A stretch of 64,000 nucleotides of DNA from Pontibacter harenae (lineage in GTDB: Bacteria > Bacteroidota > Bacteroidia > Cytophagales > Hymenobacteraceae), in NCBI RefSeq assembly GCF_020907245.1, contig NZ_JAJJWH010000004.1, forward strand, positions 1 to 64,000, written 5' to 3'. A program made the position numbers and the translations under genes. Position 1 is the first letter of the stretch; each line of letters begins with the position of its first letter. Below the pieces are notes generated by a model, which was given only the letters and a program-made list of their open reading frames with translations, was not told where the DNA came from and did no database searches. Positions 1 through 64,000 of this stretch are shown here, piece after piece.

Positions 1-85
1 AAAAATGCAAACATCATACATTGTGAACCACAACTAAAAATATTTTTGATGGCTTGCAACCATTGCCCCTGATTTAGAATCATAG

Positions 86-694
86 GTGTGGATGCATAAA
101 ATATATAAGCGCTTGAAGCTTTTTACAAAACCAAAATCAGAAGAGGACAGACTGATAGAAGGCTGCATTGCGGGCGAACGCGCCATGCAACGGCTCCTCT
201 ATGACCTGTACTCCAAAAAAATGATGATGGTTTGCCTGCGCTATGCTCCCACAAATTTTGAAGCCGAAGATATTATGCAGGAGGGGTTTGTAAAGGTGTT
301 TGCCAATGTCCAGAACTTTAAAAAAGATTGTCCGCTGGAGTTTTGGATTAGGCGTATTATGATCAATACAGCGCTGAAACATTTGCGTCAAAAATCGCTG
401 CTGACAGTGTCGCACGAGGCGGAAGAAGCTGTCAATATCAGTTCAGACAGCTTTAGCTTGTCAGGTTTTAGTATGGATGAATTGTTGAGCACCATACAAA
501 GTCTGGCCCCGCGCTACCGCATGGTATTTAACCTCTATGCTATAGAAGGCTACAACCATAAAGAAATAGGTGAAATGCTAGGCATTTCGGAAGGTACATC
601 TAAATCACAATACTCGCGTGCCAGGGCTATACTGCAAAGTATGCTGTCGCGTCAGGATAAATCATATCAAGAGCATGTCATCAGCAAGAGATAA
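86..694 (+). CDS. ECF-type sigma-70 family RNA polymerase sigma factor
   Basis: An alternative sigma factor that would direct RNA polymerase to a small regulon. Region 2 lies at about residues 35-105 (core FEAEDIMQEGFVKVF, then FWIRRIMINTALKHLR) and region 4 at about 130-185, where GYNHKEIGEMLGIS is the helix-turn-helix that reads the -35 element. The length of 202 aa is normal for the family. The frame opens with GTG at 86, but ATG at 92 (MHKIYKR) is equally possible; neither has a Shine-Dalgarno sequence. The gene overlaps the start of the next gene (ATG 675) by 20 bases, so the two are probably translationally coupled, and the downstream product looks like its membrane-bound partner. The target promoters cannot be read from the sequence. 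Confidence 0.93.
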   Translation: MWMHKIYKRLKLFTKPKSEEDRLIEGCIAGERAMQRLLYDLYSKKMMMVCLRYAPTNFEAEDIMQEGFVKVFANVQNFKKDCPLEFWIRRIMINTALKHLRQKSLLTVSHEAEEAVNISSDSFSLSGFSMDELLSTIQSLAPRYRMVFNLYAIEGYNHKEIGEMLGISEGTSKSQYSRARAILQSMLSRQDKSYQEHVISKR

Positions 695-2360
695 AAAGCA
701 CGGAGAGCTAGAAGAAGAGTTTCGGCACCTCATGCACGATGCTGAAGCGACCCCTTCGCCAGATTTGTGGGCTCGGATAGACCATGACCTTACGGTGATG
801 GAGAACAAAAAGTACAAAGAGCGTTTTGTGCTGTATAGGCAACTGGCCGCTGCCTGCTTTGTGCTGTTCATGTTGGCTGGAGCGCTTCTGACGTATCAAT
901 TTGCCGAAAATGGCGACAATTCAACTACTCCTTTGGCAGGATCTAACACAAGTGCTGGTAATGGAATAGCACTTGGTGATGCAACAACTGCCACACCTAA
1001 AGATGTAACTATAGCTGCCGCTGATGCAAATCCTGCCACAGCAGAGCCTTCTGTAAATGGTTTAGAAGCTACTGGATCAACTGCTGGCAGTGCAGTGCCT
1101 CAGGCTATGGCAATGCAGAAACCGACAGATAATAACAGCGGTGAGAGCTATAAAGCCGTAGCAGGCGAAAATACATCAAGCGCTGCAGGAACTTCCATAG
1201 CTACAGGAACTATGGCTATGACTTCAACAACTGATAGAACCGCAGAAGAGCTGGAGCAACCAGCTTCCAGGGCCATTTCGGCTAGAGCCCCTCAGATACC
1301 GCTTTACATAAAGGCCCGTGACGCGATTACAAGGGCTGGTGCTGGTAATGAGGCAGGAGCATCCGAAATAGTGCAGCCATTGGTGCTGCGTACACCTGGC
1401 CAAAGTTCGCTGGCGCAGCTGTTGAAAGAACAGACAGATGAGCAATCAGAAAGTTTACAAAACAAGCAGGTAGAAGCGCTTACACTAGCCCTGAACAGCG
1501 AAAGCAAACAAGGAGGCGGCGGCGATAATAGCAAGGAGTTCAACAGCCGCTGGAGTGTGGATATGGCCTATATGCCGTCTTACTTCAACCAAAATATAAA
1601 CCTGCCTAACCAGATGATGGGAGCTGTTGCCTACAGTAGCTTTGTGCCGCAAGGGCCTGCTGCTTCCAGACAATCTTCTGATAACATGGAGCAGGCACGT
1701 GAGGAATTCGATGAAAATACTAATGCCGCTTTCTCTTATTCTATGGAGGTGAAAACGGGCTTCAAAATTGGGAAGAAGTTTAAACTGCTGACGGGCGTAG
1801 GCTACAGCCAGAACACGGCTAAAACTAAAACAAGCTATGTGCTGGAGCAGTATTGGTTCAGGCCATCAACCAACGAGCGCTACGATCTTAACCCGACAAC
1901 AATCTTTCTGCCTTCGCTGAACAACAACTTCTCTACAGATTCGCTTAGCGTGGCACAGACAGATCCGTTTTCAGTTAATTACCGCTACCGCCTGCTTTCG
2001 TTGCCACTAGGGCTGCAGTACGAAGGTGACATAGCAAAAGACTGGTTCTGGTACAGTGCTGCGGGGGTAGCTGCCAACTTTCTGATAGAAACAGAGGTAG
2101 TGGCTGCAACTGACAGGGTGGAGGATGTGAGATACGGCTTCAGCGATGAATCTCCCTTCAGACGGGTGCAATTCTCAGGTAACATTGGTTTAGGCGTGGG
2201 CAAGCGCATTTCTAAGTCTATGCAAGTGGTGGTGGGGCCAGAGTTCCGACACTTCTTCTCGTCTATGTTATCGGCTCCAGACGAAGCCCTGACAACGCAA
2301 AGCAAGCCCTACACCATTGGTGTGAATATGGGTGTCAACTACCTGATCGGGAAGAAATAA
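675..2360 (+). CDS. Trans-envelope protein: anti-sigma-like N-terminus plus outer-membrane beta-barrel
   Basis: The frame is open from 618, but ATG 675 (MSSARDKKHG) is the likely start because it gives a sensible N-terminus just inside the sigma gene; length 561 aa. Residues 1-50 are charged, with the PSPDLWARIDHDL type of motif seen before the membrane helix of Bacteroidota anti-sigma-like proteins. Residues 53-76 form one hydrophobic helix (QLAAACFVLFMLAGALLTY). About 80-195 is a linker very rich in Ala, Thr, Ser and Gly, and 195-290 is still mostly polar. From about 293 (WSVDMAYMPSYF) to the end there are alternating strands and a PorT-like outer-membrane beta-barrel pattern (LLTGVGYSQN, RLLSLPLGLQY, GVAANFLI, GPEFRHFFSS). 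There is no cleavable signal peptide. Family knowledge supports a sigma/anti-sigma pairing; that one chain spans both membranes is my inference. Confidence 0.8.
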   Translation: MSSARDKKHGELEEEFRHLMHDAEATPSPDLWARIDHDLTVMENKKYKERFVLYRQLAAACFVLFMLAGALLTYQFAENGDNSTTPLAGSNTSAGNGIALGDATTATPKDVTIAAADANPATAEPSVNGLEATGSTAGSAVPQAMAMQKPTDNNSGESYKAVAGENTSSAAGTSIATGTMAMTSTTDRTAEELEQPASRAISARAPQIPLYIKARDAITRAGAGNEAGASEIVQPLVLRTPGQSSLAQLLKEQTDEQSESLQNKQVEALTLALNSESKQGGGGDNSKEFNSRWSVDMAYMPSYFNQNINLPNQMMGAVAYSSFVPQGPAASRQSSDNMEQAREEFDENTNAAFSYSMEVKTGFKIGKKFKLLTGVGYSQNTAKTKTSYVLEQYWFRPSTNERYDLNPTTIFLPSLNNNFSTDSLSVAQTDPFSVNYRYRLLSLPLGLQYEGDIAKDWFWYSAAGVAANFLIETEVVAATDRVEDVRYGFSDESPFRRVQFSGNIGLGVGKRISKSMQVVVGPEFRHFFSSMLSAPDEALTTQSKPYTIGVNMGVNYLIGKK

Positions 2361-2409
2361 TTTTATAGCGTATGCAACCGCTGCTGTAGTTGTAGGGTCA
2401 TGGTTATAG

Positions 2410-2958
2410 ATGAGGTTAAAGAGAAGAACAGCCTCAAACACTATAAAAATGAAAGCCTTACTTGAACTAAAAGCTAATCTACATGATGTTGTAGCCCTTT
2501 GTAAAGATAACCTATCGGGGTGGTATGTGTTGCTGGCTCTTTTTCTGTTTTCGATAATTCTAACAAGTTGCGAGGTAGAAGAAGTTAACCCGATGCTGAG
2601 TACCGATGCCACAAAGCAGGTTGTGATAGGGCGATGGTCTATTGAAAAAGTAGATTATGAACTTTGCAAGAATAGGGTGTGCAACACAACAAACTACAGG
2701 GGCAGCACCACCGACTATTTTGAGTTTAGAGCCGATAGTGCCGAGCTGGTGAAAGCCAACCTAACCACCAATCGGATAGCAGTAGAGCGGTTTAAAGTAG
2801 AATACACAAGGCCTGGTGTCTTTGTATTGTCGAACACAGCTTGGTCTGGGCGCTTCGAAATATTAGAGTCAAAATTCAACAAGTTAATATTGAAATGTTC
2901 TTTTACTGGAAGAGATCCTGGAGCTGTTTTTACAGACACCTATTATCTCTTCCAGTAA
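2410..2958 (+). CDS. Lipocalin-like lipoprotein
   Basis: A probable lipoprotein. A hydrophobic segment (VLLALFLFSIILTSC) ends in a lipobox whose cysteine would be lipidated, leaving EVEEVNPML as the mature start. The N-region before it is unusually long (about 40 residues); ATG 2449 (MKALLELK) would shorten it by 13. The mature part has the small beta-rich pattern of Bacteroidota lipocalin-like proteins: GRWSIEKVDYE, then FEFRADSAELV, then FKVEYTRPGVFVLS and GRFEILESKFNKLIL. The fold assignment is from pattern only. It follows the sigma / barrel pair by 49 bases on the same strand and may belong to the same operon or regulon. Its ligand is unknown. Confidence 0.7.
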   Translation: MRLKRRTASNTIKMKALLELKANLHDVVALCKDNLSGWYVLLALFLFSIILTSCEVEEVNPMLSTDATKQVVIGRWSIEKVDYELCKNRVCNTTNYRGSTTDYFEFRADSAELVKANLTTNRIAVERFKVEYTRPGVFVLSNTAWSGRFEILESKFNKLILKCSFTGRDPGAVFTDTYYLFQ

Positions 2959-3053
2959 GTTGAATCTTGGGTTTACCTGGTACAAAATTTTCGCATGCAC
3001 TTATCAGGAGGCCCTCAAAGTTTTGTAAAAAGCCATTAGTACAAAACACAGCT

Positions 3054-3430
3054 ATGAAAAGTACTTTAATCACTGCCTTGCTTTATGTGTGCCTGTCTGT
3101 TTTAATAATTAGTTGCCAAGACAAAACGCCCCACCATCCTGTATAAAAGCAGAGGTGGTAGGCGGTGATTGCGAGGCTGGATGGTATATTCTGAAATTGG
3201 AAGAGAAGACTGCTATAGCTGGCCAAAGTAATGCGTACATTGGCATGATTCAGGGTGGATATGTAACAACAGACAACCTGCCAGCGCAATACCAGGCAAC
3301 AGGCGCAAAACTGGATTTGGCTGTAGAACTTAACGGCGAGTACAGCCCCAGATGCCTTACTGTTGCAGTCATGTATCCAGCGGTTCGAGTAAAGAAAGTG
3401 TGTAGCAGCAACGATGTAACACAGCCATAG
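3054..3430 (+). pseudogene. Small lipoprotein gene interrupted by a frameshift
   Basis: ATG 3054 begins a clear lipoprotein signal peptide (MKSTLITALLYVCLSVLIIS, then the lipobox cysteine and QDKTPHHPV) that stops at TAA 3144-3146. A long open stretch continues one frame away, from about 3113 to 3430 (PSCIKAEVVGGDCEAGWYIL ... VCSSNDVTQP), and has no good start of its own. Adding one base near 3120-3140, for example in the AAAA or CCCC runs, would join the two into a lipoprotein of about 125 aa with several cysteines. So this is a recent pseudogene or a sequence error; a programmed -1 shift is less likely because I see no classic slippery heptamer. It lies directly after another lipoprotein gene. 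Function unknown. Confidence 0.7.
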
Positions 3431-3485
3431 AGAGCTCCACAAATGTAAAATTGTTGTTTTTGATTGTGAAGAGTGTTTCGCTCCT

Positions 3486-3515
3486 AAAAGCCTGCCGTTG
3501 TTCGGTAGGCTTTTT
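3486..3515 (+). terminator. Rho-independent terminator
   Basis: A 12-base stem (3486-3497 with 3503-3514, one G-T pair) encloses a 5-base loop and ends in a T run. It closes the lipoprotein transcript and insulates uvrB. Confidence 0.85.
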
Positions 3516-3629
3516 CTTTTAGCACCTTTTTAACTGTTGTAGCAGTAGGTAATAATTGGCAGAAGCTAAACTTACTGCCGCTTTTCAATGTTATAGCTTA
3601 TCTTTACTATATAATCCGAAAACGAAAGA

Positions 3630-5657
3630 ATGGATTTTCAGTTAACATCAGAATTTCAACCAACAGGCGACCAGCCTAAAGCCATAGAGCAGTTAACCGA
3701 CGGCATTTTGCGCGGTGAGCCGTCGCAGGTGCTTTTAGGAGCTACAGGTACAGGTAAAACCTTTACCATGGCCAACGTTATAAAAAACGTAGGCAAGCCA
3801 ACACTGGTGCTCTGCCATAATAAAACACTTGCCGCGCAGTTGTACGGTGAGTTCAAACAGTTCTTCCCCAACAATGCCGTAGAATACTTTATCTCTTACT
3901 ACGACTATTACCAGCCAGAAGCCTATATTGCTTCATCCGATGTGTTTATCGAGAAAGATCTGGCCATTAATGAGGAGATTGAGAAGTTGCGCCTGCACAC
4001 TACCTCTGCCCTGCTTTCGGGTAGGCGCGATGTAATTGTGGTAGCTTCAGTTTCCTGTATTTACGGTATCGGTAACCCCGAGGAGTTTGGAAAGAACGTG
4101 ATTCAACTGGCGCCAGGACAGAAGTATAGCCGAAATAACTTGCTTTATACTTTTGTGCAGATACTTTACAGCCGCACGGAGGCCGAGTTCACACGTGGAA
4201 CATTTCGGGTAAAGGGCGACACCGTGGATATATTCCCTGCTTATGCCGACTTTGCCTACAGGCTGTACTTTTTTGGAGACGAACTAGAGGCAATTCACCG
4301 CATCGATCCAGCCTCTGGCAAAAAGCTTTCGGATGAGAAGGCGATAACGCTGTACCCTGCCAACCTCTTCGTGACAGGAAAAGATACGCTGAACCAGGCC
4401 ATCCATGAAATTCAGTACGACATGGTGGCGCAGCACGAGTATTTTCTGAAAGAAGACCGCCCTGTAGAAGCCAAACGTATAAAAGAGCGTACCGAGTTTG
4501 ACCTGGAGATGATTCGCGAATTGGGCTATTGCTCTGGTATAGAAAATTACTCCCGCTACTTCGACCGTCGTGAACCAGGTGCTAGACCTTTCTGCTTGCT
4601 CGATTATTTCCCAGACGATTTCCTGATGGTGATAGACGAGAGCCACGTAACTGTGCCGCAGGTGCGCGCCATGTGGGGTGGCGACAGATCGCGTAAGGTA
4701 GCCTTAGTGGAGTATGGCTTCCGTTTACCTGCCGCTATGGATAACCGCCCACTTACGTTCAACGAATTTGAGAGTGTGATGCACCAGGTGGTTTTTGTAA
4801 GTGCCACACCAGGCGATTACGAAATGCAGAAATCAGAAGGTGTTATTGTAGAGCAGATCATCAGACCAACTGGCCTACTCGACCCTGAGATAGAAATACG
4901 CCCAAGTGCCAACCAGGTAGACGACCTGCTGGATGAGGTGGATGAACGCATAAAAGCGGGTGCCCGTGTGCTAGTAACTACACTTACCAAACGTATGTCA
5001 GAGGAACTGGCAAAGTACATGGAGCGCCTCAATATAAAGGTAAAATACCTGCACTCCGAGGTGAAAACGCTGGATAGGGTGGAAATACTGCGCGAACTGC
5101 GCTTAGGTTTGATTGATGTGCTGATAGGAGTGAACCTACTGCGTGAGGGCCTCGACTTGCCAGAAGTGAGCTTAGTAGCTATTCTGGATGCCGATAAAGA
5201 AGGCTTCCTGCGCGACCAGCGCTCCCTGATACAGACGATGGGACGTGCCGCCCGTAACGAGAAAGGCAAAGTAATTATGTACGCCGATAGGATAACAGGC
5301 TCCATGCAACGCGCCATAGACGAAACGAACCGTCGCCGTGCTACACAGATGGCCTACAACGAGGAGCATGGCATTACACCGCGTACCGTTCTTAAATCTA
5401 CGGATGAGATAAACGCCCAGACTTCTGTTGCCGATTCTAAAAAGAAAGAAGTGAAGATGTATGCTGGTGCTGAAGAGGTATCTATCGCGGCAGAACCAGT
5501 GGTGCAGATTATGAAGCGCGATGAGTTAGAAAAACTCATCAAGAAGACAGAGAAGCTAATGGAAGCCGCCGCCAAAGATCTTGACTTCCTGCAGGCTGCC
5601 AAGTACAGAGATGAATTGGCAGAGCTGCGCAAGTTGCTGAAGACAAAAAGGGATTAA
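3630..5657 (+). CDS. uvrB: Excinuclease ABC subunit UvrB
   Basis: The damage-verifying helicase-like subunit of nucleotide excision repair; it is loaded by UvrA and then recruits UvrC for the incisions. At 675 aa it has the usual length. Walker A is GATGTGKT at residues 37-44. The beta-hairpin that clamps DNA follows near residue 90 (YYDYYQPEAYIASSDVFIEKD is cut here to YYDYYQPEAYIASSD). The DESH box is in the middle and the QTMGRAARN motif lies near residue 535. A C-terminal UVR motif (DLDFLQAAKYRDEL) binds UvrC. The start ATG 3630 matches the conserved N-terminus (MDFQLTSEFQPTGDQPKAI). It has its own terminator on each side, so it is probably a single-gene unit. Confidence 0.98.
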   Translation: MDFQLTSEFQPTGDQPKAIEQLTDGILRGEPSQVLLGATGTGKTFTMANVIKNVGKPTLVLCHNKTLAAQLYGEFKQFFPNNAVEYFISYYDYYQPEAYIASSDVFIEKDLAINEEIEKLRLHTTSALLSGRRDVIVVASVSCIYGIGNPEEFGKNVIQLAPGQKYSRNNLLYTFVQILYSRTEAEFTRGTFRVKGDTVDIFPAYADFAYRLYFFGDELEAIHRIDPASGKKLSDEKAITLYPANLFVTGKDTLNQAIHEIQYDMVAQHEYFLKEDRPVEAKRIKERTEFDLEMIRELGYCSGIENYSRYFDRREPGARPFCLLDYFPDDFLMVIDESHVTVPQVRAMWGGDRSRKVALVEYGFRLPAAMDNRPLTFNEFESVMHQVVFVSATPGDYEMQKSEGVIVEQIIRPTGLLDPEIEIRPSANQVDDLLDEVDERIKAGARVLVTTLTKRMSEELAKYMERLNIKVKYLHSEVKTLDRVEILRELRLGLIDVLIGVNLLREGLDLPEVSLVAILDADKEGFLRDQRSLIQTMGRAARNEKGKVIMYADRITGSMQRAIDETNRRRATQMAYNEEHGITPRTVLKSTDEINAQTSVADSKKKEVKMYAGAEEVSIAAEPVVQIMKRDELEKLIKKTEKLMEAAAKDLDFLQAAKYRDELAELRKLLKTKRD

Positions 5658-5681
5658 ATATTAATCGTATTGTACATAAGC

Positions 5682-5717
5682 CGCTGCTGTTTTACCCAAG
5701 ACAGCAGCGTTTTTTTT
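5682..5717 (+). terminator. Terminator after uvrB
   Basis: A perfect 9-base stem (CGCTGCTGT / ACAGCAGCG, 5682-5690 with 5701-5709) followed by eight T. Confidence 0.88.
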
Positions 5718-5781
5718 GTTTGTAGTGCTACAACCATAGCCACAGAAGTGGCTATCTTCGTGGCCATTTATATTTTAAAAG

Positions 5782-6315
5782 ATGTTACCTACAGATACCG
5801 CAGAATTTCATTTCAGAAAAGGAACACTTGCTGATGCTGAACTACTGGCAGAATTAGGCTGGCGCACTTTCGATGAAACCTTTGCCGCCTACAACAAACC
5901 AGAAGATATGGCCGCTTTCAGGCCAACGATGTATACACCCGTACTACAAGCCGCTGAATTAGCCGACCCTAACACAGAGTTTATTATAACGGAAGCAGCA
6001 GGAGAAGCTGTAGCCTACATAAAGTTAAATTCTGATAGAGCGCCAGCAGCCATACAAGCAAAGCACCCACTGCAGATCAGCCGCCTATACATCTCCCAGA
6101 AGTGGACAGGTAAAGGCTTAGGTGATTTGCTGATGCAGTTTGCGCTTGATAAAGCCAAAGCACAGGGCCACGATGTAGTGTGGCTGACAGTGTGGGAGCA
6201 TAACATACGGGCTATGCGTTTTTATCAAAAATATAATTTTCAGGAAATAGGAGAGTTGGAGTTTATACTAGGGCAGGATGTGCAGCGTGATTTGTACATG
6301 CAGCGAGAAGCGTAA
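5782..6315 (+). CDS. GNAT family N-acetyltransferase
   Basis: Transfers an acetyl group from acetyl-CoA to an amine; the substrate cannot be told. The acetyl-CoA binding motif A is ISRLYISQKWTGKGLGDLL (a Q/RxxGxG type loop, WTGKGLG) at about residues 95-115, followed by the helix and the motif B region (WLTVWEHNIRAMRFYQKYNF). At 177 aa it fits a single-domain GNAT. The start ATG 5782 is preceded by a TATCTTCG sequence close to the TAnnTTTG -7 element. It stands alone between the uvrB terminator and a 500-base gap. A relation to spermidine or protein N-acetyltransferases such as the Pai1 type is possible but not shown. Confidence 0.88.
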   Translation: MLPTDTAEFHFRKGTLADAELLAELGWRTFDETFAAYNKPEDMAAFRPTMYTPVLQAAELADPNTEFIITEAAGEAVAYIKLNSDRAPAAIQAKHPLQISRLYISQKWTGKGLGDLLMQFALDKAKAQGHDVVWLTVWEHNIRAMRFYQKYNFQEIGELEFILGQDVQRDLYMQREA

Positions 6316-6322
6316 AACTTTC

Positions 6323-6403
6323 TTAGTCCTGTAGGCAGAGGCGCTGGTTAAATCCTGCCCAGCTCCACAGTAGGAGCCAGAGCAGGACCAGGTACTTTTT
6401 CAT
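6323..6403 (-). CDS. Possible 26-aa hydrophobic peptide
   Basis: A very short frame that reads MKKYLVLLWLLLWSWAGF and then NQRLCLQD before the stop. It has a basic start and one Leu/Trp-rich stretch long enough to cross a membrane, like the small membrane peptides often missed in annotation. There is no clear promoter or ribosome binding site, and it lies tail to tail with the GNAT gene. An inverted repeat (AGAAAGC / GCTTTCT) lies at about 6429-6454, upstream of it. Chance is a real alternative. Confidence 0.25.
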   Translation of the reverse strand: MKKYLVLLWLLLWSWAGFNQRLCLQD

Positions 6404-6676
6404 AGTTTTAATAGGTAGTGGTAGGTAGCAGAAAGCGTGTTTTTGCGGCTTTCTATATACAAGATGTGGATTCGCGGCACAGGGTTGCATGGGGTTGAAA
6501 AAATATTTTGTTTTTTGAAAGGTGGGAGTGGCAGGGTACTTCCTAAAAGAAGTTTAACTGTTTACGCTGCAGAAGTTAAGGCGGAGGAGGCCTGAAGCGC
6601 TCTATAATTGTATGAATGTGAAATAACTAAACTACGAATTGACGTAGGTACAGTCGTAGGATAAATACTGAAAAAA

Positions 6677-6754
6677 CATTCTGTTTATCACTTATATTGT
6701 GTAATATAAGTGATGAAACGCTGCTTAACAGCTAAGTGACGCTTATTCAGAATG
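6677..6754. repeat. Nested inverted repeats in a gene-free stretch
   Basis: In the roughly 500 bases between the acetyltransferase and the serine hydrolase, the only marked structure is here. A perfect 12-base inverted repeat with a 4-base loop (ATCACTTATATT / AATATAAGTGAT, 6687-6698 with 6703-6714) lies inside an outer 7-base repeat (CATTCTG 6677-6683 with CAGAATG 6748-6754). It could be an operator for a dimeric regulator, a 5' leader structure of the hydrolase mRNA, or a small mobile repeat. There is no T run, so it is not a simple terminator. Confidence 0.5.
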
Positions 6755-6817
6755 AGAAATATCTTTCTGCTTCTCCTTTTCTAAAACAAATCTACTAAAC
6801 ATACTCTTTTTCAATAA

Positions 6818-8374
6818 ATGAGAAGAATTTTCTTAACACTTGTACTTATTGCTGTTTTCGCTACTAGCCACGCTCAGCCATTGAGCAGTAAGAAAATTGA
6901 CTTGCTGGTAGAGCGTTCCATGAAGGCTTTTGATGTGCCAGGAATTGCGTTAGCAGTTATAAAGGATGGAAAGGTTATTCATTCGAAAGGCTATGGAGTA
7001 CGTTCTTTGGAAACAAAGGAAAAAGTAAATGAGCATACTTTGTTCGGGATAGCCTCCAATACGAAAGCGTTTACAACCGCTGCGTTGGCAATTTTAGTAG
7101 ACGAGGAAAAGCTGGAATGGGATGATAAGGTAAGGGATTACATTCCTGAACTTAAACTATATAATCCTTATGTAACAGAAGAATTTACTGTTCGCGACTT
7201 ATTGACACACAGAAGCGGCATGGGGCTAGGTGCAGGTGATTTGATGTTTTACCCAGACTCTTCTGACTTTACAGTTAACGACGTGATTTATAACCTTCGC
7301 TTTCTGAAGCCTGTTTCTGGATTCCGCTCTAAATACGACTATGACAACACGCTTTATGTAATTGCGGGAGAGGTGATTACTAGAGCCAGTGGGCAGAGTT
7401 GGGACAGCTTTGTAGAAGAGAGAATTCTGAAGCCTTTGGGCATGAATCGTAGTGCGGCTGCATTTAATCGACTGAAAGACAAATCCAATGTATCAGATCC
7501 GCATGCAGTGGTGGATGGTAAACTGCAAAAGGTAAGCCGCCACAGCAGTGGATACAGCCGTGCCTCTGGAAGTATGTATTCGAGTGTAGCAGATCTTAGC
7601 AAATGGGTGATACTTCAACTGACACACGGCAAATATGGAGAGGGGCAAACCAAAACTTTATTTTCAGAGGAAGTACATGAAGAAATGTGGTCACCTCAAA
7701 CAATTATTCCTGTGCGTAGCGCAGGTGCTTATAATACCCACTTTTCCGCTTACGGCCTTGGCTTTAATATCAGCGATGTAAATGGATATAAGCAAATAAA
7801 CCACACAGGTGGCACAGTAGGCATGGTAACTCAGATTACGATGATACCTGAACTGAATCTAGGCATTATTGTGCTCACGAATCAGCAGGAAGGGGGCGCA
7901 TTCCGATCTATTGCAGATCAGATAAAAGATGGCTACTTTAATATGAGCGGCACAGACAGGGTTACGCAGTATGCTACTGCAAGAAAGCAACAGTTGGAGC
8001 AGGCCAATAAGCTAACCGAGTCGGTATGGAAAGAGATTGCCGCTGTTCAGAAAGCTAATAATACCCAAACTGAACTTGCTGTTTATACAGGTGTTTATCA
8101 TGATGCTTGGTTCGGCGATGTAGAGATCTCGGCTAAGAATGGTAAGCTGTGGTTCGAATCGAAGCGTTCTCCTAAGCTTAGTGGCGAGTTATTTCCGTAC
8201 AAAGGCAACAGTTTTGTGGTAAAATGGCTTAACAGAACTATGGATGCAGACGCGTTCGTTAATTTCTCTTTAGACACAGAGGGAAAAGCTGCTGGTATTA
8301 CTATGAAAGCTGTTTCCCCCTTAACAGATTTTAGCTATGATTTTCACGATCTGGAATTCAGCCGCTTAAAGTAA
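6818..8374 (+). CDS. Serine hydrolase, beta-lactamase / class C esterase family
   Basis: An exported hydrolase of the penicillin-binding protein-like family (peptidases, esterases and class C beta-lactamases); the substrate cannot be deduced. Residues 1-19 are a signal peptide (MRRIFLTLVLIAVFATSHA). The catalytic motifs are all present: SxxK as SNTK (Ser80, Lys83), YxN as YDN (Tyr175, Asn177), and HTG (His329-Gly331) in place of KTG. The domain ends near residue 390. A beta-rich C-terminal part of about 120 residues (YTGVYHDAWFGDVEISAKNG) resembles DUF3471, a common partner. It has no operon partner and converges with the radical SAM gene. A role as a true beta-lactamase is unlikely with this architecture. 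Confidence 0.93.
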   Translation: MRRIFLTLVLIAVFATSHAQPLSSKKIDLLVERSMKAFDVPGIALAVIKDGKVIHSKGYGVRSLETKEKVNEHTLFGIASNTKAFTTAALAILVDEEKLEWDDKVRDYIPELKLYNPYVTEEFTVRDLLTHRSGMGLGAGDLMFYPDSSDFTVNDVIYNLRFLKPVSGFRSKYDYDNTLYVIAGEVITRASGQSWDSFVEERILKPLGMNRSAAAFNRLKDKSNVSDPHAVVDGKLQKVSRHSSGYSRASGSMYSSVADLSKWVILQLTHGKYGEGQTKTLFSEEVHEEMWSPQTIIPVRSAGAYNTHFSAYGLGFNISDVNGYKQINHTGGTVGMVTQITMIPELNLGIIVLTNQQEGGAFRSIADQIKDGYFNMSGTDRVTQYATARKQQLEQANKLTESVWKEIAAVQKANNTQTELAVYTGVYHDAWFGDVEISAKNGKLWFESKRSPKLSGELFPYKGNSFVVKWLNRTMDADAFVNFSLDTEGKAAGITMKAVSPLTDFSYDFHDLEFSRLK

Positions 8375-8429
8375 AGACTTCTAAAACACAAGAAAATGCT
8401 GGGGCAGTTGACACATGAGAGCAGCTGCC

Positions 8430-10685
8430 CTATAACAGCAACAGTCCCTTCTCCCTTAAATCAAACCAAGTAGGCGAGTTCAAAAACTCAGCAAAATTCA
8501 GGTGTGCATCCAGCGGATAAGTTTCCTCCAGTTGTTTCAACGTTACCGTTTCGGTGGCATGGGGTGTTATTTTCTGTAGTACATCAAACAGCCAATGGCC
8601 TATGTTGGCGGTTGTCTTTACTTCGAAATCCTCAGCTTTTTCGTAGAACGTAAGCACACAACGCTCTATCGTTTGCCCTTTCTTAGCGATCATGGTAAAC
8701 TCAATTTCGGGCTGGTTGCCTAACCACAGTACGCGTGCATTCATGCGGGTGCTATCGGAGCGTTGAGGGGCTTCTATGGCGCTGGCAATCAGGTTTGGTT
8801 TTAGCGTGGTGCGCGGTACTTTAAAATCGAACCAGAATGAAAGCGGTTCCTCTAATGCTACGCCGTGCATGTAGTTGTAAATCGCTTTTGCCAGTCCTTC
8901 TCCAAACAAACTATGGTCGGTGCCTTTGGGGTCGTCGTGCCAGAGGTCGTTGTTTGCAAAATCTCCTTCTTCGGGGCCTACTTTCACTACCTCATACTTG
9001 GCAGGGTTTTTACCCACAGGGCTGTGCGCCGTCATGCTGAAACGGTGCCAGTAGCCAGACTGAATGACATTGTTTTGAAACAGTTGTCGTACCACTTCCA
9101 GCGAATCTATCGTTTCCTGGGCTGTTTGCGTTGGGAAGCCATACATGAGGTAAGCGTGCACCATAATACCAGCCTGCGTAAAGCTGTCGGTAACGCGGGC
9201 TACCTGGGCTATACTCACACCTTTTTCCATGAGTGTCAGCAAACGGTCAGAGGCTACTTCTAAACCTCCCGAAACTGCTATGCAACCCGATTCAGCCAGC
9301 AGACGGCACAAATCAGGCGTAAAGGTTTTTTCGAAGCGGATGTTTCCCCACCACGATATTTTTACACCACGGCGGATAAGCTCGATTGCCATGTCGCGGA
9401 GTGGGGCAGGAGGGGCAGCTTCATCTACAAAATGAAAACCTGTCTGGCCTGTTTGGGCAATAATTTGCTCAATGCGGTCTACAAGTAAAGTGGCAGGCGC
9501 TACTTCGTAACGGTTGATATAGTCTAACGTGATGTCGCAGAAGGAGCAGCGTTTCCAGTAGCAGCCGTGGGCTATGGTCAGTTTGTTCCAGCGGCCGTCG
9601 CTCCAAAGGCGGTGCATCGGGTTCACCACATCAATTACAGATAAGTAGTTCTGCAGCGGCAAATCGCTATAGTCAGGCGTGCCGACTTCGGTATGCGGAA
9701 TGTCTTTATCGAGGCAGCCGTTTATGTACTCCACTTCCCCATTGTGCAGCAGGAAGGTACGTTGCAGGAAATCAAGCTGGCGCTGCCCCTGCAGGTGCTC
9801 TAGTAGTTTCAGCCACGGCCCTTCGCCGTCATCCAGCGTTACAAAATCGATGTACTTAAACAGGCGCGGCTCTCGTAGGTTGCGCAATTCTGTGTTTGGG
9901 TAGCCGCCGCCCATCATAGTCTTAATATGAGGGTACTTTTGCTTGATGTACTGCGCCAATCGTAGGCCGCCGTACAGGTTGCCAGGGAAAGGTATTGAAA
10001 AGCCTACTACATCTGGCTGTGCCTGCTGCAGTTGCTCATCCAGTAGCTCCAGCAACATTTGGTCCACCAGGTTGGGCGCTTCCTGCAAGGCTTCCTCCAT
10101 CGGATTGAACGAAGTGGCCGACATCGCCAGCTTATCGGCATAGCGGCTGAAGGCGAAGTAGGGGCAGATCGTCTCTTTAATCAAATCACCCAAATCTTCT
10201 AGGTATAAGGTAGCAAGGTAGCGGGCTCTATCGGTGATGCCCATGCTGCCGAAGGCGTAGTCTATGTCTTCGCTGATCTGATCGAAGCGGGAAGCCTCGG
10301 GTAAGTAGCGGCTGTAGCTGATCTGCTGCGCCAGCGTATTGTCTTTGTTCTGCAGAAAACGAATAACGGGCTCAATGGTATGCAAGTACTCCCGTTTCAG
10401 GCGCAGCATGCGCAGCGCGTTATCAGACATTTCGTAATCGCCCTGCTCTATCTCGGCAAAAATCCGTTGCAGGCCTGCTTTGGAAAACATCTTCAGCACC
10501 AGTTCAATGCCCATGTCAGCTTGCGTTACGCTATAGCCCTGGCTTTTTAGAAATCCTTTGATGTAGGCCGTTGCAGGGTAGGGCGTGTTCAGCTGTGTAA
10601 GCGGGGGAGTCAGGAGCAGTATGTTTGGCTTTTCCAAAGCAGTAATCAGTTTAAAAATGAGTTGGCCAATCGGCACAGAAGACAA
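8430..10685 (-). CDS. B12-binding-type radical SAM protein
   Basis: A large radical SAM enzyme of unknown substrate. The N-terminal part resembles a cobalamin-binding domain (KPNILLLTPP at the start; later PDVVGFSIPFPGNLYGG and MMGGGYPNTE), although I do not see the DxHxxG cobalamin-ligand motif. The iron-sulfur motif is CYWKRCSFC at residues 375-383. This is CX4CX2C rather than the usual CX3CX2C, confirmed on the DNA. After it come features of the SAM-binding barrel (FHFVDEAAPPAPLRD, SGGLEVASDRLL, HAYLMYGFPTQT). The last 150 residues are a family-specific tail. It is monocistronic and faces the serine hydrolase. Methyl transfer or another B12-dependent reaction is inferred only from family resemblance. 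Confidence 0.88.
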   Translation of the reverse strand: MSSVPIGQLIFKLITALEKPNILLLTPPLTQLNTPYPATAYIKGFLKSQGYSVTQADMGIELVLKMFSKAGLQRIFAEIEQGDYEMSDNALRMLRLKREYLHTIEPVIRFLQNKDNTLAQQISYSRYLPEASRFDQISEDIDYAFGSMGITDRARYLATLYLEDLGDLIKETICPYFAFSRYADKLAMSATSFNPMEEALQEAPNLVDQMLLELLDEQLQQAQPDVVGFSIPFPGNLYGGLRLAQYIKQKYPHIKTMMGGGYPNTELRNLREPRLFKYIDFVTLDDGEGPWLKLLEHLQGQRQLDFLQRTFLLHNGEVEYINGCLDKDIPHTEVGTPDYSDLPLQNYLSVIDVVNPMHRLWSDGRWNKLTIAHGCYWKRCSFCDITLDYINRYEVAPATLLVDRIEQIIAQTGQTGFHFVDEAAPPAPLRDMAIELIRRGVKISWWGNIRFEKTFTPDLCRLLAESGCIAVSGGLEVASDRLLTLMEKGVSIAQVARVTDSFTQAGIMVHAYLMYGFPTQTAQETIDSLEVVRQLFQNNVIQSGYWHRFSMTAHSPVGKNPAKYEVVKVGPEEGDFANNDLWHDDPKGTDHSLFGEGLAKAIYNYMHGVALEEPLSFWFDFKVPRTTLKPNLIASAIEAPQRSDSTRMNARVLWLGNQPEIEFTMIAKKGQTIERCVLTFYEKAEDFEVKTTANIGHWLFDVLQKITPHATETVTLKQLEETYPLDAHLNFAEFLNSPTWFDLREKGLLLL

Positions 10686-10925
10686 AAGTATAGATTCTGT
10701 AGCTAATTCTATAGCCGTGGCAGTTTATGAACAGACTATGACGACATCGGGTTCAAATGAGCTACTCAAAGGCTAAGGGCAGCTTAAATTTTTAATGTGT
10801 GAAAATTTTCATAAAAAATATTGTTGAAGCTGTAACCTTATATTTGGAGAGGCGTAAATTCGGTCAAATAAATATTTATATAATTATATATATTGTTTTG
10901 CTGAATTTATAATTCTTCATTAAAA

Positions 10926-11459
10926 ATGAAAAAGAACATACAAATGGTTGTGATGGTGGCGCTTTTGATCATGGCTGCTGCCTGTTCTCTGTTCGAAAAA
11001 AACATTGATGTACCGCAGGAGTTCTCTCTTAGAATAGAACGTGCGGAAAACACTTCGCCGCAATTTGCTGTGTCATCTAATGTAAGTACTGGTTCTGATG
11101 AAGTAGAGAACTACAAAGACGATATAAACAAATTCGAGATAAGCAAAGTGGTTTTTACAGTTAGCGACTATACGGGCACAGGTGCACCAGCCCTTACTGG
11201 TGATTTAATGTTTGCCGCAGAAGGTACAACTGCTTTTAAAATACTTGGTACTGTAAGCAACGCTAACCTTGGTGCTTTGGCCGCAAGCGGCGAGGAATTA
11301 ACCGTGGCATTGGCGGACGAAACCGCTAAGAAAGAGTTGGCTAGCCTGATGCAAGCTGGGGGCAACGTAACCTTTCAGTTGGAAGGCTCTTCTTCGAGCA
11401 CTCCAGTAGCTGCTACGCTAGTCTTTAAGGTGTACGCTACCATGACGGTAGAACTATAA
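10926..11459 (+). CDS. Hypothetical lipoprotein
   Basis: A 177-aa protein with a lipoprotein signal peptide (MKKNIQMVVMVALLIMAAAC, lipobox cysteine at residue 20). The rest is Ala, Thr, Ser, Val and Glu rich with alternating short strands (FEISKVVFTVSDYTGTGAPA, ATLVFKVYATMTVEL), which suggests a small beta-sandwich facing the periplasm or the cell surface. I do not recognise the family. The region before it is very AT-rich and holds a TATATTTG sequence at 10839-10846 that fits a -7 element, which would give a leader of about 75 bases. A strong terminator follows at once, so it is a one-gene unit. Confidence 0.75.
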   Translation: MKKNIQMVVMVALLIMAAACSLFEKNIDVPQEFSLRIERAENTSPQFAVSSNVSTGSDEVENYKDDINKFEISKVVFTVSDYTGTGAPALTGDLMFAAEGTTAFKILGTVSNANLGALAASGEELTVALADETAKKELASLMQAGGNVTFQLEGSSSSTPVAATLVFKVYATMTVEL

Positions 11460-11488
11460 TAAAAGAGTTTCAATAGCTTTTAAATACT

Positions 11489-11521
11489 AAAAAGGCCTGT
11501 GGTTCTGTCACAGGCCTTTTT
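11489..11521. terminator. Bidirectional terminator
   Basis: A perfect 13-base stem (AAAAAGGCCTGTG with CACAGGCCTTTTT) around a 7-base loop. It lies between two converging genes and, with A and T runs on either side, can stop transcripts from both. Confidence 0.9.
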
Positions 11522-11542
11522 GCGTCTATAGATTTTACTCTT

Positions 11543-11788
11543 TTACTTTCGGAACATCTTGCTTGTAACAAAATTTACAAAAGGTACAATGGCTAATGCT
11601 GTTACCGATACGAGTAAAAACACTACAAAAAAGGCTCGGAACCAACGTAGCAAAAAGTCAGAAGCCAACCCAAACGTATATAACTCAATGGCCGAAGCCA
11701 CTAAAAGGCTCATGATGGCTATAACTTTTAGCTGCCTCTTAAGTTTTGGGTTTATACCTATTTTCTTCATACCTGATGATTTATGCAC
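11543..11788 (-). CDS. DUF2798-like small membrane protein
   Basis: An 81-aa protein with two membrane helices, about residues 24-44 (IAIMSLLVASAIELYTFGL) and 51-74 (AFFVVFLLVSVTALAIVPFV). The basic N-terminus (MKKIGINPKLKRQLK) is reached with ATG 11770; the longer start at 11788 adds six residues. The pattern resembles DUF2798, a family of uncharacterised two-helix proteins. The overlapping plus-strand frame is an antisense shadow without such structure. Its neighbour upstream on the same strand is a tiny hydrophilic protein 32 bases away, so the two may be cotranscribed. Function unknown. Confidence 0.75.
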   Translation of the reverse strand: MHKSSGMKKIGINPKLKRQLKVIAIMSLLVASAIELYTFGLASDFLLRWFRAFFVVFLLVSVTALAIVPFVNFVTSKMFRK

Positions 11789-11820
11789 AAAGGTAAAGCA
11801 TAGAAAAACAGAATTCTAGC

Positions 11821-11982
11821 TTACGCATGTCCTTTTTCTGCTTCAGCGTCTTCTGACGAAGCTTTGCCGTTATCGCTGCTCTGTGCCTGTGAAGGTTGAC
11901 TGCTGCCTTCTATCTTCTCTTTATCCGAGGACATAGTTTTGGTGTTTTCTTTCAATGGCTCTTTGTCTTTATTCTGTTTCAT
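11821..11982 (-). CDS. Small hydrophilic disordered protein, 53 aa
   Basis: It begins MKQNKDKEPLKENTKT and ends DAEAEKGHA. It contains no hydrophobic core, is made almost wholly of Lys, Glu, Asp, Ser, Gln, Asn and Ala, and has no cysteine or aromatic residue, so it should be disordered and cytoplasmic. Three similar minus-strand genes follow at 16824, 17076 and 17424; they share the MxxxK(D/N) type of start but little else. Such small hydrophilic proteins are often stress-induced in other bacteria; that role is inference here. The stop TAA is 32 bases before the DUF2798-like gene. Confidence 0.6.
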   Translation of the reverse strand: MKQNKDKEPLKENTKTMSSDKEKIEGSSQPSQAQSSDNGKASSEDAEAEKGHA

Positions 11983-12129
11983 AGCTGCTTAGTTTAGTTT
12001 ATACTATACTTACGAAGCATACTTAAGATGGTAGGTTTTTAACTCTATAAAGCCAACAGTCGTACATGTAAGGAGCTGTTATGCTTTAAAAGCACAGTGG
12101 CTGCAAGTTTAATTTAAAGAAAAACATCC

Positions 12130-12432
12130 ATGAATAAGCTAAAAATAAAAAATTATATGATGGCGCTGGCCTTTAGTACTATTGTTGGTTTTGGATTCAC
12201 ATCCTGCAACAAAGGAACAGAGGCAGGCGAAACAAATGTAGAAAGAAGTGAAATAGTAGATACAGAACATTCAGAGGCAGATCAGGATCCAGCGTACAGG
12301 GATACCAGTAACCTTGAAAGGCACTACGACCACGCAGATCATGAAAACCATGGTGATAATACAGACGGAGGCGCTGTACATGCAGGCGATGGACAGCTTG
12401 ACGATCCAGGTATTGATGAAGCGCAACAGTAA
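12130..12432 (+). CDS. Small His/Asp-rich lipoprotein
   Basis: A 100-aa protein. Residues 1-26 form a lipoprotein signal peptide (ending FSTIVGFGFTSC). The mature chain is strongly acidic, and its central part is rich in His and Asp (HYDHADHENHGDN), a composition that could bind metal ions such as zinc, nickel or calcium, though no defined motif is visible. I do not recognise a family. The start ATG 12130 gives a normal basic N-region (MNKLKIKNYMM). The gene is alone and closed by the terminator at 12450. Confidence 0.65.
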   Translation: MNKLKIKNYMMALAFSTIVGFGFTSCNKGTEAGETNVERSEIVDTEHSEADQDPAYRDTSNLERHYDHADHENHGDNTDGGAVHAGDGQLDDPGIDEAQQ

Positions 12433-12449
12433 AATTATTACTAGAATAG

Positions 12450-12488
12450 AACAGAAAGGGCCACCTTATGAGGTGGCCCTTTCTGTTT
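12450..12488. terminator. Bidirectional terminator
   Basis: A perfect 17-base stem with a TATG loop (12450-12466 with 12471-12487; core AAAGGGCCACCT / AGGTGGCCCTTT). It lies between the convergent His-rich lipoprotein gene and the cobalamin uptake operon, and serves both. Confidence 0.92.
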
Positions 12489-12507
12489 GAAAGAAGTTAG
12501 ATGCCTG

Positions 12508-13602
12508 TTATTTAAACACGAATCCGTTAGGGGCTATACCTACTCTGAATGAATCTACTGGTGCGCCAGTTGGGCTGTAGCGTATAACCCAACTGCTGGA
12601 GGTAAAATCATTAACCTTGCCTTCGTAAATGTAGCCAGTCTCAGGATCTACTCCCAAGCCATAAAAGCCATACTCGATGTAAGTGCCACGGTCTATCAAT
12701 GGCATTGTATTGAGGGTGGTAGCATTTACATCTTGCTGATATACTTTTCTGTTGAACACGTAGTACAGCTTATCTCTATTGCCATTTGTAGTAAGCTTAC
12801 TAGGAGACGGAGCATTCTGATTGAAAGTTAAGGTGCTGGTAACAGTGTTGCTAGCCAAGTTTATTTTAGAAAGAGCACCAGGTGAGCTCTCTTCTTCGCT
12901 TACAGGCCAGCCGACTTTCACGCCGCTGCTCGCTACCCATAATGCATTGTTTCGGTCTATAACAAGGCTGTTAGGTCCTTCTGTAACTGTAATAGTTGAT
13001 TCAACTGCATCAGTAGAAGAGTTTATAACAGTAATAGTGTTGCCTCCAGAGTTAGCTACATAAACCTTGCCTCCAGCTATTACCAACTGTTGCGGCTGCA
13101 CACCGACTTCAATCGTTTTGCTAACTGTAAAAGTGTTCAGATCAATAACCGATACACGACCAGGAGAGCCGTTGTAACTGACTATCTCAGTTACATAGCC
13201 TTTGTCTTCGTTCAGTGCAGCAAAATATCGCGGCATTTCCAGCCCTTCAATTGTGCCAAGTGAGTTGAACGTATTGGCGTTCACCACCTCAATTTTGTTG
13301 CTATTGTTAGCAACTATAAAAGCTCGGTCGCCGTGAATGACCATGTTCTGAATAACATCACCCAACAAACGATCATTCTCATTCTGGAAGATTGTATTCT
13401 GAACTTGTTGCGATCGGTTGTTATAGTAGGAGATAGAGCCATTTGGAGTGCCAAAGCTTCCTTCGTTCACCATAAATACGCCATCCTCGGCATAAGCGCC
13501 GCTAGGGCCATCATTGTCATTATCGCAACTAGTGAAGGCGAGAGAGCTGGTAATAAGCGTTACAGCCAGAAACAGACTGCGGAAGTAGTTGAATTTTCTC
13601 AT
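12508..13602 (-). CDS. BtuG-like beta-propeller surface lipoprotein
   Basis: A 364-aa lipoprotein (signal ending LITSSLAFTSC) whose mature part is a YncE/DUF5074-type beta-propeller. Repeats are visible as NTFNSLGTIEGLEMPRYFA, NTFTVSKTIEVGVQPQQLVI and SSTDAVESTITVTEGPNSLV, each a blade of about 42 residues. It starts 24 bases after the stop of a BtuB-type receptor, and both lie behind a cobalamin riboswitch. In Bacteroides thetaiotaomicron the surface lipoprotein BtuG, also a propeller encoded beside btuB, binds vitamin B12 with extreme affinity and passes it to BtuB. The same job is the natural inference here. Binding residues cannot be assigned from sequence alone. Another YncE-like function remains possible. 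Confidence 0.85.
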   Translation of the reverse strand: MRKFNYFRSLFLAVTLITSSLAFTSCDNDNDGPSGAYAEDGVFMVNEGSFGTPNGSISYYNNRSQQVQNTIFQNENDRLLGDVIQNMVIHGDRAFIVANNSNKIEVVNANTFNSLGTIEGLEMPRYFAALNEDKGYVTEIVSYNGSPGRVSVIDLNTFTVSKTIEVGVQPQQLVIAGGKVYVANSGGNTITVINSSTDAVESTITVTEGPNSLVIDRNNALWVASSGVKVGWPVSEEESSPGALSKINLASNTVTSTLTFNQNAPSPSKLTTNGNRDKLYYVFNRKVYQQDVNATTLNTMPLIDRGTYIEYGFYGLGVDPETGYIYEGKVNDFTSSSWVIRYSPTGAPVDSFRVGIAPNGFVFK

Positions 13603-13626
13603 TGTATAGTTTAAGTGTAATTATAA

Positions 13627-15540
13627 TTAAGGAATGATGAAGCGTAAGCTGAAGGTATAGCCGCGTGGCGGCATAGCCCGATAAGCCATGGTTTGGTAAA
13701 CGCTGTTGGTGGCGTTATCGGAGCGGAGCGTAAGTATAAGGGTGTTCTGGCGCAGCTGTATTTTCTTGCTGAGGGCCAGGTTCAGCAGTAGGAAATCATC
13801 TAAGCTGGAGGTTTCGGAGTTGGTGGTATAGCGGAGGCCTGTATAGTTCAGGTTGCCGAGCAAAGACCAGCCGCTATAGTTAGCTTCTGCCGAAAGAATA
13901 GCCTTGTGCAGTGGTACATACATCAATTGCTTGCCTGTTTCTCCCTCACCTATATAAGCCTCTACCTGTTCCGACGAAGTATAGGTATAGCCTGCGGTGC
14001 CTTTCAGGTTTACATCACCTATTTTAGCTGATAAGCTGCTGCTCAGTTCCACACCCCTGGAGCGTACCTTCTGGAGGTTGCTCGGAACCCAAGTTCCAGC
14101 GCTGCTCGGTGCCCATTGAATCCAATCATCGATGAGCATGTGGTAGTAAGTGGCTTCAGTTTCTAATAAAAGCTCGTTGCCCAGCACGTAAAGGTGGCGG
14201 AGGCCCCCTTCGTAGCTCCAGCCTTGCTCTGGCTTAAGTTCAGGGTTGCCAGCACCAGTCCAGAACCGATCGTTAAGCGTAGGAATGCGGTAGCTGCCCG
14301 ATACGTTGCCTTTCAGCGAAAGCTGGTGGTGTTGCTGCTGGTAAAACTTCAGGTTGAAACCCAGTGCTGGTGTAGGCACAGGATTATAGCCTTTCACCAA
14401 GGTTTGGCGCAGGTTTAGGCTCAAGTCCAGTATATCCAGCGGGTCGTAGCGGAAGAGGGCGAAGAGCGAGGTTCTAGTTTCTTCTTTTTCACCTGCATAG
14501 CCATCGTTCTCAGCTTGAAACTGCTGCAGGTTTAGGCCACCGCGCAAACTCCAGTTCTTGCCCTGGTTATAAGTCTGCTCAGCCTGCAGTTGATACGTAT
14601 GCACATCGGCTACCGAGTTGTTACTGTTATCGGTGTACTTCAGGTAATCTTTAAAATAAGCTACTTTTATACTTGACTGTCCAAAACGGCTGCTGTGGGT
14701 AAGCTCAGTTAACAGGCGCAGGTTCTCGTCCTCCTGTTTGGCATTATTATGGGCAGAGCCCATGGCAGGCTGCAAATTGCGGTCGGCGTAAGTATACCAA
14801 CTGTGTAGGGCTATATTAGTTTTTGGGGTGATGTGCCAGGCAAGGTCCTGCGTAAAGCCATACACTTTTTGCGAAGCATGCTCCTGCCTGCGCTCAGGAG
14901 CACCGAAGCGGGAGAGATCGCTATACTTAAAATTATTCTCGGCTGTGCGGTGGTAAGCACTCGTGCCAATAGTTACTTTTTCATCTCTATAGCTGATGCT
15001 GCCATTGCTGAAGTAGCGGACAAAGCTGCCCGCCTCCTGCTGCAGCTCGCTACTCAAACCTTTACGGCCGTAGGTAGGAGAGCTTAGCAAAACAGCTCCG
15101 CCTATGGCGCCACTACCGTAAGTTGCCGCTGCTGCCCCATGCTGCACCGATACTTCTCCAATCCCGCTTAACGGTAAGGTGGCAAAATCGCTTTGGCCTA
15201 GTGTTGGCAGCGCAATGTTTAGTCCGTTCCAAAGCACAGCGGTCTGAGAAGCGTTGGTGCCCCTGAAGGAGACGGAGGAAATACCGCTCGCACCATAGGT
15301 TTTGAAGTACAGGGGTGTGCGTGTCTGCAAAGCCTCAGCCAGCGAAGAACCGCTGTAAATGCTGAGGTAGGAGCTATCAAGTGTAACCACACGGCTGCCT
15401 GCGGCATATACCTCGGCAGGTTTGCCAAACACATTCACTGTCTGCAGCTGGTACCGCGACGAATCCGCCTGTTGCGCAGCAGCAGTTGTACCTGCCAAGG
15501 CAGTCAGTAAAAAGAAAAATCTAAAATAAAGTTTACGCAC
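13627..15540 (-). CDS. btuB: TonB-dependent cobalamin receptor, BtuB type
   Basis: An outer-membrane active transporter of 637 aa. Residues 1-22 are a signal peptide (MRKLYFRFFFLLTALAGTTA, then AA). The plug domain follows at about 35-150 (SVSFRGTNASQTAVLWNG, VQHGAAAATYGSGAIGGAV). The rest is a 22-strand barrel pattern ending in a typical last strand (GYTFSLRFIIP). I see no clear N-terminal carboxypeptidase-like extension, as in Bacteroidota SusC proteins, so it is the short classical receptor type. The cobalamin riboswitch just upstream identifies the substrate: B12 would shut the gene off. The BtuG-like gene follows in the same operon. Confidence 0.92.
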   Translation of the reverse strand: MRKLYFRFFFLLTALAGTTAAAQQADSSRYQLQTVNVFGKPAEVYAAGSRVVTLDSSYLSIYSGSSLAEALQTRTPLYFKTYGASGISSVSFRGTNASQTAVLWNGLNIALPTLGQSDFATLPLSGIGEVSVQHGAAAATYGSGAIGGAVLLSSPTYGRKGLSSELQQEAGSFVRYFSNGSISYRDEKVTIGTSAYHRTAENNFKYSDLSRFGAPERRQEHASQKVYGFTQDLAWHITPKTNIALHSWYTYADRNLQPAMGSAHNNAKQEDENLRLLTELTHSSRFGQSSIKVAYFKDYLKYTDNSNNSVADVHTYQLQAEQTYNQGKNWSLRGGLNLQQFQAENDGYAGEKEETRTSLFALFRYDPLDILDLSLNLRQTLVKGYNPVPTPALGFNLKFYQQQHHQLSLKGNVSGSYRIPTLNDRFWTGAGNPELKPEQGWSYEGGLRHLYVLGNELLLETEATYYHMLIDDWIQWAPSSAGTWVPSNLQKVRSRGVELSSSLSAKIGDVNLKGTAGYTYTSSEQVEAYIGEGETGKQLMYVPLHKAILSAEANYSGWSLLGNLNYTGLRYTTNSETSSLDDFLLLNLALSKKIQLRQNTLILTLRSDNATNSVYQTMAYRAMPPRGYTFSLRFIIP

Positions 15541-15644
15541 CTAACAAGCTTATTTCCCGAAGCATGCTTTTGAGGCAAAAAGGCTGGAACAGCTAACGCT
15601 GGAATAGCGGAGGCCGAACAGCTTTTCACCCGAAAGCACACGAC

Positions 15645-15832
15645 AATCATTGTCGGACTGGCAGGTCTCCTGGCTCTCTTCAGCTGGCCCGCCTTCCCAT
15701 ACTATAGTACAGTGGCGTTGGTAATGGGCTAGCCCTTTATGAAGATTACAGTTGCGGGTACAGCGCAGGCATTTCACCTGTTTCCCTTTTAAGACTATTG
15801 CTACGGAAGCAGCAACAGCCACCAATCTGGCC
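15645..15832 (-). promoter_or_regulatory. Cobalamin riboswitch (B12 aptamer)
   Basis: The minus strand carries the conserved parts in order: GGTGGC near 15825, AGGGAAACAGGTGAAATGCC, CTGTACCCGCAACTGT, GCCACTGTACTATA, GGGAAGGC, and the B12 box AGCCAGGAGACCTGCC at 15675-15660. It occupies the leader of the BtuB-type receptor gene. Adenosylcobalamin or another cobalamin binding to such RNAs lowers expression; here the expression platform should lie between 15645 and the ATG at 15540. I cannot decide between control of translation and of transcription. A frame of 91 codons across it (15825-15550) is not a gene. Confidence 0.95.
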
Positions 15833-15833
15833 G

Positions 15834-15841
15834 CAAAGATA
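15834..15841 (-). promoter_or_regulatory. -7 promoter element of the cobalamin operon
   Basis: TATCTTTG on the minus strand fits TAnnTTTG perfectly and is placed so that transcription starts just before the riboswitch. A clear TTTG partner at the expected distance is not visible. Confidence 0.6.
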
Positions 15842-15844
15842 GGT

Positions 15845-16002
15845 AATTAATTATGAATTACGAGTTCCGAGTTACGAATGAAGAAATGATAAATTAAAAT
15901 CAGAAATAGCATGTGGCAGAACTAAGCCTGCATTCCCAACGGAAAGGCTAATGTGCCCGTATCGAAACACCAAACACGAATAATGAAACACGAACAACAA
16001 CC
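15845..16002. other. Gene-free stretch with degenerate short repeats
   Basis: Between the riboswitch promoter and the glycosylase gene the DNA shows repeated variants of GAATTACGA (GAATTACGAG, GAGTTACGAATG) and of AAACACGAA (AAACACGAATAAT, AAACACGAACAAC). Similar low-complexity words are, in my memory, common between genes in Cytophagales. I see no RNA gene or open frame in it. Confidence 0.45.
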
Positions 16003-16605
16003 TTGAAGCTGGAGAAATCTTTTTATACACGACCCAATGTAGTGCAGGTAGCGCAGGACTTACTAGGGAAATACCTGTACACGAGCATAGACGGGATACT
16101 TACTGGTGGGATGATTGTGGAGACAGAGGCCTATTCAGGAGTAAATGATAAGGCCTGCCACTCACACCTGAACCGCCGCACGCAGCGTACGGAAATTATG
16201 TACCACGAAGGCGGTGTGGCCTATGTATACCTGGTGTACGGTATTTACCACTTGTTTAATATTGTCACCAATAGAGCAGGTAGTGCTGACGCTGTTTTGG
16301 TTAGGGCCATTACGCCAGAAGAAGGTATAGCAGAAATGCTACTGCGGCGCAATATGCCAATTATAAAACCGAATTTAACAGCGGGGCCTGGTGTGCTAAG
16401 TATAGCCATGGGCATAAACAAAAAGCTCTACGGTGCCGACCTTACAGGAAATACCGTTTGGATAGAAGATAAAGGTATAGAAGTGCCAGCCGAAAGTATA
16501 GCCATAGGCCCACGTATTGGTGTAGATTATGCTGAAGAAGATGCCCTGCTGCCCTGGCGTTTTTGGCTGAAAGGCAATAAGTGGGTGAGCAGGAAGGGGA
16601 AGTAA
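16003..16605 (+). CDS. DNA-3-methyladenine glycosylase (AAG/MPG family)
   Basis: Removes alkylated purines such as 3-methyladenine and hypoxanthine, starting base excision repair. It is the AAG fold known from human MPG, not AlkA. The catalytic glutamate region is MIVETEAYSG (Glu42 is the likely base), followed by the intercalating-loop region TQRTEIMYHEGGVAYVYLVY and the C-terminal AGPGVLSIAMGI that forms the active-site wall. The length of 200 aa is normal. The start must be TTG 16003 (MKLEKSFYTRP), because the next in-frame ATG lies inside the fold; there is no Shine-Dalgarno sequence. It is a single gene ended by the terminator at 16761. Confidence 0.95.
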   Translation: MKLEKSFYTRPNVVQVAQDLLGKYLYTSIDGILTGGMIVETEAYSGVNDKACHSHLNRRTQRTEIMYHEGGVAYVYLVYGIYHLFNIVTNRAGSADAVLVRAITPEEGIAEMLLRRNMPIIKPNLTAGPGVLSIAMGINKKLYGADLTGNTVWIEDKGIEVPAESIAIGPRIGVDYAEEDALLPWRFWLKGNKWVSRKGK

Positions 16606-16760
16606 TAGCTCCATTTTACTAAAGCAATTCCTGGCGCGGAATTATCTTAAAGGCAGTGAGTGTCTAAGAATTTAGAGATTCGAGCCAAGTAGATTGGCTG
16701 GAATGATTCCTCTCTTTTGAGGAGTTGGGGTGGGTTTGCAGTATCTGAAGGTACACTTAT

Positions 16761-16805
16761 AAAAAGGATCAGCCACAACAAAAACTGCTGTGGCTGCTCC
16801 TTTTT
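16761..16805. terminator. Bidirectional terminator
   Basis: A 17-base stem with one mismatch (AAAAAGGATCAGCCACA with TGTGGCTGCTCCTTTTT) and an 11-base loop, between the glycosylase gene and a minus-strand small gene. Confidence 0.85.
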
Positions 16806-16823
16806 CATCAAGAAAGTATGTTA

Positions 16824-17000
16824 CTACTGCTTCTTTCTTTCCGCGTCCTGCTCGTTGTCAGTACGGTTCTGAGGTGTTTGGTTTCGGCTACCAGATTTGC
16901 CTACAGCGTCGCGCTCCAAGCTATTCGTGATATCATTTTTAGTGTCTTTGTTTTTGTCTGTTAAATCAGACTGCTGATTTTTATTTTGTTCGTTATTCAT
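16824..17000 (-). CDS. Small hydrophilic disordered protein, 58 aa
   Basis: A polar peptide that begins MNNEQNKNQQSDLTDKNKDT and ends QDAERKKQ. About half its residues are Asn, Gln, Asp or Lys, and it has no aromatic residue. Two stop codons in tandem (TAG TAA) end the frame. The bidirectional terminator at 16761 follows it. It is the second member of a set of four minus-strand genes of this kind, three of which lie within 810 bases. There is no Shine-Dalgarno sequence. Function unknown; a stress or desiccation role is only a guess. Confidence 0.6.
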   Translation of the reverse strand: MNNEQNKNQQSDLTDKNKDTKNDITNSLERDAVGKSGSRNQTPQNRTDNEQDAERKKQ

Positions 17001-17075
17001 CGTTCTTCAATTTAAGTTATAAGATTGTTTTCAGCGATCGGCTATATAGGCCAATCAGTTAATTATAAAGATGTA

Positions 17076-17270
17076 CTATATATCTTTACGTGAATTACCA
17101 GCATTGGATAAGTCTCCATCATTTACAATTTTGGAGCCGTTCAACGTATTAGTCTGTAGGCTATCAAGAGCGGTAGATAACTTGACTCCTTTACCTCCAG
17201 CATCAACAGACTTATCAGAATTGCTGATTGATTTATGCTGCTTTTGTCTTTTATTTTTATTGTCTGTCAT
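17076..17270 (-). CDS. Small hydrophilic disordered protein, 64 aa
   Basis: Starts MTDNKNKRQKQHKSISNSDK and has a Gly/Asn/Ser-rich second half (GGKGVKLSTALDSLQTN, NAGNSRKDI). It has no membrane segment or known domain. I prefer it to the overlapping plus-strand frame (17071-17526) because that one has no sensible start context and encodes Cys/Leu-rich nonsense, while this one has the same composition and orientation as its neighbours on each side. Function unknown. Confidence 0.5.
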   Translation of the reverse strand: MTDNKNKRQKQHKSISNSDKSVDAGGKGVKLSTALDSLQTNTLNGSKIVNDGDLSNAGNSRKDI

Positions 17271-17423
17271 TTGCTATCATAAGTTTTATTCGTGCATAGT
17301 GGCTATTTGTTTAACAGACACACTTCTTTTACGGCTCCTAAAGGCATGCTGTTCAGTAAATCATAAAGAGTTAATCGATTACAGCTTTATAAATAGAAAG
17401 ATTTACTGCTTATCCTTGTTCTG

Positions 17424-17630
17424 CTACTTGTCATCTTTCATGTCGAGCTTGCCCTCAGTGTTTGGTTTGCTTTGCAAGCCCACACCTCCTACCCCTACAT
17501 TGTTGGAGCTAGTAGCGCTGTTTTGAGAAGAGGTAGCACTGTTTCTTAGTTCTTCAGCGTTTCTGTCGTAAGAAGCGTTTGTGTCTGCGGTACTTTCTTT
17601 TCCTTGGTTTTGATCTTTATCTGCTTTCAT
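17424..17630 (-). CDS. Small hydrophilic disordered protein, 68 aa
   Basis: Starts MKADKDQNQGKESTADTNAS, continues with the repeat-like NSATSSQNSATSSNNVGVGG, and ends LDMKDDK. After the TAG stop the frame continues with codons for QNKDKQ before a TAA. This is in the style of the protein, so the TAG may be a recent shortening. An 8-base inverted repeat (TGTGGTCT 17637-17644, AGACCACA 17676-17683) lies in its leader. It is the first of the three clustered small hydrophilic genes. Function unknown. Confidence 0.6.
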   Translation of the reverse strand: MKADKDQNQGKESTADTNASYDRNAEELRNSATSSQNSATSSNNVGVGGVGLQSKPNTEGKLDMKDDK

Positions 17631-17788
17631 AGTAGTTGTGGTCTTAGTTAAACTGAATTTTATACTTTGTGTACGAGACCACAGCCAAGCAGTTGACTTG
17701 GGAGATTACTATAACAAAGATGCAAGGGGATAGGAGTTGCTATAAAACGTCGGGCAACGAAAAGCCTTGTGCCCTGTATCCTACATTC

Positions 17789-18979
17789 TTAGTTCAAGAT
17801 AACCTTCTGGCAAATTAGCACGATTGGCTGCTGGTGCATATCAGTTGTAAAAAATAGGTAAGTGTCTCCTCCTTCTTTTATTCCTGTTTTTTTGCGTATG
17901 GTGGCTACTGTATCAGGGAAATTGCGGACGGTGATGTTGGCCTTCTTCTGAGGAAGCCTGCGCAGCATTTCTTTTTTACTGTAACGGCAGGTGTCGAGGC
18001 AGCGGAACGAACGGCCAGGAAAACCTTCTACAAAATTATCTGATGTATACAGATGGCTGTTAGGGTGCAGCTTGTTCAGGTTATATGCCTCGCCAACTGC
18101 TTTATAGGCTCCTGCTTTCAAAATAGCGGCGTTGGGCTCATAAATGTATTCCTGCGGATCAGAAAAAGCAGGTTTTATACTTTCCTCTTCCTCTCGATTA
18201 AATCTCAGAACCTGTGAGGTGGCGTTTGGCAAAAGGTTGATGGCTACTTGCTCTACTGTTTCGGATGGTTTAGATTGCAACAGGTACAGCACTTCTTTAC
18301 ACTCATTCTGCACCGCTACCACCCATACTTTCGCCACCTGCTGTAGTTGGTTTATCGCCAGGTCGATGTCTAGCATAGGCGAAGTTTTAAGCAGTACGGC
18401 ATCGGCTTTGGAGAAGAGCAGTGGCAGTAGCTGAAGTACATCTGGTTCACAGTCCTGCAGAAAGTGCAGCTTCTGGTTTTGTTCGCTGCGCCTGGCGGGG
18501 TCCAGAAAAATAACATCGGCTTTGCCTTCGAACTGTTGCAAAAAAGCTTCGGCCGTGGTGTTTATCGCTTCAACGTTATCAGCTTGAAGAACACGAAAAT
18601 TATGAGCCGCTATTTCAGATAGCTCTGATTGCTGCTCTACGTGTATCACTTTTTCAAAGCTTTTAGAAAAGAAAAAGCTATCTACGCCAAAGCCGCCTGT
18701 CAGGTCTATCAGCAGCTTACCACTTACAAGCGAAGCTTTGTAAGCTGCAGTAGCTTCGGATGAAGTTTGCTCGACCGAAAGTATGGCTGGGAAAACGATG
18801 TCAGGATGAGAAGCCCAGGTAGGAAGCTTGGCAGATGCTTTTTGTAAAGCCTGAATTTGCTGCACCAGTTCCAGCACAGGTAATTGCGGATAGCGGCTGG
18901 CCTGCAACATAAGAGATGAAGTGTCCTGCTCCTTGTGCTCTTGTATAAACTGCTTCTCTTGCTGGGTAAAAATGCGCAT
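17789..18979 (-). CDS. Class I SAM-dependent methyltransferase with THUMP-like domain
   Basis: A probable RNA or nucleotide-base methyltransferase of 396 aa. The SAM-binding motif I is LIDLTGGFGVDSFFFS at about residues 90-105, with VEQQ as the acidic end of strand 2 and FLDPARR as the catalytic motif near residue 160. The N-terminal helical part (about 1-80) and the C-terminal half (SFRCLDTCRYSKKEMLRRL, KANITVRNFPDTVATIRKK) match the Bacteroidota protein called THUMP-like. The exact target is unknown. The gene has a TATCTTTG -7 element upstream (19028-19021) and is divergent from ahcY. Confidence 0.88.
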   Translation of the reverse strand: MRIFTQQEKQFIQEHKEQDTSSLMLQASRYPQLPVLELVQQIQALQKASAKLPTWASHPDIVFPAILSVEQTSSEATAAYKASLVSGKLLIDLTGGFGVDSFFFSKSFEKVIHVEQQSELSEIAAHNFRVLQADNVEAINTTAEAFLQQFEGKADVIFLDPARRSEQNQKLHFLQDCEPDVLQLLPLLFSKADAVLLKTSPMLDIDLAINQLQQVAKVWVVAVQNECKEVLYLLQSKPSETVEQVAINLLPNATSQVLRFNREEEESIKPAFSDPQEYIYEPNAAILKAGAYKAVGEAYNLNKLHPNSHLYTSDNFVEGFPGRSFRCLDTCRYSKKEMLRRLPQKKANITVRNFPDTVATIRKKTGIKEGGDTYLFFTTDMHQQPIVLICQKVILN

Positions 18980-19020
18980 GCCAGGCGAATCTGTTGTCTA
19001 AGTAGTCATTTTATTTGCTC

Positions 19021-19028
19021 CAAAGATA
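19021..19028 (-). promoter_or_regulatory. -7 promoter element of the methyltransferase gene
   Basis: TATCTTTG on the minus strand, 42 bases before the ATG, fits TAnnTTTG. No TTTG at the expected distance was found. Confidence 0.5.
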
Positions 19029-19170
19029 AGGTTTTTAGGCAACTCCTCTGAAAGTCCCACTTTATAGACTCTACCTCATGCTACAGGCTGAAGGATACAA
19101 TTTAATATAACATTAGCCAGAGTCTAACTTTAGGCTTTACAGGCTCTGAGTTACGTATAAGTTAAATAAA

Positions 19171-19201
19171 TTGATGTTGCGCAACAATTTGCGTATTTTT
19201 G
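19171..19201 (+). promoter_or_regulatory. Promoter of ahcY
   Basis: TTG (19171-19173), 20 bases, then TATTTTTG (19194-19201) follow the Bacteroidota pattern. The leader would be about 18 bases, so no riboswitch fits in front of ahcY. Confidence 0.75.
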
Positions 19202-19225
19202 GGTTTCATTTGAAAAATAAATTAT

Positions 19226-20533
19226 ATGATTGATACACAGCTTAAATACAAAGTAAAAGATATATCGCTGGCCGCTTGGGGCCGCAAAGAGATAAGATTG
19301 GCGGAAGCAGAAATGCCGGGCCTGATGGCAATCCGTGAGGAGTATGGCCCAAGCAAACCTTTGGCGGGTGCTCGTATTGCAGGTTGCCTTCACATGACAA
19401 TTCAGACAGCTGTTTTGATCGAAACACTGGTAGAACTGGGAGCCGAAGTAACTTGGTCTTCTTGTAATATCTTCTCTACTCAAGATCATGCTGCCGCTGC
19501 TATTGCCGCTGCTGGTATTTCTGTTTATGCCTGGAAAGGTATGACAGCCGAAGAATTTGACTGGTGTATTGAGCAAACGCTATTTTTCGGTGAAGACCGT
19601 AAGCCTCTGAACATGATTCTGGACGATGGTGGTGACCTGACTAACATGGTGCTGGATAACTACCCAGAATTAGCTGAAGGTATCAAAGGCCTTTCTGAAG
19701 AAACTACAACAGGTGTACACCGCCTGTACGAGCGCATGAAGAACGGAACGCTTTCCATGCCTGCCATTAACGTAAACGACTCAGTAACCAAGTCTAAGTT
19801 CGATAACAAGTATGGCTGTAAAGAGTCTTTAGTAGATGCTATCCGTCGTGCTACCGATGTAATGATGGCTGGTAAAGTGGCTGTAGTGGCTGGTTACGGT
19901 GATGTGGGTAAAGGTTCTGCTGCTTCTTTAAGAGGTGCAGGTGCCCGTGTTATTGTTACCGAGATCGACCCTATTTGTGCACTGCAGGCTGCTATGGATG
20001 GCTTTGCTGTTAAGAGAATGGTAGACGCCGTAAAAGAGGCTGACATTATTGTTACTGCTACTGGCAACAAAGACATCATTACGGAGCGTGAATTCCGCTC
20101 TATGAAGGATAAAGCCATCGTGTGTAACATCGGCCACTTCGACAACGAAATTGACATGGCTTGGCTGAATAAGAGCTACGGCAATACGAAAGACGAGATT
20201 AAGCCACAGGTAGACCTATACAACATCGACGGGAAAGACATCATTGTACTTGCCGAAGGCCGTTTGGTAAACTTAGGCTGTGCTACTGGTCACCCTTCGT
20301 TTGTAATGTCTAACTCTTTCTCTAACCAAACACTGGCGCAGCTAGAACTTTGGACAAATGCAGATGCTTATGAGAACAAGGTTTATACTTTGCCTAAGCA
20401 CCTGGATGAGAAAGTAGCTCGCTTGCACCTAAGCAAGATTGGTGTTGAGTTGGATGAACTTTCTCCTGACCAAGCGCGCTACATTGGCGTGGAAGTAGAA
20501 GGTCCGTTTAAGCCAGAATATTACAGATACTAA
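19226..20533 (+). CDS. ahcY: S-adenosylhomocysteine hydrolase
   Basis: Splits S-adenosylhomocysteine, the product of all SAM methyl transfers, into adenosine and homocysteine using bound NAD. It keeps the methylation cycle running. The NAD-binding loop is [18 protein letters not shown] near residue 215, substrate contacts include MTIQTA and DDGGDLT, and the C-terminus KPEYYRY carries the invariant Lys and Tyr of the family. At 435 aa it is of the normal short bacterial type. The start ATG 19226 gives [13 protein letters not shown]. It is monocistronic between its own promoter and a strong terminator. The methyltransferase next to it may be chance. Confidence 0.98.
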
Positions 20534-20552
20534 TTTCTAGGTCTTTAAGATT

Positions 20553-20594
20553 AAAACAAGAAAGGCGATGCATTTGCATCGCCTTTCTTGTTTT
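20553..20594. terminator. Bidirectional terminator after ahcY
   Basis: A perfect 19-base stem (AAAACAAGAAAGGCGATGC with its complement) around ATTT. It lies between ahcY and the convergent YceI operon. Confidence 0.92.
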
Positions 20595-20602
20595 ACCTGA
20601 CT

Positions 20603-21157
20603 TTATTCAGCACATAGCTGCAGTTCGACTGAAATCTGCAAGTCATCATCCACTTTTACCATTCCGCCCATTTTTTTAGGTGTTGCCAGCTCAAAATCGG
20701 TAAAGCTAAGGCAGAGGTCTGTAGCCAAGGTCTGTGCTTTGCTGTTTGTTATTACATAAAAGCTAACGTCTTTTAGTACCTTCGATTTTCCTGCCAACAT
20801 TAGCAGCAGCGTACCTGTAATGGTGTTTTTATGCTTGTTAAGCTCCAGCACATCTACCTGCACAAAAGGGTGGTTTTGGGCGTTAAGTGTGTGCTGAAAA
20901 TCCTTGTTCAGAAGAATGTTGCCGCAACTAAACTTTTTAACAGGTATGGCTATGCTTAGTCTGTCCTGCTTCAGTATGGCCTTGTTCAAAAAAAGTGTGT
21001 CGCGTTTTCCAGCGCTACTGTAGGTGCAGTTTATACTTCCTATACTGGTATTTGCCTGCACTCGTACTTTCTCTCCTCTTACTACTACAAACTCGCTTTT
21101 TGGAATTAAGCCAGCGATCATAAATACTGCACTCAGCACCAGACGTAAAAGTGGCAT
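20603..21157 (-). CDS. YceI-like periplasmic protein (last gene of operon)
   Basis: A 184-aa secreted protein of the YceI/lipocalin-like family, which in other bacteria binds polyisoprenoid-type lipids; the ligand here is unknown. A short signal peptide (MPLLRLVLSAVFMIAGLIP) is followed by a beta-barrel pattern (VRVQANTSIGSINCTYSS, HPFVQVDVLELNKH, ITGTLLLMLAGKSKVLKDVS, LCLSFTDFELATPKK). The similarity to the family is looser than for the YceI protein at 22471, but the motif KSKVLKDVSFYV corresponds to the TTKQVTFKV strand of that protein. It ends the three-gene operon 13 bases after the porin gene. Confidence 0.8.
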   Translation of the reverse strand: MPLLRLVLSAVFMIAGLIPKSEFVVVRGEKVRVQANTSIGSINCTYSSAGKRDTLFLNKAILKQDRLSIAIPVKKFSCGNILLNKDFQHTLNAQNHPFVQVDVLELNKHKNTITGTLLLMLAGKSKVLKDVSFYVITNSKAQTLATDLCLSFTDFELATPKKMGGMVKVDDDLQISVELQLCAE

Positions 21158-21170
21158 AAATTGTAAGGTA

Positions 21171-22466
21171 TTAGAACGCGATTACGCCTTCTACCATCAG
21201 GCCATCGAACTTGCCTCCATGGCGGATGTCTGTCTCAGCAAAATTGTAGTATTGCTGGTTTACATACTCAAGCTTGGCCAGTACGTTTCTAGTAACAAAC
21301 CAGCCTGCGCCAAACTGGGTGCGCTCTATAGTTACCGCTCTGTTTAAAACTGGCAACTTGCCATTAACCTTGTTGAAGCGACCTGCCACGTACAGGTTTT
21401 CTGCGCCACCAAAACGGTACACAGCATCTACACCAACTTGGTCCCAGGTTCTGCTGCTTGTTTCGGTTGCTGACTGACCAGTAGCACGCTCTAGGTTAGC
21501 AAATAGCTCCAGCCCGTTGTATTTAACAAAAGGGTTGATGACAACTGCTGTTATTTTGTCTCCAAAGCCAGGGTTAAATCTGCCAGAAGTAAATTGAGCG
21601 GCTGTGGTAGCAAGTTGGTTCTCCATCACCAGGTAGTAGCGGGAGCCTGCTCTGTCGCCACCGTAGAGTGTGTTGTTTACAGAGCCATTAGTAGTGTATA
21701 CAGAGCCAGTTAAACGAACCCTTAGGTCTTCGTTCAGGTAACTGTCGTAGCCTACTTTGCCGTAGAAAGACGGTTTGCGCTGGTCAGGCTTTGTTACACC
21801 TCCCTGTATCTCACCGCCTGTTATGGCTGCCAAAGCGAGGAAGCCGTTTTTCTGGTAAATTACTTCACCACCAATCTCCGTTGTGAAAGCATCCATGATA
21901 TAGTTTCCTACAAATGGGTTGTAAAACGCCTGTGCATTGTCGGTTCTGCGGTAGTGGGCATCGCCATAATTAATTTCCATGTGGCCTACACGCAGCGTCA
22001 CGTTCTCCATTATCTTGTCAGCTATAGGGCTGTTCAAGAATCCTAGCTTGTCTATTTGTATGTAGCCGCCTTTTACCCAAGTTTCTGGGTGGTGGCGAGA
22101 AGAAAGATAAGTGATTAGGTTTAATCTGATGCCATCGGCCAGGGCAACGTCCAGGTTTAGGTTAGCGGTAGCCAGGTTAAAGCCGTTACCAATTTTCATT
22201 AGCTGGTTCAGGTTTCTATCACTGGCATCGTATAGTGGCGTAGCTTTGTTGCTGTGCTCAAGCATCTGAAACTGCTGCGTAAAGCTTCCGCCTAACCGTA
22301 CTTTCAAACCATCGAATGAGGTCGTGTCGCCTTTAGCAGTTTCAAACACATTGATCCCTCTTTTATCGTTCGGTCTCCAGTTCTGCATATCAGATAAGGT
22401 AACCTGAGCGCTTGCGCTTAGCTGTATTCCTAACAGTAAGCCAAGGGGAAGTAAAAAGTTTTTCAT
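21171..22466 (-). CDS. Porin-like outer-membrane beta-barrel protein
   Basis: A 431-aa exported protein. Residues 1-20 are the signal peptide (MKNFLLPLGLLLGIQLSASA). The rest has alternating hydrophobic and polar residues and aromatic strand ends (LKVRLGGSFTQQFQMLEH, LRVGHMEINYGDAHYRRTDN, VLAKLEYVNQQYYNFAETD) typical of 16-stranded porins; I see no plug, so it is not TonB-dependent. It sits between two YceI-family genes, 4 bases after the upstream one, so a shared role in moving or storing a hydrophobic compound, or in respiratory lipid supply, is likely. The solute is unknown. Confidence 0.85.
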   Translation of the reverse strand: MKNFLLPLGLLLGIQLSASAQVTLSDMQNWRPNDKRGINVFETAKGDTTSFDGLKVRLGGSFTQQFQMLEHSNKATPLYDASDRNLNQLMKIGNGFNLATANLNLDVALADGIRLNLITYLSSRHHPETWVKGGYIQIDKLGFLNSPIADKIMENVTLRVGHMEINYGDAHYRRTDNAQAFYNPFVGNYIMDAFTTEIGGEVIYQKNGFLALAAITGGEIQGGVTKPDQRKPSFYGKVGYDSYLNEDLRVRLTGSVYTTNGSVNNTLYGGDRAGSRYYLVMENQLATTAAQFTSGRFNPGFGDKITAVVINPFVKYNGLELFANLERATGQSATETSSRTWDQVGVDAVYRFGGAENLYVAGRFNKVNGKLPVLNRAVTIERTQFGAGWFVTRNVLAKLEYVNQQYYNFAETDIRHGGKFDGLMVEGVIAF

Positions 22467-22470
22467 TTTA

Positions 22471-23052
22471 TTAAATGTTAATTGGGTGGAAGCTAGTTTT
22501 GAAAAGTAAGGTTAATTCGTTGCCAGTTTTAATGGTGCCAAACATGGCGGTTGGCGGAGAAAGGTTAAAGTCTGTAAACTTGATGGCTGTTTCGCCTTTA
22601 AGCTGCAGCACGCCATCCTCTACCTGAGGCTGCACTTTAAAAGTTACCTGTTTTGTAGTGCCAGCTATGGTTAGAAGGCCTGTTACCAGTAGGTTGTTGT
22701 TGCTCAGGCTTTTAAAAGAAGCGTACTTAAAACTGATAGTGGGGTTGTTCTCTGTTTTAAGAGATTTGTAAGCAATGTTATCCATTTGCTCTTTCCCGCT
22801 TTTCAAAGTTTCTGCTTTCATGCTCACTTCAGCCGACTTTATTGACTTTACCGTCTGTCCATCTAAAGTAAGTTCTGCTTTGCCAGTAGCTGTAGTAGAG
22901 GTCATTTCCCAGTCGTGCAGGGTAGAGGTTCCTTTTACCTTTAGCTCTGTTTTACCTGAAAGGCGGTACAGTGCCTGGGCATTTAGCGTAAAACTGGAAA
23001 CCAAAAGAGCTCCCATTACAGCTGCTGTTTTTAAAAATTTAGTTGTGTTCAT
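22471..23052 (-). CDS. YceI family protein (first gene of operon)
   Basis: A secreted lipid-binding protein of 193 aa. Signal peptide residues 1-25 (LLVSSFTLNAQA). The family signature is clear: KVKGTSTLHDWEM, then KSIKSAEVSMKAETLKSG, NNPTISFKYASFKS, VTGLLTIAGTTKQVTFKV and IKFTDFNLSPPTAMFGTIKT. YceI proteins bind isoprenoid quinone precursors in structural studies; whether that applies here is open. The -7 element TACCTTTG at 23083-23076 gives a short leader. The porin follows after 4 bases, with a second YceI-like gene after that. Confidence 0.93.
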   Translation of the reverse strand: MNTTKFLKTAAVMGALLVSSFTLNAQALYRLSGKTELKVKGTSTLHDWEMTSTTATGKAELTLDGQTVKSIKSAEVSMKAETLKSGKEQMDNIAYKSLKTENNPTISFKYASFKSLSNNNLLVTGLLTIAGTTKQVTFKVQPQVEDGVLQLKGETAIKFTDFNLSPPTAMFGTIKTGNELTLLFKTSFHPINI

Positions 23053-23075
23053 ACCTCTGGGGTTTTAATACAGCT

Positions 23076-23083
23076 CAAAGGTA
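23076..23083 (-). promoter_or_regulatory. -7 promoter element of the YceI-porin-YceI operon
   Basis: TACCTTTG on the minus strand, 23 bases before the ATG, is a perfect TAnnTTTG. No TTTG partner at 19-21 bases was found, so an activator or other factor may help. Confidence 0.55.
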
Positions 23084-23258
23084 TGGGAGTGCCAGGCGCT
23101 TATGAATGATATAAATCATCCAAAAAAATGATTTTGATGCGCTTGTGCAAGATGGGAATACTACAAAAACGCAGTCTATGCTGCTTTAGGATCGGACTAG
23201 CCAAAAGGGCTGCACAAATAGTGCGATTTGAAGTAGAAGTGCCGAGGTATTCATAAGC

Positions 23259-23305
23259 AAAACAGCCACCTATTTACATGATGTGTGTAAATAGGTGGCT
23301 GTTTT
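23259..23305 (-). terminator. Terminator after the two-component operon
   Basis: A perfect 20-base stem (23259-23278 with 23286-23305; end CCACCTATTTACA) around a 7-base loop lies just after the response regulator gene. The T run on the minus strand is only four long. Confidence 0.8.
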
Positions 23306-23325
23306 AAAGATCTTTGTACTAGCTT

Positions 23326-24084
23326 TTAGATGATATTGAATCTAGACATGAGTGTTTTTTTATAAGACTTCCCAATAGGCACATCTCCTTTGGGGAAAAC
23401 AACAGAGTTTTCCTCGAGGGCCTCTACTTTATCTAGGTTTGCGATGTAAGAGCGGTGTACGCGCACAAAGTTCTGCTGTGGCAGTTTGCCTTCCATATCT
23501 TTTAGCGTAGAACTAACCAAGTACTTCTGGTCTGATGTTACGATAAAAGAGTAATTGTCGTAGGCTTCTACCCACAAAATATCGTTGTAGAGTACTTTTA
23601 TGATACGGTGCTTTACCTTTACAAACAGGTAGTCTGCAGACATTTCCTGTTCTTTATGGCCATTCTGCTCTGGCAGGAATTCTTCTGCTGCCTTTTCTAC
23701 CTCTGCCGTATTATTGTTGTGCTTGTATAAAGCGATTTCAATAGCTGAGCGTAAGCTTTTTCCCTCAAAAGGCTTAACCAGAAAACCATCAGGTTGCGTT
23801 TTCTTTGCTCTGTCTATCGTTACCCTATCGGCGTAGGCGGTCAGGTAAATAAAAGGAATCTTAAATTCTTCTCTTATGTGAGCCCCAATTTCTATACCGT
23901 CGGCTTTTCCACGCAGATTAATGTCAAGTAATACAAGGTCGGGCTTGGTTTCCCGAATCATATCTAGGGTATCTTCGCCAGAGTCGATTGCACACGTTTC
24001 ATAACCTAACTCTTCCAGGCTCGCCGCAATGTCTTCTGCAATAATCACCTCGTCTTCAGAGATAAGGATCTTGGGTTTTGTCAT
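23326..24084 (-). CDS. Response regulator with LytTR DNA-binding domain
   Basis: The output half of a two-component system. A receiver domain fills residues 1-125 with the acidic pocket (ISEDEVI), the phospho-acceptor Asp54 (LVLLDINLRG), Thr82 (IYLTAYAD) and Lys104 (FLVKPFEG). A linker leads to a LytTR domain at about 150-250 (LFVKVKHRIIKVLYNDILWV, LEENSVVFPKGDVPIGKSY) which binds DNA through beta-strands. It starts 23 bases after the stop of the kinase gene, in the same operon. Length 252 aa. The target genes are not known. Confidence 0.96.
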   Translation of the reverse strand: MTKPKILISEDEVIIAEDIAASLEELGYETCAIDSGEDTLDMIRETKPDLVLLDINLRGKADGIEIGAHIREEFKIPFIYLTAYADRVTIDRAKKTQPDGFLVKPFEGKSLRSAIEIALYKHNNNTAEVEKAAEEFLPEQNGHKEQEMSADYLFVKVKHRIIKVLYNDILWVEAYDNYSFIVTSDQKYLVSSTLKDMEGKLPQQNFVRVHRSYIANLDKVEALEENSVVFPKGDVPIGKSYKKTLMSRFNII

Positions 24085-24107
24085 AGCATTAGGTTCATAC
24101 GTGTAAT

Positions 24108-27100
24108 TTAATATTCTGATGGCAAAACAAAAAATAATGTTGATTTTGTCCCACCATTACTTTCGTGGTTGATGCTTCCGTTAATCTTTTTGCTTAAGGA
24201 GGATACTAACTGTAGGCCAAACGACTTCTTCTCGCGTAGGAAAAAGTCAGGAGGCAAGCCTCTCCCGTTGTCACTTACTGTTAATGTACAATGTTGGTTG
24301 TCGTGCTTATCTAAAACGATTTGTAGTTTTCCTGGCCTATCCTGAAATGCGTATTTCAAAGCGTTAGACACCAATTCGTTTACAATCAGACCAAGAGTAA
24401 TAGCAGAATCAATGTCCACTTTCATGTGGGGCACGTCTAGTTCAAGGCTCACTTGCTTAGTGCTTATCCCGTAAGAGGCATAAAGGCTTTCGCATATACC
24501 TCTAAAATAATCATCAAGATCTATACTAGATAAATCTACGTGCTGATATAGGTGCTCGTGCAGCAGTGCCATAGAGCGCACCCTACTTCGGATAGTACGC
24601 ATCATGTCTAAGGCCACGACATCTTTAACGCTACGTGCCTGCAAATTGAGCATACTTATAATTATCTGTAAGTTGTTTTTTACGCGGTGGTGTATCTCTT
24701 TTAAAAGTATTTCTTTTTCATAGTTCTTCTTTTCTAGTTGTTCGGTACGGTGCTGCACCCGCATTTCAAGTAAGTTATTCATCTTGATAAGGCTTTGCTC
24801 CCGTAGTCTTACAATGCCTATAACAGCACCTGTTACCAATAGTAACACCATAACTACAAACCATTCTCTGCGCCAGAAAGGAGGCATTATGGAGAAATTG
24901 TAGGTGAGCGGCTTAGGGCTCCAGATGCCGTCGCTGTTGCTTGCCATTAAGTGGAAGGTATAAGTGCCAGGGGCAAGACCTGCATAAGTAACGTAAGATT
25001 GCTCCGTTGCTTCCGACCACTCTTCTTCTAAACCTTCTAGCCTGTACCTGTATGTTACTTCTTCAGGGTTGGTTAAGGTTAAGCCGTAAAAATCGAGAGT
25101 CAGGTGGTTTTGGTTGTAGGGCAACTTAAGGTCTTTCGGCAGGCCTGTGGTAGTGTCTACACGTTGGCCATGTTCTTCCCAGTCGGTTTCCCGCATAAAA
25201 AGCCTGATATCTGTTAAAATTAGCTTAGGAAGCGCTTTGTTTTGCCGCTCTAGCTCAGGAACATGTTTGGTAACACCTCTTGCTGTTCCTATCCAAATGC
25301 TTCCATCTGGTGTTTGGGCAATGGAGTTCTGCGACACCTCAAGTCCTTTGAAACCATCTTTTCTACCATAGGTGGTAAATTTTATACTGCCCTCTTGTTG
25401 AAAGGGCGCTAAATTTAGTTTTAGCAAACTTCGACCTGTTCCTATCCAAAGGTTATTGCTGGCGTCGTACAAAAGGCTCCTAACACCTTCATCACGCAAA
25501 CCATCAGCAGCTGCAATTTTGGTGTACTTGTTTTTGCGCTTATCATAAACTAACAGACCGTGGTTAAACCCACCAAAGTATAAGTTTCCTAGTTTATCTT
25601 CTTCTATCGAGACAATCTCATTGAAGTCATGTTCCTCTGCTGCTTTAACTTTGGTAAGGGTGTCAGACTCATATCTGAAAATTCCTGTCTGGCTGCCAAC
25701 CCATATTATGTTATCAGAGTCTTGTAGCACTTCGTAGGCTGCTCCAACAGCCGCTGTGGCAGGCACTGTCTTAAAGTTTTCATTGTCGAATATGGCTACT
25801 CCGTTGGCTGTTGCAAACCAGATGTTGTTCTCTCGATCGGTAAGGCTATAGTATACTTCAGCGGATGGTAGTCCGTCTGCAGTAACATAATGCTTGCTAA
25901 TCTTCTTGTTCAGGATGTGCCAGACGCCATTGTTTGTGTTTAGCCATACATCGTCCTCACTTCGCACCATAATGTTATGGATGATAGTTTCTTCGGGCCA
26001 CTTTGCGGGAGCTGTCCACTTGAGAATATCCCCTTCTGTGCGAGCGACAAAACCATTGTCTGTTCCAAGCCAGATATCACCTGCGGCATCACAGGTAAGT
26101 GCGGTAACCTTAGAAGTGGTATGGTTGCCTAATGCCGTATAATGTACAAAAGAGGGATTACTGTGCTGCTGTAATCCATAACCTCCTGTGCCAATCCAAA
26201 GATTCCCTTCTTTATCTGGCAGTAGGGAAAGAACTTGATTTGTAAGTAGGCCATTGGAGCGGGTAAGGTGGGTAAAGTGGCCTTTAGAATATCTTATAAG
26301 CCCATTGTTGCGAAGGCTAATCCAGGTGCTGTTATAGCCGTCTTGCACTATGCTGGTTACATGCGCTTGGTTCAGGTTCTGTGTTAAAGCGAACAGGTTA
26401 AGTTTTTGATCAACATAGGTCGCGACGCCGTTGCTTGTTCCGATCCAAATTTTACCCGATTTACCTTGCGTTATGGTTGTAACATTGTTGCTTGGTAAGG
26501 GGCTGTTTTGGGTAGTATAATGCTTCGTCTGGTTATTTTGTACGCTATAAAGACCTTTGGATGCACTTCCTGCCCAGATGGCTCCTGTTTTAGCACAGCT
26601 TAAAGAAGTATAAACCTGCTTAGGAAATTGAGAAGCACGAACAAACATGTTTTTAGCGAGGTAGTAAACACCACTGTCTGTCGCTACCAAAATACGACCT
26701 GCCTGGTCCTCGTCGATTTTATAAACGCCTGCTCCTTCTGCTATACCTTCCTTGCTGCCGTAACTTACTATACTTTTTCCGCCCGTAATCAGATCGAGCC
26801 CATGGTTATAGGTGCCAACCCATAATCTGTTTTTGCTGTCCAGGAAAAGCTGCCTGATGTTGTTGCTGCTAAGCCCTTGTTGTTTAGTGTAGGTTTCAAA
26901 CGATGTTCCGTCGAACTTGCTGACGCCGCCACGTGTAGCAAGCCAGAGCTGCCCAATACGATCTTGAATGATATGATTAACCTGCGACTGTGGAAGGCCG
27001 TCTTCTAAGGACCAGTTTCTGAAATTATGCTGCTGAGCACTAGTGTAAGAGGTTATTAGCAGCAACACAAATAACTGAGCGCTGAAAGCTAAAACACCAT

Positions 27101-27215
27101 ATAAAGAGGATGATCGCAAGATAAGCAGAATATAACATGAAACAGGAATAGCGGTATGTAGTACTCTAAAAAGAAAATTTTGTTTCTTTGTTACGGTATA
27201 AAAATTTTTAGACAA
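24108..27215 (-). CDS. Two-component sensor histidine kinase with propeller sensor
   Basis: A large membrane sensor kinase, 1035 aa. After an N-terminal hydrophobic segment (SLYGVLAFSAQLFVLLLITS) the periplasmic region carries many reg_prop beta-propeller repeats (IWIGTSNGVATY, LWIGTGGYGLQQ, IWLGTDNGFVAR and others, about residues 60-650) and a Y_Y_Y domain (YRYRLEGLEEEWSE). A single membrane helix lies at about 785-803. The kinase core is of the HisKA_2 type (KEIHHRVKNNLQIIISM, His842), followed by the ATP-binding N box (NELVSNALKYAF) and DNGRG. Such propellers in Bacteroidota often sense glycans, but in other families the ligand is unknown. The regulator is the next gene. Confidence 0.95.
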   Translation of the reverse strand: MSKNFYTVTKKQNFLFRVLHTAIPVSCYILLILRSSSLYGVLAFSAQLFVLLLITSYTSAQQHNFRNWSLEDGLPQSQVNHIIQDRIGQLWLATRGGVSKFDGTSFETYTKQQGLSSNNIRQLFLDSKNRLWVGTYNHGLDLITGGKSIVSYGSKEGIAEGAGVYKIDEDQAGRILVATDSGVYYLAKNMFVRASQFPKQVYTSLSCAKTGAIWAGSASKGLYSVQNNQTKHYTTQNSPLPSNNVTTITQGKSGKIWIGTSNGVATYVDQKLNLFALTQNLNQAHVTSIVQDGYNSTWISLRNNGLIRYSKGHFTHLTRSNGLLTNQVLSLLPDKEGNLWIGTGGYGLQQHSNPSFVHYTALGNHTTSKVTALTCDAAGDIWLGTDNGFVARTEGDILKWTAPAKWPEETIIHNIMVRSEDDVWLNTNNGVWHILNKKISKHYVTADGLPSAEVYYSLTDRENNIWFATANGVAIFDNENFKTVPATAAVGAAYEVLQDSDNIIWVGSQTGIFRYESDTLTKVKAAEEHDFNEIVSIEEDKLGNLYFGGFNHGLLVYDKRKNKYTKIAAADGLRDEGVRSLLYDASNNLWIGTGRSLLKLNLAPFQQEGSIKFTTYGRKDGFKGLEVSQNSIAQTPDGSIWIGTARGVTKHVPELERQNKALPKLILTDIRLFMRETDWEEHGQRVDTTTGLPKDLKLPYNQNHLTLDFYGLTLTNPEEVTYRYRLEGLEEEWSEATEQSYVTYAGLAPGTYTFHLMASNSDGIWSPKPLTYNFSIMPPFWRREWFVVMVLLLVTGAVIGIVRLREQSLIKMNNLLEMRVQHRTEQLEKKNYEKEILLKEIHHRVKNNLQIIISMLNLQARSVKDVVALDMMRTIRSRVRSMALLHEHLYQHVDLSSIDLDDYFRGICESLYASYGISTKQVSLELDVPHMKVDIDSAITLGLIVNELVSNALKYAFQDRPGKLQIVLDKHDNQHCTLTVSDNGRGLPPDFFLREKKSFGLQLVSSLSKKINGSINHESNGGTKSTLFFVLPSEY

Positions 27216-27276
27216 GCCCTCACTTTGTTTAGTGAGCGAATAAATAGCAGAAAGCAGGTGTTGGAAATGGGGATTC

Positions 27277-28467
27277 TTATTTTTGGATCTGCTTTAGTTC
27301 AAGGCCTTGCGCCTGTAGTTGGCGAGCAACTTCTTTTATGGTAGAGGCGGCAGGCTGTAGGGGTTGCGAGCTAGAGGGAACGGCAGTTAAATCATTCCGC
27401 CAAAACGATACCGAATTTTGGTGTTTGTCTGCTACAAAGCAGTTGTGCCAAGCATTTTGCTTATGCGCCAACAGCAGCGCGTTCTGGAGGTGCTGCAACT
27501 CTGCAACAATTACATATTCTCCTGTGCATGCAGCCAACGCCTGGTAAAGCACGCCCTTAGCTTTGGGTAAATAAGTTACAGGTACTTGGGGAGCCTTTGT
27601 GCCTGAAGAGGCTGAACCTACAACGATTACATTTGCTATATACCTGGTCGAAAGGTTTTGCAGAGCTGTGGTTAGTTCAGTAGGAGAGGAATTGGCAACA
27701 ACTACAAGTGAAATATTGAATTGCTTGTTCTGCTCGTACAGCTTCATATACTTGTAATAGGTGGCATTGGCATTGGTGAAGGAAATGAGCATACCTTCGT
27801 AACCAAACATAAAGCCTCGCTGCAGCACATAGTTTCGGAAAAGCGAAAAAGCCCATTTGCCTATGCTCAAACCAGGTGACGACTTCTTGCGGAAGCGCTT
27901 TTCTTCTGCAAACAGCGACGTATACTTGTCCATCTTCTGCACTAACTGAGAGGCACTGTCGTAAGGGAAGTGGTTTATTCTGTGCTTCAGCTTTAAAACC
28001 TCTAAACCCTCTGTTATAATATACTCATGCACCTGCAGGTCTGAAAAGCCTGTTCTGAGTTTATTGTAGAGCCTTGGCACTACATCATTGCCCCAGCCAC
28101 AGCCTTTAATAAGTTTTTCAGCGTAATAGTTGTCCCGTTCCACACTGTAAACTTTTTGTGTATCCTGTAATTCCAGTGTTAGCAGTTCCTGCACCAGCGC
28201 CTCTGTTAATACTTCGTCGCTGTCTACAGATAAAACCCAGGGATTTGTGGTGTAGCTGGCGGCCAAATTTTTAAGAGGTCCAAAGCCTATAAAAGGAGAA
28301 GTCTTTACCCGAACGTTCGGAAAAGAAACTGCAATAGTAAGTGTATCATCGGTAGAGCCATTGTCAAGTACAACCACTTCCGGAAAGGGCTGCAAGGCAT
28401 GGAGACAGCGGCTCAAATATTTTTGGCTGTTCTTTGTAAGTACGGTTACCGATATGTTATTTGGCAT
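27277..28467 (-). CDS. Family 2 glycosyltransferase, WaaE-like, with degenerate second GT-A domain
   Basis: Transfers a sugar from a nucleotide sugar, probably in lipopolysaccharide core or other cell-surface glycan synthesis. The catalytic domain (residues 1-240) has VTVLTKNSQKYLSRCL, VVVLDNGSTDDT, the metal-binding DSD at 82-84 (VLSVDSDEV) and the WaaE-type RLYNKLRTGFSDLQVHEYI. Residues from about 250 (NISLVVVANSSPTELTTAL) look like a second GT-A fold (NVIVVGSASSG, ALAACTGEYVIVAEL) without a DxD motif, so it is probably inactive or only structural. The total of 396 aa is 130 longer than a normal WaaE. It stands alone, divergent from the ECF operon. Confidence 0.88.
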   Translation of the reverse strand: MPNNISVTVLTKNSQKYLSRCLHALQPFPEVVVLDNGSTDDTLTIAVSFPNVRVKTSPFIGFGPLKNLAASYTTNPWVLSVDSDEVLTEALVQELLTLELQDTQKVYSVERDNYYAEKLIKGCGWGNDVVPRLYNKLRTGFSDLQVHEYIITEGLEVLKLKHRINHFPYDSASQLVQKMDKYTSLFAEEKRFRKKSSPGLSIGKWAFSLFRNYVLQRGFMFGYEGMLISFTNANATYYKYMKLYEQNKQFNISLVVVANSSPTELTTALQNLSTRYIANVIVVGSASSGTKAPQVPVTYLPKAKGVLYQALAACTGEYVIVAELQHLQNALLLAHKQNAWHNCFVADKHQNSVSFWRNDLTAVPSSSQPLQPAASTIKEVARQLQAQGLELKQIQK

Positions 28468-28649
28468 CTGGAAGCGCTCTCAAATTATATGCGCAGGGGC
28501 AAGGGTAGCGGCAAATTTAAGTAAAAGCAATTAGATTTCTTTTATCAGCGTATAAAGCAGCAAGGGCTTTTGCAGGCGCATGGTGTGCTTAATTATTAGA
28601 TGCACGATGCAACCCTAGGCAAGTTAGCCCTGTATGTAATTTAAATTTA

Positions 28650-28657
28650 TATATTTG
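28650..28657 (+). promoter_or_regulatory. -7 promoter element of the second ECF operon
   Basis: TATATTTG fits TAnnTTTG and lies 49 bases before the ATG of the sigma gene. The -33 partner is not clear. Confidence 0.55.
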
Positions 28658-28706
28658 CGTATAACACGCGACCGTATACTTTATCAAAAGTACAAAAAGA
28701 AGATAC

Positions 28707-29303
28707 ATGAGCGAGCAAACAGGTAAACAGATGAGTAAAGAGGAGAAAGACGCAAGGTTTGAGGCCGAGCTGCTTCCTGTGCTTGATCCTCTGTATAACT
28801 TTGCATATAGGCTCACTTTGGATGAAGACGACGCGAACGACCTGGTACAGGAGACATATCTGAAAGCCTACCGCTTTTTCGATTACTTTGAACAAGGAAC
28901 TAATGCAAAAGCATGGCTGTTCCGAATCCTGAAGAACTCGTTCATAAACGAATTCCGAAAAAAGAGCAAACAACCTGCTAAGGTAGATTATAGCGAAGTA
29001 GAAGGTTATTACAACACCGAAGACGTAGAGGGCGAGAGTGGCGTGGCCACCACCACCGATATGCGTACTGAAAGTGTGCAGGATTTGATAGGCGATGAAG
29101 TGGCGAGTGCCCTGAATGCGTTGCCTGTAGATTTTAGAACCGTCATTATACTTTGTGACCTAGAAGGTTTTACTTATGAGGAAATGGCCAAGATCTTGGA
29201 CATCCCCATTGGTACAGTGCGTTCAAGACTGCACCGTGCTCGAAATTCTTTAAAAGAGAAGTTGGAAAAATATGCTAAAAGCATGGGTTATAATGGTGAA
29301 TAA
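28707..29303 (+). CDS. ECF sigma factor, RpoE-like
   Basis: A second ECF sigma factor (198 aa) of the RpoE-like group widespread in Bacteroidota. Region 2 is at about residues 30-100 (DDANDLVQETYLKAYRFF and the promoter-melting AKAWLFRILKNSFINEF), region 4 at about 130-190 (LDIPIGTVRSRLHRARNSL). The region between the two is acidic and extended. The start ATG 28707 (MSEQTGKQMSKEEKD) follows the TATATTTG element. The next gene encodes a zinc-type anti-sigma factor, 18 bases on, and then gmk and nadD, so this stress regulator is tied to nucleotide metabolism genes in one operon. Confidence 0.95.
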   Translation: MSEQTGKQMSKEEKDARFEAELLPVLDPLYNFAYRLTLDEDDANDLVQETYLKAYRFFDYFEQGTNAKAWLFRILKNSFINEFRKKSKQPAKVDYSEVEGYYNTEDVEGESGVATTTDMRTESVQDLIGDEVASALNALPVDFRTVIILCDLEGFTYEEMAKILDIPIGTVRSRLHRARNSLKEKLEKYAKSMGYNGE

Positions 29304-29321
29304 CTAAGAGTTTGAGTTAAG

Positions 29322-29603
29322 ATGGAATCGAAATTTACAGAAGCTTATCAGAAAAAGTCGGAAGACTGCTACGACACAGAGTGTGAAAAAGTAGCCCATA
29401 TCCTGGATTCCCTTGTCGATGGAGAAGCCTCATCCGATGAACAGGAGTTCTTTAACAAGCATATCGAGAGCTGCGTACCTTGCCTGGAATCGCATCAAAA
29501 GCAGAAGCTTCTGAAAAATCTTGTTTGCGGTCATCTTAAGCGTGTAATTGTACCAGAAACTCTGGCACTTTCTATTAAGACCAAGATTCAAGAAACCGTT
29601 TAA
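29322..29603 (+). CDS. Zinc-binding (ZAS-type) anti-sigma factor
   Basis: A 93-aa soluble protein with the HX3CX2C motif HIESCVPC (His47, Cys51, Cys54) of zinc-dependent anti-sigma factors, which hold their sigma factor and release it when the cysteines are oxidised. Further cysteines lie at 16, 21 and 68; Cys21 with the motif could complete the zinc site. No membrane helix is visible, so it acts in the cytoplasm, probably on redox change. It lies 18 bases after the sigma gene. The redox role is inferred from the family. Confidence 0.9.
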
Positions 29604-29610
29604 CAACCTA

Positions 29611-30195
29611 ATGCAAGGCAAAATCATCATCTTTTCAGCCCCATCTGGAGCTGGCAAAACTACTATAGTAAAGCATCTGCTCAGCGTAAATCCAAACCTG
29701 AGCTTCTCCATTTCAGCTTGTACACGCGACAAGCGCGGCCGAACCGAGGAAAACGGAAAAGATTACTACTTTATCACGCCAGAAGATTTTAAGCAGAAAA
29801 TTGCAAACGACGAGTTTGTAGAGTGGGAAGAGGTATATGAAGGAGCCTTTTATGGTACGCTCAAATCTGAGATAGACCGTATTTGGGCAAGCGGCAAGCA
29901 CGTTATTTTAGATGTTGACGTGAAAGGCGGACTCAGCGTTAAGAATTTTTATAAAGATCGTGCCTTGGCAGTGTTTGTAAGGCCTCCTTCTGTAGAAGAG
30001 TTGGCAAAACGCCTGACAGCGCGTAACACTGATTCTTCCTCTAGCATCTCTAGCAGAGTATTCAAGGCAAAGTTTGAGCTAAGTTTCGAAGACCAGTTTG
30101 ATAAAGTGATTGTGAATGATAACCTGGAAGAGGCATTCGCAAATGCAGAAAAGCTGGTAAACGAATTTTTGGAAGCCGAAAACACCAAAGCATGA
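29611..30195 (+). CDS. gmk: Guanylate kinase
   Basis: Converts GMP to GDP with ATP, an essential step of guanine nucleotide supply. The P-loop [10 protein letters not shown] lies at residues 9-18. GMP contacts are in the [19 protein letters not shown] region, and the later [11 protein letters not shown] and [14 protein letters not shown] are typical. The frame is open from 29548, but ATG 29611 ([13 protein letters not shown]) is the right start as it matches the family and clears the upstream anti-sigma gene; length 194 aa. It overlaps nadD by 4 bases (ATGA), which suggests coupled translation. Confidence 0.97.
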
Positions 30196-30764
30196 AAGTA
30201 GGGCTGCTATTCGGCTCCTTCAACCCAATTCATATCGGGCACTTAATTTTGGCCAATTACATGGCTACCAACACCGATCTGGATACAGTATGGCTGGTGG
30301 TGTCGCCGCAGAATCCGTTTAAGCCTAGCAATACGCTGGTGCACGAGTTCGACAGACTACAGATGGTAACATTGGCTATAGCCGACAATCCGAACTTGGG
30401 TGTATCAAATATTGAATTTGGTATGCCAAAACCTAGCTATACGATTGATACCCTAACGTACCTGCAGGAAAAGTATTCGAGCTATGAGTTTGTGTTAATT
30501 ATGGGGGAGGATAACGTGCCATTGTTCCCGAAGTGGAAGAATTCAGAGCGCATTCTGGAGTATCATCAGGTATATGTGTACCCGCGCTCAGGCTCTATAA
30601 CCTCCGAAGCGACTGCACTTCCGAACATGACTTTTATAAAAGCGCCTATACTTGATATTTCGGCCACTTTTATCAGGCAGTGTATTCGGGAGGAAAAAAG
30701 TATAAAATATATGGTACCGAACGATGTGGCAGAATATATTCAGGTGCATAAGCTGTACCAGTAG
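30192..30764 (+). CDS. nadD: Nicotinate-nucleotide adenylyltransferase
   Basis: Joins nicotinate mononucleotide with ATP to give deamido-NAD, a required step of NAD synthesis. The nucleotidyltransferase motif FNPIHIGH lies at residues 10-17, and the second motif ISATFIR near residue 160. [11 protein letters not shown] in the middle is typical of NadD. The 190-aa length is normal. It overlaps gmk by four bases and is followed by a DUF4177 gene 56 bases on. Confidence 0.96.
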
Positions 30765-30820
30765 TTAATTTTTCTGCTCATGGCTCCGTATAAATTCGTT
30801 TCTCTTACGTATCTGACACT

Positions 30821-31063
30821 ATGAGAAAGTATAAAGTAGTACAGGTGACTTCTGCAGAGGCTTTTGAAACAAGCCTGAACGAGTTAGCACAAGCTGGATG
30901 GAAAGTGGTTTCTTCGAATATGGCTTTCTCTGGGGCAGTAGAACCTACTGCAGTGTATTACGCGCTCTTAAAAAGTACGCCTATCGAAGACGAGCTAAAG
31001 CAGTTGATGGAGAAGAACGATGAGTCTATTGAAGATGTGAACCTAAGTCCTTCTAGCAATTAA
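30821..31063 (+). CDS. DUF4177-like small protein
   Basis: An 80-aa protein with the short alpha-beta pattern KYKVVQVTSAEAFETSLNEL and AGWKVVSSNMAFSG ... YYALLKS that characterises DUF4177, a family of unknown function. The C-terminus is acidic and probably flexible (MEKNDESIEDVNLSPSSN). It ends the ECF-gmk-nadD transcript ahead of the terminator at 31114. Confidence 0.75.
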   Translation: MRKYKVVQVTSAEAFETSLNELAQAGWKVVSSNMAFSGAVEPTAVYYALLKSTPIEDELKQLMEKNDESIEDVNLSPSSN

Positions 31064-31113
31064 AAGCAAGCTAGTTCCACAAGCGCTAGTATGTTTTGTG
31101 CATAGTACAGAAC

Positions 31114-31153
31114 AAAGAAGAGCCTCACTGGATATCCAATGAGGCTCTTTTTT
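31114..31153. terminator. Bidirectional terminator
   Basis: An 18-base stem with one mismatch (core AAGAGCCTCACTGG with CCAATGAGGCTCTT) and a 4-base loop ATAT, then a T run. It serves the ECF-nadD operon and the converging frr gene. Confidence 0.85.
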
Positions 31154-31179
31154 GTATATAAGGTTTTGCGCTTAAAAAC

Positions 31180-31743
31180 TTAAACTGTCATGATTTCAGC
31201 CTCTTTCTTGGCCAAAAGCTCATCTATCTTCACAATGTGAGCATCCGTAAGCTTCTGTACTTTAGCTTCAGCGTCACGTACAGCGTCTTCGGCTGTACCT
31301 TCTTTCTGCAGTTTTCTCAGCGAGTCGTTTACATCTTTACGGATGTTACGAATGCTGATCTTACCGTTCTCTGTCTCGTTTTTCACTTGCTTAACCAAAT
31401 CGCGGCGGCGCTCTTCGGTTAATGGTGGAATGTTAAGACGGATAGCATCTGCTTCGTGCTGTGGGTTAAGGTTCAGGTCGCTGTTCTTGATGGCTTTACC
31501 AATCTCAGCTACCATATTCTTTTCCCAAGGCTTAATAAGCAAAGTGCGTGCGTCTGGAGTAGCAACATTGGCAACCTGAGAAATTGGTGTAGGTGTACCA
31601 TAGTAATCCACGCGCAGGTCTTCTACCATGGCAGGAGAGGCTTTGCCTGCACGAATTTTAAGAAGTTCAGCACTAGTATGCTGTACCGCTTTTTGCATAG
31701 ACTCCTCTGCTTCGCTGAGGTAAAACTGAATTTCTTCCGTCAT
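31180..31743 (-). CDS. frr: Ribosome recycling factor
   Basis: Together with EF-G it takes apart the post-termination ribosome. The 187-aa protein has the family pattern: KIRAGKASPAMVEDLRVDYY, PISQVANVATPDARTLLIKP, ADAIRLNIPPLTEERRRDLV and IRNIRKDVNDSLRK. It follows pyrH on the same strand, the usual pair in bacteria, with 100 bases between them that contain a TACTTTTG -7 element (31798-31791), so frr can also be transcribed alone. Confidence 0.97.
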   Translation of the reverse strand: MTEEIQFYLSEAEESMQKAVQHTSAELLKIRAGKASPAMVEDLRVDYYGTPTPISQVANVATPDARTLLIKPWEKNMVAEIGKAIKNSDLNLNPQHEADAIRLNIPPLTEERRRDLVKQVKNETENGKISIRNIRKDVNDSLRKLQKEGTAEDAVRDAEAKVQKLTDAHIVKIDELLAKKEAEIMTV

Positions 31744-31790
31744 ATCAATTATAGCTTAATAAGGTTCGTTCAAATACTTTTTTTTTGGTG

Positions 31791-31798
31791 CAAAAGTA
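31791..31798 (-). promoter_or_regulatory. -7 promoter element of frr
   Basis: TACTTTTG on the minus strand fits TAnnTTTG, 47 bases before the ATG of frr. The -33 partner is not evident. Confidence 0.45.
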
Positions 31799-31843
31799 CT
31801 AATTTTTGTCAGACTTTGCTGATAGACTAAGATTGTGAGTGCC

Positions 31844-32572
31844 TTACAGCGACTCTATAACATCATCCATCGATACGAGAGTACCTATTTTTTCACCTTG
31901 CACCAACTTTTTAAGGTTGCCGCCTTTGTTCATGTCAAATACAATAATAGGCAGCTCGTTTTCTTTGCAAAGCGTAAAGGCGGTCATATCCATTACGTTC
32001 AGGCCTTTTTCAAAAACATCTTTAAAAGAGATGTTTGAGTAGAAAATAGCGTTAGGGTCTTTTTCTGGGTCTGCAGAGTAAATGCCATCCACGCGAGTCC
32101 CCTTCAATACAACGTCTGCCTCAATTTCGATGGCGCGTAAAGAAGCCGCTGAGTCAGTCGTGAAGTACGGGTTGCCTGTGCCAGCGCCAAAAATCACGAC
32201 ACGTCCTTTTTCCAGGTGGCGCACTGCGCGGCGTCTGATGTAAGGCTCGCAAACCTGCTGAATGTTGATGCCAGACAAGAGGCGGGTAAAAACACCGATT
32301 TTTTCCAGAGCACTCTGCAGCGCCATGCTGTTGATAACAGTTGCCAACATACCCATATAATCGCCCTGTACACGATCGAGACCCACCTGCTCGGCTTGCA
32401 CACCTCTAAAAATGTTGCCGCCGCCTATTACCACAGCTACTTCTACGCCCAGAGCAGCTACTTCTTTGATTTCTTCTGCATACTGTATCAGCCTGTTAGA
32501 GTCGATACCGTATTGCTGTTCTCCCATTAGCGCCTCACCGCTTAGCTTCAACAATATTCTTTTATACTTCAC
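31844..32572 (-). CDS. pyrH: UMP kinase
   Basis: Phosphorylates UMP to UDP with ATP; it belongs to the amino acid kinase fold, not to the adenylate kinase family, and is regulated by GTP and UTP. Key motifs: [14 protein letters not shown] at the start, [13 protein letters not shown] near residue 50, [20 protein letters not shown] near 150-170 and the C-terminal [17 protein letters not shown]. The length of 242 aa is normal. It forms the usual unit with frr downstream. Confidence 0.97.
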
Positions 32573-32656
32573 GATCTATACTTTATGTTAGTGTTTGTTT
32601 CTGATTGGTAGTGTTACAGCAAATGGGCAGTGCTGCCCACAAGGCAACACAAAAAA

Positions 32657-33154
32657 TTAAAAAAGGATTAGCACCTGGTTTTTCTCCACGTTCTGCTTTA
32701 CGGCAACTTTTATCTCCTTCACCACACCGTCTCCTGGAGACTTAAGGATGTTCTCCATCTTCATGGCTTCCAAAATCATAATAGGGTCGCCTTTTTTCAC
32801 CTCTTGCCCTGGCTTTACTTTTATGTCAAGTATAAGTCCTGGCATTGGAGCTTTTACATCGTTTATCTTCTGGGCATTGGCATTACCCATGCCCAGTTGG
32901 TCCAGCAGTAAATCGAAGCGGTCTTTTACACTTAAGGTATGAATACTGCCGTTAAGTTTTATGGTAAAGCTTTTAGTTTGGTAATCGGCCTGCACCAGTT
33001 CTGCTGTGTACGACTTGTTGTCCTTAATGATGTGGAAAGTATTGGGGCCGATAGGAGAGATATCCCAGCTAAAAGGAGCGCCATTCACAAGAATTGCGTC
33101 TTTCTGAATATCCACTTGCCATGTTTTGTCGTTAGTGGTTTTTACCTGGAGCAT
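32657..33154 (-). CDS. Biotin carboxyl carrier (biotin/lipoyl attachment) protein
   Basis: A 165-aa protein carrying a C-terminal biotinyl domain (about 95-165) with the target motif EAMKMEN (biotin on Lys132), framed by APMPGLILDIKVKPGQEVKK. The N-terminal 90 residues are beta-rich. It resembles the carrier subunit of methylmalonyl-CoA or propionyl-CoA / acetyl-CoA carboxylases, but the carboxylase subunits are not in this window. It could take part in fatty-acid or propionate metabolism. It is divergent from the aminopeptidase gene. Confidence 0.9.
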   Translation of the reverse strand: MLQVKTTNDKTWQVDIQKDAILVNGAPFSWDISPIGPNTFHIIKDNKSYTAELVQADYQTKSFTIKLNGSIHTLSVKDRFDLLLDQLGMGNANAQKINDVKAPMPGLILDIKVKPGQEVKKGDPIMILEAMKMENILKSPGDGVVKEIKVAVKQNVEKNQVLILF

Positions 33155-33241
33155 CTCGGGGTATCTATGGTTTCGACCTTAAAGTTAATTGATTTCTCAA
33201 AGTATTTTTAGAACTTGACCTCAAAATTAAAACAATCCATC

Positions 33242-35791
33242 ATGAATCATAGGTTTTTGAGTGTAGTTGGTATGGCGGCGTCCATGGCGTTTGCAACAGC
33301 TTGTAGTACTAGTAAACCAGTAGTTGAATCTAGCACTACCCCAGTGCCTGTAGCAACGCAAACTATTACAGTAGCGGATTCTGTACCTGCCTGGGCACCC
33401 AAAAAGCATCAGTTTAACCCCTCCCGCACACTCGAAAACGACATCCTGCATACAAAACTTAGAGTAAGCTTTGATTGGGAAAAGCAGCATCTTTTAGGTT
33501 TGGTCGAGATAACAGCAAAGCCATACTTCTACCCGCAGAACAAACTGATTTTAGATGCCAAAGGTTTCGATATACATGGCGTAAACCTGATGAAAGGCTA
33601 TGACGGCACCCCGCTGAAGTACGAGTATGATGGGCAGAAGCTAACAATAGTGCTTGACAAGACTTACAACCGCGAGGAAAAGTATGTGGTAGAGATAGAC
33701 TATGCTGCCAAGCCGAACGAGTTGCCTAAAGGTGGCAGCGACGCCATTACGGAGGACAAAGGCTTATACTTCATCAACCCGCTGGGCAAAGAGCCTAACA
33801 AGCCACGCCAAATCTGGACACAGGGAGAGACAGAAGCAAACTCTGCCTGGTTTCCGACTGCTGACACTCCAAACGAGCGCATGACGCAGGAAATTTACAT
33901 TACTGTAGATCCGAAGTTTACCACGCTTTCTAATGGCTCTTTCGTTTACTCCCGTCAGAATGCAGATGGCACCAAAACCGACTATTGGAAGCAGGACCTG
34001 CCGCACGCACCTTATTTAGCTATGATGGCCATAGGGGAGTATGCTGTGGTGAAAGATAAATGGCGCGACAAAGACGTGAACTATTACGTGGAACCAGCCT
34101 ATGAAGGTACAGCTAAAAAGATATTCGGTCATACGCCAGAAATGATGGAGTTCTTCTCCAAAAAGTTAGGTGTAGTTTATCCATGGGATAAGTATGCACA
34201 AGTTGTGGTGCGCGACTTTGTTTCAGGTGCCATGGAAAACACTTCTGCCTCTACTTTTATGGAGGATGTGCAGCTAAACGAGCGCGAGCTGCTTGATAAA
34301 CATTGGGATAACATTATTGCGCACGAGCTGTTTCACCAATGGTTTGGCGACTATGTAACTACAGAGTCTTGGGCCAATCTGCCACTGAATGAGTCTTTCG
34401 CCAACTATTCTGAATATCTCTGGAATGAGTACAAGTATGGTGCAGATGAGGCAGCTTACCACCAGATGGATGAGTTGGGCCAGTACCTGAATGAGGCACA
34501 AACAAAGCGGGAGCCGATTATCCGCTATCATTATGCTGATAGGGAAGAAATGTTCGATAGCCACTCTTATGCTAAAGGAGGACGAGTGCTGCACATGCTC
34601 CGCAAGCTGGTAGGCGACGAGGCATTCTTTACATCCCTTAACACCTACCTTACCAGAAATAAGTTTTCAGCTGTGGAGATAGCAGAGTTGCGTATTGCCT
34701 TTGAGGACGTGACAGGGCAGGATTTGATGTGGTTCTTCGATCAATGGTTTATGCAGCCTGGGCACCCTGAGTTAAAGGTAGAACAGAACTATAGCAACGG
34801 ACAACTTAACTTGCACGTGGTGCAAACCCAGGACACCGTATATCAGCCAGTTTATCGTTTGCCTTTGCAAATAGCAGTATGGGCAAACGGCCAAAAGACC
34901 ACACACCCTATTGTCATCGATAAAGCAGAACAGACTTTTTCGTTCCCAGTGGCAACACAGCCCCAGTTGGTAATTGTAGATGCTGAGCAGCAATTATTGG
35001 GAACTATAGAACATCAGAAAACTGATCAGGAGTTGCTTTATCAGTTTTACAATGCACAGCATTTAACACCAAAGCTGGAGGCAATGCAAGAGCTGGAAGA
35101 AAAAGTTGATAATCCAGAAGTTTTAAAAATGATGCAGGCGGCTCTGAAGGATAACTATTGGGTAGTTAGAAGCGCAGCTGTAAGCGCTCTGGATAACCTA
35201 AAAGAGGCGGATAGAGGTAAAGTAGAGGAAGAGATAAAGAGGCTAGCAGTACAGGACAAACGCGGTGCAGTACGTGCCGATGCAATTTTGCTCTTGGCAG
35301 GCTGGGGACGCGGTAAGTATAAAGCTATTTATGAGCAGGGCCTAAACGACAGTTCTTATGTCGCAACGGCTGCATCTATTTTGGCTTATGCCTCTACGGG
35401 TGCCCCTGATGTAAAAGCTAGGCTGGCCAAGTTTGATCAGGAGAAAAACGAAGAAGTAGTTCTTGCCCTTGCTAATTATTACGCATTGCAGGGAGGTCCT
35501 GATAAGTATGGTTGGTTTGTGCAACATGTAAAAGAAGGAAACGGCAGTGTGTTGTACTATATGTTACAGAGCTTTGGTGCTTATTTGGCTGCCAACCCGC
35601 AGGCAAACACGTCTGAAGCGATAGACTTGTTAGCTGATATAGCACGCAACCATAGCCAATATTATGTACGCGCATCAGCCTATCAAGCTCTATTTATACT
35701 CTCTGATAAACCAGAAGTGCAGGCACTGATACAGGAAATTAAAGCAAACGAAAAAGATCCTCGCGCACTGAATATGTATAACGGTCTGTAA
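33242..35791 (+). CDS. M1 family zinc aminopeptidase, lipoprotein
   Basis: A secreted metallo-aminopeptidase (849 aa from ATG 33242; the open frame begins at TTG 33215). Residues 1-20 are a lipoprotein signal peptide (MNHRFLSVVGMAASMAFATAC), so it is probably anchored to the outer membrane. The N-terminal domain is a beta-saddle. The exopeptidase motif GAMEN lies near residue 330, and the zinc site HELFHQWFGDYVTTE starts at His361 with its third ligand Glu384 (LNESFANYSEYLW). The last 250 residues are HEAT-like repeats, as in other Bacteroidota members. It digests peptides for nutrition. It is preceded by a 60-base divergent promoter region. Confidence 0.96.
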   Translation: MNHRFLSVVGMAASMAFATACSTSKPVVESSTTPVPVATQTITVADSVPAWAPKKHQFNPSRTLENDILHTKLRVSFDWEKQHLLGLVEITAKPYFYPQNKLILDAKGFDIHGVNLMKGYDGTPLKYEYDGQKLTIVLDKTYNREEKYVVEIDYAAKPNELPKGGSDAITEDKGLYFINPLGKEPNKPRQIWTQGETEANSAWFPTADTPNERMTQEIYITVDPKFTTLSNGSFVYSRQNADGTKTDYWKQDLPHAPYLAMMAIGEYAVVKDKWRDKDVNYYVEPAYEGTAKKIFGHTPEMMEFFSKKLGVVYPWDKYAQVVVRDFVSGAMENTSASTFMEDVQLNERELLDKHWDNIIAHELFHQWFGDYVTTESWANLPLNESFANYSEYLWNEYKYGADEAAYHQMDELGQYLNEAQTKREPIIRYHYADREEMFDSHSYAKGGRVLHMLRKLVGDEAFFTSLNTYLTRNKFSAVEIAELRIAFEDVTGQDLMWFFDQWFMQPGHPELKVEQNYSNGQLNLHVVQTQDTVYQPVYRLPLQIAVWANGQKTTHPIVIDKAEQTFSFPVATQPQLVIVDAEQQLLGTIEHQKTDQELLYQFYNAQHLTPKLEAMQELEEKVDNPEVLKMMQAALKDNYWVVRSAAVSALDNLKEADRGKVEEEIKRLAVQDKRGAVRADAILLLAGWGRGKYKAIYEQGLNDSSYVATAASILAYASTGAPDVKARLAKFDQEKNEEVVLALANYYALQGGPDKYGWFVQHVKEGNGSVLYYMLQSFGAYLAANPQANTSEAIDLLADIARNHSQYYVRASAYQALFILSDKPEVQALIQEIKANEKDPRALNMYNGL

Positions 35792-35834
35792 ATCAGCGAT
35801 AGGAGAAAAAGTTTATTTTTTTTTACAGGGATTG

Positions 35835-35865
35835 TTTGACTTATATGAAAAAGCGCTTAATTTTG
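35835..35865 (+). promoter_or_regulatory. Promoter of the tRNA-tuf operon
   Basis: TTTG (35835-35838), 19 bases, then TAATTTTG (35858-35865): a full match to the Bacteroidota promoter, 70 bases before tRNA-Tyr. Confidence 0.85.
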
Positions 35866-35934
35866 CATCTCCTTAAAACGAACAGCGCACAACGCCAGAA
35901 GGATTAAGGAGAAAAGTTCTGCAAAATAGTGATT

Positions 35935-36017
35935 GGGGAGATTCCAGAGCGGCCAAATGGAACGGACTGTAACTCCGTTAGTGTAAACTTTCGCAGGTTC
36001 GAATCCTGCTCTCCCCA
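35935..36017 (+). tRNA. tRNA-Tyr (GTA)
   Basis: An 83-base class II tRNA. Acceptor GGGGAGA pairs with TCTCCCC; the anticodon loop is CTGTAAC with anticodon GTA between ACGGA and TCCGT; a long variable arm and GGTTCGAATCC T-arm follow. CCA is not encoded. Confidence 0.97.
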
Positions 36018-36086
36018 CAGGCTAAGCAACTAAAATTTGAAGAGGTGTTTATTTCTTCAAAATTTAGTTGCTTAAAATTGGTAAAA

Positions 36087-36159
36087 GCGGGAGTAGCTCA
36101 GTTGGTAGAGCGATAGCCTTCCAAGCTATAGGCCGCGAGTTCGACCCTCGTCTCCCGCT
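36087..36159 (+). tRNA. tRNA-Gly (TCC)
   Basis: A 73-base tRNA. Acceptor GCGGGAG pairs with CTCCCGC; D-arm GCTCAGTTGGTAGAGC; anticodon TCC inside ATAGC-CTTCCAA-GCTAT; T-arm GAGTTCGACCCTC. CCA is not encoded. Confidence 0.97.
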
Positions 36160-36264
36160 CAATTGAAAGATTTGTTACACTTATGGGTATTGCTAGAAGG
36201 AATTTCATATGCATGGATTTCCTTATTAGTGTAAATAAGGGTTTGTAATTCTTTCGGGCTTAAA

Positions 36265-36336
36265 GCCGACGTAGCTCAGGGGTAGAGTACTTCCTTGGTA
36301 AGGAAGGGGTCGTGGGTTCAATTCCCATCGTTGGCT
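36265..36336 (+). tRNA. tRNA-Thr (GGT)
   Basis: A 72-base tRNA. Acceptor GCCGACG pairs with CGTTGGC (one G-T); anticodon GGT inside CTTCC-TTGGTAA-GGAAG; T-arm GTGGGTTCAATTCCCAT. CCA is not encoded. It lies 72 bases before tuf in the same transcript. Confidence 0.97.
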
Positions 36337-36408
36337 CACAGTAAGTTACGTATAATTACAAAACGCAACATAAACTTAACGTTTTAACCTTAATTTAATT
36401 ATTATACA

Positions 36409-37596
<1,188 letters not shown>

Positions 37597-37609
37597 TAAA
37601 TAATATATT

Positions 37610-37655
37610 ACAAACCCGTTTTCTTAAACTTTTTAGGAAACGGGTTTGTTTTTAT
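37610..37655 (+). terminator. Terminator after tuf
   Basis: A 12-base perfect stem (ACAAACCCGTTT with AAACGGGTTTGT, 37610-37621 with 37638-37649) followed by T residues. Its 3' arm overlaps the next promoter's TTTG. Confidence 0.88.
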
Positions 37656-37675
37656 AAAAGATTTGAATACATTTG
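37645..37675 (+). promoter_or_regulatory. Promoter of the tRNA-Trp, secE, nusG, rplK operon
   Basis: TTTG (37645-37648), 19 bases, TACATTTG (37668-37675): a perfect Bacteroidota promoter whose -33 element lies in the terminator stem of tuf. The tRNA begins 32 bases further on. Confidence 0.88.
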
Positions 37676-37706
37676 CACTCCAATTCAGATTGGTGTGCAT
37701 TTTTTT

Positions 37707-37779
37707 ACGGGTGTAGCTCAATTGGTAGAGTAGTGGTCTCCAAAACCATTGGCTGGGAGTTCGAGTCTCTCCACCCGTG
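37707..37779 (+). tRNA. tRNA-Trp (CCA)
   Basis: A 73-base tRNA. Acceptor ACGGGTG pairs with CACCCGT; anticodon CCA in GTGGT-CTCCAAA-ACCAT; T-arm GAGTTCGAGTCTC. CCA tail not encoded. It precedes secE by 29 bases, so it is cut out of the secE mRNA. Confidence 0.97.
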
Positions 37780-37808
37780 CAATTAAAACTTTCTGTTAAA
37801 GCAAAGCG

Positions 37809-38000
37809 ATGAGTAAAGTAAGCAACTATATAGGCAATACAGTAGAGGAGATGAAGGATAAAGTTTCATGGCCTTCTTATGGAGAGTTACAAAGTAGCTC
37901 TGTACTTGTACTGATAGGGTCTTTAGTATTTGCTCTTGTTGTTGGTGCAATGGATTTTGTTTTTGATTCTACACTGTCTTGGTTTTACAACCAGTTCTAA
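37809..38000 (+). CDS. secE: Preprotein translocase subunit SecE
   Basis: The small essential subunit that clamps SecY. It is 63 aa with an amphipathic helix containing the conserved VSWPSYGELQ and one membrane helix (SVLVLIGSLVFALVVGAMDF). This is the short single-helix form of most bacteria (E. coli has three helices). It is followed 9 bases later by nusG, the common pair. Confidence 0.96.
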   Translation: MSKVSNYIGNTVEEMKDKVSWPSYGELQSSSVLVLIGSLVFALVVGAMDFVFDSTLSWFYNQF

Positions 38001-38009
38001 ATAATAGCT

Positions 38010-38567
38010 ATGGCTGATTTAAAATGGTATGTAGTTCGGGCGGTAAGTGGACAAGAGAAAAAAGCGAAAGCTTATCTTGAAAATGAAATCGTAAGACAGA
38101 ATTTAGGAGAGTATGTTCCTCAAGTGCTTATACCTGCAGAAAAGGTGTATGAGATGCGAGGAGGTAAAAAAAGGATCAGAGAAAGAAACTTCTTTCCAGG
38201 ATATGTGTTGGTTCATGCAGACCTTTCCCATGGTGAGGCAGAGCATATTATTATTAGCACACCTGGTGTAATTGGTTTCCTTGGTTCTAACGAAGGTGCT
38301 TTAAATAAAAAGCCAGTTCCACTTCGTCAATCAGAAGTTAACAGAATACTGGGAACAGTAGATGAGGCTGAAGAGGAAACAGAAGTACTGGAAACGCCAT
38401 TTATAGTTGGAGAAACAGTGAAAGTGATGGATGGTCCTTTCAGCGGATTCTCAGGTACTGTAGAAGAGGTGTTTGAAGAGCGTAAAAAGCTTAACGTTAT
38501 GGTGAAGATATTCGGAAGAAATACACCAGTTGAGTTGAATTACATGCAAGTAGAAAAAGAATCGTAG
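38010..38567 (+). CDS. nusG: Transcription elongation factor NusG
   Basis: Binds the beta-prime clamp of RNA polymerase and links transcription to Rho or to the ribosome. The N-terminal NGN domain runs from KWYVVRAVSGQEKKAKAYLE to about residue 115, including the conserved FPGYVLVHADL. The C-terminal KOW domain has KVMDGPFSGFSGTVEEVFEE at about 135-160. Length 185 aa. It lies just upstream of rplK as in most bacteria. Confidence 0.97.
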   Translation: MADLKWYVVRAVSGQEKKAKAYLENEIVRQNLGEYVPQVLIPAEKVYEMRGGKKRIRERNFFPGYVLVHADLSHGEAEHIIISTPGVIGFLGSNEGALNKKPVPLRQSEVNRILGTVDEAEEETEVLETPFIVGETVKVMDGPFSGFSGTVEEVFEERKKLNVMVKIFGRNTPVELNYMQVEKES

Positions 38568-38578
38568 TAAACTAAATA

Positions 38579-39022
38579 ATGGCAAAGGAAATAAAAGGTT
38601 ACCTGAAACTTCAGGTAAAGGGAGGTGCCGCGAACCCATCGCCACCGATTGGACCTGCACTTGGTTCTAAAGGTCTTAATATCATGGAGTTCTGTAAGCA
38701 ATTTAATGCTAGAACACAAGATAAGCCTGGACAAGTGTTACCAGTGTTGATTACAATCTATGCAGACAAGTCCTTCGACTTCGTTATTAAAACGCCGCCT
38801 GCTCCAGTATTGTTAATGGATGCTGCTAAGATCAAGGGAGGTTCAAAAGAGCCAAACCGTAACAAAGTAGGTTCAGTTACATGGGATCAGGTAAGAGAGA
38901 TTGCAGAAACTAAAATGCCAGATCTAAATGCTTTCAAACTAGAAGCCGCTATGAGACAAGTAGCTGGTACAGCAAGAAGCATGGGTATAACAGTTTCGGG
39001 TGATGCTCCGTGGAACGAATAA
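38579..39022 (+). CDS. rplK: Ribosomal protein L11
   Basis: A 147-aa protein at the base of the L7/L12 stalk, in the GTPase-associated region; it binds 23S rRNA and stimulates factor turnover. It has the Pro-rich hinge ([20 protein letters not shown]) and the C-terminal RNA-binding part ([16 protein letters not shown]). It starts 11 bases after nusG. Confidence 0.98.
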
Positions 39023-39035
39023 AAGTTAAAGGATA

Positions 39036-39728
39036 ATGGCAAAAATTAGCAAAAAGAGAAAGGCAGCCCTTGAAAAGGCAGACCTTACAAAAGAATATTC
39101 TTTAACAGATGCCGCTTCAGTTGTTAAAGATATCACATTCACCAAGTTTGATGCTTCTGTAGATATTGACGTGCGTTTAGGAGTAGACCCACGTAAGGCA
39201 GACCAAATGGTACGTGGTATTGTTACACTTCCTCACGGTACTGGTAAAGACGTAAGAGTATTAGCGCTTGTAACTCCTGACAGAGAGCAGGAAGCAAAAG
39301 ACGCTGGTGCTGACTTTGTAGGACTTGACGACTACATCCAAAAGATTGAAAAAGGCTGGACAGACGTAGACGTGATTATCACGATGCCTGCTGTAATGGC
39401 AAAAGTAGGTCGTTTAGGTAGAATCTTAGGTCCTAGAAACTTAATGCCAAACCCTAAGTCAGGTACTGTTACACAGGATGTAGCAAAGGCAGTAAAAGAG
39501 GTGAAGGCTGGTAAAATCGACTTCAAAGTTGATAAGTATGGTATCATCCATACAAGTGTTGGAAAGGTATCTTTCACTGCTGAGCAGTTAGCTGCAAATG
39601 CAAGCGAGGTGCTTCAGACATTGAACAAGTTAAAGCCATCCTCTGCAAAGGGTACATACATCAGAAGTATTACATTGTCTAGCACAATGAGCCCTGCCGT
39701 AATCATTGACAAGAACACAGCTATCTAA
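39036..39728 (+). CDS. rplA: Ribosomal protein L1
   Basis: A 230-aa two-domain protein of the L1 stalk, which moves with the exiting tRNA. Conserved parts include [20 protein letters not shown] and [20 protein letters not shown]. In other bacteria L1 represses its own operon by binding the leader RNA; I could not find a clear L1-like stem ahead of rplK, but did not model it. It lies 13 bases after rplK. Confidence 0.98.
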
Positions 39729-39730
39729 AA

Positions 39731-40255
39731 ATGACCAGGGAAGAGAAAGAAATAATTGTAAGAGACCTGAGCGAGAAGTTTGCTAACACAAACTACTTCT
39801 ATATTACAGATGCCTCTACTATGTCAGTAGCTAGCATCAACCAGTTCAGGAGATTGGCCTTCGAAAGAGGCTTAGAGTATAAAGTGTATAAAAATTCACT
39901 CATCAAAAAGGCTTTAGACACTTTAGATGCTGATACTACTGCACTTGAAGATGTTCTGAAAGGTTCTTCTGGTATAGTGTTTTCTACTGAAGCAGGTAAT
40001 GCACCAGCTAGGTTGATAAAAGACTTTAGGAAAAAAGGCAATCCGCTTCCATTGCTGAAAGGAGCCTATATTGATGCAGGTGTTTATGTTGGTGATGACC
40101 AACTAGATGCTCTGACTAACATCAAGTCTAAGTTCGAACTTATCGGTGATATCATTGGCTTACTACAGTCTCCAGCGAAAAATGTTGTTTCTGCACTTCA
40201 GAGCAGTGGCGGCAAGCTGGCAGGTATCCTGAAAACATTATCAGAAAAAGAATAA
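39731..40255 (+). CDS. rplJ: Ribosomal protein L10
   Basis: The 174-aa stalk base protein. The N-terminal part binds 23S rRNA and L11 and the C-terminal helix (LQSSGGKLAGILKTLSEKE) carries the L7/L12 dimers. It begins only two bases after rplA, which suggests translational coupling. Sequence pattern: TREEKEIIVRDLSEKFANT and RRLAFERGLEYKVYKNSLI are typical. Confidence 0.97.
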   Translation: MTREEKEIIVRDLSEKFANTNYFYITDASTMSVASINQFRRLAFERGLEYKVYKNSLIKKALDTLDADTTALEDVLKGSSGIVFSTEAGNAPARLIKDFRKKGNPLPLLKGAYIDAGVYVGDDQLDALTNIKSKFELIGDIIGLLQSPAKNVVSALQSSGGKLAGILKTLSEKE

Positions 40256-40299
40256 TTTATAAAAACGTAATCAATAAGTAACTTTTAATTTCAATAAAA

Positions 40300-40683
40300 A
40301 TGGCAGATTTGAAAGCATTCGCTGAGCAGTTAGTAAACTTAACTGTGAAAGAGGTTAATGAACTAGCTACTATTCTTAAGGATGAGTATGGTATCGAGCC
40401 AGCTGCTGCAGCTCCAGTAATGGTTGCAGGTGGTGGTGCAGGTGCTGAAGGAGGAGCTGCTGCAGAAGAAAAAACTTCTTTTGACGTAATCCTTAAGTCA
40501 GCAGGTGCCTCTAAATTAGCAGTTGTAAAACTGGTAAAAGAGCTTACTGGTCTTGGTCTGAAAGAGGCGAAAGAACTAGTTGACGGCGCTCCTAAAGCCC
40601 TTAAAGAAGGTGTTGCAAAAGACGAAGCAGATTCGCTTAAGAAGTCTTTGGAAGAAGCTGGTGCTGAAGTGGAGGTTAAATAA
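40300..40683 (+). CDS. rplL: Ribosomal protein L7/L12
   Basis: The 127-aa stalk protein that recruits translation GTPases. The N-terminal dimer domain ([20 protein letters not shown]) is joined by an Ala/Gly-rich hinge ([20 protein letters not shown]) to the C-terminal factor-binding domain ([40 protein letters not shown]). It is acidic and present in several copies per ribosome, so a 44-base gap from rplJ may hold a translation signal of its own. Confidence 0.98.
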
Positions 40684-40713
40684 TCCCGCTTTATCAACAT
40701 ACCGCACACAGGT

Positions 40714-40776
40714 AGACCTGGCAATTTCGTCAGGTCTTTTCCTGTTTGTATAAGGATTCAAATTGAATCCTTTTTT
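40714..40776 (+). terminator. Two hairpins between rplL and rpoB (attenuator-like)
   Basis: The 158-base gap holds a 7-base stem (AGACCTG / CAGGTCT, 40714-40720 with 40731-40737) ending in TTT, and a second 10-base stem (AAGGATTCAA / TTGAATCCTT, 40752-40772) ending in T6. Attenuation at this place is known in E. coli, where it cuts transcription from rplL into rpoB; the same use here is inferred. Confidence 0.7.
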
Positions 40777-40841
40777 GGCCAATTCTGTTATGTAACAGTT
40801 TTTGCCCATAAATATATTTTAAACGTTAAAATTCCAAAGCT

Positions 40842-43800
40842 TTGGCTAAGAATAAAACGACACAGCGAATCAATTTTGCCTCTATTCGTCCTGTAATAGA
40901 CTATCCTGACTTCCTAGATGTTCAGCTCCAGTCTTTCCAGGATTTCTTTCAGTTGGAAACTGCCGCTGAAAATAGAGCCCAAGAAGGACTGTTCAAGGTG
41001 TTTGCCGAAAACTTTCCTATCTCAGATTCTCGAGAGAACTTCGTTTTGGAGTTTATCGATTATCATATTGACCCTCCTAAATATTCAGTTGATGAATCTA
41101 TAGATAGAGGTCTGACATACTCTGTTCCTCTAAAAGCAAAGCTTCGCCTTATCTGTAATGATGAAGATAACGAAGATTTCGAGACAATCGAGCAGGAAGT
41201 GTTCTTGGGTAACATCCCATACATGACTGAAAAAGGTTCTTTCGTAATCAACGGAGCTGAGCGTGTGATTGTATCACAATTGCACAGATCACCAGGTGTG
41301 TTCTTTGCACAAAGTAAGCATACAAACGGAACAAAACTATATTCAGCGAGAATTATTCCTTTCAAAGGATCTTGGGTTGAATTTGCGACAGACGTTAATA
41401 ACGTAATGTATGCATACATCGACCGTAAGAAAAAATTCCCTGTAACTACTCTGCTTCGCGCTATAGGTTATGGTACAGACAAAGACATTCTTGATTTATT
41501 CGGATTGTCTGAGGAAATACCTGCTACCAAAGCAGCACTTAAAGATGTAGCTGGTAGAAAGCTTGCTGCACGTGTGCTAAGAACATGGACTGAAGATTTC
41601 GTGGATGAAGATACTGGTGAGGTTGTATCGATCGACCGTAACGAGGTACTTCTGGAGCGTGATTCAGAAATAACACAAGAAGACATCGATATTATTGTTG
41701 ATTCTGGTGTACAGTCTGTTATCCTGCACCGCGAGAATGTAAATATTGCAGACTACGCTATCATATATAACACGCTTCAGAAAGATAATTCTAACTCTGA
41801 GCAAGAAGCAGTAGAGCAGATCTATCGTCAGTTGAGAAATACTGAGGCGCCAGATGTTGAAACAGCAAGAGATATTATCCAGAAGCTGTTCTTCTCTGAT
41901 AAGCGTTATGATCTTGGTGAAGTTGGTCGTTACAGAATTAACAAAAAGCTAGGTCTTGATACAAACTGGGAAGCGAAAGTATTAACGAATGAAGACATTG
42001 TTCTTATCGTGAAGTACCTGATCGGTTTGATCAACTCAAAAGCTGTGGTGGATGATATTGACCACTTGAGTAACCGTCGTGTAAGAACAGTAGGTGAGCA
42101 GCTTTATGCGCAGTTCGGTGTAGGTCTTGCTCGTATGGCCCGTACTATAAAAGAGCGTATGAACGTACGCGATAACGAAGACTTCAAGCCTGTTGATTTG
42201 ATCAATGCGCGTACATTATCTTCTGTTATTAACTCTTTCTTCGGTACAAACCAGCTTTCTCAGTTCATGGACCAGACGAACCCGCTGGCTGAAGTGACGC
42301 ACAAGCGTCGTGTATCAGCATTGGGGCCAGGTGGTCTATCAAGAGAGCGAGCAGGTTTCGAGGTACGTGACGTTCACTATACGCACTATGGCCGTCTGTG
42401 TACAATTGAGACACCAGAAGGTCCGAACATTGGTCTGATATCTTCTCTTTGTGTACACGCACGTGTAAACAGCATGGGCTTTATCGAAACACCTTACCGC
42501 AAGGTAATAGAAGGTAAAGTAAATGTAGACGGTACAGTAGAGTATTTGACAGCAGAGGAAGAAGATACGCACCACATCGCACAGGCGAATGCTGTGATTG
42601 ATGATAACGGTAACTTTGTTAACCCAACTGTTAAAGGACGTTTTGAGGGTGACTTCCCAGTAGAAGCACCAACAACATATACTTATATGGACGTTGCGCC
42701 TAACCAGATTGTATCTGTGGCAGCGTCTCTTATTCCGTTCCTAGAGCATGACGATGCTAACCGTGCCCTGATGGGATCAAACATGCAGCGTCAGGCAGTG
42801 CCTTTATTAAAACCAGAAGCTCCGATTGTAGGAACTGGTTTGGAAAGAAGAGCAGCCATCGACTCAAGAGCGTTAGTGATTGCAGAAGGTGACGGTGTTA
42901 TTGATTATGTTGATGCGAAGAAAATTGTTGTAAAATACGACCTGACAAACGAAGAGAAACTGGTTTCCTTCGATGCAGAGTATATAAGCTACGACATGAT
43001 CAAGTTCAGAAGAACTAACCAGGATACAAGCATCAACCTGACTCCGATAGTGAAGAAGGGACAGCGTGTTACAAAAGGTGAGCCACTTTGCGAAGGTTAT
43101 GCAACCAATCAAGGGGAGTTAGCCATTGGTAGAAACATGCAGGTTGCGTTCATGCCATGGCAAGGATATAACTTCGAGGATGCTATCGTAATTTCTGAGA
43201 AAGTTGTTCGTGATGATATTTTCACATCGATTCACATTGAAGAGTTTGAGCTGGAGGTTCGTGAGACAAAACGTGGAGAAGAAGAACTTACTTCTGAAAT
43301 CCCGAACGTAAGCGAAGAAGCAGTAAGAAACTTAGATGATAACGGTATCATCAGAATTGGTGCAGAGGTTCGTGAAGGAGATATTCTGATTGGTAAAATC
43401 ACACCAAAAGGTGAGACTGATCCAACACCAGAGGAAAAACTTCTACGTGCAATCTTCGGAGATAAAGCTGGTGATGTAAAAGATGCATCGCTTAAAGCAC
43501 CGCCTTCATTAAATGGTGTGGTTATTGATACTAAACTCTTCTCAAGACCTAAAAAAGACAAAAACCTTCGTGCTAAGTCTAAGAAAGAGGTTGAAGAGCT
43601 TAAAGTAAAATATAGCAGAGATCTTACTTCTATCAAAAACGTGATGGTTGATAAGCTGGTGGAATTACTTGAAGGTAAAACTACTAACGGTATCAAACAT
43701 AAGTTTGGAGATGAGATCTTGACAAAAGGCTCTAAGTTCGCTAGAAAGAACATCATTGAAGCGCTGTTCCCTGAGAAGAACCCATATAAGGACGAAAGTA

Positions 43801-44714
43801 ACTATGCGGTTCCAGAAGAGGTGAACATGTTCAAAGACCTTATTCTGGAGAACTGGACGGATGACGAAAAAACCAACAGCATGTTGGTGGAGCTGGTGAA
43901 AAACTATACTAAGCGTCGTAATATTATCTCTGCACACTTTAAGCGTGAGCGTTTCACATTAGAAGTTGGAGATGAGTTACCAGCAGGTATCGTACAACTT
44001 GCCAAAGTATACATCGCTAAGAAGCGTAAGCTGAAAGTGGGTGATAAGATGGCAGGGCGTCACGGTAACAAAGGTGTGGTTGCAAGAATCGTTCGTGAAG
44101 AAGATATGCCGTTCTTAGAAGACGGTACTCCTATGGACATCGTGCTTAACCCGCTTGGTGTACCTTCAAGGATGAACATCGGTCAGATCTATGAAACAGT
44201 ACTTGGATGGGCTGGTCTGAAACTTGGAAGAAAGTATGCAACACCAATTTTTGATGGAGCTACAGAAAGTCAGGTGCAGGCAGAACTGGCAGAAGCTGGC
44301 TTGCCAAGCTTTGGCCGTACATACCTATACGACGGGCTTTCAGGAGATCGTTTTGACCAACCTATAACGGTAGGTGTTATCTATATGCTGAAACTGGGTC
44401 ACTTGGTGGATGATAAGATGCACGCCCGTTCAATCGGACCATACTCGCTGATTACGCAACAGCCACTTGGTGGTAAAGCACAATTCGGTGGTCAGCGTTT
44501 CGGTGAAATGGAAGTGTGGGCGTTGGAGGCATTCGGTGCATCGAACGTACTACAGGAAATACTTACAGTAAAATCAGACGACGTGATCGGTCGTGCGAAA
44601 GCCTACGAAGCAATTGTGAAAGGCGACGTGCTTCCGAAACCAAACATCCCAGAATCCTTCAACGTGTTAATTCACGAGCTAAGAGGCCTGGCTTTGGAAA
44701 TCACGTTAGAGTAA
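40842..44714 (+). CDS. rpoB: RNA polymerase beta subunit
   Basis: The 1290-aa catalytic beta subunit. The start is a TTG codon (40842) giving [17 protein letters not shown]; no in-frame ATG fits the conserved N-terminus. The rifampicin pocket (about residues 465-500, [19 protein letters not shown] and [15 protein letters not shown]) carries the wild-type residues of drug-sensitive polymerases (Asp, His, Ser). The C-terminal region [20 protein letters not shown] interacts with RpoC. It lies behind the rplL hairpins and ahead of a strong hairpin before rpoC. Confidence 0.99.
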
Positions 44715-44715
44715 T

Positions 44716-44767
44716 AAAGTAAACGCTAAGCGCTTAGGCAAATGCCGAGGCGCTTAGCGTTTACTTT
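44716..44767 (+). terminator. Strong hairpin between rpoB and rpoC
   Basis: In the 102-base gap of rpoB and rpoC, a perfect 18-base stem (44716-44733 with 44750-44767; core AAACGCTAAGCGC) has an inner GGCA / TGCC pairing around AA. There is no long T run (TTTAAATAAAAG follows), so it could be a weak terminator, an mRNA processing site or a 3' protector. Confidence 0.7.
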
Positions 44768-44816
44768 AAATAAAAGCTGTAAGGCATATTCATTGTATTG
44801 ACATTATTATAATAAT

Positions 44817-47800
44817 ATGGCATTTGCGAAAAATAAAAAGCTAACTCAGGACTTCTCTAAAGTAACAATAAGTCTAGCTTCTCCAGAGTCAATTCTGGAG
44901 CGTTCGAACGGAGAGGTAACAAAGCCTGAGACCATAAACTATAGAACCTATAAGCCTGAAATGGGTGGTTTATTCTGTGAAAGAATATTCGGACCTGTAA
45001 AGGACTGGGAATGCCACTGCGGAAAGTATAAGAGAATTAGATATAAAGGCATTATCTGCGACCGTTGCGGTGTAGAGGTGACTGAGAAAAAAGTGCGTCG
45101 CGAGCGCATGGGCCACATCGAACTAGTAGTTCCTGTAGCGCATATCTGGTACTTCAAATCACTTCCGAATAAGATTGGATATCTGTTAGGCTTACCTACA
45201 AAGAAGCTTGATCAGATCATCTACTATGAGAGATATGTAGTTATTCAGCCAGGTGCTTTAGAAGAAGACGGTGTTAACAGACTGGACTTCTTAACTGAAG
45301 ACGAATACCTGGATATGATTGACAAGCTCCCACGCGAGAACCAGATGATGGATAATAACGATCCTAATAAGTTCATCGCGAGAATGGGTGCAGAAGCATT
45401 GCAAATGCTGTTGGAGCGTACTAACCTAGATGACCTGTCATACGAGTTACGTCACGCTGCTGCGCACGAAACATCTCAGCAACGTAAAGCAGAAGCGTTG
45501 AAGCGTCTGCGCGTAGTTGAGGCTTTCCGTGATGCTACAACAAGAATTGAGAATAGACCAGAGTGGATGGTAATTCGCATGGTGCCTGTTATTCCGCCAG
45601 AACTTCGTCCGCTTGTTCCTTTGGATGGTGGACGTTTCGCTACTTCCGACTTGAACGATCTTTACCGTCGTGTAATCATACGTAACAATCGCCTGAAGCG
45701 TCTGATCGAGATCAAGGCTCCTGAAGTAATCCTTCGTAATGAGAAGCGTATGTTACAGGAAGCAGTTGACTCCCTGTTCGACAACTCACGTAAAGTGAAC
45801 GCTGTTCGTGCAGAAGGTAACCGTGCACTGAAGTCGCTTTCTGACATGCTGAAAGGTAAGCAAGGACGTTTCCGTCAGAACTTACTTGGTAAGCGTGTTG
45901 ACTACTCTGGCCGTTCAGTAATTGTGGTTGGTCCTGAATTGAAGCTGCACGAGTGCGGTCTGCCTAAGAACATGGCAGCTGAGCTCTTTAAGCCGTTCAT
46001 CATCCGCAAGCTTATTGAAAGAGGTATAGTTAAGACTGTAAAGTCTGCTAAGAAAATAGTAGACCGTAAGGATCCTGTTGTTTGGGATATCCTGGAGAAT
46101 GTGCTGAAAGGCCACCCAGTACTCCTTAACCGTGCTCCTACACTACACAGATTAGGTATTCAGGCATTCCAGCCAAAGCTGATCGAAGGTAAGGCAATCC
46201 AGCTGCACCCATTGGTGTGTACTGCATTCAACGCTGACTTTGACGGTGACCAGATGGCGGTGCACGTTCCACTAGGACCTGCTGCTGTTTTGGAAGCCTC
46301 TATGCTAATGCTTGCTTCGCACAACATCCTGAACCCTGCTAATGGTGCTCCAATTGCAGTACCTTCTCAGGACATGGTACTTGGTTTATACTATGTATCT
46401 AAAGGAAAGCGTAGCACAGAAGCTGAGTCTATCAAAGGTGAAGGCATGAGCTTCTACTCTGCGGAGGAAGTAATCATAGCTATCAACGAAGGCATCCTTT
46501 CCAAGCATGCTTATATTAATGTAAGAACAAAGATAAAGAACGAGAACGGTGAGTTAGAATACAAGCTGATCGAAACGGTTGCTGGCCGTGTTATCTTCAA
46601 CCAGTTCGTACCTGAAGAAGTTGGTTACATCGACGAACTTCTAACAAAGAAAAAGTTACAGCAGATCATCTCAAGAGTGTTCAAAGAGACAGGAATGGCT
46701 CGTACAGCACACTTCTTGGATGATATCAAAACATTAGGTTTCCAGTCTGCCTATAAAGGTGGTCTTTCAATGGGTCTGGGTGATATCAACATTCCAGCGG
46801 AGAAAGATATACTAGTTGGCCAGGCTAAGAAAGAGGTAGATTCTGTTTGGCAGAACTACTCAATGGGTCTTATCACGGATAACGAGCGTTACAACCAGGT
46901 AATTGATATCTGGACACGTATCAACAACCAGATTACGGAAACGTTGATGCGCCGCTTGGAGAACGATGACCAAGGCTTTAACGCCATCTATATGATGATG
47001 CACTCTGGAGCCCGTGGTTCAAGAGAGCAGATACGTCAGTTAGGTGGTATGCGTGGTCTGATGGCTAAGCCTCAGAAATCATTGCAGGGTTCTGTGGGTG
47101 AGATTATCGAAAACCCAATCCTTTCTAACTTTAAGGAAGGTCTGGATGTAATCGAGTACTTTATCTCTACACACGGTGCTCGTAAAGGTCTTGCCGATAC
47201 GGCCCTTAAAACAGCCGATGCTGGTTACCTGACTCGTCGTCTCGTGGACGTTTCTCAAGACGTGATCGTGAACGAAGAAGACTGCGGCACTCTAAGAGGT
47301 CTGGAGGTAAGTGCACTGAAAGACAACGAAGATATTGTAGAATCGCTTTCTGAGCGTATCCTAGGTCGTGTAACAGTGCATGATGTATATGATCCAATAA
47401 CAAACAACTTGATTGTTGAATCTGGATCTGAAGTTACAGAAGAAGTAGCAAGAGCTATAGAGGCAACTGCTATCGAAGCTGTAGAAATACGTTCAGTATT
47501 AACATGCGAGTCGAAGAGAGGGATCTGTGCTAAGTGTTACGGACGTAACCTTGCCAGTGGATTTATGGTGCAGAAAGGTGAGGCTGTTGGTGTTATTGCC
47601 GCGCAGTCCATCGGTGAGCCAGGTACTCAGCTGACACTTCGTACATTCCACGTGGGTGGTACTGCATCTAACATTGCAGTAGATGCTACAATAGTTGCTA
47701 AGTTCGGAGGTAAAATCGAGTTCGAAGATGTTCGTACAGTAGATACGATCAACAACGAAGGAGAGCCTGTGAAAGTGGTGATGGGACGTTCTGGTGAGGT

Positions 47801-49133
47801 GAAAGTAGTTGATCCTGCATCTGGAAAAGTGTTCATCAGTAATCACGTTCCTTACGGTTCATTCATAACTGTAAATGAAGGAGACACTGTAGAAAAAGGC
47901 GCAAAACTTTGTAGCTGGGATCCATACAACGCGGTTATCCTTTCAGAATTCGACGGTGTGATTTCATACGAGTCGATTATTGAAGGTGTAACATACCGTG
48001 AAGAGTCGGATGAGCAGACAGGTTACCGTGAAAAGGTAATTATCGATACAAAAGATAAGACACAAAACCCTGCTATAGTTGTAAATCCGAAAAATGGTGA
48101 GCCAAAAGGTTACAACATACCAGTAGGAGCACACTTAACAGTAGAAGACGGCGAGAAAATCAAAGCAGGTCAGATCCTGGTTAAGATTCCTCGTGCTATT
48201 GGTAAGACACGCGATATTACAGGTGGTCTTCCACGAGTGACGGAATTATTCGAGGCTCGTAACCCATCTAACCCAGCGGTTGTGTCTGAAATTGATGGTG
48301 TTGTTACTTATGGTAGCGTGAAACGTGGTAACCGTGAAATCTTTATCGAGTCGAAAGACGGAGTGAAGAAGAAATACATGGTTCCGCTTTCTAAGCACAT
48401 TCTGGTACAGGATAACGACTTTATACGTGCAGGTATGCCATTGTCTGACGGTGCAATTACACCTACAGATATCCTGAACATTCAAGGACCTGGTGCTGTG
48501 CAAGAGTACCTGGTAAATGAGATACAGGAAGTATACCGACTGCAGGGTGTAAAGATCAACGATAAGCACATTGAAGTGGTAGTTCGCCAGATGATGCAGA
48601 AAGTTGTAGTGGTTGACGCAGGAGATACAAGCTTCTTGGAGAACCAGGTTGTAGATAAAGTGAACTTCATGGAAGAGAACGACAGAATCATCGACATGAA
48701 AGTTGTTGAGGATGCTGGAGACTCGGCCAACCTGAAACCAGGCCAGATTGTGACGGCAAGAAGGCTAAGAGACGAAAACTCTAGCTTGAAGCGCCGAGAC
48801 TTGAAACTGGTTACAGTGCGTGATGCATCACCTGCAGTATCAAGACCAACCTTACAAGGTATTACACAAGCATCTTTAGGTACGCAAAGCTTTATATCGG
48901 CTGCGTCGTTCCAGGAGACAACGAAAGTACTAAGTGAGGCTGCTATAAAAGGTAAAGCTGATGAACTACTTGGACTGAAAGAAAACGTGATCGTTGGACA
49001 CTTAATTCCTGCAGGTACAGGATTAAGAGAGTACCAAAAACTAATCGTTGGAAACCAGGAAGAGTATGATTCGCTGGTAGAGTCGAAGAAAACTTCTTCA
49101 CGCTCTAAGCAGCAGGAACTACAAAATAGATAA
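44817..49133 (+). CDS. rpoC: RNA polymerase beta-prime subunit
   Basis: The 1438-aa beta-prime subunit. Zinc site 1 ([20 protein letters not shown]) lies near residue 70, and the catalytic magnesium motif NADFDGDQM at about 472-480. Zinc site 2 is near 900 ([10 protein letters not shown]), and the trigger-loop region includes [19 protein letters not shown]. The family-typical C-terminal jaw ends [20 protein letters not shown]. The start ATG 44817 gives [20 protein letters not shown]. The DUF3467 gene starts 5 bases after it. Confidence 0.99.
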
Positions 49134-49138
49134 TAGCA

Positions 49139-49456
49139 ATGGCTGAAGACCTGCAAAAGCAAAATCAGATTAACATTGAATTAACGGAAGAGGTGGCAGA
49201 AGGGCAATATGCAAACCTGGCCATGATTGCACATTCCAGCAGTGAATTTGTTATCGATTTTATAAGACTGATGCCAGGAGTGCCAAAAGCAAAAGTTAAA
49301 TCAAGAATTATTATCACACCAGAGCATGCCAAAAGACTTTTGGCTGCTCTGGCAGATAATATTCAGAAGTTTGAAGCAAGCTTTGGCGATATAAAACAGG
49401 CACAGGAAGCACCATCTTTCCCCATGAATTTTGGAGGAACAGTTGGAGAAGCATAA
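49139..49456 (+). CDS. DUF3467 protein
   Basis: A 105-aa protein of unknown function whose gene follows rpoC. The pattern QINIELTEEVAEGQYANLAM, SSSEFVIDFIRLMPGVPKAK and RIIITPEHAKRLLAALADNI is DUF3467. It begins 5 bases after the rpoC stop, so it is made with RNA polymerase. A link to polymerase or to transcription-coupled processes is a guess from position only. The C-terminal 20 residues (FPMNFGGTVGEA) are flexible. Confidence 0.88.
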   Translation: MAEDLQKQNQINIELTEEVAEGQYANLAMIAHSSSEFVIDFIRLMPGVPKAKVKSRIIITPEHAKRLLAALADNIQKFEASFGDIKQAQEAPSFPMNFGGTVGEA

Positions 49457-49482
49457 AGTGCTAATAATTAATGAATTAAAAT

Positions 49483-49514
49483 TTTGAAAATGCAAGGTGA
49501 ATTTTATACCTTTG
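49483..49514 (+). promoter_or_regulatory. Promoter of the rpsL (str) operon
   Basis: TTTG (49483-49486), 20 bases, TACCTTTG (49507-49514). It sits in the 104-base gap after the DUF3467 gene and 46 bases before rpsL. Confidence 0.85.
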
Positions 49515-49560
49515 CAGTCCAATTTTAAAAGTGGAAAAATCTATAATTAACAGATTGTAA

Positions 49561-49977
49561 ATGCCTACTATACAGCAATTAGTAAGAAAAGGAAGAGAGA
49601 AGTTAACTTCTAAGTCTAAATCTCCTGCCTTAGATTCATGCCCACAGCGTCGTGGTGTATGTACAAGAGTATATACAACAACGCCAAAGAAGCCAAACTC
49701 AGCTATGCGTAAGGTAGCTAGGGTAAGACTTACAAACGGTAAAGAAGTAAACGCATACATTCCAGGAGAAGGCCACAACCTACAGGAACACTCTATTGTG
49801 TTAATCAGAGGTGGTAGAGTAAAAGACCTTCCAGGTGTTCGTTACCACATCGTACGTGGTGCATTGGATACTGCTGGTGTGAGCGGACGTTTACAGAGTA
49901 GATCAAAATATGGTGCTAAGAGACCAAAACCAGGTCAGGCTCCAGCTGCCGCAGGTAAAGGTGGTAAGAAAAGATAA
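49561..49977 (+). CDS. rpsL: Ribosomal protein S12
   Basis: The 138-aa protein at the decoding centre that controls accuracy. The streptomycin-related regions [16 protein letters not shown] (Lys43/44 present) and [17 protein letters not shown] have wild-type residues, so no streptomycin-resistance change is seen. A basic tail of about 15 residues (GKGGKKR) is a lineage extension. Start ATG 49561 gives [15 protein letters not shown]. Confidence 0.98.
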
Positions 49978-49996
49978 TTGATAGCGTAATAATACA

Positions 49997-50464
49997 ATGA
50001 GAAAAGCAAAGCCTAAAAGTAGAGTTCTCCTTCCTGATCCTAAATACAAAGAAACATTAGTAACACGTTTCGTGAACTATCTGATGGAAGATGGTAAGAA
50101 AAGTGTTGCCTATGGAATCTTCTATGATGCTGTAGATCTAGTAGAGCAAAGAACAAAAGAAAACGGTCTTGAAACTTGGAAGAAGGCACTGAATAACATC
50201 ATGCCTAGCGTAGAAGTGAAAAGCCGTAGGGTAGGGGGTGCTACATTCCAAGTGCCGACTGAGGTTCGTCCAGACCGCAGAGTATCTCTAGGTATTAAGT
50301 GGATGATTTCTTTCTCTCGTAAGAGAGGAGAGAAAACCATGAAAGATAAACTAGCTGGTGAAATCATCGCTGCTGCAAAGGGTGAAGGTGCTGCTGTTAA
50401 GAAGAAAGACGATACCCACAGAATGGCAGAAGCGAATAAAGCATTCTCACATTTCAGATTCTAA
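49997..50464 (+). CDS. rpsG: Ribosomal protein S7
   Basis: A 155-aa protein that starts head assembly of the small subunit and lies near the E site. Conserved parts: [40 protein letters not shown] and [15 protein letters not shown] at the end. It follows rpsL by 19 bases and precedes fusA by two, so translation is probably coupled. Confidence 0.98.
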
Positions 50465-50466
50465 TT

Positions 50467-52569
50467 ATGGCAACAAGAGATTTAAAATTTACAAGAAACA
50501 TAGGTATAGCTGCGCACATCGATGCTGGTAAAACAACAACGACGGAACGTATTCTATACTATGCTGGTGTAAGCCATAAGATAGGGGAGGTACACGATGG
50601 TGCCGCAACTATGGACTGGATGGAGCAGGAGCAAGAAAGAGGTATTACCATTACTTCAGCTGCTACAACAGTTAGCTGGCCTTACAGAGGCGATAATTAC
50701 CATATAAACATTATTGACACTCCAGGACACGTGGACTTTACTGTAGAAGTAAACCGTTCACTGCGTGTATTGGATGGTCTGGTGTTTTTATTTAGTGCTG
50801 TTGACGGTGTTGAGCCTCAGTCAGAAACTAACTGGCGCTTAGCAGACAACTATAAAGTAGCACGTATCGGTTTCGTTAATAAAATGGACCGTTCTGGAGC
50901 AGACTTTTTAGCAGTATGCCGTCAAGTAAAAGAAATGCTGGGCAGCAATGCTGTAGCACTTCAGTTACCAATTGGTGGTGAAGATAACTTCAAAGGTGTA
51001 GTTGACTTAGTAAACAACCGTGGTATCATCTGGAACGAAGAAGATAAAGGTATGACCTTTACCGAAGTTCCAATTCCTGATGATATGGTTGAGGAAGCTG
51101 CAGAATACAGAGAGAAATTATTAGAAGCTGTGGCAGAATATGATGAGACTTTGATGGAGAAATACTTCGAAGATCCAGAGTCTATCACAGAAGGTGAAAT
51201 TATCGCTGCGCTTCGTGCTGCAACTATAGACATGGCTATTGTTCCTATGCTTTGTGGTTCTTCTTTTAAGAACAAAGGTGTACAGACAATGCTTGATTAT
51301 GTAATGGCACTTTGTCCTTCTCCTCTGGACAGAGATAAAATCACAGGTATCAACCCTGATACTGGTGCTGAAGTATCTCGTAAGCCTAGCGAAGAAGAGC
51401 CATTTGCAGGTCTTGCCTTTAAAATTGCTACTGACCCTTATGTAGGACGCCTTTGCTTCGTAAGAGCATATTCTGGTGTATTGGAGTCAGGTTCATATAT
51501 ATTCAATACACGTTCAGGAAATAAAGAGCGTATTTCACGTATCTTCCAAATGCACGCCAACAAGCAAAACCAGATCGAAAGACTGGCTGCTGGTGACATT
51601 GCTGCGGTAGTAGGTTTTAAAGATATCAAAACAGGAGATACCCTGTGTGAGCAAAGCTCTAAAATCATTCTTGAATCGATGGATTTCCCTGAGCCAGTTA
51701 TCGGTTATGCCATTGAGCCAAAGACACAGGCTGACTCGGATAAGATGGGTATGGCTATTGCCAAGCTTGTTGAAGAAGATCCAACCCTACAGGTTAATAC
51801 TGATGAGGAAACTGGTCAGACTATCTTAAGAGGTATGGGCGAGCTTCACCTGGAGATCATCATCGACAGGATGAAGAGAGAGTTCAAGGTTGAACTGAAC
51901 CAAGGTGCTCCTCAGGTGGCTTACAAAGAAACTATCACTAAGAGTATTGAGCACCGTGAGGTATTCAAGAAGCAGTCAGGTGGTCGTGGTAAGTTTGCCG
52001 ATATCGTGTTCGAAATGGGACCACGTGAAGATGGTAAACAAGGACTAGAGTTTGTAAATGGTATCGTGGGTGGTGTTATTCCAAAAGAATTTATACCAGC
52101 TGTTCAGAAAGGTTTCGAAGAAGCCATGAAGAACGGTATCCTTGCAGGCTTCCCAATCGATTCGATGAAAGTGCGTTTATTTCACGGTTCATTCCACGAT
52201 GTTGACTCTGACTCATTATCTTTTGAATTAGCTGCACGTCAAGGTTTTAAAGAAGCAGGAAAGCAATGTGCTCCAAAACTGCTTGAGCCAATTATGGCTG
52301 TTGATGTTGTTACGCCAGATGAATACACTGGTCCGGTAACAGGTGACTTGAACAGAAGAAGAGGTATCATGAAAGGTATGGATACAAAAGGAACGGCAAC
52401 TGTAATTAAAGCTGATGTTCCTCTTTCTGAACTTTTCGGTTATGTAACTGATTTACGTACCATTACTTCTGGTAGAGCAACTGCCTCGCTTACTTTCGCT
52501 CACTATGAGCAAGTACCACAAAACCTGGCAGATGGAATCATTGCAAAAATTAAAGGAACTGCTAAATAA
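50467..52569 (+). CDS. fusA: Elongation factor G
   Basis: The translocase GTPase (700 aa). GTP motifs: AHIDAGKT (16-23), the DTPGHVDFT region and [10 protein letters not shown]. The switch I stretch ([15 protein letters not shown]) is intact. Domain IV and the C-terminal domain V ([20 protein letters not shown]) are complete. It also works with RRF in ribosome recycling. Start ATG 50467, two bases after rpsG. Confidence 0.99.
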
Positions 52570-52582
52570 GTAGTATAAGATA

Positions 52583-52888
52583 ATGAATCAGAAAATAAGA
52601 ATAAAGTTAAAGTCTTACGATCACAACTTGGTAGACAAGTCTTCTGAGAAGATCGTGAAAGCTGTGAAGGCCACTGGTGCCATCGTAAGCGGACCAATTC
52701 CTCTTCCAACAGAGAAGGATAAATATACTGTATTGCGTTCACCACACGTGAACAAGAAAGCTCGTGAGCAGTTCCAACTGTGCACTTACAAGCGTTTGGT
52801 AGATATTTATTCTACTAGCTCTAAAACTGTAGATGCTTTGATGAAGCTGGAATTGCCAAGTGGCGTTGATGTAGAAATCAAAGTTTGA
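52583..52888 (+). CDS. rpsJ: Ribosomal protein S10
   Basis: A 101-aa small-subunit head protein, also NusE in antitermination complexes. Conserved [40 protein letters not shown] and [13 protein letters not shown]. It is placed after fusA (13 bases) and, unusually, is separated from rplC by a terminator and a new promoter. Confidence 0.97.
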
Positions 52889-52902
52889 TAAACTTAAAGC
52901 TT

Positions 52903-52939
52903 AAAAAAAAGGAGAACTCACAAGTTCTCCTTTTTTTTT
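52903..52939 (+). terminator. Terminator between rpsJ and rplC
   Basis: A 16-base stem (A8 plus GGAGAACT with AGTTCTCC plus T8) around CACA, ending in nine T. Strong intrinsic terminator inside what is usually one S10 operon. Confidence 0.9.
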
Positions 52940-52969
52940 ACGTGCTGATAAAGAATATTTTACACATTA

Positions 52970-53002
52970 TTTGCTATACCAAAAATATTTTTATTAACTT
53001 TG
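52970..53002 (+). promoter_or_regulatory. Promoter of the rplC operon
   Basis: TTTG (52970-52973), 21 bases, TAACTTTG (52995-53002). The leader to rplC is about 55 bases. Confidence 0.8.
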
Positions 53003-53065
53003 CACTCCCTTAGCGAAATCTGAGGGGGTTAAATAAATATATCCATCTTATAAAAAATAAGTTGA

Positions 53066-53683
53066 ATGCCTGGAATTATCGGTAAAAAGATCGGAATGAC
53101 AAGCCTCTTCACATCAGATGGTAAATACACGCCAGTTACGCTTATTCAAGCAGGCCCTTGTGTAGTTACTCAGGTGAAGACAGTAGAGACTGATGGCTAT
53201 ACAGCAGTACAGCTGGGCTATGGTGAGAAAAAGCTTAAAAGAGTAACTAAGGCGGAAGCTGGACATTACAAAAAAGCTAATACGTCTCCAAAGAAAAAAG
53301 TTGCTGAATTCACGATTGAAGGAGAAGCACCATCTGTAGGAGATACAGTAGATGTAAACCTTTTCATTGAAGGAGAATTCATCGATGTAGTAGGCACATC
53401 TAAAGGAAAAGGCTTCCAAGGTGTTGTTAAACGTCACGGATTTGCCGGTGTTGGCGGCCAGACTCACGGTCAGCACAACAGAGCAAGGCACCCAGGTTCG
53501 ATCGGTGCTGCTTCTTGGCCTTCACGTGTATTCAAAGGAATGCGCATGGCAGGTAGAACTGGTGGTAACAGAGTGAAGATAGAAAACCTGACGGTTGTAC
53601 GAGTTATCGCAGAAAAAAATCTGTTAGTTGTTAGTGGCTCTGTACCAGGTGCCAAAAATTCTTACGTGTTAATTGAGAAATAA
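53066..53683 (+). CDS. rplC: Ribosomal protein L3
   Basis: A 205-aa protein that starts 50S assembly at the 3' end of 23S rRNA. The conserved loop [20 protein letters not shown] and [20 protein letters not shown] near the peptidyl transferase centre are present. First gene after the new promoter; overlaps the TTG-open frame of rplD but not its ATG. Confidence 0.98.
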
Positions 53684-53684
53684 A

Positions 53685-54314
53685 ATGGAGCTTTCTGTAT
53701 TAAATATAAAAGGCGAAGATACAGGTAGAAAGGTAACACTTTCTGATGCTGTGTTTGGTGTTGAGCCAAATGAGCATGCAATGTATCTTGACGTTAAGCA
53801 GTACCTGGCAAATCAGAGACAAGGTACACACAAAGCTAAAGAGAGAAACGAAGTAGCTGGCTCAACTAAAAAGATCAAGAAGCAAAAAGGAACAGGTGGC
53901 GCCCGTGCGGGTAGCATCAAGTCTCCTGTTTTTATTGGTGGTGGTAGAGTATTTGGACCAAAGCCTAGAAACTACAGCTTTAAACTGAACAAGAAGCTAA
54001 AAGAAGTAGCACGTTTATCTGCTCTTTCTTTACTTGCTCGTGATAACAGAGTAGCGTTAGTAGAGTCTTTTACTTTCGAAACTCCAAAAACAAAAGAAAT
54101 CAAGAGCATCTTAAGCAACTTGCAATCAACTGGTAAGACATTGGTTGTATTGCCATCACTAGACAAGAATGTTGTTTTATCTGGTAGAAACTTGCCTAAA
54201 GTAAAGGTATCTACTGCTAAAGATTTGAACACGTTTGATCTTTTGAATGTAGAGAAGGTTCTTTTGATAGAAGAGTCAGTTAATGTATTGGAAAACCTCT
54301 ATAGCGAAAAATAA
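53685..54314 (+). CDS. rplD: Ribosomal protein L4
   Basis: A 209-aa protein of the exit-tunnel wall. The long loop ([20 protein letters not shown]) that reaches the tunnel is intact. ATG 53685 ([12 protein letters not shown]) is right, one base after the rplC stop; the open frame extends to 53673. In other bacteria L4 also regulates the S10 operon; no such leader was recognised here. Confidence 0.97.
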
Positions 54315-54601
54315 TGATTATTCTAAAGAGACCGCTGGTAACAGAAAAATATACTGCCATGAATGAAGTTGGTAAGTATGCTTTTGAGGTAGATAAAAAA
54401 GCCAATAAAGTTGAAATCAAGAAGGCAGTAGAAAAGCTATATGGCGTTACTGTTGAGAAGGTGGCAACTATGAGAACGCAAGGTAAATTAAAGAGCAGAT
54501 ACACTAAGTCTGGTGCTGTTTCTGGCCGTGCTTCTTCTATTAAAAAAGCAATAGTAACCCTGAAAGAGGGTGAAATGATAGACTTTTATAGCGGCATATA
54601 A
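54314..54601 (+). CDS. rplW: Ribosomal protein L23
   Basis: A 95-aa protein near the tunnel exit where SRP and trigger factor dock. Conserved RPLVTEKYTAMNEVGKYAFE and VEKLYGVTVEKVATMRTQGK. The ATG shares its A with the last base of the rplD stop (TAATG), so the two are coupled. Confidence 0.97.
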   Translation: MIILKRPLVTEKYTAMNEVGKYAFEVDKKANKVEIKKAVEKLYGVTVEKVATMRTQGKLKSRYTKSGAVSGRASSIKKAIVTLKEGEMIDFYSGI

Positions 54602-54611
54602 TTAAATAAAA

Positions 54612-55439
54612 ATGGCTTTAAAAAAGTTAAGACCAACAACACCAGGTCAAAGATTTAGAGTAGCTCCCGCTTTTGATGAAGTGACGACAGCTACACCAGA
54701 AAAATCTTTGTTGGCACCCCTTTCAAAATCTGGTGGACGAAACAAATCTGGAAAGATGACGATGCGCTATATTGGCGGTGGTCATAAGAAAAAGTACAGA
54801 TTAATAGACTTCAAAAGAACAAAGCACGGTGTACCGGCTACTGTTAAGACAATTGAATATGATCCAAACAGAACAGCACGTATAGCACTTCTTTATTATG
54901 TAGATGGAGAGAAAAGCTATATAATTGCTCCTGCTGGTTTACAGGTTGATTCAGTGATTGTTTCAGGACCAGGTATTGCTCCTGAAGTAGGAAACTGTCT
55001 TCCTCTATCTGATATTCCTCTAGGTACTATCATCCACAACATCGAGCTTCAGCCAGGTAACGGTGGAACTTTAGCACGTAGTGCTGGTTCTTACGCTCAG
55101 TTAGTGGCACGCGAAGGAAGATATGCAACTATCAAACTTCCTTCTGGAGAGCTTAGAATGGTACTGGTTAACTGTTATGCAACAGTAGGTACAGTATCAA
55201 ACTCTGACCACATGAACGTGAAGCTTGGTAAAGCTGGACGTAGCCGTTGGTTAGGTAAGAGACCAAGAGTTCGTGGTGTTGCCATGAACCCGGTGGATCA
55301 CCCTATGGGTGGTGGTGAAGGTAAATCTTCAGGTGGTCACCCAAGATCACGTAAAGGTTTATACGCTAAAGGTCTTAAGACTAGAAAACCTAAGAAGTAT
55401 TCAGAGCAACTTATAGTTAATAGAGGAAAGAAGAAATAA
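54612..55439 (+). CDS. rplB: Ribosomal protein L2
   Basis: A 275-aa protein needed for subunit joining and peptidyl transfer. Conserved [20 protein letters not shown] at the start, then [20 protein letters not shown] and [20 protein letters not shown] (the His near the active site) in the second half. No insertion is seen compared with the family. Confidence 0.98.
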
Positions 55440-55718
55440 ATGGCTAGATCATTAAAAAAAGGGCCTTACATTGACTATAGGCTCGAGAATAAAGTGACAG
55501 CGATGAATGATTCAGGAAAAAAAGCTGTTATCAAGACCTGGTCAAGAAGGTCTATGATTTCTCCTGATTTCGTTGGACATACATTCGCAGTACATAACGG
55601 TAATAAATTCATTCCAGTTTATGTGACAGAGAACATGGTAGGACACAAGCTCGGAGAGTTTGCTCCAACCAGAAACTTTAGAGGTCACATAGCTAAAAAA
55701 GATAAAGGTAAGCGATAG
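55440..55718 (+). CDS. rpsS: Ribosomal protein S19
   Basis: A 92-aa small-subunit head protein that contacts S13. Begins [20 protein letters not shown] and contains [20 protein letters not shown]. It starts directly after the rplB stop codon (no spacer), so reinitiation is likely. Confidence 0.97.
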
Positions 55719-55719
55719 A

Positions 55720-56112
55720 ATGGAAGCAGTAGCAAAATTGAATAACGTGCCTACTTCTCCTCGCAAAATGAGATTAGTAGCAGGCTTGATCCGTGGAAAG
55801 AGCGTATCAAGAGCATTGAGTTTACTTAAGTTTGAAGCAAACTCTGGCGCACCAAAATTAGAAAAGCTCCTTCTATCGGCTCTATCTAACTGGCAGCAGA
55901 AAAATGAAGATGCACGCATAGAAGATGCCAATCTTTATATAAAAGAGATCTTTGTTGATGAAGGTAAAATGCTGAAGCGTTTACGTCCAGCTCCGCAAGG
56001 AAGAGGACACCGCATCAGAAAAAGATCGAATCATGTTACTGTTATAATCGACAGCATGACAGAAGAGCAACTTGAGCAGCAATCAAAGAAATCTAAAAAA
56101 GCCACGAAGTAA
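55720..56112 (+). CDS. rplV: Ribosomal protein L22
   Basis: A 130-aa protein whose beta-hairpin lines the exit tunnel at the macrolide site. Conserved [20 protein letters not shown] and the hairpin [20 protein letters not shown]. One base after rpsS. The last 20 residues ([15 protein letters not shown]) are a basic tail. Confidence 0.97.
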
Positions 56113-56117
56113 GAATT

Positions 56118-56873
56118 ATGGGACAGAAAGTAAATCCAATTGGTCTGAGACTTGGCATCGTTAAGGGTTGGGATTCGAACTGGTATGGCGGCAAAGATTT
56201 CGCTGAGAAGCTGATTGAGGATGAAAAAATCCGCAAGTATGTTTTAGCCCGTATTCCTAAAGGCGGTATCTCTAAGATCATTATTGAAAGAACGCTAAAG
56301 CGTATCACAATTACAATCAACACGGCTAGACCTGGTGTTGTAATTGGTAAAGGCGGTCAGGAAGTAGATAAAATCAAAGAAGAGCTTAAGAAGCTTACTA
56401 ACAAAGACGTTCAAATTAACATATTTGAAATTAAGCGTCCAGAGTTAGATGCTAAGTTAGTTGGTGAGTCTATTGCTCAGCAATTACAAGCTCGTATCTC
56501 TTTCCGCCGTGCTATGAAGCAAGCAATTGCTTCTGCGTTACGTGTAGGTGCTGAAGGTATTAAAGTGCAGGTATCAGGCCGTTTAGGCGGTGCTGAAATG
56601 GCAAGAACGGAGCATTATAAAGAAGGAAGAACTCCTTTGCATACACTTCGTGCTGATATCGACTACGCATTGTCTGAAGCACAGACTGTTTATGGTAAAC
56701 TAGGTATTAAAGTATGGATCTTCAAAGGCGAAGTATACGGCAAGAAAGATCTTACTCCTAATGCAGGCCTTGATGGCGGCAAAGGACCTGGTGGTGCTCC
56801 TTCTGGTGACAGACGTGGTGGCAACCGTAATAAGAAAGATGGTGGTGCTCCAAAGCGTAAGCGTCGTCAATAA
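56118..56873 (+). CDS. rpsC: Ribosomal protein S3
   Basis: A 251-aa protein at the mRNA entry channel with helicase activity in other bacteria. The KH domain is seen in [20 protein letters not shown]; the C-terminal domain has [21 protein letters not shown] glycine-rich, basic tail of about 35 residues ([18 protein letters not shown]) makes it longer than the 233 aa of E. coli. Confidence 0.97.
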
Positions 56874-56903
56874 TTGATCTTTAACATTATTAAGTGTTAG
56901 AAC

Positions 56904-57326
56904 ATGTTACAGCCAAAAAGGACTAAATATAGAAAAATGCAAAAAGGCCGCGTGAAAGGTCTGGCTCATAGAGGCAGTACTATTTCATTTGGTACATTTG
57001 CAATAAAATCTCTTGAAGCAACATGGATTACCAGCCGCCAAATTGAGGCCGCTCGTATTGCCATGACAAGAGCAATGAAACGTGAGGGTCAGGTATGGAT
57101 CCGAATTTTCCCTGACAAACCTATTACCAAGAAGCCTGCAGAGGTTCGTATGGGTAAAGGTAAAGGTTCTCCTGAATATTGGGTAGCCGTTGTTAAGCCA
57201 GGAACTATCATGTTTGAATCTGATGGAGTTTCTTTAGAAGTAGCTAAAGAATCCTTAAGATTAGCAGCTCAGAAGCTTCCAGTAAAAACAAAATTTGTAG
57301 TACGTAGAGATTACGTTGAGAAATAG
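56904..57326 (+). CDS. rplP: Ribosomal protein L16
   Basis: A 140-aa protein next to the A site. Begins [20 protein letters not shown] and contains [20 protein letters not shown] and [21 protein letters not shown] 30-base gap from rpsC, the largest in this part of the operon, holds no clear signal. Confidence 0.97.
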
Positions 57327-57329
57327 TAT

Positions 57330-57530
57330 ATGAAAAATTCAGAGATACAAGCTTTGTCTTTAGAAGAACTGAAAGAGAGGCTAGCAGCTGAGAGCACAAA
57401 TATGCAGAACATGCGTTTTGCACACGCCATATCTCCGCTGGAGAATCCGATGAAGATCAGAGAATCGAAAAAAACGATCGCTCGTCTTAATACCGAAATT
57501 AGTCGTCGTGAATTACAAGCTAACTCTTAA
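57330..57530 (+). CDS. rpmC: Ribosomal protein L29
   Basis: A 66-aa helical protein near the tunnel exit and SRP site. Pattern [20 protein letters not shown], then [20 protein letters not shown]. Three bases after rplP. Confidence 0.95.
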
Positions 57531-57544
57531 TACATAATATCATC

Positions 57545-57802
57545 ATGGAAGAGAGAAATCTTAGAAAAGAAAGAAGTGGTAAGGTTGTTAGCAATAAAAT
57601 GGACAAATCTATCACGGTGCTTGTTGAAAGCAGAATGAAACACCCTATGTACGGGAAGTTTTTAACAAAGTCCAATAAGTTCATGGCTCACGACGAAAAC
57701 AATGAGTGCAACATCGGTGACACCGTGCGCATTCAGGAAACGCGTCCTCTAAGCAAAAACAAAAACTGGCGTTTAGTTGAAATAATAGAAAGGGCGAAAT
57801 AA
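57545..57802 (+). CDS. rpsQ: Ribosomal protein S17
   Basis: An 85-aa primary 16S rRNA-binding protein with an OB fold. Conserved [20 protein letters not shown], then [20 protein letters not shown] and [17 protein letters not shown]. Confidence 0.97.
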
Positions 57803-57803
57803 A

Positions 57804-58172
57804 ATGATACAGCAGGAATCAAGATTAAGCGTAGCTGATAATAGCGGTGCTAAAGAAGTACTTTGTATCCGCGTATTAGGCGGTACAGGTAAAAAGTATG
57901 CTTCAATCGGCGATAAAATTGTAGTAACTGTTAAGTCTGCCCTTTCTTCTGGAAACGTTAAAAAGGGAACTGTTTCTAAAGCAGTTATTGTAAGAACTAA
58001 AAAAGAAGTCAGAAGAAAAGACGGATCTTATATCCGTTTTGATGATAACGCTGCAGTTCTACTAAATGCGAACAATGAGCCACGTGGTACTCGTATTTTC
58101 GGACCAGTAGCTCGTGAACTTCGTGAGAAGCAATTCATGAAAATTGTATCGTTAGCGCCTGAAGTTCTATAA
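57804..58172 (+). CDS. rplN: Ribosomal protein L14
   Basis: A 122-aa protein at the subunit interface; it also binds the silencing factor RsfS in other bacteria. Conserved [20 protein letters not shown], then [20 protein letters not shown] and [20 protein letters not shown]. One base after rpsQ. Confidence 0.98.
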
Positions 58173-58190
58173 CCCCTAATTCAGATTAAG

Positions 58191-58514
58191 ATGAATAAGA
58201 AAAAACTTCATGTAAAAACTGGCGATACTGTTAAAGTACTTGCTGGAGATGAGCGCGGTAAGACAGGCCGCATTACAGCTGTTAATATAGAAAAGCAAAG
58301 AGTAACTATTGAAGGATTAAATTTAGTAACGAAGCATACAAAGCCTAGTGCTCAAAATCCTCAAGGTGGCATCACTAAGATAGAAGCTCCTATACATGCA
58401 AGCAATGTAGCACTTGTAGATCCTACTACAGGTGAAACAGTTAAAGTTGGCAGCAGAAAAAACAGCGAAGGTAAAACTGAGCGGTATTCTAAAAAAACAG
58501 GAGAAGTAATCTAA
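58191..58514 (+). CDS. rplX: Ribosomal protein L24
   Basis: A 107-aa KOW-domain protein that starts 50S assembly. Conserved [20 protein letters not shown] and [20 protein letters not shown], then the hairpin [20 protein letters not shown]. Confidence 0.97.
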
Positions 58515-58515
58515 C

Positions 58516-59070
58516 ATGGCAACTACAAGATTGAAAGACAAATATCAGAAGGAGGTTGTACCTGCCCTGAAGGAGAAGTTCCAGTATAAGAATATTATGC
58601 AGGTGCCTAAGATCACTAAGATCTCTATCAACAAAGGTATTGGTGCAGCTGTAGCAGATAAAAAATTGGTTGATATTGGTGTTGATGAATTAACAACAAT
58701 AACTGGCCAAAGAGCTGTTGCAACTATTGCTAAGAAATCTGTGTCTAACTTCAAGCTGCGTGAGGGAATGCCAATCGGTGCCCGTGTTACGCTTAGAGGT
58801 GAGAAAATGTACGAATTCTTAGACCGCTTGCTGACTGTTGCTCTTCCTCGTGTAAGAGACTTTAGAGGTGTAAGTGATAAAGGCTTTGACGGAAGAGGTA
58901 ACTATACCTTAGGTGTTAAAGAGCAAATCATCTTCCCTGAAATCAGTATAGATAAAGTAAAGGCTATTTCTGGCATGGATATAACTTTTGTTACTACTGC
59001 TAAGACAGATGAAGAAAGTTATGAGCTATTAAAAGCTTTTGGTATGCCTTTTACTAATGTTAAGAAATAA
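58516..59070 (+). CDS. rplE: Ribosomal protein L5
   Basis: A 184-aa 5S rRNA-binding protein of the central protuberance. Conserved [40 protein letters not shown] and [20 protein letters not shown]. One base after rplX; a GGAG motif lies 13 bases before its ATG. Confidence 0.98.
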
Positions 59071-59075
59071 ATAAA

Positions 59076-59345
59076 ATGGCAAGAGAATCAGTAAAAGCAA
59101 GAGAGCTTAAGAGACAAAAGTTAGTAGCTAAATTTGCTGCTAAAAGAGCTGAATTAAAAGCCAAAGGAGATTATGAGGCACTTGATAAGTTGCCTCGTAA
59201 TGCATCTCCTGTAAGATTACACAATCGTTGCAAGTTAACAGGAAGGCCACGCGGATACATGAGAAAATTCGGTATTTCTCGTGTTACCTTCAGAGAACTT
59301 GCTTCTGCTGGTAAAATTCCTGGTGTAACAAAGGCGAGCTGGTAA
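59076..59345 (+). CDS. rpsN: Ribosomal protein S14, zinc-free type
   Basis: An 89-aa S14 of the long, zinc-independent form: the [20 protein letters not shown] region has only one cysteine, where the short form has four. Other conserved parts: [20 protein letters not shown] and [20 protein letters not shown]. Five bases after rplE; a 90-base gap with a promoter follows. Confidence 0.97.
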
Positions 59346-59383
59346 ATTTTTCTTTAAAATTTAAGAAACTAAAGAAGAATTCG

Positions 59384-59391
59384 TATCTTTG
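59384..59391 (+). promoter_or_regulatory. Internal promoter -7 element before rpsH
   Basis: TATCTTTG fits TAnnTTTG in the 90-base gap of rpsN and rpsH. A TTTA about 20 bases upstream is the best -33 candidate but weak. Confidence 0.65.
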
Positions 59392-59435
59392 CGGCTCGCT
59401 TTAGATATAGCAATTCATTTTTTAAGTGAATAATA

Positions 59436-59834
59436 ATGAACTCAGATCCAATAGCAGATTATTTAACTAGAGTGCGTAACGCTATAAAAGCGAACCACAG
59501 GATAGTTGAGATACCATCTAGCAAGATAAAAAAAGAGATTACAAAAGTATTGTACGATAAAGGGTATATTCAAAGTTATAAATTTGATGACTCTTCTGTA
59601 CAAGGTACGATCAAGATAGCTCTAAAATATAACCCTAACACTAAGCAATCTGCTATTGTGAAACTTGAGAGGGTTAGTAAGCCAGGGCTTCGTAAGTACG
59701 CTGGAAGTGAGAGCCTACCAAGAGTATTGAATGGTTTAGGTGTCGCTATATTGTCAACTTCTAAAGGCGTAATGACAGAAAAAGAAGCTAGATCACAGAA
59801 TGTGGGTGGCGAAGTATTGTGTTACGTTTACTAA
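59436..59834 (+). CDS. rpsH: Ribosomal protein S8
   Basis: A 132-aa central-domain protein of the 30S subunit; in E. coli it represses the spc operon by binding its mRNA. Conserved DPIADYLTRVRNAIKANHRI, VSKPGLRKYAGSESLPRVLN and GLGVAILSTSKGVMTEKEAR. It has an internal promoter before it, and its stop overlaps the Shine-Dalgarno sequence of rplF. Confidence 0.97.
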   Translation: MNSDPIADYLTRVRNAIKANHRIVEIPSSKIKKEITKVLYDKGYIQSYKFDDSSVQGTIKIALKYNPNTKQSAIVKLERVSKPGLRKYAGSESLPRVLNGLGVAILSTSKGVMTEKEARSQNVGGEVLCYVY

Positions 59835-59835
59835 A

Positions 59836-59841
59836 AGGAGG
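59836..59841 (+). promoter_or_regulatory. Perfect Shine-Dalgarno site of rplF
   Basis: AGGAGG in AAAAGGAGGAG, with a 7-base spacer to ATG 59849. It overlaps the end of rpsH. This decides the start of rplF against the longer open frame from 59819. Confidence 0.85.
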
Positions 59842-59848
59842 AGAGACT

Positions 59849-60403
59849 ATGTCACGTATAGGAAAACTGCCAATCGAATTACCAGCTAATACAGAAGTAT
59901 CTGTAAGCGCAGACAACGTGGTAACTGTTAAAGGACCTAAAGGTACTTTAACTACCCCTGTTGATAAAGATATGATCATTAAGAGCGAAGACAACTTAGT
60001 AGTTGTTGATCGTCCTACTGAGCAGAAGCGTCATAAGGCTATGCACGGTCTGTACAGATCTTTGATCAACAACATGGTTGTAGGTGTTAGCCAAGGTTAC
60101 AAAGAGCAACTTGAATTAGTAGGTGTAGGTTACAAAGCTACAACGCAAGGAAGAATTCTTGAGTTGTCTCTGGGTTACTCACACAATATTTTCATGACAC
60201 TTCCTGATGAAGTAACTGCTACTGCTGTAACTGAAAAAGGTAAGGCTCCAGTTATTACTTTAGAAAGTAACGACAAGCAATTGATCGGCCAGGTTGCTGC
60301 CAAAATTAGATCACTACGCAAAGTAGAACCATACAAAGGTAAGGGTATACGATTTGTTGGTGAAGTTGTAAGAAGAAAAGCTGGTAAAACAGCGTCTAAA
60401 TAA
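59849..60403 (+). CDS. rplF: Ribosomal protein L6
   Basis: A 184-aa protein near the sarcin-ricin loop and factor-binding site. ATG 59849 gives [20 protein letters not shown]; the open frame to 59819 is not used. Conserved [20 protein letters not shown] and C-terminal [20 protein letters not shown]. Its strong Shine-Dalgarno sequence is unlike the other genes of this operon. Confidence 0.98.
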
Positions 60404-60411
60404 TCATCATC

Positions 60412-60759
60412 ATGTCTACTAAGAAAGTAACAAGAAGACTTAGAATAAAACAAAGCATCAGAAACAAAATTTCTGGGACAGCTGAGAGACCAAGATTGTC
60501 TGTATTTAGAAGCAATAAAGCTATCTATGCACAATTGATTGATGATTCAACTGGAAATACTATAGTTGCTGCTTCTTCTGTTAAGCTTGATGATGCAAAA
60601 GCAAATGTAGATACTTCTAACAGAGTAGGTAAAGACATTGCTGCTAAAGCCCTCGAGAAAGGTATAACTCAGATAGTGTTCGACCGCTCTGGTTACCTTT
60701 ATCATGGTAAAGTTAAATCATTGGCAGAAGGCGCTCGTGAAGCTGGCCTTAAATTCTAA
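60412..60759 (+). CDS. rplR: Ribosomal protein L18
   Basis: A 115-aa 5S rRNA-binding protein. Conserved [20 protein letters not shown] and [20 protein letters not shown], then [20 protein letters not shown]. Eight bases after rplF. Confidence 0.97.
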
Positions 60760-60764
60760 TAATT

Positions 60765-61283
60765 ATGCTAAAGAATAATATACGTAGTGTTAAGGCTAGC
60801 GAAATTGAGCTAAAAGAGAAAGTAGTAGCCATCAATCGTGTTGCCAAGGTTGTAAAAGGTGGTAGAAGATTTAGCTTCGCCGCCATTGTAGTTGTAGGTG
60901 ATGGAAATGGTGTTGTTGGTTACGGCTTAGGTAAAGCTAACGAAGTAACAGACGCTATTGCTAAAGGTATAGATGATGCTAAGAAAAACCTGGTGAAAGT
61001 TCCAGTTTATCATAGCACTGTTCCTCATGCTCAAGAAGGAAAATACTCTGGTGGTTATGTATTGATCAAACCAGCTGCAGCAGGTACTGGTGTTATTGCT
61101 GGTGGTGCAATGCGTGCTGTGTTAGATAGTGCTGGCATCAAAGACGTACTTTGCAAGTCTAAAGGTTCTTCTAACCCGCACAACGTGGTTAAAGCAACTT
61201 TCGATGCTTTAGCAAAAATGCGTGATCCTTTGGCTGTTGCTCAGCAGCGTGGCGTAAATCTTAACAAAGTATTTAACGGTTAA
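60765..61283 (+). CDS. rpsE: Ribosomal protein S5
   Basis: A 172-aa protein near the mRNA entry and decoding centre. The N-terminal domain has [20 protein letters not shown]; the spectinomycin-loop region is normal. The C-terminal part includes [20 protein letters not shown]. Confidence 0.98.
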
Positions 61284-61288
61284 TTGAT

Positions 61289-61468
61289 ATGGCTCAGGTT
61301 ACAATAAAACAAATCAAAAGCATTATTGATAAGCCTAAAAACCAAAAGCTTACTATTCAAGCTTTAGGTCTTGGTAAGATCAATAAATCAGTAACTTTTG
61401 AATTCACTCCACAGATTGCTGGTATGGTGAAGAAGGTGAATCATCTTGTAGAAGTAAACAATATTTAA
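61289..61468 (+). CDS. rpmD: Ribosomal protein L30
   Basis: A 59-aa gene read directly from the DNA: it starts MAQVTIKQIKSIIDKPKNQK, continues LTIQALGLGKINKSVTFEFT and ends NHLVEVNNI. This is the standard bacterial L30 with an IKS-x-I start and no extension. It lies five bases after rpsE and one before rplO, in its canonical position. Confidence 0.95.
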   Translation: MAQVTIKQIKSIIDKPKNQKLTIQALGLGKINKSVTFEFTPQIAGMVKKVNHLVEVNNI

Positions 61469-61469
61469 A

Positions 61470-61916
61470 ATGTATCTTAACTCATTAAAACCTGCAGAAG
61501 GTTCTGTTAAAAACAGAAAAAGAATAGGTAGAGGTACTGGATCAGGTAGAGGTGGTACTTCTACAAGAGGTCATAAAGGTGCTAAATCTCGTTCAGGCTA
61601 CTCTCAAAAGGGCGGTTTCGAAGGTGGCCAGATGCCACTTCAAAGACGAGTTCCTAAGTTTGGTTTCAAAAACTTCAACAGAGTTGAATATAAAGGAATC
61701 AACCTAGATGTAATCCAGTCTTTGGCTGAGAGTACTAATGAAACAGTTCTTAACTTTGCTTTCTTCAAAGCACATGGATTAGTTTCTAAAAACGATAAAG
61801 TGAAGATTTTAGGTAGAGGAGAGCTCAACAGTGCTGTTGAAGTACATGCTCACGCTTTCTCTGAAACAGCTAGTTCTTCAATAGAAAAAGCAGGGGGTAA
61901 AATAGTTGCTATTTAA
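61470..61916 (+). CDS. rplO: Ribosomal protein L15
   Basis: A 148-aa protein of 23S rRNA assembly. The glycine-rich N-terminal arm RIGRGTGSGRGGTSTRGHKG and GFEGGQMPLQRRVPKFGFKN are conserved. One base after rpmD. Confidence 0.98.
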   Translation: MYLNSLKPAEGSVKNRKRIGRGTGSGRGGTSTRGHKGAKSRSGYSQKGGFEGGQMPLQRRVPKFGFKNFNRVEYKGINLDVIQSLAESTNETVLNFAFFKAHGLVSKNDKVKILGRGELNSAVEVHAHAFSETASSSIEKAGGKIVAI

Positions 61917-61921
61917 CAAGT

Positions 61922-63238
61922 ATGAAGAAGTTTATAACAACAATTAAGAACATTTTTGCTATTGATGATCTAAGGGTCAGAATATTAAATACCCTTGGGT
62001 TTATAGCAATATTTAGATTAGGTTCTTATGTTGTTCTTCCAGGCGTTGATCCTAACCTACTTCAAGCAAACACACAAGGTATGCTTGGTTTGTTAGATAC
62101 ATTTCTTGGTGGTGCATTTAGCAACGCCTCGATCTTTGCGTTAGGTATAATGCCTTACATATCAGCTTCTATTGTGCTTCAGCTATTAACCATAGCTGTT
62201 CCTTATTTTCAGAAAATGCAGAAGGAAGGGGAGTCTGGTAGAAAGAAAATCAACCAGATTACCCGAGTTCTGACAATTATTATCACGCTTGCTCAGTCTT
62301 TTGCCTTTACGGCCACTATAAATGCTGAAGCTATTGCTGTGAATACTACTTTATTCACCATCACATCTATGATAGTCCTCACAGCAGGCACTATCTTCTG
62401 TATGTGGCTTGGTGAACGAATAACTGACAAAGGAATTGGTAACGGTATCTCCATGTTGATCATGATTGGTATTATATCCCGTTTCCCAGGTGCCATTGTA
62501 GCCGAAGCATTGTCTAAGCAACTCAATGGTGCGCTATTATTCCTGTTCGAGTTAGCTGTGCTGTTCTTCGTAGTAATGTCTGTTGTAATGCTTACACAGG
62601 CTGTTCGGAGAATACCTGTACAATATGCTAAACAAGTTGGAGGAAGCTCCCTTTATAGTGGACAGCGTCAGTTTATTCCTTTGAAAGTTAATGCTGCAGG
62701 TGTAATGCCAATCATTTTTGCACAGTCGTTAATGTTTTTGCCTTCTATGTTAGCTTCTATTTGGGCTGATACTAGTGAAACTGCTAGTTATATAGGGGCA
62801 ACATTTTCAGACTTTACATCTTGGCAGTACAATGTTGTGTTTGGGTTATTAATTCTTATTTTCACTTATTTCTATACTGCTATAAGTGTTAATCCAAACC
62901 AGATTGCTGATGACTTAAAAAGAAGTGGTGGTTTTGTTCCTGGTGTAAAGCCAGGTAGAGCTACCTCTGATTATATAGATGAAATTTTAACTAGAATAAC
63001 GTTACCTGGTGCTATATATCTTGCCCTAGTAGCAATTTTCCCTTCTATTGCTCTGCTTTTAGGAGTAACAAGAGAGTTCTCTCAGTTCTTCGGAGGTACT
63101 TCTCTTATCATCATGGTAGGTGTGGTGCTTGATACACTACAACAAATTGAAAGCTACTTGTTGATGAGACACTACGACGGAATGATGAAAACAGGTAAAT
63201 TGCGTGGAAGGTCCGAGAACATAGCCATGGCATCCTAG
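61922..63238 (+). CDS. secY: Preprotein translocase subunit SecY
   Basis: The 438-aa channel of the Sec system with ten membrane helices. Conserved GIMPYISASIVLQLL (helix 2, the plug end), LGERITDKGIGNGISMLIMI, NAAGVMPIIFAQSLMFLP and PFFV-like loops around the cytosolic arginines. Normal order after rplO. SecE is encoded at 37809. Confidence 0.98.
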   Translation: MKKFITTIKNIFAIDDLRVRILNTLGFIAIFRLGSYVVLPGVDPNLLQANTQGMLGLLDTFLGGAFSNASIFALGIMPYISASIVLQLLTIAVPYFQKMQKEGESGRKKINQITRVLTIIITLAQSFAFTATINAEAIAVNTTLFTITSMIVLTAGTIFCMWLGERITDKGIGNGISMLIMIGIISRFPGAIVAEALSKQLNGALLFLFELAVLFFVVMSVVMLTQAVRRIPVQYAKQVGGSSLYSGQRQFIPLKVNAAGVMPIIFAQSLMFLPSMLASIWADTSETASYIGATFSDFTSWQYNVVFGLLILIFTYFYTAISVNPNQIADDLKRSGGFVPGVKPGRATSDYIDEILTRITLPGAIYLALVAIFPSIALLLGVTREFSQFFGGTSLIIMVGVVLDTLQQIESYLLMRHYDGMMKTGKLRGRSENIAMAS

Positions 63239-63244
63239 ATATAA

Positions 63245-64000
63245 ATGATTTTTTACAAATCTGAAGAAGAAATTGAGCTAATTCGCCAGAGTGCTTTGAT
63301 CTTAGGTCAGGCACATGGCGAAATAGCTTCGCTTATAAAGGAAGGTGTTTCGACAAAAGAACTTGATAAACGCGCTGAAGAGTTTATTAAGGATCTTAAT
63401 GCAGTACCTTCGTTCAAAAACTATAATGGTTTTCCTTATAGTTTATGTATCTCTGTTAACTCTACTGTAGTACATGGCATGCCAAGTGACTACGTTTTGA
63501 ACGATGGTGATATTATTTCTGTTGATGCAGGAGTTAAATACAAAGGCTTCCATAGTGACAGCGCCTATACACATGCAGTAGGTAACGTCTCTGACGAAGT
63601 TAAAGCCTTATTAAAAGCTACAGAAGAATCTTTGTATGTAGGTATTGAAAAGGCAGTTGTAGGAGCAAGAATGGGTGATGTTAGCCACGCGATTCAACAA
63701 CATGCTGAAAGCAAAGGCTATAGTGTTGTTAGGGAGCTGGTGGGGCATGGTATCGGAAAAGATCTACATGAGTCGCCTGAGGTACCTAACTATGGCAAAA
63801 GAGGACAAGGTGTAAAGCTTCAGGAAGGGCTTGTTCTTGCAATTGAGCCAATGATCAATTTAGGCACACGTCATATTGTGCAGGAAGATGATGGTTGGAC
63901 TATTCGCACAAGAGATAATAAGCCTTCAGCTCATTTTGAGCATACAGTTGTTGTAAGAAAAGATAAGGCTGAAATTTTAACAACATTCAAATTCATAGAA
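63245..64000 (+). CDS. map: Methionine aminopeptidase, type I (cut by the window end)
   Basis: Removes the initiator methionine from new proteins. The frame starts at ATG 63245 (MIFYKSEEEIELIRQSALIL) and stays open for 252 codons to the last base, so the stop lies just outside; the usual length is 250-265 aa. Metal ligands are visible: Asp in SVDAGVKYKG, Asp in HSDSAYTHAVG, His in GHGIGKDLHE, Glu in AIEPMINLG and Glu in FEHTVVVRK. It follows secY by 6 bases, as in other spc operons. Confidence 0.95.
   Translation, partial: MIFYKSEEEIELIRQSALILGQAHGEIASLIKEGVSTKELDKRAEEFIKDLNAVPSFKNYNGFPYSLCISVNSTVVHGMPSDYVLNDGDIISVDAGVKYKGFHSDSAYTHAVGNVSDEVKALLKATEESLYVGIEKAVVGARMGDVSHAIQQHAESKGYSVVRELVGHGIGKDLHESPEVPNYGKRGQGVKLQEGLVLAIEPMINLGTRHIVQEDDGWTIRTRDNKPSAHFEHTVVVRKDKAEILTTFKFIE

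Follow-up and report, generated by a model that had tools for sequence, protein, structure and literature searches.

An ECF sigma factor gene and the gene overlapping its end, close to the start of the window (the whole 64,000-nucleotide stretch of Pontibacter harenae DNA that was analysed), are, as judged from sequence and structural modelling, a sigma/anti-sigma module of the Dma (dual membrane-spanning anti-sigma) type, a design already known from gut Bacteroides. Computation supplied the homology to the Dma family, the architecture of the chain, its topology signals, the linkage to a sigma gene, and a promoter-like element with its placement. In the scheme that we infer, to which we give a probability of roughly 0.8, two short cytoplasmic helices would bind the ECF sigma factor and hold it at the inner membrane, one helix would cross that membrane, a long unstructured tether would cross the periplasm, and a C-terminal 8-stranded barrel, inserted in the outer membrane in vivo, would act as the sensor; an altered or poorly inserted barrel would be the signal, disturbing the chain until its integrity is lost and the sigma factor is let go, and the freed sigma factor would use TTGCAACC-N18-TCATA to switch on small lipoprotein genes as well as the operon that encodes it. 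New here is the promoter-like element, which lies before the sigma gene and again after the dma gene, mostly ahead of a small lipoprotein gene. The features are as follows.

54..84, + strand: promoter-like element before the sigma gene; TTGCAACC at 54-61, 18 nt, TCATA at 80-84; from an alignment of 36 genus loci, with at most 2 mismatches in 36/36
113..694, + strand: gene for the ECF sigma factor, probably starting at a TTG; GTG86 opens the longest ORF
675..2360, + strand: dma-type gene, 561-aa ORF, product P0002; from ORF, Pfam, AlphaFold2 model and homology
675..833, + strand: predicted cytoplasmic anti-sigma domain, residues 1-53; modelled helix 9-21 and start of helix 29-80, homologous to the Dma2-operon protein, putatively sigma-binding
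834..902, + strand: predicted inner-membrane helix, around residues 54-76; includes AAA (58-60), every one of the three conserved to 90% or more in profile A1 (window homologues, Bacteroides sequences excluded)
903..1544, + strand: predicted periplasmic tether, residues 77-290, mostly disordered and unconserved; from model and identity profile
1545..2357, + strand: predicted 8-stranded outer-membrane-type barrel, residues 291-561; from Pfam, model and structure comparison
2372..2402, + strand: second copy of the element, ATGCAACC-N18-TCATG, 2 mismatches, 11 bp past the dma stop; the shorter pattern matches exactly
2449..2958, + strand: small lipoprotein-like gene, lipocalin-like via one relative; predicted direct sigma target
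3054..3430, + strand: second small lipoprotein gene, frame-broken in the assembly

Architecture and topology of the gene pair

The sigma protein matches Pfam regions 2 and 4 and TIGR02937, and its longest ORF (86-694) shares 20 bases (675-694) with the P0002 ORF; the first-pass annotation had described both the ECF sigma factor and the overlap correctly, but had started the sigma gene at GTG86. A TTG is aligned at position 113 in 36/36 genus loci (in 33 at an identical distance from the stop, in 3 displaced by 3-6 bases) and the promoter-like element ends at 84, so the start is probably TTG113 and the sigma factor about 193 aa long.

P0002 was modelled with AlphaFold2 from an alignment of 47 sequences (mean pLDDT 72, pTM 0.56). 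The model places helices at residues 9-21 and 29-80, leaves residues 81-290 mostly at pLDDT <50 with one low-confidence, doubtful helix at 244-274, and folds residues 293-558, mostly at pLDDT >90, into 8 long strands, plus two short ones of 3-4 residues. OMP_b-brl_2 of Pfam matches residues 338-509 (E 3.7e-7), and in structure comparison the modelled barrel scores VIA Z 15-17 against OmpA, NspA and Legionella porin III (NspA: Z 16.5, 154 residues, rmsd 2.9); a PDB sequence search with P0002 gave no match up to E 1. The first-pass annotation had proposed an inner-membrane helix with the N-terminus inside, a flexible linker of about 200 residues and a C-terminal barrel, and had named structure prediction of 675-2360 alone as a check; the model of two helices, a disordered stretch of about 210 residues and an 8-stranded barrel of OmpA/NspA-like fold agrees with it on the helix, the linker and the barrel.

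Only one hydrophobic segment is present in P0002, at about residues 54-76 (placed at 57-75 in a second delimitation). In 112 of 114 sigma partners, a set that includes a few barrel-less proteins, the 15 residues ahead of this segment hold more lysine and arginine than the 15 that follow; the resulting N-in topology is a prediction from hydropathy and charge. The segment begins at residue 41-62 (median 56) in 113 of the 114, the exception being L150 (108, no clear segment). An n-region that long exceeds that of the usual Sec signal, which makes such a signal unlikely for P0002, and no Sec-type cleavage site past the membrane helix was apparent by eye. The annotation had held that a cleaved signal or a missing barrel would tell against it; we found a modelled barrel, and a long n-region with no such site in view.

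Mean identity to the window protein among 36 genus members is 0.61-0.65 in the N-terminal domain, which is ungapped across the genus, 0.70 in the membrane helix and 0.55 in the barrel; it falls to 0.14 over residues 77-204 and 0.09-0.22 over 205-290, a low conservation that, in sequence terms, is what a tether should look like. From the end of the membrane helix to the start of the barrel profile, the distance is 89-352 residues (median 206) in 101 proteins, once three with values <40, in which the barrel profile was badly aligned, were dropped. Close to where the membrane helix begins (in P0002 at residues 58-60, window about 846-854), 104 of the 114 sigma partners carry an Ala-Ala-small motif, which by eye is also present in barrel-less relatives.

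Kinship with Dma2 and distribution

Pardue et al. (PNAS 2024) is said to be the source for Dma1/Das1 and Dma2/Das2 of Bacteroides thetaiotaomicron. With these the window pair shares an anti-sigma domain, one TM helix, a disordered tether, a C-terminal barrel and an adjacent ECF sigma factor. In the published account, Dma proteins consist of these same parts and are read as one chain across both membranes, their genes adjoin ECF21 sigma genes and are limited to Bacteroidota, and dma2 is surrounded by das2, DUF4943, DUF4858 and a gene resembling enoyl-ACP reductases/nitronate monooxygenases (PMC13088901).

Profile A1 matches the Dma2-operon protein in 12/12 named loci (E 2e-18 to 2e-27, Z 4000), and profile A2 matches the sigma gene in the same 12; these loci were selected as relatives of the Bacteroides ihuae Dma2-operon protein (L122). 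DUF4943 and DUF4858 genes follow dma2 in all 12, and a nitronate monooxygenase gene was found in 7/12. Dma2 orthologues were recognised by operon order, and the comparison runs via them rather than via B. thetaiotaomicron's own protein. By hhalign, A1 aligns with the B. ihuae Dma2-operon protein at 99.0% over residues 7-77, and with L148, a second Dma-type protein of that genome and perhaps Dma1, at 95.7% over the barrel only. A search for DUF4943 at E 0.001 picked out 7 genomes among the 295 of the class; in two of these A1 matches the neighbouring gene, and their gene order agrees with the published locus tags (L122 by Pfam, L123 by reading). The B. ihuae protein was modelled from alignment A3, which includes P0002 among other rows (mean pLDDT 69.5), and shows the parts of P0002: a pair of N-terminal helices, then a disordered stretch, then 8 long strands. 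Because A1 matches 12/12 Dma2 loci and the B. ihuae orthologue has the same parts, the window design is of the known Dma kind. One chain bridging both membranes, as the first-pass annotation proposed, is the reading that best fits sequence, model and homology, and it is also how Dma is read in the literature; the arrangement is not new.

Searched against two Bacteroides-type genomes, the sigma profile scores highest on the sigmas encoded next to Dma-type genes. Conversely, among the sigmas of the window's own genome three stand at near-equal distance from the B. ihuae Dma2-linked one: the window's is second (2.1e-28), that of the barrel-less L158 pair is best (2.6e-29), and matches beyond the three are at 1.2e-12 or weaker.

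The window's host belongs to a different order of the same class from Bacteroides, and in its family the protein is near-universal, beyond chance: a P0002 relative at E 1e-5 or better occurs in 149/150 genomes, and in 48/241 genomes of the order sample, 20 of them outside the family (the window's own genome counted in both). Profile A1 matches 81/296 genomes of the phylum sample, with no more than 4 candidates per genome scored and part of the matches confined to the N-terminal region or the barrel. P0002 has one match at E 0.01 in its own genome; a plasmid search gave no P0002-type match, and a first scan of genome contigs found no relative.

An ECF sigma gene lies beside the Dma match in 134/134 loci chosen on such matches (114 distinct; 84 from family/order matches, 30 from the phylum sample and 20 more), as the annotation had expected of homologues. 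Spacing ranges from 58 bp apart to 38 bp of overlap; the genes overlap in 36/36 genus loci, by 17 bp in 33, and by 17 bp in B. ihuae also. The barrel and anti-sigma halves share one open frame in nearly all barrel-type homologues. The dma ORF is split in L036, L050 and L062, and the sigma ORF in L031 and L067. The link to an ECF sigma factor is as strong as adjacency can show, and the two are presumably a cognate pair. Covariation between the sigma factor and the N-domain was 0.265, barely above the maximum of 0.262 in 20 partner-swapped nulls, with a slight excess in sigma region 2 (113 pairs, Neff 52); no natural sigma-Dma fusion was apparent among the sigma matches in 5 genomes.

Dma function is reported, in the literature found, from B. 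thetaiotaomicron only, and the published Dma1/Dma2 phenotypes may not carry over to this lineage; the homologue described here, near-universal in a different lineage and accompanied by named candidate target genes and a conserved promoter-like element, allows Dma sensing and release to be put to the test in other bacteria.

The promoter-like element and its lipoprotein neighbours

The upstream alignment of the 36 genus loci gives CTTGCAACC, 18 nt, TCATA and then the aligned TTG; since the element was defined there, the upstream count of 36/36 is not independent. After dma it recurs in 34/36 loci at up to 3 mismatches and 27/36 at up to 2; control windows, some of which may hold true sites, contain it at up to 3 mismatches in 102/2160. 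Outside the genus it precedes the sigma gene in some loci (e.g. L032, L033, L036, L060, L063) and is absent from many; it was not found before the sigma gene in Bacteroides loci (4-5 mismatches at L122, L123, L148 and L149). Locus L178 holds a third site within the dma locus of its genome.

In 20 genus genomes there are 58 exact matches to TGCAACC-N18-TCATR, against 16 for the reversed pattern; 29 of the 58 are at sigma or dma-downstream sites and 29 elsewhere. Those elsewhere number 8 against 10 reversed in the first 8 genomes and 21 against 6 in the next 12, so the extra-locus number is only modestly above the control, and placement is the unusual feature. A looser promoter pattern, run on 6 genomes, was useless alone (3 matches in the window's own genome, 3 in the control).

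Behind dma in the 36 genus loci the next gene is a small lipoprotein gene, which, classed by reading, is lipocalin-like in 14, NigD-related in 5 (L084 by comparison, the other four by eye) and of a third type in 15; the remaining two have no ORF within 500 bp. The lipocalin-like relative at L080 matches Lipocalin_4, whereas the window copy (2449-2958) matches no Pfam family; a lipoprotein of another genus (L056) matches NigD_N and shares 40% identity with the L084 lipoprotein across 91 residues. In window 3054-3430 the signal-peptide frame that begins at 3054 terminates prematurely, and the remainder is read in a different frame (3113-3430); relatives have intact copies.

Beyond the dma loci, 24 of the 29 extra-locus matches were scored, the five with no fetched locus being left out, and 11 of these lie 5-200 bp before a lipoprotein-like ORF, compared with 0/10 reversed-pattern sites and 95/6000 random window positions. 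A first, stricter rule (5-120 bp) had given 9/24, 0/10 and 30/4000 before it was eased and extended to 200 bp; L178 and L198 look lipoprotein-like by eye but failed both rules. The binomial p of 3e-14 is too small, because orthologous sites among the 24 (L213/L214, L216/L232, L217/L220/L231/L233) are not independent. One of the two extra sites in the window's own genome precedes a serpin (Serpin, E 1.2e-115) whose signal is lipoprotein-like, and the other a 134-aa lipoprotein-like ORF with no Pfam match. At L217, L220, L231 and L233 the element is kept about 195 bp before a gene starting MRTFT, not scored as a lipoprotein.

NigD1 is required for vesiculation of the dma1 mutant of B. thetaiotaomicron (PMC13088901). 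The output of the B. thetaiotaomicron Dma proteins includes NigD1 for Dma1 and the DUF4943/DUF4858 genes beside dma2, and the predicted output of the window pair likewise includes lipoprotein or unknown-function genes; it differs in its TTGCAACC-N18-TCATA element and downstream lipocalin-like lipoprotein, and, from Dma1-NigD1, in that a NigD_N-related gene stands downstream in just those 5/36 genus loci. By analogy with Dma1-NigD1, we picture an autoregulated outer-membrane sensor with a lipoprotein output, and the parallel hints that the Dma-to-lipoprotein link is old. A literature link of the element or the lipoprotein set to a Dma pair was not found, in a search that covered the subscription literature thinly.

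Barrel-less relatives, sigma release and comparison systems

Only one of the three near-equal sigmas in the window's genome, the window's own, has a barrel partner; the others pair with proteins of 305 and 214 aa that have no barrel match (L158 4547-6018 and L159 3515-4756, both ECF sigma/anti-sigma-like pairs). Barrel-less relatives also occur in L134-L137 and L151, each beside an ECF sigma gene. All of these have an N-terminal domain and TM helix like the window's, although A1 matches L134-L137, L151 and L158 and not the 214-aa protein of L159; their periplasmic part is disordered or helical-looking, in place of the window's barrel. That they share the N-terminal part suggests, at the level of sequence, a common scaffold that can carry any of several outer ends, the barrel among them as an exchangeable sensor module. 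The first-pass annotation had considered that homologues with the halves as separate, unlinked genes would count against it: anti-sigma relatives with no barrel do exist, but those seen adjoin ECF sigma genes. When 62 sigma rows were placed in a tree, the window sigma clustered with those linked to a barrel; the tree's minimum is one change of barrel state, a value that depends on an unresolved root and long branches, and we therefore claim no number of changes. L150 (1422-2914), with a sigma gene followed by a barrel ORF that has no N-domain match and no clear TM helix, is perhaps a Dma3-like arrangement.

How the sigma factor would be released is where the readings part. The annotation supposed that the barrel could act directly on the sigma factor, by a mechanical pull or a conformational change passed along the tether, with no proteolysis. 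One continuous chain would permit this, but we think it unlikely: a tether as variable in length (89-352 residues) and as unconserved as this one speaks against finely tuned pulling, and the Ala-Ala-small motif would also fit intramembrane cleavage, although barrel-less relatives carry it too. Proteolysis of the chain after disturbance of the barrel seems to us more likely than pure pulling. Were the chain instead cut routinely after insertion, the barrel and the anti-sigma domain would act apart and the fusion would ensure only their co-production; barrel-less relatives, two pairs of them in this genome, imply that the anti-sigma half can work by itself, yet the halves stay in one frame in nearly all barrel-type homologues (split ORFs in three) and no Sec-type site after the helix meets the eye, and we rate this as quite improbable. 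It is scarcely credible that P0002 is an ordinary outer-membrane protein with a mis-read start and no anti-sigma role, as might be supposed from the barrel, which alone matches a common Pfam family; within the genus the N-terminal part is as well conserved as the barrel (0.61-0.70 against 0.55, no gaps), it matches the Dma2-operon protein, and the gene overlaps the sigma gene in every genus locus.

A broader proposal can be put forward, one that we hold to be possible but doubtful: the Dma pair might be a core, single-copy outer-membrane sentinel of this Bacteroidota branch, whose barrel is a client of the barrel-insertion machinery, so that failed insertion would free the sigma factor and TTGCAACC-N18-TCATR would turn on surface and periplasmic lipoproteins (lipocalin-like, NigD-like, serpin). 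If true, this would give the phylum its own equivalent of the sigma-E/RseA response, with exchangeable sensor modules on one anti-sigma scaffold.

In FecA/FecR/FecI cell-surface signalling, receptor and anti-sigma factor are separate proteins and the receptor is TonB-dependent. There too an outer-membrane protein governs an ECF sigma factor across the envelope, whereas the window would do so with one chain and a small 8-strand OmpA-like barrel; no TonB or FecR family was found in P0002 up to E 1 (Pfam), and FecR/TonB-transducer signalling was set aside because the barrel is in the same chain as the anti-sigma part. No anti-sigma family was found in P0002 by Pfam up to E 1 either. The model has two N-terminal helices, the second continuing into the membrane, compared with four in the class I (RseA-type) domain. 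CnrY, a class II anti-sigma factor, has a two-helix domain that wraps its sigma factor, and the same source gives class I partners nearby for only 6% of Bacteroidetes ECFs (PMC7406223). The window protein may resemble CnrY in its two-helix cytoplasmic domain, a likeness of modelled helix count, and the 6% figure is in line with other anti-sigma classes being at work in Bacteroidetes. Elsewhere in the window, positions 28797-29276 on the + strand hold a further, distant ECF sigma factor match (E 8.9e-6).
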